Assembly (NCBI GenBank): GCA_947172415.1 | Contig: OX359189.1 | Location: 9,686,501 to 9,750,500, forward strand | Source: Chondrosia reniformis | Lineage: Eukaryota > Porifera > Demospongiae > Chondrillida > Chondrillidae | DNA: 64,000 bases | Direction: 5' to 3' | Shown here: piece by piece, positions 1-64,000 of the stretch | How positions within the stretch are numbered: the stretch's first letter is position 1 | How the letters are laid out: each line of letters starts with the position of its first letter | Made by a program: the position numbers and the translations under genes | Notes under the pieces: model-generated | The model's database searches: none | Told to the model about the DNA's origin: nothing | Seen by the model: only the letters and a program-made list of their open reading frames with translations

Positions 1-1488
1 TCACGCTACGGACAGAACAAGCCCGACCCTGGCGGACCACAAACTCCCACCAATGAGAATCATCATGTGCACACAACGCAGCTTGAGAGTACTGTACACA
101 GACTTTAGCTCATTGGGATCGGCCAGGCGCTTTAGAGTAGGGACCCATCAGTTCACTGAACTGCAAGAGAAGAATTGAAAATACATAATATAATATACAA
201 AGAAATACTGTTTGAATACAAAATACAAATTCCTTCCAAACCAACCTGAAGCTGCAGCCTACAACAGGGGTTCCTGACCGACTACGTAGTGGCACTGGAC
301 CACACCAACCTCCAGGTACGGGTCGTATAGCAAGAATCCCGCAAGTGCCAATTTAACACACAAGCAGGATTAATAGTGAGATACATCTCCAGGCACTAAC
401 CCATGATAGAGAGACCACCCCACTATACGAACACCGATGACCCTTCGGATAGGCATGTACCATTGCTCGTACTCCAAGAATGGTTTTCGCATCGATCCAC
501 ACCAAAGTAGACCTCCAGAGTTGATAGCCCGGAGGCCGAAGACGGAAAATTTCCTCGCCTATTTATTAGAAATTGTCGGCGGGAAACATTGTGAACTTGG
601 CGGAAAATCGTGGAACCTAATTGTTTTCGATGTCATGTTCGAGAACAATAGACAACATGTAGTACATGCCCCGACCTATTCAGCAATTTGTTATTTCTAT
701 TGAGTTCAAACTCGAAAACATGCATGCATGGCTATCCAGCGAAGTCATAATTGAATCATATAACAATTGCAGTGACCCCATGAATGGAAGTGCGTACACA
801 AGCTATTAATATTTCAATCAACCTCAATTGTTCAGCAAATCGTTAAACATATGCAATCTTAATTAAACATACAAGCTCCTGCGATCGCATGAAATGACAT
901 ACATTAGTCATGCGGTATGTTTCATGCACAACACAGGACATTAAGAATCAAGGATGTATTTGTTAAACAGAATCATTGGGTTCTTAATTATCATATCCAT
1001 AAAGGCATTATTGACTGAATCAAGTTTTAGAGATTGCTTCGTGCATACAATATATTATTGCTTAATCAGTTTGTAAATCCAAAATGGCCGTTGCAACGAA
1101 GACTGTAGCTGAAGGCTAATTGCCTATTTTTGAGGAACTTTGGCGTTGTACATGCCCTAAACTTCACTGATTGGTAGGTCATCTTGTTTAGGGAATTAGA
1201 CAAATTATAGCCTCTTTATATTAAATGATGTTTGTCTTTCTTTTAAGTTACAAGATTAGTATTAATCAGCATCTTTACCTCATGTAATTATAACTAACTC
1301 GTGAGACTGCTCAAAATGTAATTTATCACTGTAGGTAATTTATGCAAAGCAACATTTGATTACACACGTATATGGCTTATTGTGCAGCCTATACTTTATT
1401 TGCTCCATTTGCAGAAGAGTTGTCATGGAAATCACATGTCAGTTACCTAGCAACATGTCCAATTAAGTAAGCAGAAGGACTGAGTGGT
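1..1488. repeat. Direct repeat copy 1 (1.49 kb), left flank of receptor cluster
   Basis: This segment is repeated in the same orientation at 23271-24758. The only clear difference I found by eye is at 1335 (G here, T at 24605). After 1488 the two copies diverge abruptly but remain recognisably related to about 2040 and 25130. The segment holds no convincing gene. An 88-codon open frame at 437-703 is present in both copies but has no recognisable domain, and the copies are too alike for its conservation to mean anything. The stretch at 560-610 is relatively GC-rich with an E2F-like GGCGGGAAA, so it may contain regulatory DNA. Confidence 0.9.
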
Positions 1489-2557
1489 GGGAGATTATTA
1501 AAGTTATTGACTAAACCTATATCCAAGTTGGAAAGATTGTGAAAGAAGGTATTGGATCAAGGGGAAATTTGCATGGACTCAGCAGTGAGTATAACAATTG
1601 TAAAGGACCTGAGTTACATTTGTCCAATGGGACTACTAGATTAGCATCTCTACCAGTCCCTAGTAACTAGTAACTCCTAGCTACCATTATTCAGTTGGAG
1701 GAAGTGTGTAGTACATGCCTACCATGTTCTCTGTATCCTATAGATCAGTTTTCTATTTAGCTATGAAACTGTTCCCTATTATGAAGCTGTACAATTCCTT
1801 TGCATGAGATTGTACAATTTCTAGTAGCTATGACTACACTCATTTGGGGGAGTGTTTACAGTGCTGGCCATTAGAGGTGTAAATAAGCAATTGTCTTAAT
1901 GTGCTTACATTGTACATCTTGTTTACTTCTCTACCTAAAAATACGTATATTATTATTTCTAATAATAGAAAGTCTCCATAGCAACCAGGTGCAGTTCCCT
2001 GGCAACCATCAAATGGAAATAAAGCAATCAGTTGTTCATGTGGCTCTCACTTGTAGAACAACTTCACACATGTAAGTCAAAGTGGTATCCTCACCTAGTC
2101 AGCTGATCCTGATTGAGACCAGGCAGTTTCTCCAAAGTCAATATTAATGGATGTACAAGAAGAAACAAACATTAATTTGTTGTGCAGTATGTAAAGGTGA
2201 TGTAATGTGTGTACAGTACTTCATGTCCTTTCAACAGGACCTATCTGTAACTACTGTACTAGTATAGGCTTTGTAGATTATAATTATCATTGAAACTTTT
2301 CTGTCCAACTGCTTCATTGTAACAGCACATGACAGTGGTTGATGCAATAACATGTTTTGGAAAGATTTGTGTCTGAGCATGCACTAATTGAATAGCAACT
2401 TCTTTGAGGGTTACAATGTATTCTTGTTAAAAAGTTAATTTTATAATCCCTTATAAGTTATAAGAATTACAGTGCTCTATACTGTGTCAGCAATGAGGCT
2501 CAATGACATTATAGCTATAATTGTCTTTCTATAAAGAAGTACATTTTATATTTTTAG
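1489..2557. other. Intergenic stretch without a recognisable gene
   Basis: No domain-bearing frame is visible. The first half is a diverged copy of 24759-25130. An RFX-type X-box match, GTCTCCATAGCAAC, lies at 1972-1985, followed by a half-site CCTGGCAACC near 2000. From about 2480 the sequence is the intron that precedes the plus-strand receptor tail exon in the other copies of this family. Confidence 0.6.
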
Positions 2558-2732
2558 ATGTTCCTACTGATTGCAATTCACAGCATGTTTCATATAAATA
2601 GAGATTGAGATGAAACAAATTGATATGTTGTGTAATCCTGCTTATGCTGTGCCTTCTGAAGTAATTGAGAACAAAGGTTACCAAGGCAACAAAATGGCTG
2701 ACACTGAGCACATTACTTATGAGACATCATGA
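2558..2732 (+). pseudogene. Orphan plus-type receptor tail exon, frameshifted (copy 1)
   Basis: The exon follows a TTTTTAG acceptor and starts DVPTDC, like the intact homologous exon at 21401-21567. Two extra bases after HVSY (ATAAATAG here against ATGAAG there) shift the frame into an immediate stop. The rest, including the NPAY-type segment, survives out of frame. There is no membrane exon upstream. This is the last exon of a lost plus-strand receptor and it lies tail-to-tail with minus-strand receptor gene A. Confidence 0.75.
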
Positions 2733-2937
2733 TTATTTGTAAACTAAATGAAACATAATTGTGTATTCCAATTCCATAATTTGTATAATAATATGAGATA
2801 AGTATTAACAATAAAAATAAATAGTTTTTTGTTATATACACATAATAATAATTATAAAGACATCATTCACAAGTATTATATATTTTGAAAATACTGTATG
2901 AATTTGAAGTGTACGTACGTATGTATGAAGAACACAT

Positions 2938-3240
2938 TCAGTTGCTATGACTACTCGTAATGCAACTGTTCACCTCTCTGGTTGTGTCGGACTTTCTGTC
3001 ACGTATTACATCAGCGTACATTGATACTGCATACATTGACTCTATCGGCTTCTGCTTGCTTTCAGTTGTGAAATGAACATCATCATTACTGAAGGGTTAA
3101 AAGAGAATAGTTCAGTAAGAGTATAATGAGTGACTTTCTATCACGTATCACATCAGCGTACATTGATACTGCATACATTGACTCTATCGGCTTCTGCTTG
3201 CTTTCAGTTGTGAAATGAACATCATCATTACTGAAGGGTT
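2938..3240 (-). repeat. Tail-exon repeat, two acceptor-bearing units (gene A)
   Basis: Two units of about 140 bp, each with a pyrimidine-rich CCCTTCAG acceptor followed by coding sequence for a tail with ESMYAVSMYADV. Entry at the upper unit (exon start 3230) ends at TAA 3086-3088. Entry at the lower unit (3088) reads to the TGA at 2938-2940. The same array is expanded to five units in gene B and seven in gene C. Confidence 0.8.
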
Positions 3241-5308
3241 AAGAGAGAGTAGTTCTGTAAGAGTGAATATTGAGAGAAGCTTGTTTGTGTGAATCTGTAT
3301 GTATGAATGTTCACTGCCACTGCTGATGATGCACTTTTAAGGAGTTGGGAAAGTAAACCAAATTCCTATAAAGGTTTGAAGGCAAGCTTATTTAATCACT
3401 CCTCTCTCTCTCTCTCTCTCTCTCTGATAATTCTTTTCTCGTTTCTTCATTAGCTTTATTCTACTTACTCCTTTTTCAATTCTGTGTATGAAAAAAATGT
3501 TGCATTTATAAAGATGTCATAGAATCAATATTCTAATTGTATAACTATAAGAAACTGCACTAACCATTCTGACTTCCTCCTCCTGAGGTAACAAAGTACG
3601 ATAATCAGTATCATTAAGATGAGGAGGAGAACTACTACAATCACTCCTACAATAGCTCCAATGATAGCTAGTGTCGTATCTTCAGACACATGATCGGAAT
3701 TAGCTGTATACATATACATGTATAATGACCATTTATAAAATAAAGTCATTAATTTTAATTGTGAAAAATGTTCAACTAAATTAACACATTAATAAACTTA
3801 CATGGTAAATGAGATGGAATTATATTAATCGATTAACATTGCTATTTCTGCATCACCTCAATCAACTCACCTAACAAATACAAGTATGTTGTTATGGTAA
3901 CACTTCCTTCTTCATTAGTCACTGTACAAGTATAGTTTCCACTATCTTCACTTCTATTCAGAGAAAAGACAGTTAAGATGGATCCATTCACTCCTTCTGT
4001 GATGGACACTCCATCTATCTCAAACACATAACTACTAGGTGGAGGGTTGGCAGCTGATGGAGTACAGTTGAATGTAAATACTTCTGTAAAAACAACATTC
4101 TGCACTTTAGAGTGTACAGCAAATTCTGGGACATCTATCAAAATAGGAAAATGTATTGTATATACCTTATAATATAGAATACAAAGAATACTAACTCACA
4201 GTACACATCCAAGTTGACAACAGCTGTATCACTTCCTGCTGTAGTAGTCACATTTACTGTAGTAGTCACATTTACTGTAGTAGTCACATTTACTGTGTAA
4301 GATCCACTGTCAGTACGATTAACATTTTCTATTGTAAAGTTAGATGTTCCATTACCAGATCCAATATTAACAGTAATCCTGTCATCTTGTACAGTAACTG
4401 CATCTTTAGTTATAACAATATTACTACTCACTGGAAATGGATTACCAGTTATAGTTAGAGGAGTAGTGAAGGATGTTCCTTCTATAACAGCCTCGTTTGT
4501 AATGTTTGGAGTGATGGATGGAGAAACTATATATGAACACACATCTATATTAATTATAAAGTCATGCTTGTAAGTACATACTTTTAGCTACCAAAAAGTT
4601 CAGGCACCAATTATCACTGCCATGCACAATACAGCTACTAACATTAGAGCATTTCGGATGTTATAACAAACAAACATACACATGATCTATATGACTTTAT
4701 ACTGCAAGTGAGTCTATACATATTTTATATATATTAACCTGTATTCAAGTTGATATATTACTTATAATACCTTATTTATAGCATAACTTATTCACAATAC
4801 TCTGCAGTAACTCACACCATACAGATATTACAGGAAAGGGTTGATCCTGATCCACTGATCCTGAGCCATAATTAGTAGCATAATGTAGAGTAGCTCCATT
4901 CCAAACTCTGTTTATGTTAGACAAAGTGAGAGGAGAACGGTAGTCACTACCAACTGTTGTCATGGTACCACCTGATAGGGTCTTGTTAGTGGTAATGCTT
5001 GTCTCTGTACTGCCATTGTTCAAGTACCATCTTGCAGACAGTCTCTCTCCATTGGATGTTCTAGTTGCTGCACAAGTAAACGTGAGATTGCCTCCTTCCA
5101 ATGTGGTTACATTGACTCTCGGATAGTCAGTAAAATTGGTCTCACCTTAGTAACAGAGAAATTAACTTGTATTAGCTGAAAGTCCCTAGCGCGTGTATCA
5201 TCGCATGTCTAGAAGGTGGTGGTGTATGTCCAAACGATATGACTTACTTTCACAACGAATATTGCGAAATGATCCAAAAAGAAAGATCACGATGTACAAC
5301 CAAATCAT
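2938..5308 (-). CDS. Ig-domain transmembrane receptor, gene A (FN3 exons deleted)
   Basis: Cell-surface receptor with an extracellular Ig part, one membrane helix and a tyrosine-containing tail; ligand unknown. Predicted exons: signal peptide 5248-5308, Ig1 4816-5145, Ig2 4200-4526, Ig3 3871-4134, membrane exon 3565-3703, tail 2938-3088. They sum to 1272 nt (423 aa). Ig exons are phase 1-1, and Ig3 has the DSGNYTC signature. Compared with genes B and C, about 0.7 kb holding both FN3 domains is gone: the 3' end of the last FN3 exon is fused to the intron beside Ig3 near 3813. The second Ig1 cysteine is tyrosine (LHYAT against VHCA). A 4-nt insertion at the end of the membrane exon changes its phase, which lets it splice directly to the tail. 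The tail contains SMYADV, which fits the ITIM consensus. Probably a derived, perhaps still expressed, paralogue. Confidence 0.65.
3402..3425. repeat. (CT)n microsatellite in receptor intron
   Basis: Simple CT repeat in the intron between the membrane exon and the tail exon of gene A. Equivalent tracts lie at about 8513-8537 (gene B) and 15539-15555 (gene C). On the coding strand it reads GA, so it is not a polypyrimidine tract for splicing. Confidence 0.9.
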
Positions 5309-5520
5309 AACTTTTAATCTTCTTCCTTGATAGTGTAGAGGAACGTTAAATAATATAAGTTCACGTGCAGTATATTATATAGCTGCTAGGTAAAAACGTT
5401 ACATCTGACTCGCAATTTTTCCGTTGCAAATTTGAATGAGAGTGTGAATTTCAATGATATTCATATCGCTAACCAGAGACGTTGTGCGACTAATAGAGAA
5501 TCAGATCTAGAAATTTAGAC
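5309..5520 (-). promoter_or_regulatory. Conserved 5' flank / promoter of receptor gene A
   Basis: The block just upstream of the signal-peptide exon is nearly the same in three places: here, 11239-11430 (gene B) and 18181-18390 (gene C). It contains a CACGTG E-box (5362-5367) and a conserved run around AAAAACGTTACATC. Conservation next to the start codon of three paralogues suggests a core promoter, but recent duplication alone could explain it. Confidence 0.4.
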
Positions 5521-5927
5521 TTACTTCAAAATGTGGTTTATACTGAGATGATAATTTATATAACACTGCATAAATATTTCATAATATAAAGTCTTGGCTC
5601 AAGAGATATCTCTCAAGGTCACTGTCTTGTTTTGATACTTTTTCACTTACAACACTTGAATGTGAGTGTTCAGTATAATTATATTATTGTTATAGTAATA
5701 ACAATAACAATAACAATGCAGAATGTTTAAATGTAGTGATCAGTGAGAAACTTACCAGAAGAAAGTGTATAAATAAACATTCTGTTATTGTTAGTATTAA
5801 TTTTCTTGTTAATATTCGAAACTTTGAAATCTAATAGTTACTATACGTAGCAATGAGGCTCAATGACATTATAGCTATAATAGTCTTCCTATACAGAAGT
5901 ATATTTTATACTTTTAGATGTTCCTAC
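5521..5927. other. Intergenic junction with receptor intron remnants
   Basis: No gene. The plus-strand Ig-like exon found at the matching place beside genes B and C is missing. Instead the sequence jumps near 5600-5700 into intron DNA that precedes the plus-type tail exon at 13240-13450 and 21120-21340, which points to a deletion. Confidence 0.5.
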
Positions 5928-6081
5928 TGATTGCAATTCACAGCATGTTTCATATGAAGAGATTGAGATGAAATAAATTGATATGTTGTGTAATCCTGCT
6001 TATGCTGTGCCTTCTGAGAACAAAGGTTACCAAGGCAACAAAATGGCTGACACTGAGCACATTACTTATGAGGCATCATGA
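5928..6081 (+). pseudogene. Orphan plus-type receptor tail exon, nonsense (copy 2)
   Basis: Same tail exon as 21401-21567, starting DVPTDC. A CAA to TAA change after EEIEMK stops the frame, and a short internal deletion removes part of the PSEVIEN segment. No membrane exon lies upstream on this strand. It is the 3' remnant of a lost plus-strand receptor gene, facing gene B. Confidence 0.75.
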
Positions 6082-6107
6082 TTATTTGTAAACTAAATGA
6101 AACATAA

Positions 6108-7055
6108 TTGTGTATTCCATTTCCATAATTTGTATAATAATATGAGATAAGTATTAACAATAAAAATAAATAGTTTTTTGTTATATACACATAATAATAA
6201 TTATAAAGACATCATTCACAAATATCATATATTTTGAAAATACTGTATGAATTTGAAGTGTACGTACATATATTTATGGTTGCTTGTTGTGATCATGATT
6301 TAATCCAGAGGTATTATTGAGCAACAGCAACATAAATTATTGATAATAGGACGTTTCAACCCGTAGGTCTTCATCAGCAAAGAACTGTTGTGGCCATACA
6401 TTACATACTACCTACTCCCTTGGGAACTAAACTACAAACAAGTGATCCTCAGACTGGAGCTTGAGGTACCTCCTCCTAACCAAGGGGGGACCATCATACC
6501 AACTAATTTATTATGCAATAATATTTCAGAGGGGTTAACAGGTTGGAACTCACAAATTAGAAACAGTACATTTTCCAGTTTATTGCAATATATAGAAGGG
6601 TCACATGATATATTCTTATTCACTTCATGTTTACTGTTACGGAATTGTTTGAAACCGTAAAGTTGCATTTAATTTAGTGTTATACCTGTTCAGTGAAATT
6701 GAAAGTTAAGCAGTTAACTGAAAACTTTAGTCTTCTGTTAAGTGGGAAACCTTCCTCCTACAAACATGTCATCACTTGTACTCGGGACTCATTACACTAT
6801 ATTCACTAGACACTCAAATAACTCACTTCATTCCTCTATATATGATAGTTGATTATAGTCGATTATACACATTTGTGATGTAATGCATTCACTAATATTC
6901 CATTTCAATAATTGTATAATAATCAATAGGTGAGATAAGTAATAATAATAAAAATAAATTGTTATATACACATAATAATAATTATAAAGATATCATTCAC
7001 AAGTATTATATATTTTGAAAATACTGTATGAATTTGAAGTGTATGTACGTATATT
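6108..7055. repeat. Duplicated receptor 3' flank bracketing a unique insert
   Basis: The AT-rich 3' flank of the plus-type tail exon occurs twice, at about 6108-6270 and 6890-7055 (also at 2745-2930 and 13690-13860). The intervening 620 bp begins with a stretch near 6300-6380 containing TTTCAACCCGTAGGTC and GTCTTCATCAGCAAAG. The second of these is shared loosely with 46835 and 63580. Overlapping open frames at 6388-6668 show no recognisable domain, so I see no gene in the insert. Confidence 0.5.
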
Positions 7056-7543
7056 TATGTAATATGTAAATGACTATATAAGCCTAAGTTGACAACCTAG
7101 CTAACAGACTGACCAAACACTGCACAAGTAGTGGCTATCTACTACAAGTACTGCTATTTGAATGTTTTCAGTGCATTGCTCAACTGAGACATGCACAAGT
7201 AATGGCTATCTACTACAAGTACTGCTATTTGAGAGTCTCAAGGATATAGCAGAGATAATAACAAGAGGGAATGTGACCATATATGGACATACTAGATATA
7301 CCTGCCACCTATAACTAGCAGAGACTGTGTGAGTAGAAAGTACTAATAAAATATAAGAGTATGTCCATATTCGTGTGGACACAGTATAATAAAAAATGAA
7401 ATTTATGAGATCTCATTAACATGCAGCAATTAGCTAGTATATATATGTATATACTAACAGTAGCACAATTAGGAGTGAGTACATTTACGTACAGTTTATT
7501 TGATAGACCGAAACTGGTACAGATCACCTCATATAGAACACAT

Positions 7544-8352
7544 TCAGTTGCTATGACTACTCGTAATGCAACTGGCCTCTCTGGTTGTGTTGGACTTTCT
7601 ATCATGTATCACATCAGCGTACATTGACTCAACTGGTTTAGTTCTCTTCACCTCATTGAGTTGGTTGTCACTGTTTGAGTTTCCATTTGATTCAGTTGGC
7701 CGATCACGAATAGCTACTGCATACATTGACTCTATCGGCTGCTGCTTGCTTTCAGTTGTGAAATGAACATCATCATTACTGAAGGGTTAAAAGAGAATAG
7801 TTCAGTAAGAGTATAATGAGTGACTTTCTGTCACGTATCACATCAGTGTACATTGATACTGCATACATTGACTCTATCGGCTTCTGCTCGCTTTCAGTTG
7901 TGAAATGAACATCATCATTACTGAAGGGTTAAAAGAGAATAGTTCAGTAAGAATATAATGAGTGACTTTCTGTCACGTATCACATCAGCGTACATTGATA
8001 CTGCATACATTGACTCTATCGGCTTCTGCTCGCTTTCAGTTGTGAAATGAACATCATCATTACTGAAGGGTTAGAAGAGAGTAGTTCAGTAAGAGTATAA
8101 TGAGTGACTTTCTGTCACGTATCACATCAGTGTACATTGATACTACATACATTGACTCTATCGGCTGCTGCTTGCTTTCAGTTGTGAAATGAACATCATC
8201 ATTACTGAAGGGTTAGAAGAGAGTAGTTCAGTAAGAGTATAACGAGTGACCTTCTGTCACGTATCACATCGGCGTACATTGATACTGCATACATTGACTC
8301 TATCGGCTGCTGCTTGCTTTCAGTTGTGAAATGAACATCATCATTACTGAAG
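7544..8352 (-). repeat. Tail-exon tandem array, five units (gene B)
   Basis: Five units of about 140-150 bp, with acceptors near 7779, 7921, 8064, 8207 and 8347. The lowest is the full-length tail exon ending at TGA 7544-7546. The others are shortened copies that each carry an acceptor, the ESMYAV/SMYADV segment and an in-frame TAA at the start of the next unit. The array therefore offers several alternative 3' exons. Confidence 0.8.
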
Positions 8353-11238
8353 GGTTAAAAGAGAGTAGTTCTGTAAGAGTGACACAGAAGCTTGTTTGTG
8401 TGATTCTGTATGTATGAATGTTCACTACTGATGATGCACTTTTAAGGAGTTGGGAAAGTAAACCAAATTCCTATATAGGTTTGAAGGCAAGACATATTTA
8501 ATCACTCCGGCCCTCTCTCTCTCTCTCTCTCTCTCTGATAATTCTTTTCTCATTTCTTCATTATCTTTATTCTACTTACTCCTTTTTCATTTCTGTGTAT
8601 GAAAAGATGTTGCAAGTGTTAAGGATGTCATATAGTCACTATTTCAATTGTATAACAATATCAGATTTCAATTGAAGTTGCACTAACCATTCTTCCTCCT
8701 CCGGAGGTAACAAAGTACAATAATCAGTATCATTAAGATGAGGAGGAGAATTACTATAATCACTCCTACAATAGCTCCAATGATAGCTAGTGTTGTATCT
8801 TCAGACACATGATCAAAATTAGCTGTATACATATACATGTATAATGACCATTTATAAAATTATATCATTAATTTTTAATTGTGAAAACTGTTCGACTAAA
8901 TTAACACATTAATATAATTAACTTACATGGTAAATGAGTCACACTTAATTCCAACTGAAATGGAGTACTCTCCCCAACACTGTTCATAGCACTCACATTA
9001 ATGTTATAAGTCTCTCCAATAGTTAATATGTCTACTAACATGACACTGTAAGATCTCAGATGAGCTGAAAGAAAGGTCATGTTGAAACTGAAGTTTCCTC
9101 CAGCAATCTCCACCTGTCAACATTTTAGGAAAATTTACATACACAAAATTCAATTTATACCTAACTGAAATTCATATATATTCATTGCCTACATACTGTA
9201 CTCACAGTATAGTTAGTAACATTTTGTCCTCCATCAGTCAGTAGTACAACATCCACTGATAGAATAGTCAGTGAGAGTGCTTCAACTGATACACTCTCAA
9301 TAATAGGAACTGCATAACAGACAAATACTCATATACCTCACTATACACTACATGGAACTACATCTCACATACCCGAGTCAGGTGTAGTAAAGTTACTGGC
9401 TTCTGGAGGACTCACTCCATATTCATTCTCAGCTACTATTTCCACTCCATATATAGTGCTGTGTTGAAGGTTAGTCAGTGACAGAGTAGTCACATCTGAT
9501 GTAGTGAAGGAGAGAGTGACAGTGTTGTTTATGATGTTGATGGAGTACTTGAGTGGTTGATCACTTCCTCCATTATCAGATGGTGGACTCCAACTGATAG
9601 TAGCTGAGAATGGACTTACATCTTCAAATGTGATATTATGTGAAGCAGACGGTGAAGCTATGGAATTATATTAATCGATTAACATTATTTCTGTATCACC
9701 TCAATCAACTCACCCAACACATTCAAGCATGTTGCTATGGCAACACTTCCTGCTTCGTTAGTCACATTACAAGTGTAGTTTCCACTATCTTCACTTCTCT
9801 TTAGAGAAGAGACAGTTAAGATGGATCCACTCACTCCTGTGATCTCCACTCCATCTCTCTTAAACACATAACTACTAGGTGGAGGGTTGGCAGCTGATGG
9901 AGTACAGTTGAATGTAAATACTTCTGTAAAAACAACATTCTGCACTTTAGAGTGTACAGCAAATTCTGGGACATCTATCAAAATAGGAAAATGTATTGTA
10001 TACTTTTAATATAGAATACAAAGAATACTAACTCACAGTACACATCCAAGTTGACAACAGCTGTATCACTTCCTACTGTAGTAGTCACATTTACTGTAGT
10101 AGTCGCATTTACTGTAGTAGTCGCATTTACTGTAGTATTCACATTTACTGTAGTAGTCGCATTTACTGTAGTAGTCACATTCGCTGTAGTAGACACATTT
10201 ACTGTGTAAGATCCACTGTCAGTACGATTAACATTTTCTATTGTAAAGCTAGATGTTCCATTACCAGATCCAATATTAACAGTAATCCTGCCATCTTGTA
10301 CAGTAACTCCATCTTTAGTTATAACAATATTACTACTTACTGGAAATGGATCACCAGTTATAGTTAGAGGAGTAGTGAAGGATGTCCCTTCTATAACAGT
10401 CTCGTTTGTAATGTTTGGAGTGATGGATGGAGAAACTATATATGAACACACATCTATATTAATTATAAAGTCATGCTTGTAAGTACATACTTTTAGCTAC
10501 CAAAAAGTTCAGGCACCAATTATCACTGCCATGCACAATACAGCTACTAACATTAGAGCATTTCGGATGTTATAACAAACAAACATGCACATGATCTATA
10601 TGACTTTATACTGCAAGTGAGTCTATACATATGTTATATATATTAACCTATAAATTATAACTGTATTCAAGTTTATATATTACTTATAATACCTTATTTA
10701 TAGCATAACTTATTCACAATATTCTGCAGTAACTCACACAACACTGATATTACAGGAAAGGGTTCTGGCTGATCATGATCCACTGTTTTTATTTTAACAG
10801 CACAATGTACAGTAGTTCCATTCCAAACTCTGTTTATGTTAGACAAAGTGAGAGGAGAACGGTAGTCACTACTAACTGTTGCCATGGTACCACCTGATAA
10901 GTTCTTGTTACTGATAATGCTTGTCTCATTGTTCAAGTACCACTTTACAAGCATTCTAGCTCTATTGGATGTTCTATTAGATCTACCTGTTACTGCACAA
11001 GTAAACGTGAGATTGCCTCCTTCCAATGTGGTTACATTGTCACTCGGATAGTCAGTAAAAGTGACCTGACCTTAGTAACAGAGAAATTAACTTGTGTTAG
11101 CTGAAAGGCCCTAGCGCGTGTATCATCGCATGTCTAGAAGGTGGTGGTGTGTGTCCAAACGTTGCGATATGACTTACTTTCACAACGAATATTGCAAAAT
11201 GATCCAAAAAGAAAGATCACGACGTACAGACAAATCAT
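7544..11238 (-). CDS. Ig/FN3 transmembrane receptor with ITIM-like tail, gene B
   Basis: Predicted type I cell-surface receptor, 670 aa. Exons: signal peptide 11178-11238, Ig1 10738-11070, Ig2 10037-10435, Ig3 9714-9974, FN3-1 9373-9657, FN3-2 in two exons 9206-9309 and 8927-9113, membrane helix 8688-8822, microexon 8580-8592, tail 7544-7778; total 2013 nt. Ectodomain module boundaries are phase 1, which suits exon shuffling. Ig1 and Ig3 keep their cysteine pair; Ig2 has none and ends in a Thr-rich run with seven N-glycosylation sequons. The helix is followed by RRRK, a stop-transfer signal. The tail has SMYADV twice-like tyrosine sites (SMYAVA, SMYADV), the second fitting an ITIM. The frame closes only if the 13-nt microexon is included. 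Five alternative tail units lie at 7544-8352. The role in recognition is inferred from domains; ligand and signalling partner are unknown. Confidence 0.72.
8580..8592 (-). other. Predicted 13-nt microexon of receptor gene B
   Basis: Between the membrane exon (phase 1 end) and the tail exon (needs phase 2) the minus strand has an ATACACAG acceptor, 13 nt, then a GTAAGT donor. Including the 13 nt (EMKKD with flanking bases) restores the frame exactly. Gene C has the same at 15602-15614. In gene A the equivalent (3469-3481) would create a stop, but A has a 4-nt insertion that makes it unnecessary. Predicted from sequence only. Confidence 0.6.
10077..10204 (-). repeat. 18-bp coding repeat adding N-glycosylation sequons (Ig2, gene B)
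   Basis: Tandem 18-bp units in the Ig2 exon encode (V)N-x-T-T-T-V repeats. Gene B has seven sequons, gene A three (about 4239-4294) and gene C two (about 17127-17164). The unit length is a multiple of three, so copy-number change keeps the frame and alters the number of predicted N-glycans at the base of Ig2. Confidence 0.85.
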
Positions 11239-11430
11239 AACTTTTAATCTTCTTCCTTGATAGCGTAGAGAAACGTTAAATAATATAAGTTCACGTGCAG
11301 TATATTATATAGCTGCTAGGTAAAAACGTTACATCTGACTCGCAATTTTTCCGTTGCCAATTTGAATGAGAGTGTGAATTCCAATGATATTCATATCCCT
11401 AACCAGAGACGTTGTGCGACTTATGGTGGA
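11239..11430 (-). promoter_or_regulatory. Conserved 5' flank / promoter of receptor gene B
   Basis: Same conserved block as upstream of genes A and C, with the CACGTG E-box at 11292-11297. It is interrupted downstream by the inserted element at 11452-11724. Confidence 0.4.
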
Positions 11431-11451
11431 GAGAGGTTCTACATTAGTATG

Positions 11452-11724
11452 CAAGGGTGTAGCAACCTATGGGGCTTTGGGGGCTTAAGCCCCCCCAGTT
11501 TTTTAGCCACAACCTATATTTTCTATTTCTTTAAATACTAACTCATGCCCACTCATGCTGGCCGCCATTATCATCAACTATGTTGTTCCAGTAAACCAGA
11601 AATTTCGGTATATAGCTATATGCAATCAGTCCAAAACAATAGTACAAACTATGAAAATATCACTTAAATTGCAAAAAAAAATTTTCAAGCCCCCCCACTT
11701 GCTCAGCTGTTCCTACGCCCCTGG
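11452..11724. mobile_element. Small non-autonomous DNA transposon with 4-bp target duplication
   Basis: A 273-bp insertion absent from the same site beside gene C. It is bounded by imperfect inverted ends (CAAGGGTGTAGC at the left, CCTACGCCCCTGG at the right) and a TATG duplication at 11448-11451 and 11725-11728; the empty site beside gene C reads AGTATGTAGAG. Inside are matching GC-rich runs near each end (AAGCCCCCCC). No coding capacity. The terminal sequence resembles CAGGGGYGTAG-type ends common in animal DNA transposon derivatives; the superfamily is not settled, because hAT would give an 8-bp duplication. Confidence 0.75.
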
Positions 11725-11877
11725 TATGTAGAGATTCTTAATATACGGATCCGTATTAAGTATAGTGTAGCATAGAGTAATATTAGAATACAGAATCAGA
11801 TATATAGACTTACTTCAAAATATGGTTTATACTGAGATGATAATTTATATAACACTGCATAAATATTTCTTGGCACA

Positions 11878-13688
11878 AGAGATATTTCCAAGTGGAAGAG
11901 TCAATGCTCCAGTGGAAGCGAGCTGGTATTTAACTGTACTAGAAATGGTTCGATACTGGAAGACATATTTCCTCAGCTGAATAATGAAGACATTACTGAC
12001 ACCAACCGTATTAGTGCAACTCGGATAGTAAACGGAGCTTCATACACTTTTGGGCCGGTAAAGATGGATCACAATGGCAGTAAACTGAGATGTAGATTTG
12101 ATTTACTTAGAGGAAGTGTATTTACAGTCGACATGGATGAAGTATAATTACAGTCGACATGGAGGAAGTATAATTACAGTCGACATAATTCTCAATAGCG
12201 GTAAACTATATATAAGCTATAGCGGCTAGAAACATACGTATAGCATTACCTCGAAATATACTTAAACACTAAAACCATTATTACCATTTTTTAACAACAT
12301 ACATACACCATTTCAATATGCTATAGTTGTATGTACAATGATCAGTTTATTGGGATTCACTAAATTAGGAAGAAAGGATTATAATCACTAGCTGTGTAAT
12401 TGTCAGATATTTAAATATACTTTAAATTTCCTTCTCACCTGCAGGTTCAGCTGGCATCCAGTGGTGCTTATCTCAGTGTATTACTTCCATTGTTACTACA
12501 CCAAGTCAGTACCTTTACTACACCTGACTCAGGTATATATGTGAGATGTAGTTCCATGTAGTGTATAGTGAGGTATATGAGTATTTGTCTGTTATGTAGT
12601 ATCAGTTGAAGCACTTCACTGATTATTCTATCAGCGGATGTTGTACTACTGACTGACGGAGGACAGAATGTGGATAATTATACTGCGAGTATAACAATTT
12701 GTTAGCAGAAATTTCAGTTAAGGAAAAAATAATAATAAAAATTATAATTATAATTAATTTTGTTTATGTAAATGTTCCTAAAATGTTGACAGTTGGAGAT
12801 TTCTGGAGGAAACTTCAGTTTCAACATGACCTTTCTTTCAGCTCATCTGAGATCTTACAGTGTCATGTTAGTAGACATATTAACTATTGGAGAGACTTAT
12901 AACATTAATGTGAGTGCTATGAACAGTGTTGGGGAGAGTACTCCATTTCAGTTGGAATTAAGTGTGACTCATTTACCATGTAAGTTTATTATTGTGTTGT
13001 TTTTAGTATAATACCTTTAATTCCTTGTGAAATAATTTCTGATATATGAGTGTGGCTTTTATAAGATTATCTAAGATGAATTGTAAGCTGCACATATTAG
13101 ATTTCAAACTTTTGAGCATATATACAATACAGAATATTTCAGATCTTATCATATACGTATGTACATATACACGTATGTATATGATATGATAATATATAAT
13201 CACATCTTATTGTGAATGTTTGAGGATTAACAGCAGGAAAATTAGTAATAATAATAACAATACAGAATGTTTTTCATCAGCTGTACATGTAACACTAATG
13301 AGAGTGAGTGAACATTTGAGTGAGTGAGTGAGTGAGTGAGTGAGTGAGTGATTAGTGATCATGAGAAATTTACTTAATTAAGTGAATAAAGAATAAATAA
13401 ATATTCTGTACCTATTAATGCTTGAAAATTTGATTACTATACGTAGCAATGAGGCTCAATGACATTATAGCTATAATTGTCTTTCTATAAAGAAGTACAT
13501 TTTATATTTTTAGATGTTCCTACTGATTGCAATTCACAGCATGTTTCATATAAATAGAGATTGAGATGAAACAAATTGATATGTTGTGTAATCCTGCTTA
13601 TGCTGTGCCTTCTGAAGTAATTGAGAACAAAGGTTACCAAGGCAACAAAATGGCTGATACTGAGCACATTACTTATGAGACACCATGA
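11878..13688 (+). pseudogene. Broken plus-strand Ig/FN3 receptor, gene E
   Basis: Divergent partner of gene B. Its pieces in order are: an Ig-like exon at about 11915-12148 (FNCTRNGS ... KLRCRF cysteine pair); a short conserved exon-like segment after a TGCAG acceptor at 12445; the 3' end of FN3-1 (about 12500-12530); a damaged FN3-2a; an intact-looking FN3-2b at 12793-12979 (93-95% like genes B and C by eye); no membrane exon; and a tail exon at 13514-13688 with the same two-base frameshift as copy 1. Loss of the membrane exon and several shifts make a functional receptor unlikely. Confidence 0.7.
13317..13350. repeat. (GAGT)n microsatellite
   Basis: About eight GAGT units in the intron before the plus-type tail exon. 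A homologous, shorter tract occurs at about 21186-21212. Confidence 0.9.
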
Positions 13689-14279
13689 TTATTTGTAAAC
13701 TAAATAAAACACAATTGTGTATTCCATTTCCATAATTTGTATAATAAATATAAGAAAATAAATAGTTATATACACATAATAATAATTATAAAGACATCAT
13801 TCACAAGTATTATATAAATACTGTATGAATTTGAAGTGTATGTACGTATATTTATGTAATATGTAAATGACTAAGCCTAATATTCTTCAGTTGGCAACCT
13901 AGCTAACAGACTGACCAAACACTGCACAAGTAGTGGCTATCTACTACAAGTACTGCTATTTGAATGTCTCAAGGATATAGCAGAGATAATAACAAGAGGG
14001 AATATGACCATATATGGACATACTAGATATACCTGCCACCTACAACTAGCAGAGTGAGTAGAAAGTACTAATAAAATATAAGAGTATGTCCATATTCGGT
14101 GTGGACACAGTATAATAAAAAATGAAATTTATGAGATCTCATTAACATGCAGCAATTAGCTACATTATATATGTATATGCTAACAGTAGCACAATCAGGA
14201 GTGAGTACATTAGTATATACGTACAGTTTATTCGATAGACCGAAACTGGATGGTACAGATCACCTCATATAGAACACAT
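13689..14279. other. Convergent intergenic spacer between plus-type tail and gene C
   Basis: AT-rich 3' flank sequence shared with 7010-7540 beside gene B, including a CTACTACAAGTACTGC run that is repeated in the gene B flank. No gene visible. Confidence 0.5.
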
Positions 14280-15370
14280 TCAGTTGCTATGACTACTCGT
14301 AATGCAACTGGCCTCTCTGGTTGTGTTGGACTTTCTATCATGTATCACATCAGCGTACATTGACTCAACTGGTTTAGTTCTCTTCACCTCATTGAGTTGG
14401 TTGTCACTGTTTGAGTTTCCATTTGATTCAGTTGGCCGATCACGAATAACTACTGCATACATTGACTCTATCGGCTGTTGCTTGCTTTCAGTTGTGAAAT
14501 GAACATCGTCATTACTGAAGGGTTAGAAGAGAGTAGTTCAAGTAAGAGTATAATGAGTGACTTTCTGTCACGTATCACATCAGCGTACATTGATACTGCA
14601 TACATTGACTCTATCGGCTGCTGGTTGCTTTCAGTTGTGAAATGAACATCATCATTACTGAAGGGTTAGAAGAGAGTAGTTCAGTAAGAGTATAATGAGT
14701 GACTTTCTGTCACGTATCACATCAGCGTACATTGATACTGCATACATTGACTCTATCGGCTGCTGCTTGCTTTCAGTTGTGAAATGAACATCATCATTAC
14801 TGAAGGGTTAGAAGAGAGTAGTTCAGTAAGAGTATAATGAGTGACTTTCTGTCACGTATCACATCAGCGTACATTGATACTGCATACATTGACTCTATCG
14901 GCTGCTGGTTGCTTTCAGTTGTGAAATGAACATCATCATTACTGAAGGGTTAGAAGAGAGTAGTTCAAGTAAGAGTATAATGAGTGACTTTCTGTCACGT
15001 ATCACATCAGCGTACATTGATACTGCATACATTGACTCTATCGGCTGCTGGTTGCTTTCAGTTGTGAAATGAACATCATCATTACTGAAGGGTTAGAAGA
15101 GAGTAGTTCAGTAAGAGTATAATGAGTGACTTTCTGTCACGTATCACATCAGCGTACATTGATACTGCATACATTGACTCAATCGGCTGCTGGTTGCTTT
15201 CAGTTGTGAAATGAACATCATCATTACTGAAGGGTTAGAAGAGAGTAGTTCAGTAAGAGTATAATGAGTGACTTTCTGTCACGTATCACATCAGCGTACA
15301 TTGATACTGCATACATTGACTCTATTGGCTGCTGCTTGCTTTCAGTTGTGAAATGAACATCATCATTACT
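14280..15370 (-). repeat. Tail-exon tandem array, seven units (gene C)
   Basis: Seven acceptor-bearing units, period about 140-150 bp, with TACTGAAGGGTT (minus strand AACCCTTCAGTA) near 14513, 14655, 14796, 14940, 15084, 15226 and 15366. The lowest unit is the full tail exon; the rest are shortened and highly similar to one another, indicating recent expansion or homogenisation. Confidence 0.8.
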
Positions 15371-18180
15371 GAAGGGTTAGAAGAGAGTAGTTCAGTAAGA
15401 GTGAATATTGAGAGAAGCTTGTTAGTGTGAATCTGTATGTATGAATGTTCACTGCCACTGCTGATGATACACTTTTAAGGAGTTCGGAAAGTAAAACAAA
15501 TTCCTATATAGGTTTGAAGGCAAGCTCATTTAATCACTCCTCTCTCTCTCTCTCTGACAATTCTTTTCTCATTTCTTCTTCATTATCTTTATTCTACTTA
15601 CTCCTTTTTCATTTCTGTGTATGAAAAGATGTTGCAAGTGTTAAGGATGTCATATAGTCACTATTCTAATTGTATAACAATATCAGATTGCACTTGAAGT
15701 TGCACTAACCATTCTTCCTCCTCCTGAGGTAACAAAGTACAATAATCAGTATCATTAAGATGAGGAGGAGAATTACTATAATCACTCCTACAATAGCTCC
15801 AATGATAGCTAGTGTTGTATCTTCAGACACATGATCGAAATTAGCTGTATACATATACATGTATAATGACCATTTATAAAATAAGGTCATTAATTTTTAA
15901 TTGAGAAGAATGTTCTACTAAATTAATTAATATTATACGTAGGAACTTACATGGTAAATGAGTCACACTTAATTCCAACTGAAATGGAGTACTCTCCCCA
16001 ACACTGTTCATAGCACTCACATTAATGTTATAAGTCTCTCCAATAGTTAATATGTCTACTAACATGACACTGTAAGATCTCAGATGAGCTGAGAGAAAGG
16101 TCATGTTGAAACTGTAGTTTCCTCCAGCAATCTCCACCTGTCAAAATTTTAGGAAAATTTACATACACAAAATTTATTGTATAATTTTTATATATTATAT
16201 ACCTAGCTGAAATTCATATATATTCATTGCCTACGTACTGTACTCACAGTATAATTATCTACATTCTGTCCTCCATCAGTCAGTAGTACAACATCCACTG
16301 ATAGAATAGTCAGAGAGAGTGCTTCAACTGATACACTCTCAATAATAGGAACTACATAACAGACAAATACTCATATACCTCACTATACACTACATGGAAC
16401 TACATCTCACATACCTGAGTCAGGTGTAGTAAAGGTACTGGCTGCTGGAGGACTCACTCCATGTTCATTCTCAGCTACTATTTCCACTCCATATCGAGTG
16501 CTGTGTTGAAGGTTAGTCAGTGACAGAGCAGTCACATCTGATGTAATGAAGGAGAGAGTGACAGTGTTGTTTGTGATGTTGATGGAGTACTTGAGTGGTT
16601 GATCAGTTCCTCCATTATCGGATGGAGGACTCCAACTGATAGTAGCTGAGAATGGACTTACATCTTCAAATGTGATATTATGTGGAGCAGAAGGTGGAGC
16701 TATGGAATTATATTAATCGATTAACATTGTTATTTCTGTATCACCTCAATCAACTCACCCAACACATTCAAGCATGTTGCTATGGCAACACTTCCTGCTT
16801 CATTAGTCACATTACAAGTGTAGTTTCCACTATCTTCACTTCTCTTTAGAGAAGAAACAGTTAAGATGGATCCACTCACTCCTTCTGTGATGTTCACTCC
16901 ATCTCTCTCAAACACATAACTACTAGGTGGAGGGTTGGCAGCTGATGGAGTACAGTTGAATATGAATACTTCTGTAAAAACAACATTCTGCACTTTAGAG
17001 TGTACAGCAAATTCTGGGACATCTATCAAAATATAAGAAAATGTATTGTATACTTTTAATATAGAATACAAAGAATACTAACTCACAGTACACATCCAAG
17101 TTGACAACAGCTGTATCACTTCCTACTGTAGTAGTCGCATTTACTGTAGTAGTCACATTTACTGTGTAAGATCCACTGTCAGTACGATTAACATTTTCTA
17201 TTGTAAAGCTAGATGTTCCATTACCAGATCCAATATTAACAGTAATCCTGCCATCTTGTACAGTAACTCCATCTTTAGTTATAGCAATATTACTACTCAC
17301 TGGAAATGGATCACCAGTTATAGTTAGAGGAGCAGTGAAGGATGTTCCTTCTATAGCAGTCTCGTTTGTGATGGATGGAGTGATGGATGGAGGAACTATA
17401 GGAAATATTCCATACGATCACATACTAACTATATATATGAACAACCAAAAAGTTCAGGCACCAATTATCACTGCCATGCACAATACAGCTACTAACATTA
17501 TAGCATTTCGGATGTTATAACAAAGTTTAACAAACATACACATGATCTATATGACTTTATACTGCAAGTGAGTCTATACATATGTCATATATATTAACCT
17601 ATAAATTATAACTGTATTCAAGTTTATTCTTATCACTTATAATACCTTAATTATACTTATTCACAATATTTTGCAGTAACTCACACAACACTGATATTAT
17701 AGGATAGGGTTTTGTCTGATTAACTATCGTGCCTGCATTAACAACACGATTAGCAGCACAATGTACAGTAGCTCCATTCCAAACTCTGCTTATGTTAGAC
17801 AAAGTGAGAGGAGAACGGAGGTCACTACCAACTGTTGCCATGGTACCACCTGATAGGGTCTTGTTAGCAGTAATGTTTGTGCATGTACTGCCATTGTTCA
17901 AGTACCATCTTACATGCAGTTTAGTTCCATTGGATGTTGCTGCACAAGTAAAAGTGAGATTGCCTCCTTCCAATGTGGTTACATTGCTTCTCGGATAGTC
18001 AGTAAAATTGGCCTGACCTAAGTAACAGAGAAATTAACTTGTATTAGCTGAAAGTCCCTAGCGCGTGTATCATCGCATGTCTAGAAGGTAGTGGTGTATT
18101 TCCAAACGATATGACTTACTTTCACAACGAATATTGCAAAATGATCCAAAAAGAAAGATCACGACGTACAGCCAAATCAT
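14280..18180 (-). CDS. Ig/FN3 transmembrane receptor with ITIM-like tail, gene C (most complete)
   Basis: Predicted type I receptor of 641 aa. Exons: signal peptide 18120-18180 (hydrophobic VVIFLFGSF core), Ig1 17685-18017, Ig2 17087-17395, Ig3 16759-17022, FN3-1 16415-16699, FN3-2 16248-16351 and 15951-16137, membrane helix 15710-15844, microexon 15602-15614, tail 14280-14514. The total of 1926 nt is a whole number of codons and I found no stop, so this is the reference copy. FN3-1 has the WSPP and YGVEIVAENE landmarks of the fold. After the helix comes RRRK, then a tail with ESMYAVV and ESMYADVIHDR; SMYADV fits [SIVL]xYxx[IVL]. Seven tail units lie at 14280-15370. Upstream, an Ig-like plus-strand exon lies head-to-head. 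An inhibitory or self/non-self receptor role is inferred from architecture only. Confidence 0.75.
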
Positions 18181-18390
18181 AACTTTTAATCTTCTTCCTT
18201 GATAGTGTAGAGAAACGTTAAATAATATAAGTTCACGTGCAGTATAATATATAGCTGCTAGGTAAAAACGTTACATCTGACTCGCAATTTTTTCCGTTGC
18301 CAATTTGAATGAGAGTGTGAATTTCAATGATATTCATATCCCCTAACCAGAGACGCTGTGCGACTTATCGTGGAGAGAGGTTCTACATTA
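18181..18390 (-). promoter_or_regulatory. Conserved 5' flank / promoter of receptor gene C
   Basis: Third copy of the conserved upstream block, with CACGTG at 18234-18239. It lies between gene C and a plus-strand Ig-like exon at about 18590, so it could act in both directions. Confidence 0.4.
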
Positions 18391-18550
18391 GTATGTAGAG
18401 ATACTTAATATTCGGCTCCATATTCGCATATAGATAGTAAGTATATTAGAATACAGAATCAGATATATAGACATAGACATATATTCAAAATGTGGTTTAT
18501 ACTGAGATGATAATTTATATAACACTGCATAAATATTTCATAATATAAAG

Positions 18551-18821
18551 TCTTGGCACAAGAGATATCTCCAAGTGGAAGAGTCAATACTCCAGTGGAA
18601 GTGAGCCTGTATTTAACTGTACTAGAAATGGTTCGATACTGGAAGACATATTTCCTCAGCTGAATAATGAAGACATTACTGATACCAAGCTTATTCGTAC
18701 AACTCGGATAGTAAACGGTGCTTCATACACTTTTGGGCCGGTAAAGATGGATCACGATGGCAGTAAACTGAGATGTAGATTTGAATTACTTGGAGGAAGC
18801 ATTGCCTCGAAATACACTTAA
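18551..18821 (+). pseudogene. Plus-strand Ig-like exon, divergent from gene C
   Basis: Open segment at about 18590-18821 with FNCTRNGSILEDIF, a central SYTFGPV and GSKLRCRF, i.e. an Ig-like fold with its cysteine pair. A close copy lies at 11915-12148. I found no signal peptide or start codon upstream. In both copies the most natural upstream reading (RVN.PVE) is one frame away, so it may have decayed or may need an unseen splice site. A second conserved segment follows a TGCAG acceptor at 18995. Probably the 5' part of the plus-strand receptor that continues as gene D. Confidence 0.5.
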
Positions 18822-19229
18822 GTAAACAATAAAACCTTTGTTACCATTTGTTGACCACAAATATGCTATGGACAGTTATATTTGCAATGATCAGTTCAAG
18901 GGCCATTTTATTGGGATTCACTAAATTAGGAAGGAAGGATTATAATCACTAGCTGTGTAATTGTCAGATATTTAAATATACTTCTCACCTGCAGGTTCAG
19001 CTGGCATCCAGTGGTGCTTATCTCAGTGTATTACTTCCATTGGTCATGTTTGTGCAATTACTTTTACTCTGATTTCATACAGTAAGAAGTACAATACAAA
19101 TATATACATATAATTTATGTGTATACACCCAACTTATGTAGAGTATATAATGTATAGAGAATTGTATGTAAAGCATATTTAATACATGCAATTAAAGTAT
19201 TTTCTTTTTCTCAAATATGTCACTCTGAT

Positions 19230-21567
19230 GTGTATAAAATGGTGTCAAGAACAAGAATTATCAAAACTCATCATTTTGTTAGAAACCTTCACAAATTTTG
19301 TAATCACAGCTCTCATTACTTGAACAATGGCAGTACAGAAATACTTATTACCGCTAACGAGACCTTATCAGATGGTACCATGGCAACAATCAGTAGTGAC
19401 TACCATTCTCATCTCACTTTGTCTAACATAAACAGAGTTTGGAATGGAGCTACTGTACATTGTGCTGCTAATGCAGGCTCAGGATCAGTGGATCATGATC
19501 AGCCAGAACCCTTTCCTGTAATATCAGTGTTGTGTGAGTTACTGCAGAATATTGTGAATAAGTTATGCTACAATTAAGGTATTATAAGTAATATATAAAC
19601 TTGAATACAGTTATAATTTATAGGTTAATATATATAACATATGTATAGACTCACTTGCAGTATAAAGTCATATAGATCATGTGCATGTTTGCACAGGATC
19701 AAATTACAGGTTTCATATGGAATGAAACCTATTTGAAACTCTTGGGAACTGCCAGGTTTCAAAAGACATGAAAGCATGATAAACTTGGAAAAGGATCTGG
19801 GAAAAACTTGAAACTTGTGAAATTAATCTCCTAGTGCATACTTGTCCACCCTTTGAAACCTGGCCGTTCAAGAAGTTTCAAATAGGTTTCATTCCATCTG
19901 AAACCTGTAATTTGATCCTGTGTTGTTTGTTATAACATCCGAAATGCTCTAATGTTAGTGTGAGTTACTGCAGAATATTGTGAATATGTTTTGCTATAAT
20001 AAGTGAAGTAATATATAAACTTGAATACAGGTTAATATGTATAACTGCTCCACATAATATCACATTTGAAGATGTAAGTCCATTCTCAGCTACTATCAGT
20101 TGGAGTCCTCCATCCGATAATGGAGGAAGTGATCAACCACTCAAGTACTCCATCACCATCACAAACAACACTGTCACTCTCTCCTTCACTACATCAAATG
20201 TGACTACTCTGTCACTGACTAACCTTCAACACAGCACTCAATATGGAGTGGAAATAGTAGCTGAGAATGAATATGGAGTGAGTCCTCCAGCAGCCAGTAC
20301 CTTTACTACACCTGACTCAGGTATGTGAGATGTAGTTCCATGTAGTGTATAGTGAGGTATATGAGTATTTGTCTGTTATGTAGTTCCTATTATTGAGAGT
20401 GTATCAGTTGAAGCACTCTCACTGACTATTCTAGCTATCAGTGGATGTTGTACTACTGACTGATGGAGGACAGAATGTTACTAACTATACTATGAGTACA
20501 GTATGTAGGAAATGAATGTGAATTTCAATTAGGGACGTAATATATAAAATATATAAAAATATGAATGTTAATTTTGTGTATGTAAATTTTCCTATATAAA
20601 ATGTTGACAGGTGGAGATTTCTGGAGGAAACTACAGTTTTAAACATGACCTTTCTCTGAGATCTTACAGTGTCATGTTAGTAGATTTATTAACTATTAGA
20701 GAGACTTATAACATTAATGTGAGTGCTATGAACACTGTACATGTTGGTGAGAGTACTCCATTTCAGTTGGAATTAAACATTTACCATGTAAGTTTATTAT
20801 ATTTATGTGTTAATTTAGTAGAACATTTTTCACAATTAAAAATTAATGACTTTATTTTACAAATGGTCATTATACATGTATATGTATACAGCTAATTCCG
20901 ATCATGTGTCTGAAGATATAACACTAGCTATCATTGGAGGTATTGTAGGAGTGATTCTCCTACTCATCCTACTCATCTCTATTATACTGATCATTGTATA
21001 TTACTATCACAAGAAGAAAAGTGGTTAGTATTATATATATATATATACTGTATATACGTACGTATATGATATGATGATATATAAACATTGTGAACTTTTG
21101 AGGATTAACAGCAGAAAATTAGTAATAATAATAATAACAATACAGAATGTTCTTCAGCAGCTGTACATGTAACACTAATGAGAGTGATTGAGTGAGTGAG
21201 TGAGTGAGTGAGTGCACATGATTAGTGATCATGAGAAATTTACTTACTTAAGTGAATAAATAAATATTCTGTATTGTTATTAATTTTCTTGTTCATAATT
21301 GAAAATTTGGAATCTAATAGTTACTATACGTAGCAATGAGACTCAATGACATTATAGCTATAAATGTCTTCCTATACAGAAGTACATTTTATATTTTTAG
21401 ATGTTCCTACTGATTGCACTTCACAGCATGTTTCATATGAAGAGATTGAGATGAAACAAACTGATGTGCTGCATAATCCTGCCTATGCTGTGCCTTCTGA
21501 AGTAATTGAGAACAAAGGTTACCAAGGCAACAAAATGGCTGACATTGAGCAGATTTTTGCAAACTAA
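19230..21567 (+). pseudogene. Broken plus-strand Ig/FN3 receptor, gene D, with intact NPAY tail
   Basis: Order: Ig1 remnant at about 19310-19540 (first cysteine region lost, VHCAAN kept); a second fragment of the Ig1 3' end; FN3-1 at about 20048-20320, whose acceptor and first residues are missing; FN3-2a at about 20384-20500 with a 4-nt insertion that shifts the frame; FN3-2b 20611-20790 with several indels; a membrane exon 20892-21023 that is intact; and a tail exon 21401-21567 that is intact. The tail contains NPAY, an NPxY motif known from PTB-binding and endocytic tails, and a YAVPSEV site. This tail differs completely from that of genes A-C. The extracellular part looks dead; only the membrane and tail exons could still be used. 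Confidence 0.65.
19692..19922. mobile_element. MITE with about 70-bp inverted repeats inside gene D
   Basis: A 231-bp palindromic element. The left arm starts CACAGGATCAAATTACAGG and the right arm ends with its complement ...TTTGATCCTGTG; the arms pair over about 70 bp at roughly 90% by eye. It is flanked by TGTTTG at 19686-19691 and 19924-19929 (one extra T at 19923). Empty sites occur in related intron sequence at about 4660 and 10570 (reverse strand). No coding capacity. Confidence 0.85.
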
Positions 21568-23270
21568 ATTGAACATAATTGTGTATATTTTACTGTTAAA
21601 AGTATAAACGTTTCCATACAATTTGTATAATCATCAATAATATATAAATATATCTAATATAATAAATTAGATACCATATAACTTGTGGTATATAGGATTA
21701 GTATGAAAATCATTTATGAAATAGTACAATAAATATACAAAAATATTTTCAAAAGTAAAATATGTCTTATAATCTATAAAGTGATTCTGGTAATAGCTGG
21801 TTCTTATAGACCTGTCATATGCTTGCAATTGTTACTTTTATGCAATGCTTTACATGCTTAGTGGAAAATGAAAAAAATGAAAAAGTCTTATATAGATGAT
21901 CATCGTCATCATTTTTTCTTTTTTTCCTCTTTTCCTAACATGTTCTCCTACCTTACATAATATGTGTCATATGTGTCGGGCTACTCAGCATAATATATAT
22001 ACACTGACAGCATTCACTTAATATTGATTCAATGCTCTTTGTGTGTATGTACAATTTTATAACTTTGCTTGTTATGCAAGAGTTTACAAGAGTATACTGA
22101 ATGCTTATAGATGGAAGCTATAGTATACGATATAGATTTATTAATATCACCAATTTGGATTATATATACAATCAATGATCATTTGTGCAATATACATTTA
22201 TACTTAAATTATAAAAAGAGAAAAATGTTCAAACAATGTAGTTCTTAAAAACATGCTGTTTCTTCCTCCTTTTGAGTGGCTTGGATCGGTTTGTTGTAGT
22301 ACTTCTTTTCGCATCACTTTACTGACTGTAAAGGTGACCCCAGGGCACACCACGTGGAGGTAGAAGTACTATTTAGATGCATTACTAAATTAAACATTTC
22401 AATTCACCTTAAGAGTCCTTTTCATCTCACCTTAAGAGTCCTCTTCATCTCACCCTAAGAGTCCTCTTAATCTCACCTATATAGGCCCTGTTGCAGTCCT
22501 TACAAGGGACTTGGTACACTAACCCCTCTCATATTCTCTGAAGTATATACGCATTATACAGAATACATCATTTTTTTCTTTTTCCTTTTTCCTTTTTCCC
22601 TCGTTTTTCTTTTCCTTTTTTTCTTTTTCGTTTTCCTTTCTCCTTTTTTCTTTTTTTTCTTTTTCGTTTTCATTTCTCCTTTTTTCTTTTTTTCTTTTTC
22701 GCTTTCCTTTCTCCTTTTTTTCCTTTTTCGTTAAAACATTTATGATGCAAGTCTGTGTCCTGCAATGGACATGGGCCGACCTTTGGATTTTATTTGTTAT
22801 ACAATAATTTACAAGAGTATACTGAATGCTTATGCGATTAGCTGGGTTATATTTTATATCTTATTATTCCAAGCTCATTATCATTATCGATTGTATTTAT
22901 AAAACCACTGCACAATGATCATTTCTGTTTGACAATTAAAATTCTGAAATATACATGTACATGGTTTTAAATTAAAAAATGTTCAAAAGAATGTAGTTCT
23001 TAAAACAAGTTCTTCATAGTGTTTCTTCTTCTTCTTTTGAGTGGCTAGCGCTTGGATTGGTTTGCTGTAGTACTTCGTTTTGCATCACTTTACTGAGTAA
23101 AAGTGATCCCAGGGCACACCACGTGGAGGTAGAAGTACTTTGTGCCCCAAAAGGCCTCCGGTTTCTCAACTCTGTTTGACACTTCCACTACTTGCGTCGT
23201 AAGAGAAGCTGCTCGGGAACGGTCCGGCGTACCTGACCGACCTGTGACCAGTTACTAGTCCTGCTCTGCC
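21568..23270. other. Gene-free spacer with internal duplication and pyrimidine tract
   Basis: A segment at about 22060-22370 is repeated at about 22790-23142; both copies end in a shared CACACCACGTGGAGGTAGAAG run. Between them are three to four 24-bp tandem units (CTTAAGAGTCCTCTTCATC type, about 22405-22480) and a long C/T-only tract at about 22571-22735. From 23140 the base composition becomes more GC-rich up to the direct repeat. No coding region recognised. Confidence 0.7.
22571..22735. repeat. Polypyrimidine tract
   Basis: About 165 bp of nearly pure T and C in CTTTTTCC-type units with only scattered G (TTTTTCGTTTTC). Low-complexity DNA, possibly triplex-forming; no gene. Confidence 0.85.
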
Positions 23271-24758
23271 TCACGCTACGGACAGAACAAGCCCGACCCT
23301 GGCGGACCACAAACTCCCACCAATGAGAATCATCATGTGCACACAACGCAGCTTGAGAGTACTGTACACAGACTTTAGCTCATTGGGATCGGCCAGGCGC
23401 TTTAGAGTAGGGACCCATCAGTTCACTGAACTGCAAGAGAAGAATTGAAAATACATAATATAATATACAAAGAAATACTGTTTGAATACAAAATACAAAT
23501 TCCTTCCAAACCAACCTGAAGCTGCAGCCTACAACAGGGGTTCCTGACCGACTACGTAGTGGCACTGGACCACACCAACCTCCAGGTACGGGTCGTATAG
23601 CAAGAATCCCGCAAGTGCCAATTTAACACACAAGCAGGATTAATAGTGAGATACATCTCCAGGCACTAACCCATGATAGAGAGACCACCCCACTATACGA
23701 ACACCGATGACCCTTCGGATAGGCATGTACCATTGCTCGTACTCCAAGAATGGTTTTCGCATCGATCCACACCAAAGTAGACCTCCAGAGTTGATAGCCC
23801 GGAGGCCGAAGACGGAAAATTTCCTCGCCTATTTATTAGAAATTGTCGGCGGGAAACATTGTGAACTTGGCGGAAAATCGTGGAACCTAATTGTTTTCGA
23901 TGTCATGTTCGAGAACAATAGACAACATGTAGTACATGCCCCGACCTATTCAGCAATTTGTTATTTCTATTGAGTTCAAACTCGAAAACATGCATGCATG
24001 GCTATCCAGCGAAGTCATAATTGAATCATATAACAATTGCAGTGACCCCATGAATGGAAGTGCGTACACAAGCTATTAATATTTCAATCAACCTCAATTG
24101 TTCAGCAAATCGTTAAACATATGCAATCTTAATTAAACATACAAGCTCCTGCGATCGCATGAAATGACATACATTAGTCATGCGGTATGTTTCATGCACA
24201 ACACAGGACATTAAGAATCAAGGATGTATTTGTTAAACAGAATCATTGGGTTCTTAATTATCATATCCATAAAGGCATTATTGACTGAATCAAGTTTTAG
24301 AGATTGCTTCGTGCATACAATATATTATTGCTTAATCAGTTTGTAAATCCAAAATGGCCGTTGCAACGAAGACTGTAGCTGAAGGCTAATTGCCTATTTT
24401 TGAGGAACTTTGGCGTTGTACATGCCCTAAACTTCACTGATTGGTAGGTCATCTTGTTTAGGGAATTAGACAAATTATAGCCTCTTTATATTAAATGATG
24501 TTTGTCTTTCTTTTAAGTTACAAGATTAGTATTAATCAGCATCTTTACCTCATGTAATTATAACTAACTCGTGAGACTGCTCAAAATGTAATTTATCACT
24601 GTAGTTAATTTATGCAAAGCAACATTTGATTACACACGTATATGGCTTATTGTGCAGCCTATACTTTATTTGCTCCATTTGCAGAAGAGTTGTCATGGAA
24701 ATCACATGTCAGTTACCTAGCAACATGTCCAATTAAGTAAGCAGAAGGACTTAGTGGT
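23271..24758. repeat. Direct repeat copy 2 (1.49 kb), right flank of receptor cluster
   Basis: Same orientation and almost the same sequence as 1-1488. Homology continues at visibly lower identity to about 25130. The pair brackets the receptor cluster. Confidence 0.9.
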
Positions 24759-26813
24759 TAATTAACCCATTCAGGTGGGAAAAGAAGGTATTGGATCAAG
24801 GAAAATTTGCATGTAATCAGCAGTGAGTATAACAAATGTAAAGGACCTAACTAGATAGAGGAATACATTAAATTTGTCCAACTGGTATGCCTGATTTAGG
24901 GTCCATTCCTGCTCCTAGTAACTATGGCTACACTCATTTGGGGGAGTGGTTACAGTGCTGACCATCAGAGGTGTAAATAAGCAATTGTCTAAATGTGCTT
25001 ACATTGTACATCTTGTTTACTTCTTTACCTAGCCTACGTACCTTAATTGCTAATGATATTTCAATAGAAAAGTCTCCATAACAAGTTCCCTGGCAACCAT
25101 TCAATTGGAAATAAAGTTATTTAGTTCCCTTCTTGTTCACTTTAAGGTATGTGTACCACACTCTCAGCTTTGTATGTGCTTGTTTGTTTTGCCTAATGTT
25201 TACAACTTTGATTGTTTTCCTTTTGAACTCAGAGCACTTGTCAGAATGCACTGGATATTATCTCGGATGACAAGTTTGACAGAGAAATAGACAGCTACCT
25301 AGAAGTTGATGGGAGATGTTACATGCAATGTGAGACTGCATTAAGTTTCAGTACGTAAATTAAAAATGGCAGCAAATGTTTGTTAAACCAGTGAGCACTT
25401 GCAAGTTACTGTAGACAACTTTATGTAAGAAACTATACGTATTGTAAGTAGTTGTACAATATAGCTATAAAGTCTAATGTTATTTGTATTTCCAAGTGTA
25501 AGTGCCTCCATGCAGGCCAGCTAGTAGATATATTTGATGAATTATTTATGTATATGTACACTCTCAGGTTTACATGACCTGCTAGGTGTTCTAATTGTTC
25601 ACCTGTAGACTTGAATAGATTGTAGCCATTGCTATGGCAATGTTGTTATTTGGGTGTTGCCATGGTAATTTATGTTTGATATAAGCAGTATGGATTATTT
25701 TGTGTTTCAGCCATATTTTGCGGTCTCCTTTTACAAGTTTCAGCTTTTATTTTCTTATCTGTCACTATCTAGCAATAGATATGACGTTTTGTATCTTTAA
25801 AATGATAAAGGAAGGTTTTGGTATAGGTTAACTAAACTTCTATTTCTTCCTGTTTGACTTTAGTCTCTTTAGTCTGTAGCTCTCAGTTAAAAATTTCTTC
25901 AGCCAAACCAGAAATGTGGTATTACTCAACTGTAGAGTATCTTATAGGTCAGTTTTCTCAATTTGTCCAAGTGCCAAGTGTATCAACTGTTTCATGTCTT
26001 CTCATTATGCCTTTAAAATAGTTTTAAAGTATAACATTTCAGAGTTTATTTTAAAATGTCATGTGTTTGCTAAAATACTTAATTATAATATAGAGAGGTT
26101 TGTTAGAATGTTCTGGTCAGTTGTAATTGCAATTGTATTATTACAATCTTCTATTAGTTGTTATGATATGAGGAGCAGACAATAACAAAGAGATCAATAG
26201 CAGGGTAAAGTTGTAAACAACTGAATAGCAATTCTTTTGACAGGGAATGATATTTATTACCTTGGCAACAATTCAATAACAATTTCCTTGGACCATAACA
26301 ACCAAGTACATACTACCATGGCAACAGCAATAGGGCTGTTTCTAAACATTAGCTCACTGTAAATTGTCATTGTTACAGAGTTATAATTGTCAAAGGAGAC
26401 TTAATACCATCTTCTGATTGAGATACTCTTGATCATCCTTCTGGAGTAGTTCTTCAAGAACAGCCATGTCTTAATTATATAGTGTAATTGCCAAAGTATA
26501 TAGGAATGATGCTTATTTCAGTTTGTATCCATATGATTAGCCCTATCACACAATCGATGTCTGGTTTCAATATACTTGTTCCATGATTGTCTACCATTCC
26601 TACTTTTAACTTCATTTTGAAAACATTTAATGTATGCATGTACAGACCATTTCCTGTGTTATGCAGTTGTATAACATCATGTTATATCCTATTCTGTCAG
26701 GAAGCTGTTCAAAGCTATTCAAAGCTATTCAAAGTTCAAATAATAACAGATGATCACCTAAAGATCAGTGGAGTCTTTAAAAATGTTTACAACCTCAAAA
26801 CTAAAGTAATGTA
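24759..26813. other. Intergenic stretch with clustered X-box-like sites
   Basis: No recognisable coding domain. Four RFX-type palindromes or near matches occur: ATTGCTATGGCAAT 25628-25641, GTTGCCATGGTAAT 25656-25669, ATTACCTTGGCAAC 26256-26269 and ACTACCATGGCAAC 26312-26325. The end of the region is the 3' flank of RBBP5. Confidence 0.5.
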
Positions 26814-29800
26814 TTAATTGTGAAATGGAGATCCGTTGGACACTTTGGCCTTCTTGCTCGGAGGTGAGTTACATTTGTCATCATCAGAAGGAGCCCTATT
26901 CTCATCTTGTGTCTTCTCCTCTGATCCCTTTTGATCAGGAGCATCATCTTTGTATTCATTCAGTGAGGGCTGCCCAGGAAAGAGAAGAAGAGAAGACTTG
27001 TAAACTTGTACAACATGCATATTATATGTTATTAAACTGTGAAATGAAAATAATAAAAATAACACATTACAGTCAAAAGTTAATTAAGATTCACAATTTA
27101 GAAGGTTGCAGTGAGTTGGGTAGTTTAGTACTCGCCTCAAGCTGCCCCCATCCTGGCTCCTCGGGGTCATCCACCTCAGGAGCCACCGGGAGCCAGTCCA
27201 GATTGTCCTTTTCATCTTCCTCACCACTGCACACACACAGACATTCAATATGGGAATGAGGATGAAGATGGGAATTGAAATGGGAATGGGAAGACAAATA
27301 AGTGTATAAAAGAATAACCTAATGGAAGTAAGGTCTATATATATAAATAAAATAAAATGAGAGATGAAAAAAGTTATTCTCCTAAACTTTTTTGAAAGGT
27401 TAAGGAGGCTAAATCTCAGTGCTACAAAATTATAATCAAAACACTTTGGTTGCACATCAGACCTGCTGCAGAATGCTGGTATTGAAGGAACTGTCAGTAC
27501 ATCAATCTCTTCTTCTTCATCAACATCACTTCTTCCCTCTCCACCATTCGATCTGTCCTCATCTTCCTAATAAGGAAACAGTAGAAACCACACCCACATA
27601 CTCAGAGCTAGTTTTCATTGGTCATTCCTAATAGGGCCTCCAGTTACCTAACTTGTCAGGAGAACTTAATTACTTTATGACACTTACAATATCAAATTCA
27701 CTCTCCTTCTCAGAATATTCCTCATTCTCCTCCAGTTCCTTAAAGTCAGGAGCGTAAGCACTCCAGTTCTCCTATAAATAAAGACGTGTAAAGAAAGATT
27801 CACTAAGTAAACTAGAAGACACCGAAAATATCTTTCAATAGCACACAAAGTGACATGTATAATTTGTATATCAATTGCATTGTCAGATATTGCAGCTGCA
27901 TTATAGTACTGTATGTTCTGGGGACTTACAACCAACGACTGTGACCATATATTGACCACTCCTTGAGCTATTGAAACAATGATTGGTCGAATCGGGTGCC
28001 ACTAAACAGACAGGTTAATTGAAAGCAGCTTTAATCAAATCAGACGTTATACACTAAATCTACAAGTTTATTGGAAAGGAAACTATTTCATAACGTACGG
28101 CCACATCAAGAAGGGATTCCCCCTTTTGACCGGTCAGGATCTTGACAAGTGTCCAAGTGTTCTGCTCCCAGATGTACAGAGAGTGTTGGTGGTAGGACCC
28201 GCCCACAATGTACTCACCATCACCAGAGAAACAGCACCTCTTCCATTGAGTCCTGCGCACACATAACATGACCCAGTGGAGAGGGAAGAGAAGAAGCCAA
28301 ACTGTATCCTCATCCAAAGCTCTATAGGTTTGCCCTAAGTCATTAGTCTAAGAAATTGTGTTACTAGTCTATTCTCTTTATATTGTGTTTCCCTAGCTTC
28401 ATAGCCACATGATAACCATAGTTTTGGAATGTGATGTTTTAGATAATTATTAAGTAAGAATAACAGCGTGAGATGAGGGTACAGGAGTTTAAAAGACAAA
28501 GGCATATGTACCTGTTAACTGTGTCTTGTAGCTTTTGGACAGGCTCCGGGTCAGAGTCACTTTGCAGCTCCAAGATACTGTTAAGATCAAACACTCTTAT
28601 TATCCGATCTGAAGAGTTGATTAGGAATCTGTTTCCTCTCCTCATAAACTCAATGGAACGGACTGTAGTGACTCCAATACGAAACTGCTTCTTAATCAGA
28701 AGGGTGCTGGGGTCAATTATCAGGATCTTCCCCTTTGAACTTCCAGTAATTATGTGCTCTCCACGACGATCAAATGCAGCAACTATACTAACCTCGGGCT
28801 GCAAAGAGGGAAGGGAAGAGGAAGGAGGAGGAGATGGAGAGTGAGGGAGGAGAGAGATGGAGAGTGAGGGGGAGGAAGGGAGAGGGAGAGGGGGAGGAAG
28901 GGAGAGTGGGAGGGAGGTGAGAGAGGGGGAGAGGGAGAGAGTGAAACCGTATGATGCTTCCTATTCTCTTAATGGTTTTAAGCACTCACTTCTCCATCGA
29001 TGGGAAGGTCTTGAACAGTAGGTTCTGATGCATCTTCTTTTAGTGATATTAGACTGGGAGCATTCTTCATTGTACAAGCAACGCACATCAAACTGTAGGT
29101 ATCAAATAGCAGTACAAACCATGTAGTGTTGCATCATATCTACATGGTAGTGCATCATACACATGTACTGTTGCATCACTACTTCATATACAGGCAGGTA
29201 TTGACCTAGTTTCACAATCAGTTAGTATTCACAGGCAATCAGTTAGTATTCACATGCACAGAATGTGTGAACAGTGGTTCTACTAACAGCCATCCACAAG
29301 TGAGCATGCAATGCTACAGTAATAGAAGACTACCAGAGATTGACTCACCCGTTCCTCGGGTTAAACTGCGCCTTCATGACAGGAGATTGAAAGCGAAGCT
29401 TATGAATACACTCTCCACTCATCACATCCCAGATGCAAACATTCCAATCAATTGAGGAGCTGAGCAACCAGCGACCACTTCTGTTCCAACTATTTAAGGG
29501 AATGAGGAGATGGGGTGGGTGTGTCTATTACCTTAATGAGGAGATGGGGTGGCTGTGTCTATTACCTTAATGAGGAGATGGGGTGGGCGTGTCTATTACC
29601 TTAATGAGGAGATGGGGTGGGTGTGTCTATTACCTTAATGAGGAGATGGGGTGGGTGTGTCTATTACCTTAATGAGGAGATGGGGTGGGTGTGTCTATTA
29701 CCTTAATGAGGAGATGGGGTGGGTGTGTCTATTACCTTAATGAGGAGAGGGGGTGGGTGTGTCTATTACCTTAATGAGGAGATGGGGTGGGTGTGTCTAT

Positions 29801-30381
29801 TACCTTAATGAGGAGATGGGGTGGGCGTGTCTATTACCTTAATGAGGAGATGGGGTGGGCGTGTCTATTACCTTAATGAGGAGATGGGGTGGGCGTGTCT
29901 ATTACCTTAATGAGGAGATGGGGTGGGCGTGTCTATTACCTTAATGAGGAGATGGGGTGGGCGTGTCTATTACCTTAATGAGGAGATGGGGTGGGCGTGT
30001 CTATTACCTTAATGAGGAGATGGGGTGGGTGTGTCCAGTAAAAGATTTTGCAACTCCACGAGTCAGGAAATCGAACACAGCAACTCGACCGTCATTGCAG
30101 CCAATTGCAAGTAGTGTTCCTCTTCGATTGAATGAGCACGTAAGAGCTTCACTACCACAGTCTAAAACACTCTCACAATTTTCAGGGAATCCTTGACCAA
30201 ATGATTCTACAGAGAGAGATGTAGAACAACAGTAAATGATTTATCTTATAGGAACACACCATATATGAATGATGCATCTTAGGACATCACATGATGAGGG
30301 CTAAGAGTTGAGTGCTGGTTGTATGTGTAGTATTATTCACTTTGATTTATAACTTAACTCACGATGTAGCTGTAGATTCAT
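26814..30381 (-). CDS. rbbp5: RBBP5, WD40 subunit of the COMPASS/MLL histone H3K4 methyltransferase
   Basis: Nuclear WD40 protein that, with WDR5, ASH2L and DPY30, stimulates MLL/SET1 methyltransferases. Exons: 30363-30381, 30008-30206, 29349-29489, 28990-29092, 28512-28798, 28099-28252, 27930-28001, 27688-27771, 27463-27566, 27136-27226, 26814-26969. They sum to 1410 nt (469 aa) with every phase matching. Landmarks: start MNLQLHQSFGQ; propeller motifs LAIGCNDGRV and IWDVMSGEC; ASFDRRGE-like AAFDRRGEHI; DRIIRVFDL; CCFSGDGEYIVGGS; then the acidic hinge ENWSAYAPDFKELEENEEY and a conserved LPVAPEVDDPEE. The C-terminus is shorter than the vertebrate protein (538 aa). Intron 2 is a minisatellite made from the exon 2 end, intron 4 is almost pure pyrimidine on the coding strand, and intron 10 seems to start with GC instead of GT. 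The product is a housekeeping protein and the assignment is firm. Confidence 0.96.
28801..28945. repeat. Purine-rich low-complexity intron of RBBP5
   Basis: Nearly uninterrupted G/A on the plus strand (GAGGGAGAGG-type), i.e. pyrimidine on the coding strand, immediately upstream of the exon 5 acceptor. It forms most of the 191-bp intron 4 and acts as an unusually long polypyrimidine tract. Confidence 0.85.
29499..30030. repeat. 34-bp minisatellite (about 16 copies) containing an exon end and splice donor
   Basis: Unit of 34 bp (plus strand GTGTCTATTACCTTAATGAG plus 14 more bases). On the minus strand each unit holds the last codons of RBBP5 exon 2 (HPISSL) followed by the donor AAG/GTAATA. 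The unit next to exon 2 (donor at 30002-30007) provides the real exon end. The other copies are decoy donors filling intron 2. In the exon reading frame each copy meets TAA right after AGG, so reading through past the first donor terminates translation. Confidence 0.9.
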
Positions 30382-30915
30382 TGCTCGAAAATGGCTGCCA
30401 TTTTATCTTAAAAGAAAATGGCGGTGGCTGCGACGTCCCCACATTAATCAACTGCGCTTACTATTTACAGATATGGAGTTTCCTGCCCTACCATGGATCT
30501 AAATAATGCATGTACCTTAGACGAAGTACATAGCTGTGAGTCCAAACTATTAATTATATGGTATAATTTATATGGTTTAAATTTGCTGCAGTGTGCTGTC
30601 TGCTGCAGAATCCCATTAAGCGCTCTTAAGGCTACTCGCTGAAGAATGTCTAAGTATTCCTGGCTCCACAATAACCAGTCACCTGTCACTTCTCCTCATA
30701 ACCAATGCAGGTCTCATTGGAATACACGAAACTGACAAACTCAGCAAAGCTGGCATCATGATTATTTAATTTAGAACGAAGATTAAATTGTGTGTGTGTT
30801 TATTTTCTTACATTGTATTAACATGGTGATCAAATTAAGAGTTGACCTTTTATAATTAAAACTATACACTAAAAAGATAATATTTTTGTATAAAACACTT
30901 CTCTCGGCCCTTAAA
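30382..30915. promoter_or_regulatory. Head-to-head intergenic region, RBBP5 / DIPK-like gene
   Basis: The RBBP5 start (30381, minus) and the next gene's start (30916, plus) are about 530 bp apart and divergent. The RBBP5 side has a GC-rich AATGGCGGTGGCTGCGACG stretch (about 30418-30436) typical of housekeeping promoters, and is shared between the two directions. No other gene is seen. Confidence 0.4.
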
Positions 30916-32760
30916 ATGGCTGTCGTAGTTCAGTTCAAGAAGGGCCTTGTTTGTATACTCGTGTCTCTGTGCCTGGTGCTGGGGATGTGGACAATCTTGG
31001 TAATGACATTCTCCAAAAGCAGAAACTTTGATGAAATCACCAACTGTAATGCGAGCAAAAGGGACGAACAGGTCACGTTAGATTTAATGGTTAGTGCGCG
31101 CAGTTTAGGAAACCAATAGACTCCATCAGTCGAGTGTGATATATACTGTTATGATGATGGATGTGTGATATTGTATATACATTGCTTCGCTGATGGAGTG
31201 TTCATTGGGAACGTATGCTAAGTCGTGACATGCTTCATTTGTTCTCTTCCATTAGTGCAATCACTACAGACAAGGGAAGATCAGCGGATCGTTTTGTAAG
31301 ACAATGTGCCTTCGGAATAGCGTCCACTTTCAGAGGTGCATGGGATATAAGAACGATTCAGCAGTATTTCTGGTCGACTTGGAGAATAGTGACCAATCAT
31401 CAATTGTCTTAAAAAGTATGCGTTCGACTAGAGAATTAAAGGATGCGTTAGATTATGCTAGATCAGTATCGCAAGAGCAGCCTACAGCTGATCAGGAGTC
31501 TGGCGAAACTGTAGTGCGTACCCACTTGAAGAGGATACTTGACCTGATTGGTGCAAAGAGCGATGAATCTACGGTAAATCTAATTGTCCCCCATTACACA
31601 GTAGAGTGTGATAAAGATGGAGATACCACACTATCCCCAGGCGAGGTGGAGTTCTGTCTTCGCTTGGTGTACACTCAGGAATATCTCTTTAATATAATCC
31701 TCAAGGACACAGGCAGAACTCCGCACTTGTATGGCATGTGTGGAGGTGTGTATGCTACAGACTATTATAATATGCCCATTTCTCCGCCTCCTTTAAATGA
31801 GAAGGACTCGCGGCCGTGGAAGGTGAGAGCGCTCCTTGCTATAGCACTGTTGAACTTGGTGACCTCCTACGAGAAGACAGCCAACGGAGTGGTCTTCCTC
31901 TGCGATATGCAGGCAGATAACTTTGCAGCCGTCAAGAATGAGGATGGGACTTATGACGCTTACTCAATTGATATGGATCTGTCTTTCTTTGAAAAGGCAT
32001 TGTACAGAATGCTACATCGTCGTGCACGTGAAGAGAGAGAGTGTAAAACTGACAAAGATTGTTCACTGGTTGACTGTCGGGTGCAGTGTAAAGATGGCCA
32101 TTGCACCTCCAGCATGACTACTAGCAATTTACAGGTATGCAATCTTGAGAGTACTTGTGGGGAAAAAAGAAAAAAGGTTTAGATCCAAGCAATAAATGGT
32201 TATTGTATTTTCTCTATTGCCAGACCTACCAAAATGGCTGTGCTACATGTCAGCAATTAACTGAGCACATGACTGTCAAATAGATTAATGTCTACCACAT
32301 GCATGGCTCTGATGGCAACGAGCAGTCTTTATTGTCAGCTTGTCCTATGAATATAATTATCACTAATTTGTATGAATGGAGACTAATTACTAGTTTGTAG
32401 TTTAAGAGGGAGGCGTTGCTGTGGCAGAGCACTGGTGTCTAAAGTAGTTGGGTTTGATTTTCAATAAATGTATCTTTGTATTCCCCCCTTAAATAATGTG
32501 CATTTATAAAGTAGTTGTGGTGTGATTATCACTTTGATTATTTGTAGATGATGTGCTATCGTATCTTTACTGGTGATGGAGACATCTTGTGGGGTCTACT
32601 CCACTCCCCCCCACAGAGTATAGAGGCCAAACTGGGAGCACTATTACATGAATGCTTGGATCCCGATTCTCCCCTCCCATATATGGAGGGGACTCTAGTT
32701 CACTCACCTCTTAACACACTTGAGACTCTTAAATCACTTTTAACCCAATCTTTGGAATAA
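30916..32760 (+). CDS. FAM69/DIPK1-like divergent protein kinase, copy 1
   Basis: Predicted 421-aa type II membrane protein of the secretory pathway, related to the cysteine-rich FAM69 (DIPK1) proteins. Exons: 30916-31089, 31256-32134, 32548-32760; all junctions phase 0. The ATG in AAAATGGC was chosen; an in-frame ATG lies ten codons upstream. Features: a membrane anchor at residues 12-32; a cysteine-rich segment opening exon 2 (CNHYRQGKISGSFCKTMC); a canonical EF-hand loop DKDGDTTLSPGE; HLYGMCGGVY; a catalytic-loop-like LCDMQADNFA and a metal-binding-like IDMD; then a CxxDxxCSLVDC cysteine block. In the family the EF-hand is inserted in the kinase N-lobe. Whether it is catalytically active is unknown. 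Tandem with copy 2, which has the same exon structure. Confidence 0.85.
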
Positions 32761-33162
32761 TAGTTTTTGATTTTTTTGTATTTCTGTACACTTGTTAATC
32801 ATCGTGATTGTAATTTTATCCCTTCTAGTAATTGTATATGTTGACAAACAAATTCTCCAATTACATCACAAGGAATTAAGAGAATAATATAGAATACATG
32901 TATTTATGTTCAGCGATTTGATTAGTTCGTCTATATTTATCTGTGTTGTGCTAATAATGATTTTAAGATTTTCTATTTACCATACATTATGTGGGCTAAT
33001 GAATATCATTATGGATAAGATGGCGGATAATAAAAGTAGCTAGCTACGTAGTTCTGCTGATCAGTGGCTGATATACCATAAGTGATTTTGAGCTGTTAAA
33101 GAGGTGCCCGAAGGGTGTACGGAATAGACGAACAATTTTAAATTCACGGATCTAGAGCATCG
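32761..33162. other. Intergenic spacer between the two DIPK-like genes
   Basis: About 400 bp, AT-rich; contains the 3' flank of copy 1 and the promoter of copy 2. No coding feature seen. Confidence 0.5.
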
Positions 33163-36100
33163 ATGGTTTGGAGAGTAATACGTCGCCGCATAGTGTATGT
33201 GGTAGTGTTCTCCATGGCTTTGTTTTCTCTGGTCGCCTTCAGGAGACGCGAGACGGTCACTATAGTGGCTGGAGTGAGTAATTCGGATCTTGTAGACTGC
33301 AATACAAAGGAGTCGCAGTTTTTTGTCGAGCAGTTGGTAAGTATAGAGAGGATGGTTGTGCTGTATTCGCAAGCATCGGCGTCTAGCCCCTCTACTCGTT
33401 TTGAATATTCTAATCGAAAACATTGAAATTGTGTAAACTATCAAATGTCGATACGAAACTGATACTGTTTTGCACTGTACTCTGGGCTTCGCTGAAATAT
33501 TTTAATTTCACTTGCAATGTTTATAGTTTTTGCAATTACAAGTTCCTTTAATTATTCACAGCAACAAATTTTCGTGTTGATCTATAACCGATCACATAGA
33601 AATCAGTGTACATGCTGGCGTGTTTTATAAAAGTGCGAAAGGTAGCATTGGAGATTTTAGCATTTCATTGTAAATTCCTTTAATACAATTCCTATGACAA
33701 CACTGTGAATGAGCTACTTGTAGAAGCGAATGTACTTGAGAAAGCTTTAATTCTAAGTACGCATTATACAGACTATTTCACTAAGTATTAATAGAACTGT
33801 ACAATATTAATTTATAGGTGTAGTGTGGTGTGGCTATGTGTATAATTTGGTGTATAGGAGATGTGGTAGTTTGTTTTGGGTTGTGGGAAAACACTCAAGT
33901 CCAGCCCTCTAGTCTCTACAGTACATGCTAATGGTCTGGCACCATTGCATTAGCGCTGCTCACACTTACATAAGAGTGCTTATATGTGTTCCCACAGCAC
34001 TGTTACAGTATAAATTGAATACCAATTCACTTAGTCTAGCACTCAACTGCCCACCTGGTATTGCTATTATGCCATATCAATTACACAATACACATGTACT
34101 CAGGTAGGGCTATTGTCCTGTTAACACTCTACAAGACCAGAAAGAATTTAATGTCACCAGCTTAGCGTATAGACAGATTGCATAGAGGTAACATATTGAC
34201 AGATAGCACATAGAGATAACATATTGACAGATAGGGTAGAGGTTGCTTGAAAGTTATAAATATAAGTTTAGGAAGATATATGATGTGCAGTCATTTGTTT
34301 ATTTCATGTACACAAAGAGTATATGTGGTTAAGCCATTTCAGAGCACATTATCACGACAAATAGTCCACTGTTTAGATCTACTTTTAAGTACTGTAGTTT
34401 AGGCTTAGAAACATTGAAAATATTATTAATGAAAGTGAAAAGAGAACAAAGTAGAACAAACTGTGTTGCTAGTTTTGTAAACTGATTCAACTCTTCAATC
34501 AGTTGAACACTAATAGTATTTAGTCTGTGGCCACTGAAACATTATAAGACCCATTTGGTATTTATAAGTATATACAGAAGTATATAGCAGGTTATATATG
34601 CAAGATGTATTGTATGCTATAAAGTTTTTAGTAATTACCCCGTTGTATTGTGTTGGTTCTGTAACCTTGTACGTACATTGAAGCAGATTAATTAAGTTGA
34701 TCACTGGTCATATGAGATGTACTGTGGAATGTGATATCTCCTCAATGAAGAGGTGTCAAGTACTTGAGTGGGTGAGTGTGCAGAGTGACTCATTGCTGGC
34801 TTTAATGAGTGCCTGCTTGAGCACACTGTTGTCATGGCAACCAAGATGTCTGACCTATCCCTTTAGGGCAAACTAGGGGTGGAGTAGACAATGATCTGTT
34901 GATTTTGTGCGAGAATTTGTACAAACTGGTGGAGTGTGTCAGGTGTGGCTTCAGGCCTTGCTGGTGCAGCTGTAGCAGTGAGAGGAAGTGGGAAGGAATT
35001 CGTACAAGCTCACTGGAATAACATGAAAATGAGCTAATTGTGTCTAACAACTTGAAATAATTGGCAATCAATTATTTGTGGCGCTTCAGTGTCTGAAGAC
35101 TGAATGTGTCATAGTTACTGTTTTCTATCATTTGAATTTTGAATTTACACCTCAGGCACTCATGAGCACAATGAGCTAATGGGAGGAACTTTAAACAGAA
35201 GTAATATATAGTTCAGTATCTTCTGATAGTATGTAATTTGGCGATGTGTGCCTATATCGGTATATGGGTGACACTTACTTTGTAATTATATTCTAAAAGG
35301 AATATCTACTGGAATATCAATTAAGAGTATCTCCAAGGGAATTGTAACAGATATTTAAGATATTTAATTAAAAGTAGGTAACAATTTTAGCTGAGCTGAC
35401 TATTTAAGAGCAATTAAGTGTCCACCAAGTATACTAGAATATCCTGAAATGTGTAGGCTAATATCCTAAAGTGTGTAGCCTAATATCCTAAAGTGTGTAG
35501 GCTAATATCCTAAAGTGTGTAGGCTAATATCCTAAAGTGTGTAGGCTAATATCCTAGAGTGTGTGTGTGATATTTAGAGCTCCAAGTGCATCTCCTTCAT
35601 GTGGCATCTCCTCCGCCTGTAGTGTTCCAACTTCTCCAGAGGCCTACTGTCAGGCTCCTACTGCTCCAGACTATGTGGCGGATACCAGTACCTCAAGTGC
35701 ATGGGTCATGGGGTCAAGTCTCACGTGATCCTCGTCCAAGAAGGATCTAGGAGTGTGGTTCTGAAGAGTATGATTAATGAAGACAGCTCTGAGATTAGCT
35801 ATTTCTTTGAAACTGCAAAGAAGACTAATGTTTACACAAAGAAGGAAGTTGCTGTCAGTGTTAGAAATGCTCTTGGTGCCATCATGAGTGCAGATCAGAT
35901 CAATACAGAAACTGTTGATAAACTGACACATCACTACTTTAAAGAGTGCGATAGCAACCACAATGGCCTCCTTAGCTACCAGGAGATGGCTATCTGCTGG
36001 AGACTTATATATTCAGAGGAGTATCTCTTTGGAGTGCTACTGGGCACATATAAGGGGATTCCCCAAGTCTATGGTACATGTGGTGATGTCTTTGCAGTTC

Positions 36101-37049
36101 AGTATGCAGAGGAGCCAATCTTCCAGCCTCTCTGGAACTCCTTCCCCCTCACTTCCTGGGTTACTAGGGCGCACATGGCTATAGCTCTGTTGGATGTGAT
36201 AGAAGAGTTTGAGACGACTCCATACGGCGTCCTTTACCTCTGTGATCTGCAGGCCAGTAACCTTGCCTTCCAGAAACAATCTGATGGGAGTTACAAAGCG
36301 TATGCTATTGACATGGACATCTCATTCTTTGAGGGTGCCATGCTGTCCATCCTGCAGCAGGACATGGACGAGTTGAAGAAGTGCGAGGATGATCGGAAAT
36401 GTAGTTTCTTTAGTTGTCACTCAAAGTGCATCGAAGGAAAGTGTTCGCAGAAACTTGACACAAGTAACCTTCAAGTGAGTCTATATACATATGTACAACT
36501 GTATATGACAAGCATATCGGAATATAGGTTTGCTGACTGTTATCAACTTAATAGGCTATATTGGTACAGCCAGACCTGTATTCAAGGATGAGCATTGGAA
36601 CCAAGAATTTTGTTGTTATCATTACTGCTTTCATTTTGCAAACAATCTTTCTTTTAAAGTTTTGTACATAGAATTAGTATAGTTTTTATGTTAGCTATAG
36701 GGAGAGTGGATATACTCTTGTTGTGATTAATATATTGTATTATTATATGGTCCCTTATCTTTATATAAGAAGAAATTAAATGTTTATGTCTGTGTTTCAG
36801 TTACCTCCTCTCTTGTCTCTGTCACTAAAGGTGTTATGTACAGAATTATTAACTAATAAAGGTGATGTCAAAGAAGGTCTACTGCATGACCCACCTGGGG
36901 GTGTGGCATCCAAACTGCAGTACCTCCTGAGGAGGTGTGTCCATCCCGACAAGCTTCTCTACTTTATGAAGGACACACTTGTCCACTCTCCGTTACATTT
37001 ACTGAAACACATCAGAGATCTCCTAAAAGAGTCAGTCCATCTCTCATGA
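33163..37049 (+). CDS. FAM69/DIPK1-like divergent protein kinase, copy 2
   Basis: Predicted 414-aa membrane-anchored paralogue of copy 1. Exons: 33163-33336 (174 nt, exactly the length of exon 1 in copy 1), 35623-36474, 36831-37049. The exon 2 acceptor CCTGTAG was chosen because it starts at the family cysteine (CSNFSRGLLSGSYCSRLC). Residues 11-26 form a membrane anchor. The EF-hand loop is DSNHNGLLSYQE, with D/N ligands at 1, 3 and 5 and E at 12. Then come QVYGTCGDVF, LCDLQASNLA, IDMD and a C-terminal cysteine block (CSFFSCHSKC). Exon 3 could start 30 nt earlier (36801); homology with copy 1 favours 36831. Intron 1 is 2.3 kb and contains 22-bp tandem repeats. A polyadenylation signal AATAAA lies at 37051-37056, right after the stop. 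Confidence 0.85.
33337..35622. other. Large intron of DIPK-like copy 2
   Basis: 2.3-kb intron without recognised exons. It holds a perfect X-box, GTTGTCATGGCAAC, at 34828-34841, two 33-bp direct repeats near 34170-34235 (ATAACATATTGACAGATAG) and the 22-bp array at 35438-35570. Confidence 0.6.
35438..35570. repeat. 22-bp tandem repeat, about six copies
   Basis: Unit AATATCCTAAAGTGTGTAGGCT with single-base variants, in the intron just upstream of exon 2 of DIPK-like copy 2. Confidence 0.9.
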
Positions 37050-37458
37050 GAATAAAGTGAAGACAATTAACTATTATACTTTTGTAGTCGTGTATACTTG
37101 TATCGGACATTTATATGTTTGTTGTCATTTGTGTTTTTAAACCATTCAATGAATTTAGACGTGTTTTAATATTTTTCCAACTTCTGTAAGGATATCGATA
37201 TCGCTATATATTGGAAGACTTCGACTTTTGAGCGCAGTGCTGTACAAGTTTTCATTTAATCGATATCGCAATTGGGTTTTTGGCCATTCGATTAGAACCT
37301 ACAAATCGTCCCCGATTTTCACTTCCTAGAGGGGAGGACCGGATTAATTTGATGCAGGGCTGCCCATTAAAATATTCTAGATACCGTAACTGAATGTAAA
37401 TATAAGTAACTTCCACGAGTTTACTACTTAAGATCTAGAATCGCATTGTAAAAACGAA

Positions 37459-38802
37459 ATGGCTCATTCACGTCAGTGCAGTTACCAGGGAAAGGAGTAC
37501 ACTATTCTGGTGAGGGATCCTGACCGACTTCACGAATTGAAATGTCCCATTTGTCTTGAACTTGTTCACGAAGCGAAACAGACATCTTGCGGCCATCTTT
37601 TCTGTGCGGGATGCATCAAAGCTCGTGAATGTCCTGTGTGCCGAGTTAGCTGTGGGATCACTACTGATAATCGTGTAATAAGGGAGATAAGAAATCTTCA
37701 GGTGCAATGTTTGAACAGCGAGCGAGGTTGTGAGTGGCAAGGAGACCTTGGGGAATGTGAGGATCACATGACCAATAGGTGCCAATTTGAGGTAATATCC
37801 TGTCCCTTGGAGTGTGAAGTGAAGATGGAGCGACGTAAAAAGGACCATCATACCAACCAAGAATGCAAACTCCGTCCATTTACCTGTTCTTACTGTGGAC
37901 AAGAAGAAACATTTGACGTAATCACTACTTCCCACTACACTAGCTGCAGTTCCTTCCTGCTACCTTGTCCTGCTGAATGTAGAAATACTCTCAAACGTGA
38001 CGAAATGGAGCACCATTTAGCAACATGTGAGGAAGAACTGGTAGCTTGCAAGTATGCACAAATTGGATGTGATTCGGTCGTTAAGAGAAGGAATTCTGAT
38101 GATCACTTTCAAACTGAGAAGGATGGTCACTTGGAGAAAGCCATGAATAGTGTGAGCACACTTACTATGGTTGTTTCAACAATGTCACTTGGAGGACCGG
38201 TTGAGCCTCCCTTTCGCCACTGGCTTTCTTCTAAGCCATCTTGGTACCCTCTTCCTCCTTGCATTATAAAGATGGATAACTTCAAAAATATGAAGGAAGA
38301 GAATACAATATGGTACAGTGCTCCATTCTACTCCCACTTTGGAGGATACAAGATGTGCCTGTGTGTTTATGCCAATGGAAGTGGTGATGGTAAAGGTACA
38401 CACGTGTCAGTGTACATATGTCTGATGAGAGGTGAAAATGACAACAATCTCAAGTGGCCATTCAGAGGAAGAATCAAGATCACCTTACTGAACCAACTGC
38501 AACCAAATAACCATCTCTCAGATACCACAAACTTTACTAAAGACACTCCAAAAATATGTTGCGAACAAGTTATGGAAGGAGCAGGCTCAGGTCAGGGTTG
38601 TGGTCCAGATAAGCTCATTTCGCATGATGGTCTCAGTGCCAATGCAGAGAAGAAAATCTGTTATTTGAAAGGAGATACTCTCTACTTCAAAATAGAAAGT
38701 ATTGATGTAGAACTAGAAGATTGCAATACCGGTACTCCACCAACATATTCCTTTTTTTACAATTGGTTATTGGGTATATATAAACTCAAAAATATTATTT
38801 AA
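37459..38802 (+). CDS. TRAF-family protein (RING, TRAF zinc fingers, MATH), copy 1
   Basis: Intronless 447-aa cytoplasmic adaptor / putative E3 ubiquitin ligase. RING finger with C29, C32, C44, H46, C49, C52, C58 and C61, all present. Several TRAF-type zinc fingers follow in residues 75-225 (for example CEDHMTNRCQFEVISCPLEC and CEEELVACKYAQIGC). A TRAF-C/MATH domain occupies about 255-430 (IKMDNFKN..., SAPFYSHFGGYKMCLCVYANG). An in-frame TAA at 37429-37431 upstream of the ATG shows that translation starts here, unlike in copy 2. TRAF proteins couple TNF-receptor, TLR/IL-1R and CARD-type complexes to NF-kB and MAPK signalling. It is about 95% like copy 2 by eye, so the duplication is recent. 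Confidence 0.92.
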   Translation: MAHSRQCSYQGKEYTILVRDPDRLHELKCPICLELVHEAKQTSCGHLFCAGCIKARECPVCRVSCGITTDNRVIREIRNLQVQCLNSERGCEWQGDLGECEDHMTNRCQFEVISCPLECEVKMERRKKDHHTNQECKLRPFTCSYCGQEETFDVITTSHYTSCSSFLLPCPAECRNTLKRDEMEHHLATCEEELVACKYAQIGCDSVVKRRNSDDHFQTEKDGHLEKAMNSVSTLTMVVSTMSLGGPVEPPFRHWLSSKPSWYPLPPCIIKMDNFKNMKEENTIWYSAPFYSHFGGYKMCLCVYANGSGDGKGTHVSVYICLMRGENDNNLKWPFRGRIKITLLNQLQPNNHLSDTTNFTKDTPKICCEQVMEGAGSGQGCGPDKLISHDGLSANAEKKICYLKGDTLYFKIESIDVELEDCNTGTPPTYSFFYNWLLGIYKLKNII

Positions 38803-40207
38803 CCGTAAATAATTCTGAAGATTTATTATCATCATCACAATTTCATATTACTTTGCTTACATTTATTAGTGTTCATACATAATATGTAGTAGCTTTTTCA
38901 GACTATAAGTTTTAACTGTTTTAATTATCTTAAGATTGTATTTATGCATATGCACTACAAACTTAGTTGTATTGTTTATTATGGTTTTCTTTAAATTTGG
39001 ATGGATCATGTATTTTATACAAGTAAAATAAAAACATTTAAAAAATACATAGGGATCGATGGCAGTATTTGCAACAATAACTATAAAAGCACATCGGGAA
39101 AAGGTAATGAATTCGAAACAAGACTGGAAGGGTGTACCTCGAGAAGAGAGATTGTGTATATAGAGGGTGTAGGACAAATGAAGAAGTGGGAAAAAGAGAC
39201 TGTAATTATTGGTTGATACGGTGTCCTACGTAGGTGGGAGCCGGAAAGAAGACATCCTTTGACTAATGTTAAAGAAAGGCTTCCCAACTTAAGCATCCTT
39301 AACTGGTGACATTCAGTCAATCTGCTGCAATCACAGACTTAGCTTGTGAATGTGGGATTGCTCATGCAGCAGATCTACTTAATGTGGACTGCAAGATTTG
39401 GCTGATTCAGACTGTTATGATGTGCATGTGTATACCTGACAGTGTTTCATTACTTGGGTCTGTATCCTATATATAAAGTGCTGTTTTGCATATGTGCACA
39501 TTAATATTAATTATAATATAAAAATAATTTGTTTGTTGTTTAATTAACTGATCCATAGTTTCAGAACTTATAAGCTAATTCTAGACATTGTGTTCTTCCA
39601 TCTGACATTACCAACAATCATGCAGGACATGTGTCAGGATCTGAAGTGAAGGTTGCCTTCACACCACCTTCAGAAACAGAATATTGTATAGCATATACAG
39701 GTCTTAATATTGCAAATATTGACATACCATTGAGTTCTAGATCTGTTTTAATGTACGCATTATGTAGTATTGAAACATTACAGTAAACAACATGACCGGT
39801 GGAAATAGGAAACTTATACAGTATATACGACCATTAGATGTAAAGAAACAGATCAGAGATCTCCTAAGGGACTCAGTTTATCATGAGAATAAAGTGAAGA
39901 CCACCAATAATACTTTTATAGTCGTGTATACTTGTATCTGACAATTTATATGTTAGTAATCTTACAGCCTGTTTTATTATGCATTCTAAAGTAATGTTCT
40001 CTCTAGTTGTGGAGGTCAACTTGCTAGGAATAGGTTAATCTCCCCGTTTAATCATTTGTTTGATAGCACATATTTTCCGTGCCTACCATGTTTCTACAGC
40101 TTATATACAGTTAATGTATATACATATAGCGGGAATGAGACGACTATATACTCTTTTAGCACCAAATTTAGTAATATTTGAGCAGGTAACGCCCTATAAT
40201 GATAAAA
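38803..40207. other. TRAF-CARD flank with a fragment of the DIPK 3' end
   Basis: No complete gene. The block is repeated at 43295-44681 and, inverted, at 52080-53441. It contains a dispersed repeat (about 38990-39120) and, at 39845-39956, a copy of the 3' end of DIPK-like copy 2 (last codons, AATAAA and downstream flank; compare 37005-37130). This shows that the CARD gene was once joined directly downstream of a DIPK gene. Confidence 0.65.
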
Positions 40208-43200
40208 ATGGCGAATTCTTTCAGTTGCAAGGATTTCCTAAGAGAGAGGAGAGTTGACTGGGAGAATAACCTTCCTTTGAATGATGTCATTACTCGAATT
40301 CAAGCTGATGGTTACTTAAGCAAATTCCAATACGAAGAGTTGATTGCAATATCTAATTATAACGAAAGAAGAAGAAAATTTGTGAATCTCTTTTTGGAAA
40401 AAGATGAACGAGCTGTCGAGTACCTCTTCGATCTAGTACGTGGTCTGAAGGGATATTCCCATTTATTACCAGTGCAGCAGGACTGTGAAATCAGCAAATT
40501 GACAACAAGTGAGTAATCACCTAGTATATAATGAGCGATCGACCAATAAATAACACTCCTCAAATTGAGCTTGACAGAGATTTCGTTAACAAAACCATCT
40601 TGCCTTCCCTGAAAGAGGAATATTGCGACATTAGATCGGTAGCTTCGTCACTTCGAGCAGGTAATGTAATTACCCCGAGCGACCTGGAAAAACTTGACTA
40701 TATTCAGACTGTAAGAGAGGCAAACGGCTACTTTTATCAAATAATCGATAGAGATCCTTCAATAGATAAGCTTCGAGCTCTTTGTAAAGCCTTAAAGAAG
40801 GACACCACTATACAGCACCACCAGGAAATGGCTTCTAAGATATATACATTTATGCAAAGTAAGCTTCACTGCTGAAGTATCATTGATAATTTAATGACCT
40901 CGTACAGTCTAGTTGCACTATTTACCAATAATGTTACTCTTCCACTATAGAGCTGGAGGGTCAATGCACATCAATTGCATTAACTAATTTGACACAGCTC
41001 CCAAATTGGAGGAAGCTTTTTGAAGCTTTTGAATCTGAGCTGATTGACTTTCCTGAGTCCTATGACATCAGAAAAGCTCACCAAAATATTATGATTCAAT
41101 TGTCCTATGTTTTGAAAAAGATAACGGAAGAGGAACTGCAGGCTGCTCGCTCTAGCTTGCTGGATGGGTGTAAATGGCAGCTAGGAATTGAGATTCCTTC
41201 TGATATTCCTGACAGTACTACAGGACTAGAAAATTATCTCCAAATCTGGACCACTCCACTAGATGTTCGCATGGTGGAGTATGTAGAGGAAGCCATCAAA
41301 GACAAGAAAAAGACGAAGGAACTGGTGGTAGCTCTGGAGACACATAAAGATCAATTGAAAACCTTCTCAGAGGAGACCCTTACCTACTTTAAAGAGCATG
41401 GAGTGAAACTCAAAAAAGATGTAAATTTAAGCCACATTGTGGTCGAGGTCTCCCTCAAGCCAGAGGAATACCTCCTCAGGGAGTTACTTAGATTAAAAAC
41501 GTATCTCCAAAAGTGTCTTTTAATCAATCCGCTTTTGTTTAAAGGATTCATTGGCAACAGCATTTTGCTGATTTTTCAGATTTCAACCAAAGTAGCCTCC
41601 CTTCTTGCTCCCATTATCTTCAGCCACCAGTCCATCCTAAGGAATGACTACAGTGTAACAAAGATAGTAGTACAGGATCAATTTGCCGTGGATGTGCAGG
41701 AGGGGAAACACTATTCTCTAGTGAGTCTCATGAAAGTGTCCTCAATGTATAATGTACACAATTGAATATCAAATAATGTTTGGATAACTCCAGGAACTCA
41801 GGTTTGATAATTTAGAAATGCTGAAGCAATCTATATACAGTGTATACATGTTCAAAAACAATATTAAGAGCATATGCTTGTAGCAGTCATATAATATTCT
41901 GCCCCAATGTACACATTCTGTACATACTGTAGGTGCAGGCCTCCATTCAGGCTCTTCATTGTAAAGACGAAATGGCTCATTCACGTCAGTGCAGTTACCA
42001 GGGAAAAGAGTACACTATTCTGGTGAGGGATCCTGACCGACTTCACGAATTGAAATGTCCCATTTGTCTTGAACTTGTTCACAAAGCGAAACAGACATCT
42101 TGCGGCCATCTTTTCTGTGCAGGATGCATCAAAGCTGGTGAATGTCCTGTGTGCCGAGTTAGCTGTGGGATCACTACTGATGTTCGTGTAAAAAGGGAGA
42201 TAAGAAATCTTCAGGTGCAATGTTTGAACAGCGAGCGAGGTTGTGAGTGGCAAGGAGACCTTGGGGAATGTGAGGATCACATGACCAATAGGTGCCAATT
42301 TGAGGTAATATCCTGTCCCTTGGAGTGTAACGTGAAGATGGAGCGACGTAAAAAGGACCATCATACCAACCAAGAATGCAAACTCCGTCCATTTACCTGT
42401 CCTTACTGTAGACATGAAGGAACATTTGACGTAATCACTACTTCCCACTACACTAGCTGCAGTTCCTTTCTGCTACCTTGTCCTGCTGAATGTGGAAAGA
42501 CCATCAAACGTGACGAAATGGAGCACCATTTAGCAACATGTGAGGAAGAACTGGTAGCTTGCAAGTATGCACAAATTGGATGTGATTCGGTCGTTAAGAG
42601 AAGGAATTCTGATGATCACTTTCAAACTGAGAAGGATGGCCACTTGGAGAAAGCCATGAATAGTGTGAGTACACTTACTATGGTTAACGTTGTTTCAACA
42701 ATGTCACTTGGAGAACCGGTTGAGCCTCCCTTTCGCCACTGGCTTTCTTCTAAGCCATCTTGTTACCCTCTTCCTCCTTGCATTATAAAGATGGATAATT
42801 TTAAAAATATGAAGGAAGAGAATACAATATGGTACAGTGCTCCATTCTACTCCCACTTTGGAGGATACAAGATGTGCCTGTGTGTTTATGCCAATGGAAG
42901 TGGTGATGGTAAAGGTACACACGTGTCAGTGTACATATGTCTGATGAAAGGTGAAAATGACAACAATCTCAAGTGGCCATTCAGAGGAAGAATCAAGATC
43001 ACCTTACTGAACCAACTGCAACCAAATAACCATCTCTCAGATACCACAAACTTTACTAAAGACACTCCAGAAATATGTTGCAAACAAGTTATGGAAGGAG
43101 CAGGCTCAGGTCAGGGTTGTGGTCCAGATAAGCTCATTTCGCATGATGGTCTCAGTGCCAATGCAGAGAAGAAAATCTGTTATTTGAAAGGAGATACTCT

Positions 43201-43294
43201 CTACTTCAAAATAGAAAGTGTTGATGTAGAATTAGAAGATTGCAATGCTCCACCAACATTTTCCTTTTACAATTGGTTATTTAAGCCGAAATAA
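40208..43294 (+). CDS. Predicted CARD-TRAF chimera (alternative CARD exons, helical exon, RING, zinc fingers, MATH)
   Basis: Exons: CARD1 40208-40508 or CARD2 40531-40858 (both end in phase 1), common exon 40951-41720, and 41939-43294. The totals, 2427 or 2454 nt, are whole codons (808 or 817 aa). CARD1 has RRVDWENNLPLNDVI and AVEYLFDLVRG helices of the CARD fold. CARD2 is a second, divergent death-fold module. The common exon is a helix-rich region I do not recognise. The last exon starts ASIQALH, the first residues of a coiled-coil exon still complete at 50014-50217. It is cut near 41957 by a duplication breakpoint and then stays open, in frame, through the 5' flank and the whole TRAF copy 2 (own ATG at 41972, RING cysteines all present). 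TRAF2 could also be translated alone. Fusion at transcript level is a prediction. Confidence 0.6.
41972..43294 (+). CDS. TRAF-family protein (RING, TRAF zinc fingers, MATH), copy 2
   Basis: 440-aa single-exon paralogue of TRAF copy 1, differing at scattered residues plus a 2-residue insertion (MVNVV against MVV) and a shorter C-terminus. The RING (CPICLELV ... CPVCR), zinc fingers and MATH domain are complete. The in-frame stop that lies upstream of copy 1 is absent because the duplication breakpoint is 15 nt upstream of the ATG. This is either a separate TRAF or the 3' part of the CARD-TRAF chimera described at 40208. Confidence 0.88.
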   Translation: MAHSRQCSYQGKEYTILVRDPDRLHELKCPICLELVHKAKQTSCGHLFCAGCIKAGECPVCRVSCGITTDVRVKREIRNLQVQCLNSERGCEWQGDLGECEDHMTNRCQFEVISCPLECNVKMERRKKDHHTNQECKLRPFTCPYCRHEGTFDVITTSHYTSCSSFLLPCPAECGKTIKRDEMEHHLATCEEELVACKYAQIGCDSVVKRRNSDDHFQTEKDGHLEKAMNSVSTLTMVNVVSTMSLGEPVEPPFRHWLSSKPSCYPLPPCIIKMDNFKNMKEENTIWYSAPFYSHFGGYKMCLCVYANGSGDGKGTHVSVYICLMKGENDNNLKWPFRGRIKITLLNQLQPNNHLSDTTNFTKDTPEICCKQVMEGAGSGQGCGPDKLISHDGLSANAEKKICYLKGDTLYFKIESVDVELEDCNAPPTFSFYNWLFKPK

Positions 43295-44681
43295 TTCTGA
43301 AGATTTATTATCATCATCACACAATTTCATATTACTTTGCTTACATTTATTAGTGTTCATACATAATATGTAGTAGCTTTTTCAGACTATATAAGTTTTA
43401 ACTGTTTTAATTATCTTAAGCTTGTATTCATGCATGTGCACTACAAACTTAGTTGTATTATGGCTTTCTTTAAATTTGGATGGATCATGTATTTAATACA
43501 AGTAAAATAAAAACATTCAAAAAATACATAGGGATGGCAGTATTTGCAACAATAACTATAAAAGCACATCTGGAAAAGGTAATGAATTCGAAACAAGAAG
43601 GGTGTACCTCGAGAAGAGAGATTGTGTATATATAGAGAGTGTAGGACAAATGAGGAAGTGGGAAAAGAGACTGTAATTATTGGTTGATATGGTGTCCTAG
43701 GTGGGAGCCGGAAAGAAGACATCCTTTGACTAATATTGAAGAAAGGCTTCCCAACTTAAGCATCCTTAACTGGTGACATTCAGTCAATCTGCTGCAATCA
43801 CAGACTTAGCTTGTGAATGTGGGATTGCTCATGCAGCAGATCTACTTAATGTGGACTGCAAGATTTGGCTGATTCAGACTGTTATGATGTGAATGTGTAT
43901 ATACCTGACAGTGCTTCATTACTTGGGTCTGTATCCTATATATAAAGTGCTGTTTTGCATGTGTGCACATTAATATTAATTATAATATAAAAATAATTTG
44001 TTTGTTGTTTAATTAACTGATCCATAGTTTCAGAACTTATAAGCTACTTCTAGACATTGTGTTCTTCCATCTGACATTACCAACAATTATACAGGACATG
44101 TGGTGAGGTTCTGAAGTAAAGGTTGCCTTCACTCTACGTACCTTCAGAAACAGAATATTGTATAGCATACACAGATCTTAATATTGCAAATATTGACATA
44201 CCATTGAGTTCTAGATCTGTTTTAATGTACGTATTATGTAGCACTGAAACATTACAGTAAACAGCAAGATCGATGGAAATAGGAAACTTATACAGTATAC
44301 GACCATTAGATATAAAGAAACACATCAGAGATCTCCTAAGGGACTCAGTTTATCATGAGAATAAAGTGAAGACCATCAATAATACTTTTATAGTCGTGTA
44401 TACTTGTATCTGACAATTTATATGTTAGTAATCTTACAGACTGTTTTATTATGCATTCTAAAGTAATGTTTTCTCTAGTTGTGGAGGTCAACTTGCTAGG
44501 AATAGGTCAATCTCCCCGTTTAATCATTTGTTTGATAGCACATATTTTCCGTGCCTACCATGTTTCCACAGCTTATATACAGTTAATGTATATACATATA
44601 GCGGGAACGAGACGACTATATACTCTTTTAGCACCAAATTTAGTAATATTTGAGCTGGTAACGCCCCCTATAATGATAAAA
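43295..44681. other. Second copy of the TRAF-CARD flank
   Basis: Same content as 38803-40207, with the DIPK 3'-end fragment at 44316-44430. No independent gene visible. Confidence 0.6.
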
Positions 44682-45032
44682 ATGGCGAATTCTTTCAGTT
44701 TCAGGAATTTCCTAAGAGAGAGGAGAGTTGAGTGGGAGAATAACCTTCCTTTGAGTGATGTCATTACCAAAATTCAAGCAGATGGTTACTTAAGCAGATA
44801 CCAATACGAAGAGTTGAATTCAATATCTAATTATACCGAAAGAAGAAGAAAATTTGTGAATCTCTTTTTGGAAAAAGATGAACGAGCTGTCGAGTACCTC
44901 TTCAATCTAGTACGTGGTCTGAAAGGATATTCCCATTTATTACCAGTGCAGCAGGACTGTGAAATCAGCAAAGTGTCAACAAGTGAGTAATCGTGAGTGT
45001 TTTAAATTTAACCATCCGCGGCTGCATGCATT

Positions 45033-45080
45033 TTTGTAATCATTCAATTCATCCATATAGATGAATTGAATGATTACAAA
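45033..45080. repeat. Perfect hairpin, about 20-bp arms
   Basis: TTGTAATCATTCAATTCAT and its complement flank an 8-base loop in the CARD-AIG1 intron. A second small palindrome (AGGGAGTAC / GTACTCCCT) lies at about 45434-45455. No gene. Confidence 0.8.
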
Positions 45081-45240
45081 GAATAATGGACTTGTATAAT
45101 GATAATATACTAAATGGCAGCAAATTGATTTTCACTTTCTTATATTGTGTATTGTGTTCTACCAATTTTAGAGAAGGTGCATATCTAGCCATTATAATAA
45201 TATAGAAATATTAAAAATTTTCTACAAAAATAGTGAAGAT

Positions 45241-45431
45241 GTAGGGATGGCACAAAAAGTAGAGAAACAAGAAAGGGATGTTACACAGTGAAGTATTAGC
45301 TATACATAAATCCTACAAGCAAGGGTGTTGTATGATTCATGCATAGCTAATACTTCATTGTGTAACATCCCTTTCTTGTTTCTCTACTTTTTGTGCCATT
45401 GGGGAAAACGAAAAAAACGCGTCATCCCTAC
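45241..45431. mobile_element. Foldback/MITE-like element in the CARD-AIG1 intron
   Basis: Left arm 45241-45303 (GTAGGGATGGCACAAAAAGT...) pairs with 45343-45399 and 45423-45431, the right arm being split by about 23 extra bases. It is non-coding. A target-site duplication is not clear. Part of the arm resembles the dispersed repeat family of this window (CTTGTTTCTCTACTTTTTG), which suggests two copies of that repeat in inverted orientation. Confidence 0.7.
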
Positions 45432-46575
45432 ATAGGGAGTACTACCGTACTCCCTGATAAATTAATAGAGTAAACCTTATTTCAATGACTTTTATTAACC
45501 ACTATAACCAATCAAATATAATCTAGGTTATATAACTAGGTCTACAAACTTCTACTCATATCTTTGTAGGAATGGCAAGTAAGCAAACTCAGACCAGTTT
45601 TGACAAAGATCCTATTAACCCCATTGATAGGATGAGCAAAGTAAAGGAATATCTTGCTACTCCCTTTCCTGAGGGTGTCATTCTGCTCATAGGATCAACA
45701 GGGAGCGGAAAGAGCACTTTAGGCAACCTTCTAGTTGATCCTCCAAAACCTGAGACAGAATCACCTGATTGCATGGTTACTGAACAAAAGAAATACTTCA
45801 CCATGGCCGAGACTGCTAAACTAGAGACGCAGTTTGTGCAGGCAGAGAGTGTCCAAAACTACCCTAAATCAATAATTATTGATACTCCTGGATTAAACAA
45901 TATTGACCGTGTGAGGGAGCTGAGGCATATGACTGATATAATAAAGCAACTGGTAAAGCAAAGATTCCTATTAGGCTGTCTTTTTGTTACAAAATGGGAT
46001 GCCAAAATTGACCGTCAGTATGAAGAAACAATGAAGTACTATGGAAAGCTGCTTCCAGATATTTTTGAGGCTGGTAATGTTGTCTTGGTAATGACAAACT
46101 ATGCAATGGACAAGAAGTCAGTGAGGACAAGGAAAAACGAGGCGTTGATGTTTCCAAATGCATTGCAAATACCACTAAGAACATCAAAGAGTGCATCCCA
46201 CACATGAAATTTACAGCCGATGTAGTCCTTATTGATTCTTTTCCTGATGCTGAAAGTATTGATGACGAATACTTGGCTTGTCTTGAGAGGCGAAAGGACA
46301 TACTTGATTGTCTTAGAAGATTTCGTCCCATTCAACTAAGTAGATTAAAGCTAGCTAAAATACCAGAAATAATTAAAGAAGATGAGCTAGCAATTCAGTC
46401 TCTGGAATATGAGATTAAAAGGGAAATGATAGCTCAGGAAAGAGACAAAAGTCGAAGGGAAGAGTATGAAAAGAAGCAGAAGAAAATAGAACTTCAAAAG
46501 AAGATAGTAAGGTTGAAAGACAAGTACATGACAGTAGAAGAAGCAGAAGACCGCCTTCAAAACCTATGTTTGTAA

Positions 46576-48068
46576 CAGCTTTTATATTAACTATTTACTT
46601 TTTTGTATTTGATGAGCTTATGTTCATTGATATGGTTAACCATGTCCTTGAGTAAATGTAATAAGACATAGAAAATGGACCAGAGCTGGATGAGTTTGAA
46701 ACAAAGCTGCTTGTAATTGCTGGGTCATACATATGTACATACACTGGACTACAATTTTGGGAGACCAAATTTCTATTAAAATGGCAAGCAGTGATCACCT
46801 CTCAGCTTTGACAAATTTAAAAGTCATCAACGAATCAGCAAAGAACCACAGACAGTTGTTTCACCCTCCTCATAGGGCTCATCAGTGGTAGCTATACTTG
46901 GGTGTAAACACTTGTGGTTTCATAATTATAAAAGAAGGTGGAAGCCCTAATCATATAAAGCAAGTACACATGCACTGTATATATACGTATTCTCTAAACA
47001 TGGCCCTTATCCCCTTACACAAGATATGAGATCTATGATTCAATGTACTATATCTTAAAAATCAACATTGAAATTAATGCATTTTTAGTCTTTTTAAGCT
47101 CCAGAAGGAGTCTTCAACTAACCAATATTATTGCTCTAGTTCACAATAATTCTCTGTAGCTAGTGCACAAACTAGTCTATAAATAATAGTTCTTGTTGTA
47201 TTTTGTCTAAAATTGTAGCAGTTATGTAATAGGCATCCTTATAGGTTGAACGGGCTTGACATGAAGCATATTAGTTCTGAAGGTACTAAAAATGCAGAAG
47301 CCATTTTTTAATTAACTACTCTTGATTATATAGTCTTCTCTCTTTGCCTCTGACTTAACTTACCCCCAAGAAAACTTTCAAAACAAATCCTTAAAGGGGG
47401 AATACAAGTTAAATATAAGTCTTAGAACATTCAAAAAGTGAAGTTAGAAGTACACACAGACTATATAGCACATCTTGAATGAAACAGGGCTGTGATCGTA
47501 TAATAAAGCTCACTATATATACAGGTATACAGAAATGAATGGTGTGCCCAAACATAGAAGTGTATGGTTAAGACTTAAACTTCAGTATATATACATGCAA
47601 CTTCTGTATGATAAGCCATATATATCATATAATCAGTGGCTTGTTTTTTTACTTTTTGCAGATGTACTAATCATTAATTGATGCAACACTGCCATTCCTT
47701 CTTCTAACATCATTTTTGTAAATGTTTTTTATTTACCTGTTTAATTTAGGTAACACAGAACCACAGATGCTATATATAAGCATGAGATATAAGGTTGTAA
47801 AAGAGTAGTTATAATTTTAAGCTATTAGATATGTACATGCATGTATGCAAAGTCTGCACGATCAACATTGCTATATGTAAATATTTATAAAAAAAGCTTG
47901 AACTTACGGAATATGTACATGTAAACATTCAAATTTTCTGATTTATCTTATATTAATTGCACTGTATTGTACATGTACTATAGAACCATGATATAAATCA
48001 CAAGTTAGCAAACATAAGTATAAGTCAATTGCATTGGTGGAAAACACATACGTAGTGTGCTTTCAGTT
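46576..48068. other. Intergenic region with dispersed repeats
   Basis: No gene. It contains a copy of the dispersed repeat at about 47470-47750 ending TTTAATTTAGG, and a stretch at 46835-46890 (CAGCAAAGAACCAC ... CACCCTCCTCATAGGGCT) that recurs at 63580-63625. Confidence 0.6.
47470..47750 (+). repeat. Dispersed repeat family, copy near 47.5 kb
   Basis: Starts around GGGCTGTGATCGTATAATAAAG and ends CCATTCCTTCTTCTAACATC ... TTTAATTTAGG. Near-complete copies lie at 63375-63572 and 63720-64000 (plus). More diverged ones lie at 59885-60055, 60115-60265 and 55130-55250 (plus), and at 48965-49080, 38985-39115, 43450-43590 and 53140-53260 in other orientations. There is no coding capacity, so it is a non-autonomous element. 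Confidence 0.75.
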
Positions 48069-51000
48069 CTAGTTATAAAATGCCTTAATTATTATCTCTT
48101 TGGAACTGCATATAAATTCTGGTATCTCTCCATTACTATAATGATATTCAAGCACATCTTTCAAGGAAACAGTGAAGGTACGGTCATCCTTAAGCTTCTC
48201 ACTAACACTGACCCCAGCTCCTATTGTTCCCCCTGTCACTCCTTCAGTTAATAAACCAATAGCACCACCAATTACACCCCCAATAACAGTTCCAATACCT
48301 GGAACAACAGCGTTACCAATAATGGCACCTCTGGTAGCTCCACTAGCACCAACAATTGCACTCCCTACTCCTCCTCCAATTGCAACTCCTACAAAATGAC
48401 ATACAAGTGTATATGACATATAACATAAGTGAAACAGAAATAAAAATGTTTGGAATTAGGTACATGCTACATGAAAAATCTAAGATACCATTTTCCTACA
48501 TGCTATATGCCTATTCTGTAAAAAGAGCCTATAGGGGAACTAAACCTAAAGAGAGCTTTAGATGAAGATACAGGAGTCTTTTCTTCCTTCTTTTCCCTTC
48601 TTTCATCTTCTTCTCCACTGGGTCAGACAGCCGTTTCTGGGAATTCCACCCTTCATCAGTGATCCTGGGAGTCTTTGTCTTTTTCTTTATCTTGATCTTC
48701 TGTGAATCCTTGGCATGACTGATCTAATATAGAGCACTAATTTTAGACTGACCTTTTGCAATAGGACTTCCTGGGTGACAGCGAATCACCACTCCTGGGG
48801 TTATTTTCAATTTATTTTGACCATTGATAACTACTGGATAAACATTCCGATTGACAGTCTTTATATCATCCTCTTCAACAGTACAATCACCAAAACCTTT
48901 CTTTTTAGCTAGAAATATTCCATAATTCTCTATAAGACTTCTCAACCTTTTTTCATTTTCTGCAGACATATATACAAGTTAAATAAAAACATTCGAAAAT
49001 GAAGTTAAAAAGTAGAATGACAGTGATTGGCACATCTAGAAAAAGTAACAAACAAGACAGTGATCATATTGTAAGAAAAATGAGGAATTTCAGAATTTGG
49101 CCTATTTCGGTTTTACCACTTCGAAGGTTGTAGAGCATCAAAACATATTTTGGCTTTTAGAAAAGCATGCAAAAACGACTGCAAACACTCGAATATAACC
49201 GAAAATCCTATCATTGTTGATTAATGAGGTGTTAATTGATAATACATTAGATAGGGCGGCCATGTTTTTTTTCAAATACATATAACAAAGCTAATATATA
49301 ACAAAAGCTTAAGTCTTAAAGCCTTAAAGTATTGTATTTGGCAGAAGAACTTTTAAGACTACATACAGCTATATATATATACATAAGTTTAATACAATAA
49401 TTTACCTGATTGGTTGCTAATTTTTTTAGCAATGCTCTGCTTTTCTTGCTTCTCTGCTTTCTCCATCCTGGGAGATTTCTGGAATTCTTTTTCTCTTAGT
49501 TTTTCCTGAAGAAAAATGATGAACATTGACCCAATTATCTATATAGCCTCCCTAGGAATGGCTGGCTTATTGTAGCCATCCTGAAATGCAAATATAATAT
49601 GATTTAGATTGAGCCATCCTAATTATTGAACTGTGATCAGTGACAGAGAATTGATGATTACATATAAAAAGGCATGCAATAGTTTTGATTTCAATTCCTA
49701 ATGACTGTTCATTAATTCATTCTTATAATTAATAATTTGGTCTTCTTCTTGGGTCGGTTGTCTAGACCTGAACATTGTAATCGGTAATTGTAAAAGGTAA
49801 TTGCTGCATGAATGGTGATGTCATTCTAGTGGGGAAGTTTGTTCAAATGGTATATGAGAATATGATGAGTCCTTATTATATAATAGGACAAATTGCTAAA
49901 TCATCTTTTTGAGTAGCTAAGGGATACTCTAGTTCCCATTTAGTGAGTGGGGTAAATTCAGAGTCAAACAATGATGACATACATAGAAGCTCCTGCACAA
50001 TATAATTGTATACCTCCTTCAGTCTCTTCACTTCTTGTTTCTCCCTTAGAAGCTCTCTTTCTCTTTCTTCCAATTTCCTTTTGAGATGTTTTACAGTTTC
50101 CTTACTACTAGCAAGTTTGACTTCTAAGGATTGAAACTCCATCATGGTAGAGTGGTGTAAGCCCTCCAGGTTCTTCATATCAGATTTGTGTTTTTCTTGA
50201 AGAGCCTGAATGGAGGCCTGCACCTATGTACAGAATGTGTACATTGGGGCAGAATATTATATGACTGCTACAAGCATATGCTCTTAATATTGTTTTTTGA
50301 ACATGTATACACTGTATATAGATTGTTTTAGCATTTCTAAATTATCAAACCTGAGTTCCTGGAGTTATCCAAACATTATTTGATATTCAACTGTGTACAT
50401 TATACATTGGAGTTATCCAAACATTATTTGATATTCAACTGTGTACATTATACATTGGAGTTATCCAAACATTATTTGATATTCAACTGTGTACATTATA
50501 CATTGAGGACACTTTCATGAGACTCACTAGAGAATAGTATTTCCCCTCCTGCACATCCACGGCAAATTGATCCTGTACTAGTATCTTTGTTACATTGTAG
50601 TCATTCCTTAGGATGGACTGGTGGCTGAGGATAAAGGGAGCAAGAAGGGAGGAGGCTACTTTGGAGGAAATCTGAAAAATCAGCAAAATGCTGTTGCCAA
50701 TGAATCCTTTAAACAAAAGCGGATTGATTAAAAGACACTTTTGGAGATACTTTTTTAATCTAAGTAACTCCCTGAGGAGGTATTCCTCTGGCTGGAGGGA
50801 GACCTCGACAACAATGTGGCTTAAATTTACATCTTTTTTGAGTTTCACTCCATGTTCTTTAAAGTAGGTAAGGGTCTACTCTGAGGAGGTTTTCAATTGA
50901 TCTTTATGTGTCTCCAGAGCTACAACCAGTTCCTCCGTCTTTCTCTTGTCTTTGATTGCTTCCTCTACATACTCCACCATACGAACATCTAGTGGAGTGG

Positions 51001-52070
51001 TCCAGATTTGGAGATAATTTTCTAGTCCTGTAGTACTGTCAGGAATATCAGAAGGAATCTCAATTCCTAGCTGCCATTTACACCCAGCCTGCAAGCTAGA
51101 GCCAGCAGCCTGCAAGCTGGAGCCAACAGCCTGCAGTTCCTCTTCCGTTATCTTATTCAAAACATAGGACAATTGAATCATAATATTTTGGTGAGCTTTT
51201 CTGATGTCATCGGACTCAGGAAAGTCAATCAGCTCAGATTCAAAAGCTTCAAAAAGCTTCCTCCAATTTGGGAGCTGTGTCAAATTAGTTAATGCAATTG
51301 ATGTGCATTGACCCTCCAGCTCTATAGTGGAAGAGTAACATTATTGGTAAATAGTGCAACTAGACTGTACGAGGTCATTAAATTATCAATGATACTTCAG
51401 CAGTGAAGCTTACTTTGCATAAATGTATCTATCTTAGAAGCCATTTCCTGGTGGTGCTGTATAGTGGTGTCCTTCTTTAAGGCTTTACAAAGAGCTCGAA
51501 GCTTATCTATTGAAGGATCTCTATCGATTATTTGATAAAAGTAGCCGTTTGCCTCTCTTACAGTCTGAATATAGCCAAGTTTTTCCAGGTCGCTCGGGGT
51601 AATTACATTACCTGCTCGAAGTGACGAAGCTACCGATCTAATGTCGCAATATTCCTCTTTCAGGGAAGGCAAGAGCGTTTTGTTAACGAAATCTCTGACA
51701 AGCTCAATTTGAGGAGTGTTATTTATTGGTCGATCGCTCATTATATACTAGGTGATTACTCACTTGTTGACAATTTGCTGATTTCACAGTCCTGTTGCAC
51801 TGAAGAAGGTAATAAATGGGAATATCCCTTCAGACCACGTACTAGATCGAAGAGGTACTCGACAGCTCGTGCATCTTTTTCCAAAAAGAGATTCACAAAT
51901 TTTCTTCTTCTTTCGTTATAATTAGATATTGCAATCAACTCTTCGTATTGGTATGTGCTTAAGTAACCATCTGTTTCAATTTGGATAATGACATCATTCA
52001 AAGGAAGGTTATTCTCCCAGTCAACTCTCCTCTCTCTTAGGAAATTCCTGAAACTGAAAGAATTCGCCAT
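48069..52070 (-). CDS. CARD, helical, coiled-coil, glycine-zipper gene (inverted copy; one nonsense codon)
   Basis: Exons: CARD1 51764-52070 or CARD2 51414-51741 (both phase 1), common exon 50528-51321, coiled coil 50014-50217, basic coil 49406-49505, 48753-48959, glycine-rich 48069-48388. The totals, 1932 or 1953 nt, are whole codons (643 or 650 aa). The coiled-coil exon is Lys/Glu-rich (LKRKLEERERELLREKQEVK). The final exon is a glycine-zipper segment (AIGGGVGSAIVGASG, VIGGVIGGAIGLL) that could enter a membrane, then a polar C-terminus. The architecture suggests a death-fold adaptor or executor with a membrane-active end; that is inference. TAG at 50876-50878 (GAG in the plus copy) stops the common exon, so this allele may be inactive. 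It shows what the plus copy at 40208 lost when TRAF copy 2 replaced its 3' exons. Confidence 0.6.
48479..48720 (-). other. Lys-rich orphan exon-like segment, copy 1
   Basis: On the minus strand an open frame with SQKIKIKKKTKTPRITDEGW and KKMKEGKRRKK lies in the last intron of the CARD/glycine-zipper gene. A close copy is at 58412-58660. Its splice phase does not fit the neighbouring phase-1 exons, so I treat it as a duplicated exon remnant and not as part of the gene. Confidence 0.45.
50361..50504. repeat. 48-bp tandem repeat, three copies
   Basis: GGAGTTATCCAAACATTATT-type units of 48 bp immediately 3' of the common exon donor of the minus-strand CARD gene. The plus copy has one unit at the matching place. 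Confidence 0.9.
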
Positions 52071-52079
52071 TTTTATCAT

Positions 52080-53441
52080 TATAGGGCGTTACCTGCTCAA
52101 ATATTACTAAATTTGGTGCTAAAAGAGTAGTCGTCTCGTTCCCGCTATATGTATATACATTAACTGTATATAAGCTGTGGAAACATGGTAGGCACGGATA
52201 ATATGTGCTATCAAACAAATGATTAAACGGGGAGATTGACCTATTCCAGCAAGTTGACCTCCACAACTAGAGAAAACATTACTTTAGAATGCATAATTAA
52301 ACAGGCTGTAAGATCGATCACTAACATATAAATGTCAGATACAAGTATACACGACTATAAAAGTATTATTGGTGGTCTTCACTTTATTCTCATAAACTGA
52401 CTCTTTTAGGAGATCTCTGATCTGTTTCTTTACATCTAATGGTCGTATATACTGTATAAGTTTCCTATTTCCACCGATCATGCTGTTTACTGTAATGTTT
52501 CAGTACTACATAATGCGTACATTAAAACAGATCTAGAACTCAATGGTGTGTCAATATCTGCAATATTAAGATCTGTATATGCTATACAATATTCTGTTTC
52601 TGAAGGTGGTGTGATGGCAACCTTTACTTCAGAACCTGACACATGTCCTGCATGATTGTTGGTAATGTCAGATGGAAGAACACAATGTCTAGAATTAGCT
52701 TATAAATTCTGAAACTATGGATCAGTTAAATAAACAACAAACAAATTATTTTTATATTATAATTAATATTAATGTGCACACATGCAAAACAGCACTATAT
52801 ATATAAGGTACAGACCCAAGTAATGAAGCACTGTCAGGTATACACATGCACATCATAACAGTCTGAATCAGCCAAATCTTGCAGTCCACATTAAGTAGAT
52901 CCGCTGCATGAGCAATCCCACAGTCTTCACAAGCTAAGTCTGTGATTGCAGCAGATTGACTGAATGTCACCAGTTAAGGATGCTTAAGTTGGGAAGCCTT
53001 TCTTCAACATTAGTCAAAGGATGTCTTCTTTCCGGCTCCCACCTAGGACACCATATCAACCAATAATTACAGTCTCTTTTCCCACTTCCTCATTTGTCCT
53101 ACACTCTCTATATATACACAATCTCTCTTCTCGAGGTACACCCTTCTTGTTTCGAATTCATTACCTTTTCCATATGTGCTTTTATAGTTATTGTTGCAAA
53201 TACTGCCATCCCTATGTATTTTTTGAATGTTTTTATTTTACTTGTATTAAATACATGATCCATCCAAATTTAAAGAAAGCCATAATACAACTAAGTTTGT
53301 AGTGCACATGCATAAATACAAGCTTAAGATAATTAAAACAGTGACTTATAGTCTGAAAAAGCTACTACATATTATGTATGAACACTAATAAATGTAAGCA
53401 AAGTAACATGAAATTGTGATGATGATAATAAATCTTCAGAA
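52080..53441. other. Inverted third copy of the TRAF-CARD flank
   Basis: Reverse-oriented equivalent of 38803-40207, with the DIPK 3'-end fragment at about 52325-52440 and a dispersed repeat at about 53140-53260. No gene. Confidence 0.6.
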
Positions 53442-54396
53442 TTATTTACGGTTAAATAACCAATTGTAAAAAAAGGAATATGTTGGTGGAGTACCGGTAT
53501 TGCGATCTTCTAGTTCTACATCAATACTGTCTATTTTGAAGTAGAGAGTATCTCCTTTCAAATATATAACAGATTTTCTTCTCTGCATTGGCACTGAGAC
53601 CATCATGCGAAATGAGCTTATCTGGACCACAACCCTGACCTGAGCCTGCTCCTTCCATAACTTGCTTGCAACATATTTCTGGAGTGTCTTTAGTAAAGTT
53701 TGTGATATCTGAGAGATGGTTATTTGGTTGCAGTTGGTTCAGTAAGGTGATCTTGATTCTTCCTCTGAATGGCCACTTGAGATTGTTGTCATTTTCACCT
53801 CTCATCAGACATATGTACACTGACACGTGTGTACCTTTACCATCACCACTTCCATTGGCATAAACACACAGGCACATCTTGTATCCTCCAAAGTGGGAGT
53901 AGAATGGAGCACTGTACCATTCAATATTCTCTTCCTTCATATTTTTAAAATTATCCATCTTTATAATGCTAGGAGGAAGAGGGAACCAAGATGGCTTAGA
54001 AGAAAGCCAGTGGCGAAAGGGAGGCTCAACCGGTTCTCCAAGTGACATTGTTGAAACAACCATAGTAAGTGTACTCACACTATTCATGGCTTTCTCCAAG
54101 TGACCATCCTTCTCAGTTTGAAGGTGATCATCAAAATTCCTTCTCTTAACGACCGAATCACATCCAATTTGTGCATACTTGCAAGCTACCAGTTCTTCCT
54201 CACATGTTGCTAAATGATGCTCCATTTCATCATGGTTGAGAGTCTTCCTACATTCAGCAGGACAAGGTAGCAGAAAGGAACTGCAACTAGTGTGGTGGGA
54301 AGTAGTGATTACATCAAATGTTCCTTCTTGTCCACAGTAACAACAGGTAAATGGACGGAGTTTGCATTCTTGGTTGGTATGCCTACAGTGTAGCAA
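53442..54396 (-). pseudogene. TRAF-family gene, copy 3, truncated
   Basis: Retains the TRAF zinc fingers from HTNQECKL onward and the MATH domain, but the RING and first zinc finger are missing. The sequence switches at about 54390-54397 into plus-strand CARD-gene exon sequence. A 4-nt insertion (ATAT) after KICY near 53565 also shifts the frame before the C-terminus. It cannot encode a RING ligase. A MATH-only fragment might still be translated, but there is no good start. Confidence 0.85.
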
Positions 54397-55310
54397 AGAT
54401 GTGCAGGAGGGGAAACACTATTCTCTAGTGAGTCTCATGAAAGTGTCCTCAATGTATAATGTACACAGTTGAATATCGAATAAGGTTTGGATAACTCCAG
54501 GAATTGAAATCAAAACTATGCCTTTTTATTTGTAATCATCAGTTCTCTGTCACTGATCATGATCATGCACAGTACAACAATTAGGATGGCTCAATATAAA
54601 TCGTATCTTCCAATTATATTTGCATTTCAAGATGGCTACAATAAGCCAGCCATTCCTAGGGGTCATGGTGGAGGCTATATAGATAATTGGGTCAATGTTC
54701 ATCATTTTTCTTCAGGAAAACGAATTCCAGAAAACTCCCAGGATGGAGAAAGCAGAGAAGCAAGAAAAGCATTGCTAAAAACCTTAGCAACCAATCAGGT
54801 AAACTATTGTATTAAACTTATGTATATATAGCTATATGTAGTCTTAAAAGTTCTTCTGCCAAATACAATACTTTAAGGCGCTTAAAGACCTAAGCTTTTG
54901 GTTGTTAAATATCAGAGAAAAAACATGGCCGCCCTATCTAATATATTATCAATTAACACCTCATTAATCAACAATGATAGGATTTTCGGTTATATTCAAG
55001 TGTTTGCAGTCGTTTTTGTTTGCATGCTTTTCTAAAAGCCAAAATATGTTTCGATGCTCTAGCTACAACCTTTGCAAAGTGGTAAAACCAAAATAGGCCA
55101 AATTCTGAAATTCCTCTTTTTCTTACCATGCAGATGATCACTGTCTTGTTTTGTTACTTTTTCTAGATGTGCCAATCACTGTTATTGTGCCATCCCTACT
55201 TTTTAACTTCATTTTTGAATGTATTTATTTAACTTGCATATATGTCTGCAGGCGATAAAAAAGGTTGAGAAGTCTTATAGAGAATTATGGAATATTTCTA
55301 GCTTATAAGA
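54397..55310 (+). pseudogene. Relic of CARD-gene 3' exons beyond the inversion point
   Basis: Plus-strand remnants in order: the end of the common exon (DVQEGKHYSLVSL region, 54397-54430); intron; the basic coil exon at about 54719-54800 with a 5-nt loss that creates an early stop; dispersed repeat; and the first residues of the next exon (KVEKSYRELWNI region, about 55257-55305), ending in a stop. The coiled-coil exon is missing. It is the mirror image of 48.7-50.6 kb, giving an inverted repeat around 54.4 kb. Confidence 0.7.
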
Positions 55311-56027
55311 AAGGTACAACATACTTATATAATTAGTGTTGATAGTTGATCAATAATAGCTTCAGTATATATGTATTATACGTATGTACGTATGTAAATG
55401 TCCAAGTGTTGGGGGATTTGAAATAAACCTGTTATGTTGTATTTAATAAACAACTTTATGTTAGTCCATGTGCATAGTCGGTGCTTCCTACCACATTGTA
55501 TGGATATTTGATTATAAAAAAAGGATAAAGCAGAGAGGGTAAGAGCTGTAAGTCCACGTTAATCACTTTCTTACATGAGTGGATAAGCATCTTTACTTAT
55601 GATATATACTTTGACAATCTATAGCTGTGAAGCCTTAAGAGGCAATCTTTCTGTGTTACATGTGGGTGTATATCATTCCTGGATATTTGATGAGAAGTAG
55701 CAGTCAACAACTTGATACTGTGGACTTGGTCTACTTGTATTGGTTTACAAAACTTGCATTTGAACTGTACTCAAATTTAAACTGTACTTCAATTTTAATA
55801 AAGTACAGTATGTTAGTAAATTTTCCTTTTTATTAAAATTATGATAGATGTAACACTCTAATGTCTCTCTTAAAAGCAAAATATTAGTCTATAACACTGA
55901 ATGTACACTGATCACAAGTAGAAACCATTTCCTTCATTTGATTAAGGTAAAGTGTGTTTTAGTACTACATTCTTCCATATTATCATGAATAATGCATATA
56001 TGGGCCTGTATATGCTGAATTAAAGAA
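55311..56027. other. Intergenic / promoter region of kinase-AIG1 gene
   Basis: AT-rich sequence without coding features. Confidence 0.5.
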
Positions 56028-59000
56028 ATGGCAGCATTCATTCACAAAGAATTTGAAAATCTGAAAGTGAAGGACGTTAGGGAGACGGGGAAGGAGCTAG
56101 GAAGAGGAAGTTATGGTGTGGTCAATGAGGCTCTGTGGAGAGGAACACCATGCGTCACGAAAAGGCTTCATAAAGTGTTAATTAGAGACGGAGGGAAAGC
56201 CGTTTCAAGATTTTGTTCAAGAATGTCGTACGTGGAGCAATTTGCGACATCCAAACATTGTACAGCTATACGGCGTCTTCTTCGAAGCGGGAATCAGACA
56301 TCCCGTTCTGGTTTTGGAGCTAATGATGACCAGTTTAAGGGCCTACTTGGAGAATACGAAGAAGGGAGAAGTGGTATTGAAAGACAAAGTTCTGATCCTG
56401 CACCAGGTAGGCGTAGGTATATATGGTAGATCTCATAACAATTTTATAATCATTTTAACCGATTTTTAAAAATATTGTTCTTTTTATAATCTTATTATTT
56501 TGTAACGTTTCCAATGCATAAATGCTCTTAAAGACTGTACATAAATAACTGGTATCTCAAGGCAAGGTGTAACAATATAATACTGTATATAGAACCAGAT
56601 GTCTTAATTTGATATACTGTATATACATAGGCAGTGATAATTCTACATGTATGTTTATGCTGTAATAGGTAGTCCTTGGTTTGGCCTACCTGCATGGACA
56701 AGATCATGTTCATCGTGATCTTAGCACTAACAACATTCTCCTCAACACCACCTCCATGTTGACCAAGATTACTGATTTTGGGGTTGCCAGGCTACTGGAT
56801 CCAATAGCTAAAACCAAAAAGGCTACAGATATGCTACCAGGCACAAAGGATTTCATGCCTCCAGAATTCTTTTCAAAGTCCTGCCAGTACGATGCAAAGG
56901 TTGATGTCTTTTCATTTGGCTGTGTCATAATCAGTGTAATCTCTAATCAGTGGCCATCACCTGAGGAAGGCAAGGTCTTGAAAGATGGAAAATTTGTCAC
57001 GATAGATGAGTTTGATCGCAGAGCTTATCTAATGAGTGATTTCAATGAACAAGAGAAAGCTACTTTCATTACAGTTATTAGGGAATGTCTTCAGGATATG
57101 GCTAAGGAAAGACTTAACTCTAGTCAGCTTGTGGAAGAGATGAACAGGACATGTACAAAATTAAAAGTTGATGGAATCACAAGTAGACTGGAAGAACAGA
57201 AAGTGAGAAATGACCTTTGGTGCTTCAATATGAATATGAGTCTTGTTTGAATAATCTGGTTTGGACTAAATGTTGCCTGACTCTGCATGTACGTAACAGT
57301 AATTTATATGTACGTGAATTTTACATGTGGCAACAGGTGCTATTATATAGTACATAGCTTGGGGATCATGTATAAGTTTTAGAGCCACACTGCATCAGAA
57401 GTACAACAGATGAATCATTATCCCCCTAAGTAGTCATTTACATGTATTTGATCCATCTAATATCAACTCTTTAGATTTACGTAGTAACACCATACGACAC
57501 TTTTCTTCTCAATAGGCTAGAATTGCTGTCCTACTTGAAGAGAAGCAAGGTCTGTTTGAAGAGATTGAGGCTAGGAAGTCTCATGAGGCTGGACTGAGAC
57601 AAACTATTGAGGTGAGTGTACATACAACAGGAAGTAGAGATATGTACATACAACAGGAAGTAGAGATATGTACATACAACAGGAAGTAGAGATATGTACG
57701 TACATACAACAGGAAGTAGAGATATGTACATACAACAGGAAGTAGAGATATGTACATACAACAGGAAGTAGAGATATGTACATACAACAGGAAGTAGAGA
57801 TATGTACATACAACAGGAAGTAGAGATATGTACATACAACAGGAAGTAGAGATATGTACATACAACAGGAAGTAGAGATATGTACATACAACAGGAAGTA
57901 GAGATATGTACATACAACAGGAAGTAGAGATATGTACATACAACAGGAAGTAGAGATATGTACATACAACAGGAAGTAGAGATATGTACATATTATACTG
58001 AATAATATGTTAATACAGAACTCTTTTGAAGAAAAGGAAAGATTAAAAAGTGCAATTCAAGAACTTCAAAAAGAATTAAAAGTTAAAACTGCAATGGAAG
58101 AACAACTCACAATTCAAGTAAAGTTTATTAAACTTAAGAAGATAATGGTTTATGAGTAGTGATAAAATCTATAGGCAGTTTGCTGTGTACATCTACTATA
58201 GTTCATGAACATGGAAATTATTAACCGTTTTAACACCTACTTGGACTCACTTAGTCTCGCGTTGAAGAAAGGGTTGCGGCCCCGGCTTATAGGCTTAGTA
58301 ATTCATATACTATAGTTCATATACGTATACGTACGTATATGTATTCTACATGTTTAATTACAATCAAGTACTACACAGTGCAAGTTACAAATTTATACAC
58401 ACATGTATGAAATATCTAAGATACCATTTTCCTACATGCTATGCCTATTCTGTAAAAGAGCCTATAGGGGAACTAAACCTGAAGAGAGCTTTGGATAAAG
58501 ATACAGGAATATTTTCTTCCTTCTTTTCCCTTCTTTCATCTTCTTCTCCACTGGGTCAGACAGCCGTTTCTGGGAATTCCACCCTTCATCAGTGATCCTG
58601 GGAGTCTTTGTCTTTTTCTTTATCTTGATCTTCTGTGATTCCTGACAATACATGACTCCCAAAATAATCACAATCAGGTATATTGAACACTACAAGACAT
58701 TGTACATAAATACATTAAAGGCTTGGGCCTTCTATGTCCCTTGTGTGCAAGCTATACGAAATAATCTGTAAACCTTATGTTTATGTGAATGTATGCAACC
58801 AACTGTGAGTATTCTTAGTTCACTCTCAAGGCTGTACTGATTATTGGTTGAGACCCCCTGAGACTGGAATTATTGCTGATAATGGGATGCAGATGCATCA
58901 TCTTCAGTCTATACTAAGGTGTGAAAAGGTAATTGGAAGGCCATGTGCTTAACTTTCTATGATCTGTACAGACTACTAGTCTGTATGCAGAAGTTGAGAA

Positions 59001-61378
59001 TTTCAGTGTGGCTAAAGTCTTGTAGTGTTCAATATACATGTACCTGATTGTGATTATTTTGGGAGAATTATAAAAGGATCATTAATATACTGTAATTAGT
59101 GATGATCGAATGGTTGTTTTTGAGTAAACCAATTAAGGTGTTGGTCTTGGACTTAAAGTAAGTAACATTTTAGTGGTAAGAATAGTTATATATGTGTACA
59201 AACTTGAAGCTCTACTAAATAACTATTTTTATGTCTGTTATCAATATGAGTTCTTTATTAGACCTGTTATACCGCATTATCAGGGTTTAAATGTATACAA
59301 AGTATAGTGTAGGTATCTGGTTAATTTAAGCAAGGGACCATCCTAGAGAGGTCATGCCAGGTTCCACTGTATCTCAATGATCATATTACTCTTTATCCCC
59401 TTTGCCATGGCAACAATCTGATAACGGGGGACATTATTTTCGGTATACGTATAATAATAATTCATGCATGCCTTTGCCTTTTTAGCCTTTTAGATCCTGG
59501 GATGTCCATGCAATTAAATACCATGGCAATGGGGTATAAATCAGTTAGAGCCCATCACCTCAAACTTTGAATTATTATTATGTACCTGGGCTTAGCTCTG
59601 CCTTGGTCTCCTATTATTATATATATTTTAGCAGTAGCCGTAGTCTTGGCCTATTACATATCTACATATATGCTTTGTAGTTGCAGAGACTCAAAGAAGA
59701 GAATGACATTTACACGAAAGCATTTGAGACAGGAAAAGAGATTGTATCTGATACGGATAAAAAATTAGCAAAATGGCGGGAACCATACAAACAGGATAGA
59801 GACCTTACTAAAGGAATAACATGGTCAGAAAGTCAAGAGATAGCAAGAACAGAAAAAAAAACCTATAAGGTGTATTAAGTCACTGAAATTTCAGTAAATA
59901 TGCCACTTCTGTATGGTTGTCCATATATGCCGTATATATGCCACATAATCACTCTCTTGTTTCGCTACTTTTTGCAGATTTGCTAATGTTGGAAACATTG
60001 ATATTGTCACTTCTAATTTCATTTTTAAATGTTTTATTTATCTGCATATATAAAGTTGTCCACTTAAGGAATGAGAATTATATACATATCCCTTGAAATC
60101 AGGCAGAGCTATTAAGTTGTATAATAAGTTGCAGCTTCTGTATGGCTAAACTTATTACATCATCACTGTCTTGTGTTATTACTTTTTCTAGTGCTAGTCA
60201 TTGTTGCAACACAACCATCCCTACTTCTGACTTTCTTATGGAAATGTTTTTACCTTAATTTTAATTGATATTATATATCTACTCTAAACTTGGCTTGTCC
60301 TATCAAGATACTAATAATGTATACCTTATTGTAAAAGTACTAATTTTACTGTAGATACGTAGGTTGAAATTTTCTACAATTTCTAATGGCAGGGCTCACA
60401 TGTAGAATTAGACATTTTGAGTATGGAAATGCTTGGTCTGATTAGACTTTACAAGTTACTTATTCTGTTGTTTATTAGAGAGAGAAGACTATGCCATTAA
60501 CAGACACCCATCCGGGAGACAAAACCACTGCCAATAGCAGAAGGGCTAATATTAAAGAATCAACTGATGATCAACACCTTCCTGAAGGATTAGTCTTGCT
60601 CATAGGATCAACAGGGAGTGGAAAGAGCACTTTAGGCAACCTTCTAGTGGATCCTCCAAAACTTGAGACAGAAGCACCTGATAGCAGGGTTACTGAACAA
60701 AAAGAATACTTCACCACGGCCAAGACTACTGATCCAGAGACGCAGTTTGTGCAGGCAGAGAGGGTCCTAGGCAGCCCTAACTCAATAATTGTTGATACTC
60801 CTGGATTAGACAAGACCAACCCAAAGAAGGCTCTGAGGCATATGACTGATATAATAAAGCAACTGGCAAAACAAAGATTCCTTTTAGGCTGCCTTTTTGT
60901 TATAAAGTGGGATGCCAAAATTGACCATCAGTATGAAGAAACAATAAAGTTCTATGGAAAGCTGCTACCAGAAATTTTTGAGGCTGGTAATGTTGTCTTC
61001 GTAATGACACACTATGCAATGGACAAGAAGTCGGTCAAGAAAAGGAAATGTCAGGGAATAGATGTTTCCAAATACATTGTGAATACCTCTAAGAGCATCA
61101 AAAAGTGCATCCCACTCATCCTATTTACACCCAATGTAGTCCTTATCGATTCTTTTCCCGATGCTGAAAGTATTGATGACGAATACTTGGCTTGTCTTGA
61201 GGCGCGAAACGACATACTTAATTGTCTTAAAAGATTTCATCCCATTGAACTAAGCAGGCTTAAGCTGGCTAAAACTCCAGAAATGATTGAAGAAGCGATT
61301 AAATCACTGATTAAAAGGGAAAAGGGAAGAGAAATCCTGGAATTTGAAGGTACCAAAGATATGATCTTCTGCTATTGA
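56028..61378 (+). CDS. Protein kinase, coiled coil, AIG1-type GTPase fusion
   Basis: Exons: 56028-56406, 56669-57202, 57516-57611, 58019-58117, 59681-59869, 60479-61378; all junctions phase 0 once a one-base frameshift in exon 1 is allowed (731 aa). The kinase domain has GRGSYGVV, the lysine in CVTKRLH, LRHPNIVQLYG, HRDLSTNNILL, DFGVARLL and a MPPEFF activation-segment end. It resembles TKL or tyrosine-like kinases. Three exons of charged coiled coil follow (LEEKQGLFEEIEARKSHE, LKSAIQELQKELK, LQRLKEENDIY). The last exon is an AIG1/GIMAP-like GTPase with P-loop GSTGSGKST, DTPGLD and IKWD. Exon 1 carries an apparent extra base near 56180, between the lysine strand and helix C. Exon 2 alone would stop at 57250 if its donor GTGAGA were not used. 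The AIG1 exon could be a separate gene from ATG 60491. Function in GTP-controlled kinase assembly is inferred. Confidence 0.65.
57612..57990. repeat. 26-bp minisatellite next to a splice donor, about 14 copies
   Basis: Unit GTACATACAACAGGAAGTAG plus AGATAT, starting within ten bases of the exon 3 donor of the kinase-AIG1 gene and nearly filling the 407-bp intron. It lacks stop codons in all three minus-strand frames, which creates long spurious open frames. Confidence 0.95.
58118..59680. other. Intron of the kinase-AIG1 gene with duplicated segments
   Basis: 1.56-kb intron without a convincing exon. It includes the second copy of the Lys-rich segment (58412-58660) and an X-box-like TTTGCCATGGCAAC at 59401-59414. 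Confidence 0.55.
58412..58660 (-). other. Lys-rich orphan exon-like segment, copy 2
   Basis: Copy of 48479-48720 with the same orientation and the same KIKKKTKTPR and EKKMKEGKRRKK peptide. It is antisense to the kinase-AIG1 gene. Likely carried along by segmental duplication. Confidence 0.45.
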
Positions 61379-62345
61379 TCCATTAGTTCGTAGCCTACTA
61401 TCCTTACTTTCAGTATGACCAATTATTTAGTCAATTAATAATTGGCTTAGTTTGGTTAAGAAGATAACATAATATTAACCACATCAAATGTAATGTAGGT
61501 TATATACAGTACGCTTAAATTGCGAATCGCTGTGTTCAAGGCACAAATATTCACGACACTAAATTTCATGCATTCAACCACTCTTAAGGGTCAAAGGTCA
61601 ATTCCAGTTCCATTTTAAACAATGCTAACGAAACAAATAAGGTAATGAGAATCATTAAACTCGCTTGTATTACCTATTACTACCTTATTATTATTCCCTT
61701 TGTTCTACGACACAGTTTTACAAAAAATACGAATATTATTTTATGGCAATATTTTATAGGCATACGGTATTGTTCACCATTTTTCTTATCTTTCAGTGTT
61801 TTATGTACTCATATAGGTCTGCCATGATTTATGCAACAGGCAATATTGTAGTGACCATTGAACTCTAATAGTTTTTACACTTAAGTACTATGATATTGTG
61901 CTCTGATTGCATCTGAGCTTCCAAAAGTTCAACAGCGATCGCGAGGTATAAATATATTTTAAATATAACGAACGTATATTGACAAAATTTGCATTGATTA
62001 GAGGAAGCATTTTGTCACCATTTTTTAATTAAGAGCTCTTCTTTTCTCTTTGACTGTGACGTTATTTTGTATTTTGGCGCATCGGGATAACCGCAAGTAA
62101 GGATGGTGCGCCCAAACATGGAAGTGATGTGTATGGTTAAGTCACTTAAATGTCAGTATATACGTATGCCACTTCTGTATGGTTGTCCTTGTCACAGAGA
62201 AGGTGCATATTGTAATAATATAAATGAATATAAAGTAAACCTGTCAACACTGTATTTTAATGACTTTTATTAACCACTATAACCACATCAAATGAAATGT
62301 AGGTTATATAACTATAACTACAAACTTCTACTCAAATCTTTATAG
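61379..62345. other. Spacer between AIG1 genes
   Basis: Contains two stretches (about 61440-61510 and 62230-62345) homologous to the intron before the AIG1 exon at 45470-45570. No CARD or kinase exon seen; short hydrophobic frames near 61645-61870 have no recognisable domain. Confidence 0.55.
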
Positions 62346-63139
62346 GAATGGCAGACCCTATTAACCCCATTGATAGGATGATCAGAGTGAAAAAATGTCT
62401 TGCCACTCCCATTCCTGAAGGGATAGTTCTTCTCATAGGATCAACAGGTAGTGGAAAGAGCACTTTAGGCAATCTCCTAGTCGATCCTCCAAAACCTGAG
62501 ACGGAGTCGCCTTATAGCAAGATTACTGAGCAAAAGGAATTCTTCCACATGGCCAGGAGTCATAATCCAGAGACGCAGTTTGTGCAGACAAAGAGGGTCC
62601 TAGGCAGCCCTAACTCAATAATTATTGATACTCCTGGATTAAATGAGACTGACCATAAGAAGGAGCTGAGTCATTTGACTGACATAATAAAAGAACTGGC
62701 AAAACAAAGATTCCTATTAGGCTGTCTTTTTGTTACAAAGTGGGATGCCAAAATTGACCGTCAGTATGAAGAAACAATAAAGTTCTATGGAAAGCTGCTA
62801 CCAGAAATTTTTGAGGCTGGTGGTGTTGTCTTGGTGATAACAAACTATGCAATGGACAAGAAGTCAGTGAAGACAAGGAAATCACATGGCATAGATATTT
62901 CCAAATGCGTTATGAATGCCAATAACAGCATCAGAAAGTGCATCCCACACATGCTAGTTAATCCTGATGTAGTCCTTATCGATTCTTATCCTGATGCTGA
63001 AAGTATTGATGGCGAATACTTGGCTTGTCTTGTGGCGCGAAATGACATACTTAATTGTCTTAAAAGATTTCACCCCATTGAACTGCGTCTGCTTAAGCTG
63101 GCTAAAATACCAGAAATGATTGAAGATGATGGACTATGA
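62346..63139 (+). CDS. AIG1-type (GIMAP-like) GTPase, third copy
   Basis: 263 aa from ATG 62348. The exon has the same structure as the copy at 45570: an acceptor (TTTATAG) and two bases, GA, before the ATG, so it is ready to accept a phase-1 upstream exon such as a CARD exon, but none is visible within the preceding kilobase. P-loop GSTGSGKST at about residues 28-36, DTPGLN and TKWD are all present, and the frame is intact through SYPDAESIDGEYLAC. The C-terminal coiled coil of the 45.6-kb copy is absent; it stops after EDDGL. AIG1 proteins are GTP-binding, often membrane-associated immune GTPases in vertebrates and plants. Confidence 0.85.
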
Positions 63140-64000
63140 AAACTATATAATAACTAACAGCTGCTATATTAACTATTTACTTTTCTGTATTTGATCAGCT
63201 TATGTAATTAGGATGTTAATTGATATATTATGGTTAATTATAATATAATCATGTCCTTGAGTAAAATCTATATATAATAAGATATAGAAAATGGATCAGC
63301 ACTGGATGAGTTTTGAAAGCTGGGTCATACATGTACATTTCTATTAAAAATGGCAAGCAGTAGTCACCTCCCATATAAAGCTCACTATATACAGAAATGA
63401 ATGGTACGCCCAAACACAGAAGTGTATGGTTATAAGACTTAAACTTCAGTATACATGCAACTACTGAATCATATAATCAGTGGCTTGTTTTTTTACTTTT
63501 TGCAGATGTATTAATCATTGGTGCAACACTGCCATTCCTACTTCTAACATCATTTTTGTAAATGTTTTTTATTTATCAGCAAAGAACCACTCACTGACAG
63601 CTGTTTCACCCTCCTTATAGGGCTTACTTTCAAAACAAATTCAGTATTATTAACAAAAAAGGGGGAATACAAGTTAAATAAAAAATGAAGTTATAGAAGT
63701 ATATACGTACATACAAGGATGACTAGCACATCTTGAAAAAGTAATGAAACAGGGCGGTGATCATATAATAAAGCTCACTATATACAGAAATGAATGGTGC
63801 ACCCAAACACAGAAGTGTATGGTTAAGACTTAAACTTCAGTATATATGCAACTTCTGTATGATAAGCCGTATCATAATACGGTAATCACTGGCTTGTTTT
63901 GTTACTTTTTGCAGATGTACTAGTCATTGGTGCAACACTGCCATTCCTACTTCTAACATCATTTTTGTAAATGTTTTTTATTTTACCTGTTTAATTTAGG
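63140..64000. repeat. Dispersed repeats downstream of AIG1 copy 3
   Basis: Two tandem copies of the dispersed family at about 63375-63572 and 63720-64000. The second ends exactly at TTTAATTTAGG, like the copy ending at 47750. The start of this stretch matches 46590-46800, so the flank of the two AIG1 genes was duplicated together. No gene. Confidence 0.75.

Follow-up and report, generated by a model that had tools for sequence, protein, structure and literature searches.

A predicted in-frame join of CARD-like, TRADD-N-like and TRAF sequences in a repetitive gene array of the sponge Chondrosia reniformis

The array and the predicted fused gene

We examined a window of 64,000 nucleotides, part of chromosome 1 (C1) of Chondrosia reniformis; genome-wide searches covered the whole assembly (15 contigs, 117,379,552 bases). 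The window carries a repetitive array of TRAF and CARD-like genes, in which the units are approximately 92-95% identical and single exons are up to 99% identical. Positions below are counted from the first letter of the window.

37459-38802, plus strand: TRAF copy 1, intact and still carrying the ancestral 5' flank (approximately 1.2 kb in common with TRAF copy 3)
40208-40508, plus strand: exon 1, CARD-like, with the ATG at 40208 and a phase-1 donor GTGAGT (copies A, B and C share the donor and ATG; weak CARD matches)
40531-40858, plus strand: exon 2, a second CARD-like exon, having an ATG of its own and a phase-1 donor (weak family matches; relatives of exon 2 precede relatives of exon 3 on C2 and C3)
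40951-41720, plus strand: exon 3 (770 nt), a helical region and a TRADD-N-like region (genome matches, 34-member alignment A1, conserved donor)
41412-41720, plus strand: TRADD-N-like part of exon 3, in which the turn motif GNS precedes ILLIFQI (turn residues and crude propensity; no TRADD-N profile match)
41721-41938, plus strand: phase-0 intron retained from the CARD/coiled-coil gene (comparison with copies B, C and D)
41939-41958, plus strand: stub of the coiled-coil exon, 18-20 nt (100% match to 50217-50198 on the minus strand and to locus L041)
41939-43294, plus strand: fused exon 4, the coiled-coil stub plus TRAF copy 2, with the TRAF ATG at 41972 and the stop at 43292-43294 (Pfam and PDB matches, open frame)
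Approximately 42053-42157 (RING), 42446-42619 (zf-TRAF) and 42782-43216 (MATH), plus strand: domains in fused exon 4 (Pfam)
41957-44992, plus strand: second TRAF-CARD unit, 94.3% identical to 37444-40518
49876-50217, minus strand: intact coiled-coil exon of copy B, the unfused parent structure
50528-52070, minus strand: unfused copy B (CARD exon 51764-52070, exon 2 51414-51741, exon 3 50528-51321 with an internal TAG)
53455-54381, minus strand: TRAF copy 4, 5'-truncated, with a +4 frameshift (sequence comparison)

An earlier, sequence-only reading of this DNA had proposed that a CARD exon, the 770-nt exon and the TRAF exon together make whole codons with either CARD exon, and the sums agree (301 + 770 + 1356 = 2427 nt; 328 + 770 + 1356 = 2454 nt). 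The predicted spliced path encodes 808 amino acids if exon 1 comes first or 817 if exon 2 does, with a single, terminal stop. Exon 2 has no plausible acceptor in front of it and thus is usable only as an alternative first exon. Exon 3 ends on a codon boundary at 41720, followed from 41721 by the phase-0 donor GTGAGT; the coiled-coil exon begins in phase 0 at 41939, after an acceptor GTGCAG that ends at 41938. From 41720 the frame stays open, in phase 0, through the TRAF ATG to the stop, and the stop said to protect TRAF copy 1 is an in-frame TAA at 37429-37431, upstream of that copy; the open frame and the position of this stop are as originally read. Copies A, B and C share the splice motifs of exons 1 to 3, and the exon-4 acceptor is kept in these three and in copy D as well. 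Relative to copies B, C and D, the intron contains 5 additional nucleotides just before the acceptor, an insertion that may count against the fusion explanation.

TRAF copy 2 is, as predicted from its domains, a full TRAF, with RING, zinc fingers and MATH at full length. Its zf-TRAF (62.1 bits) and MATH_2 (97 bits) matches both exceed the cut-off, among the RING models only zf-C3HC4 does so (22.8 against 21), and its PDB matches are to TRAF5, TRAF3, TRAF6 and TRAF2. A comparison of five TRAF copies shows just two, copies 1 and 2, that are unbroken over their full length; frameshifts disrupt copies 3 and 4, and copies 4 and 5 are truncated at the 5' end. Because even the truncated copy 5 has kept an open frame across its 923 nt, the open frame of copy 2 is a weaker argument than it looks. 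Upstream of the ATG, copies 1 and 3 share approximately 1.2 kb (94.4% identity over the whole match), which marks this as the old flank and copy 2 as the altered one: all but approximately 15 nt of its ancestral 5' flank is gone.

Identity and relatives of the upstream exons

We then considered what the exons upstream of the TRAF part encode. Weak but repeated evidence suggests that exons 1 and 2 are both CARD-like. Exon 1 scores 16.1 bits against Pfam CARD, below the cut-off of 23.9 bits, and exon 2 has no match to this model. Within the exon-1 family, sub-cut-off CARD matches occur in five of seven members (best 1.9e-4); DAG_kinase_N also matches weakly, in six of the seven (best 0.0012). 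The Apaf-1 CARD accounts for seven of the nine PDB matches of exon 1 (best E 0.11), and a paralogue at C14:4545229, 50% identical, scores 32.1 bits for CARD, over the cut-off. The exon-2 family has weak Pfam CARD matches in 4 of 12 members (best 1.4e-4). The six weak PDB matches of exon 2 include the BCL10 CARD (E 0.08), with a designed protein ranking first (E 0.004). Exon 2 was also considered as a DED and this was rejected: the nine DED matches in the genome all lie elsewhere.

The genome contains at least 46 matches to exon 3, a few of which are fragments belonging to one copy; 34 of the 46 were aligned (A1). Neighbors were checked within 1.5 kb on each side of 15 exon-3 loci away from copies A-D (L024-L028 and L031-L040). 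Upstream on the same strand, eight of these have a relative of exon 2 and one (L032) a relative of exon 1. Among the few exon-3 loci scanned for downstream exons, we found a caspase-type exon in L036 (21.7 bits, cut-off 21.4), and Roc-type GTPase exons in L025 (27.2, cut-off 27) and L033 (20.9, below it); L026 and L028 each have a coil-like run. No neighboring MATH and exon-3 sequences were seen outside the C1 array among the matches listed, compared by eye. The family also shares its exon end: in 26 of 31 exon-3 relatives the position of a phase-0 GTNAGT donor agrees to within one codon, whereas three have a phase-0 donor 27 nt later and two have none in the stretch examined. These 31 are not independent cases, since most of the 20 members on C3, C9, C11 and C12 are close kin, and the donors are sequence motifs, the exon joins being predicted. 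With a donor so conserved, any phase-0 acceptor could be joined without disturbing the frame.

The C-terminal half of exon 3 resembles TRADD-N in its pattern. In the description of Kaur et al. (2021; PMC8195603), TRADD-N is an RRM-like b-a-b-b-a-b fold with a tiny residue and Ser/Cys at the beta2-beta3 turn, and in vertebrates it binds the TRAF2 MATH domain. In exon 3, the last 100 residues have strand-helix-strand-strand-helix-strand propensity, a rough fit by a crude Chou-Fasman estimate. Thirty aligned members extend to the turn, and 28 of them have S or C there. The residue before it is G or S in all but two of these 28 (26 members); the two, the fused copy and copy C, have N (GNS). Profile searches with Pfam, NCBIfam and PDB, including 1F3V chain A, and with alignments A1 and A4, gave no TRADD-N match. 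The profile scan of A1 (34 members) had no TRADD-N among the 25 of 31 matched families listed, and that of A4, with 16 of the 30 members reaching the TRADD-N-like part, matched a single, unrelated family. The TRADD-N model PF13820 gave one sub-threshold match over the whole genome, elsewhere, and none in 12 cyanobacterial genomes and 14 control genomes, so that these searches gave the model no positive control. As the profiles do not confirm it, we use the name TRADD-N-like for exon 3 and do not count it among the members of the superfamily.

The sequence-only reading had treated the 770-nt exon as filler, but the exon is shared by a large sponge family and is TRADD-N-like. The predicted layout of that family fits immune proteins built of Death-like, TRADD-N and variable parts, with the names CARD and TRADD-N resting on weak or no profile matches. 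PMC8195603 describes, in Amphimedon and other animals, proteins with Death-like and TRADD-N parts and a variable C-terminus; for Amphimedon it reports a 357-member expansion, in which the end may be MATH, caspase or another domain. By their predicted layout, the genes here resemble these in their N-terminal Death-like part, TRADD-N(-like) middle, exchangeable C-terminus and large lineage-specific expansion; here, in contrast, the end is a full RING-zfTRAF-MATH TRAF. Given the varied downstream exons of the exon-3 family, the fused gene would be a new end on a known plan. We did not find a full TRAF as C-terminus in the available text of PMC8195603 or in the titles and abstract openings of the literature searched; nor did those titles and abstract openings, or the available parts of PMC6321704 and PMC13012725, contain a named CARD-TRAF protein or fusion.

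The junction and the history of the array

A base-by-base check bore out the in-frame CARD-TRAF junction at 41957/41958. The sequence equals the intact coiled-coil exons of copy B (in the window) and copy C (L041) through 41958, and equals TRAF copy 1 from 41957, leaving the 2 bp of microhomology (CA, 41957-41958) that had been claimed; measured against TRAF copy 3 the overlap is 1 bp. A search of the 117-Mb assembly with the 86-nt junction found a single full match, plus two partial matches on the TRAF side only. The junction is found once in the genome. No inverted repeats were found at 41500-42300. Among 136,000 simulated break pairs (340 coiled-coil exon positions by 400 positions upstream of the ATG), 2.4% gave an open, in-frame link, and with the break kept within 27 nt of the ATG, as many as 32% of 9,520 pairs did. 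At such frequencies an in-frame link by itself is not very improbable and is modest evidence.

The unfused parent persists as copies B and C, both in the opposite orientation. Copy C has no break in exons 1 to 3 or in the coiled-coil exon; copy D has a frameshift in exon 3. Copies B and C show no difference in the CARD exon or exon 2, but in exon 3 they differ at 23 of 770 positions, a mosaic that points to gene conversion. Shared sites make TRAF-CARD units 1 and 2 the nearest relatives among four units.

The join had been described as a duplication breakpoint. The junction is there, but duplication accounts for only part of the history: at 44992, immediately past the CARD donor, the second unit stops following the first and runs into a CARD-GTPase gene. 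The order TRAF remnant, CARD, GTPase recurs at C1:9789.5-9791.3 kb. We therefore rejected a simple tandem duplication as the whole story, in which exons 2 and 3 should recur. A junction between two neighboring TRAF-CARD units fits at least as well, and the origin may lie in a tandem duplication that later underwent another change, or in a deletion between adjacent units. We also set aside retrotransposition as the source of TRAF copy 2, as approximately 1.4 kb of its 3' flank is co-linear with that of copy 1; since this flank came along, a join at the DNA level is indicated. The TRAF gene is intronless, and may itself have had such an origin at an earlier time. The DNA-level join differs from the proposal of Kaur et al. 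(2021) that retrotransposition is part of the cause of variable ends (PMC8195603).

Constraint, competing explanations and meaning

Indels specific to unit 2 number three in the TRAF coding sequence (+6, -6 and -3), all multiples of three, and seven in the 1.4-kb flank (2, 2, 2, 1, 4, 2 and 2), none a multiple of three (Fisher p 0.008, or 0.028 without the -6 common to copy 3; a 28-nt C-terminal gap specific to unit 1 is left out of the count). Applied to the TRAF coding sequence, the flank rate predicts 6.7 frameshifts, and copy 2 is open over 440 codons despite the loss of its old 5' flank; against this, coding DNA may slip less. A comparison of synonymous and non-synonymous change, which had been suggested as a check, was not distinguishable from neutral: dN/dS (w) between TRAF copies 1 and 2 is 0.57 (p 0.16), and pairs for CARD, exon 2 and exon 3 give about 0.7-1.7, none significant. 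The copy-2 branch holds eight non-synonymous and three synonymous changes and no stop, with two further changes unplaced; in neutral simulations of 11 substitutions, 65% of runs had no stop. If the junction arose by deletion between two older units, part of the copy-2 changes may predate the fusion. Over nt 391-1266, w is 0.90 for copies 1-3, 0.94 for 2-3, 0.43-0.55 for copy 4 with copies 1, 2 and 3, 0.37 for 4-5 and 0.29-0.42 for copy 5 with copies 1, 2 and 3. The low values make some past constraint on TRAF likely, the fused branch not included. The overall pattern would suit rapidly evolving immune genes, and also constraint that is weak or absent.

We lean towards the reading that a join in the TRAF-CARD array made a predicted gene, spliced and translated, of the order CARD, TRADD-N-like, RING, zf-TRAF, MATH. 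One competitor, which we regard as unlikely, is a young unselected relic in an array decaying by duplication and gene conversion, the copy merely having acquired no stop yet. The dN/dS values not distinguishable from 1, the broken sister copies and the mosaic identities between copies all fit a relic, and with so few changes neutral survival without a stop is likely; the contrast between coding and flank indels on the unit-2 branch speaks against it, as do the splice motifs that have been kept. It is likewise unlikely that TRAF copy 2 is expressed alone, from a new promoter in exon 3 or the intron, with the CARD/exon-3 part ending separately: the copy does keep its own ATG (41972), preceded by bases nearly as in copy 1, but it has lost its ancestral 5' flank, and the adaptor still has an intact donor and acceptor that agree in phase. 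An assembly artefact joining two array units, which the repetitive, near-identical units might invite, is very improbable. A 2-bp overlap is not what assemblers join on, and this counts against it. So do the absence of N bases in the window and in the next 9.5 kb, and the HiFi assembly with its QV of 69.8 (PMC12181767).

Under the favored fusion reading, the joining event would have cost a CARD/exon-3/coiled-coil gene its end and the next TRAF gene its promoter side, linking the two over 2 bp. The fused gene would keep the adaptor start, the phase-0 donor of its family and the acceptor of the coiled-coil exon, and would read through the whole TRAF. The earlier claim that a one-molecule adaptor/ligase has been born is partly supported, by the in-frame coding path and the lost TRAF 5' flank, but the protein is a prediction from sequence. 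Such a protein would resemble TRAF2, TRAF3, TRAF5 and TRAF6 in its RING, TRAF zinc fingers and MATH, and differ in the added N-terminal CARD-like and exon-3 parts. Like cIAP1/2, which act in NF-kB signalling, it would combine a CARD and a RING E3 in one polypeptide; the cIAPs, in contrast, have BIR repeats and no TRAF/MATH part. It also recalls the TRADD:TRAF2 complex (PDB 1F3V) in bringing together death-fold, TRADD-N and TRAF MATH, and TRAF copy 2 matches chain 1f3v_B. That complex consists of two vertebrate proteins, whereas here there would be one predicted chain with a CARD-like N-terminal death-fold and putative TRADD-N homology. An upstream CARD receptor could nucleate CARDs and so recruit the fused chain; the attached RING/TRAF parts would then cluster and build ubiquitin chains, leading to NF-kB-type signalling that would need no separate TRADD:TRAF step. 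Until assembly, the MATH of the same chain may be held by the TRADD-N-like part acting as an internal clamp, after the switching model of Kaur et al. (PMC8195603).

More tentatively, the exon-3 family may be a genomic socket, in which DNA joins repeatedly plug new effectors onto a constant CARD/TRADD-N-like unit through its conserved phase-0 donor; the locus would then be a birth caught beside its parents and broken siblings, giving a one-chain equivalent of TRADD:TRAF2 active in sponge immunity. The origin of C-terminal variety in Death-like/TRADD-N proteins of marine animals is not settled, and a junction readable to the base beside its unfused parents makes the route testable. In this case, joining of DNA into a conserved phase-0 intron looks more likely than retrotransposition. 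If the TRADD-N assignment holds, counterparts of TRADD and TRAF2 share one chain and, if expressed, the fused gene would be a natural example of a two-protein immune complex reduced to a single chain.

Neighbours of the TRAF genes

Upstream of TRAF copy 1 (37459..38802) lie two FAM69/PIP49 kinase-like genes, at window 31256-32182 and 35623-36591, which match PF12260 with 89.5 and 98.4 bits, respectively. The 3' part of the second gene falls inside the segment, starting at 36243, that is common with TRAF copy 3.

Elsewhere in the genome, TRAF genes occur in tandem arrays at C2:9336761-9405617 and C3:6636590-6737299, and many of them have open frames of ~600-640 aa with two MATH domains each. 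Relatives of the CARD-like exon 2 of the fusion locus were found at C3:6693299-6693953(+) and C3:6719543-6719773(+), at a distance of ~1.8-1.9 kb from TRAF genes with two MATH domains, which are encoded on the opposite strand. These are CARD-TRAF neighbours outside the C1 array, not fusions.

Other predicted partners of the CARD exon and of exon 3

A predicted donor at 44983 and a predicted acceptor at 45568-45569 would link the CARD exon of the second TRAF-CARD unit to a GTPase exon with the reading frame kept (window 44682-46207); the stop of the joined frame is at 46205-46207. Among Pfam families, the GTPase exon matches MMR_HSR1 above the cut-off and AIG1 under it; an overlapping frame that follows (46078-46575) is without a Pfam match. 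The predicted join would constitute a second CARD fusion within the same array.

At 1018-2821 of another locus (L099, C1:9788501-9792500), a TRAF copy that has lost a large internal part is followed by a CARD exon and then by GTPase-like DNA. Thus, the TRAF-CARD-GTPase order is present a second time.

Some relatives of the 770-nt exon 3 have other exons downstream on the same strand: a caspase-type exon at one locus (L036) and a Roc-GTPase-type exon at two (L025 and L033, the L033 match being below the cut-off).

Possible read-through of exon 1, and divergence of CARD exons

If exon 1 of the fusion locus is left unspliced, its frame immediately meets a TAG (window 40514-40516), and the exon 2 ATG lies 14 nt further on. 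This arrangement would allow a CARD-only product, with reinitiation possible at the exon 2 ATG.

Comparison of the CARD exons between units (in the window at 40208-40508, 44682-44982, and 51764-52070) revealed a divergence of 4.7-6.0%, against 1.9-3.9% in the noncoding TRAF-CARD spacer (five unit pairs that differ). The exon differences between units are for the most part amino-acid changes, and the raised divergence may reflect diversifying selection or conversion.
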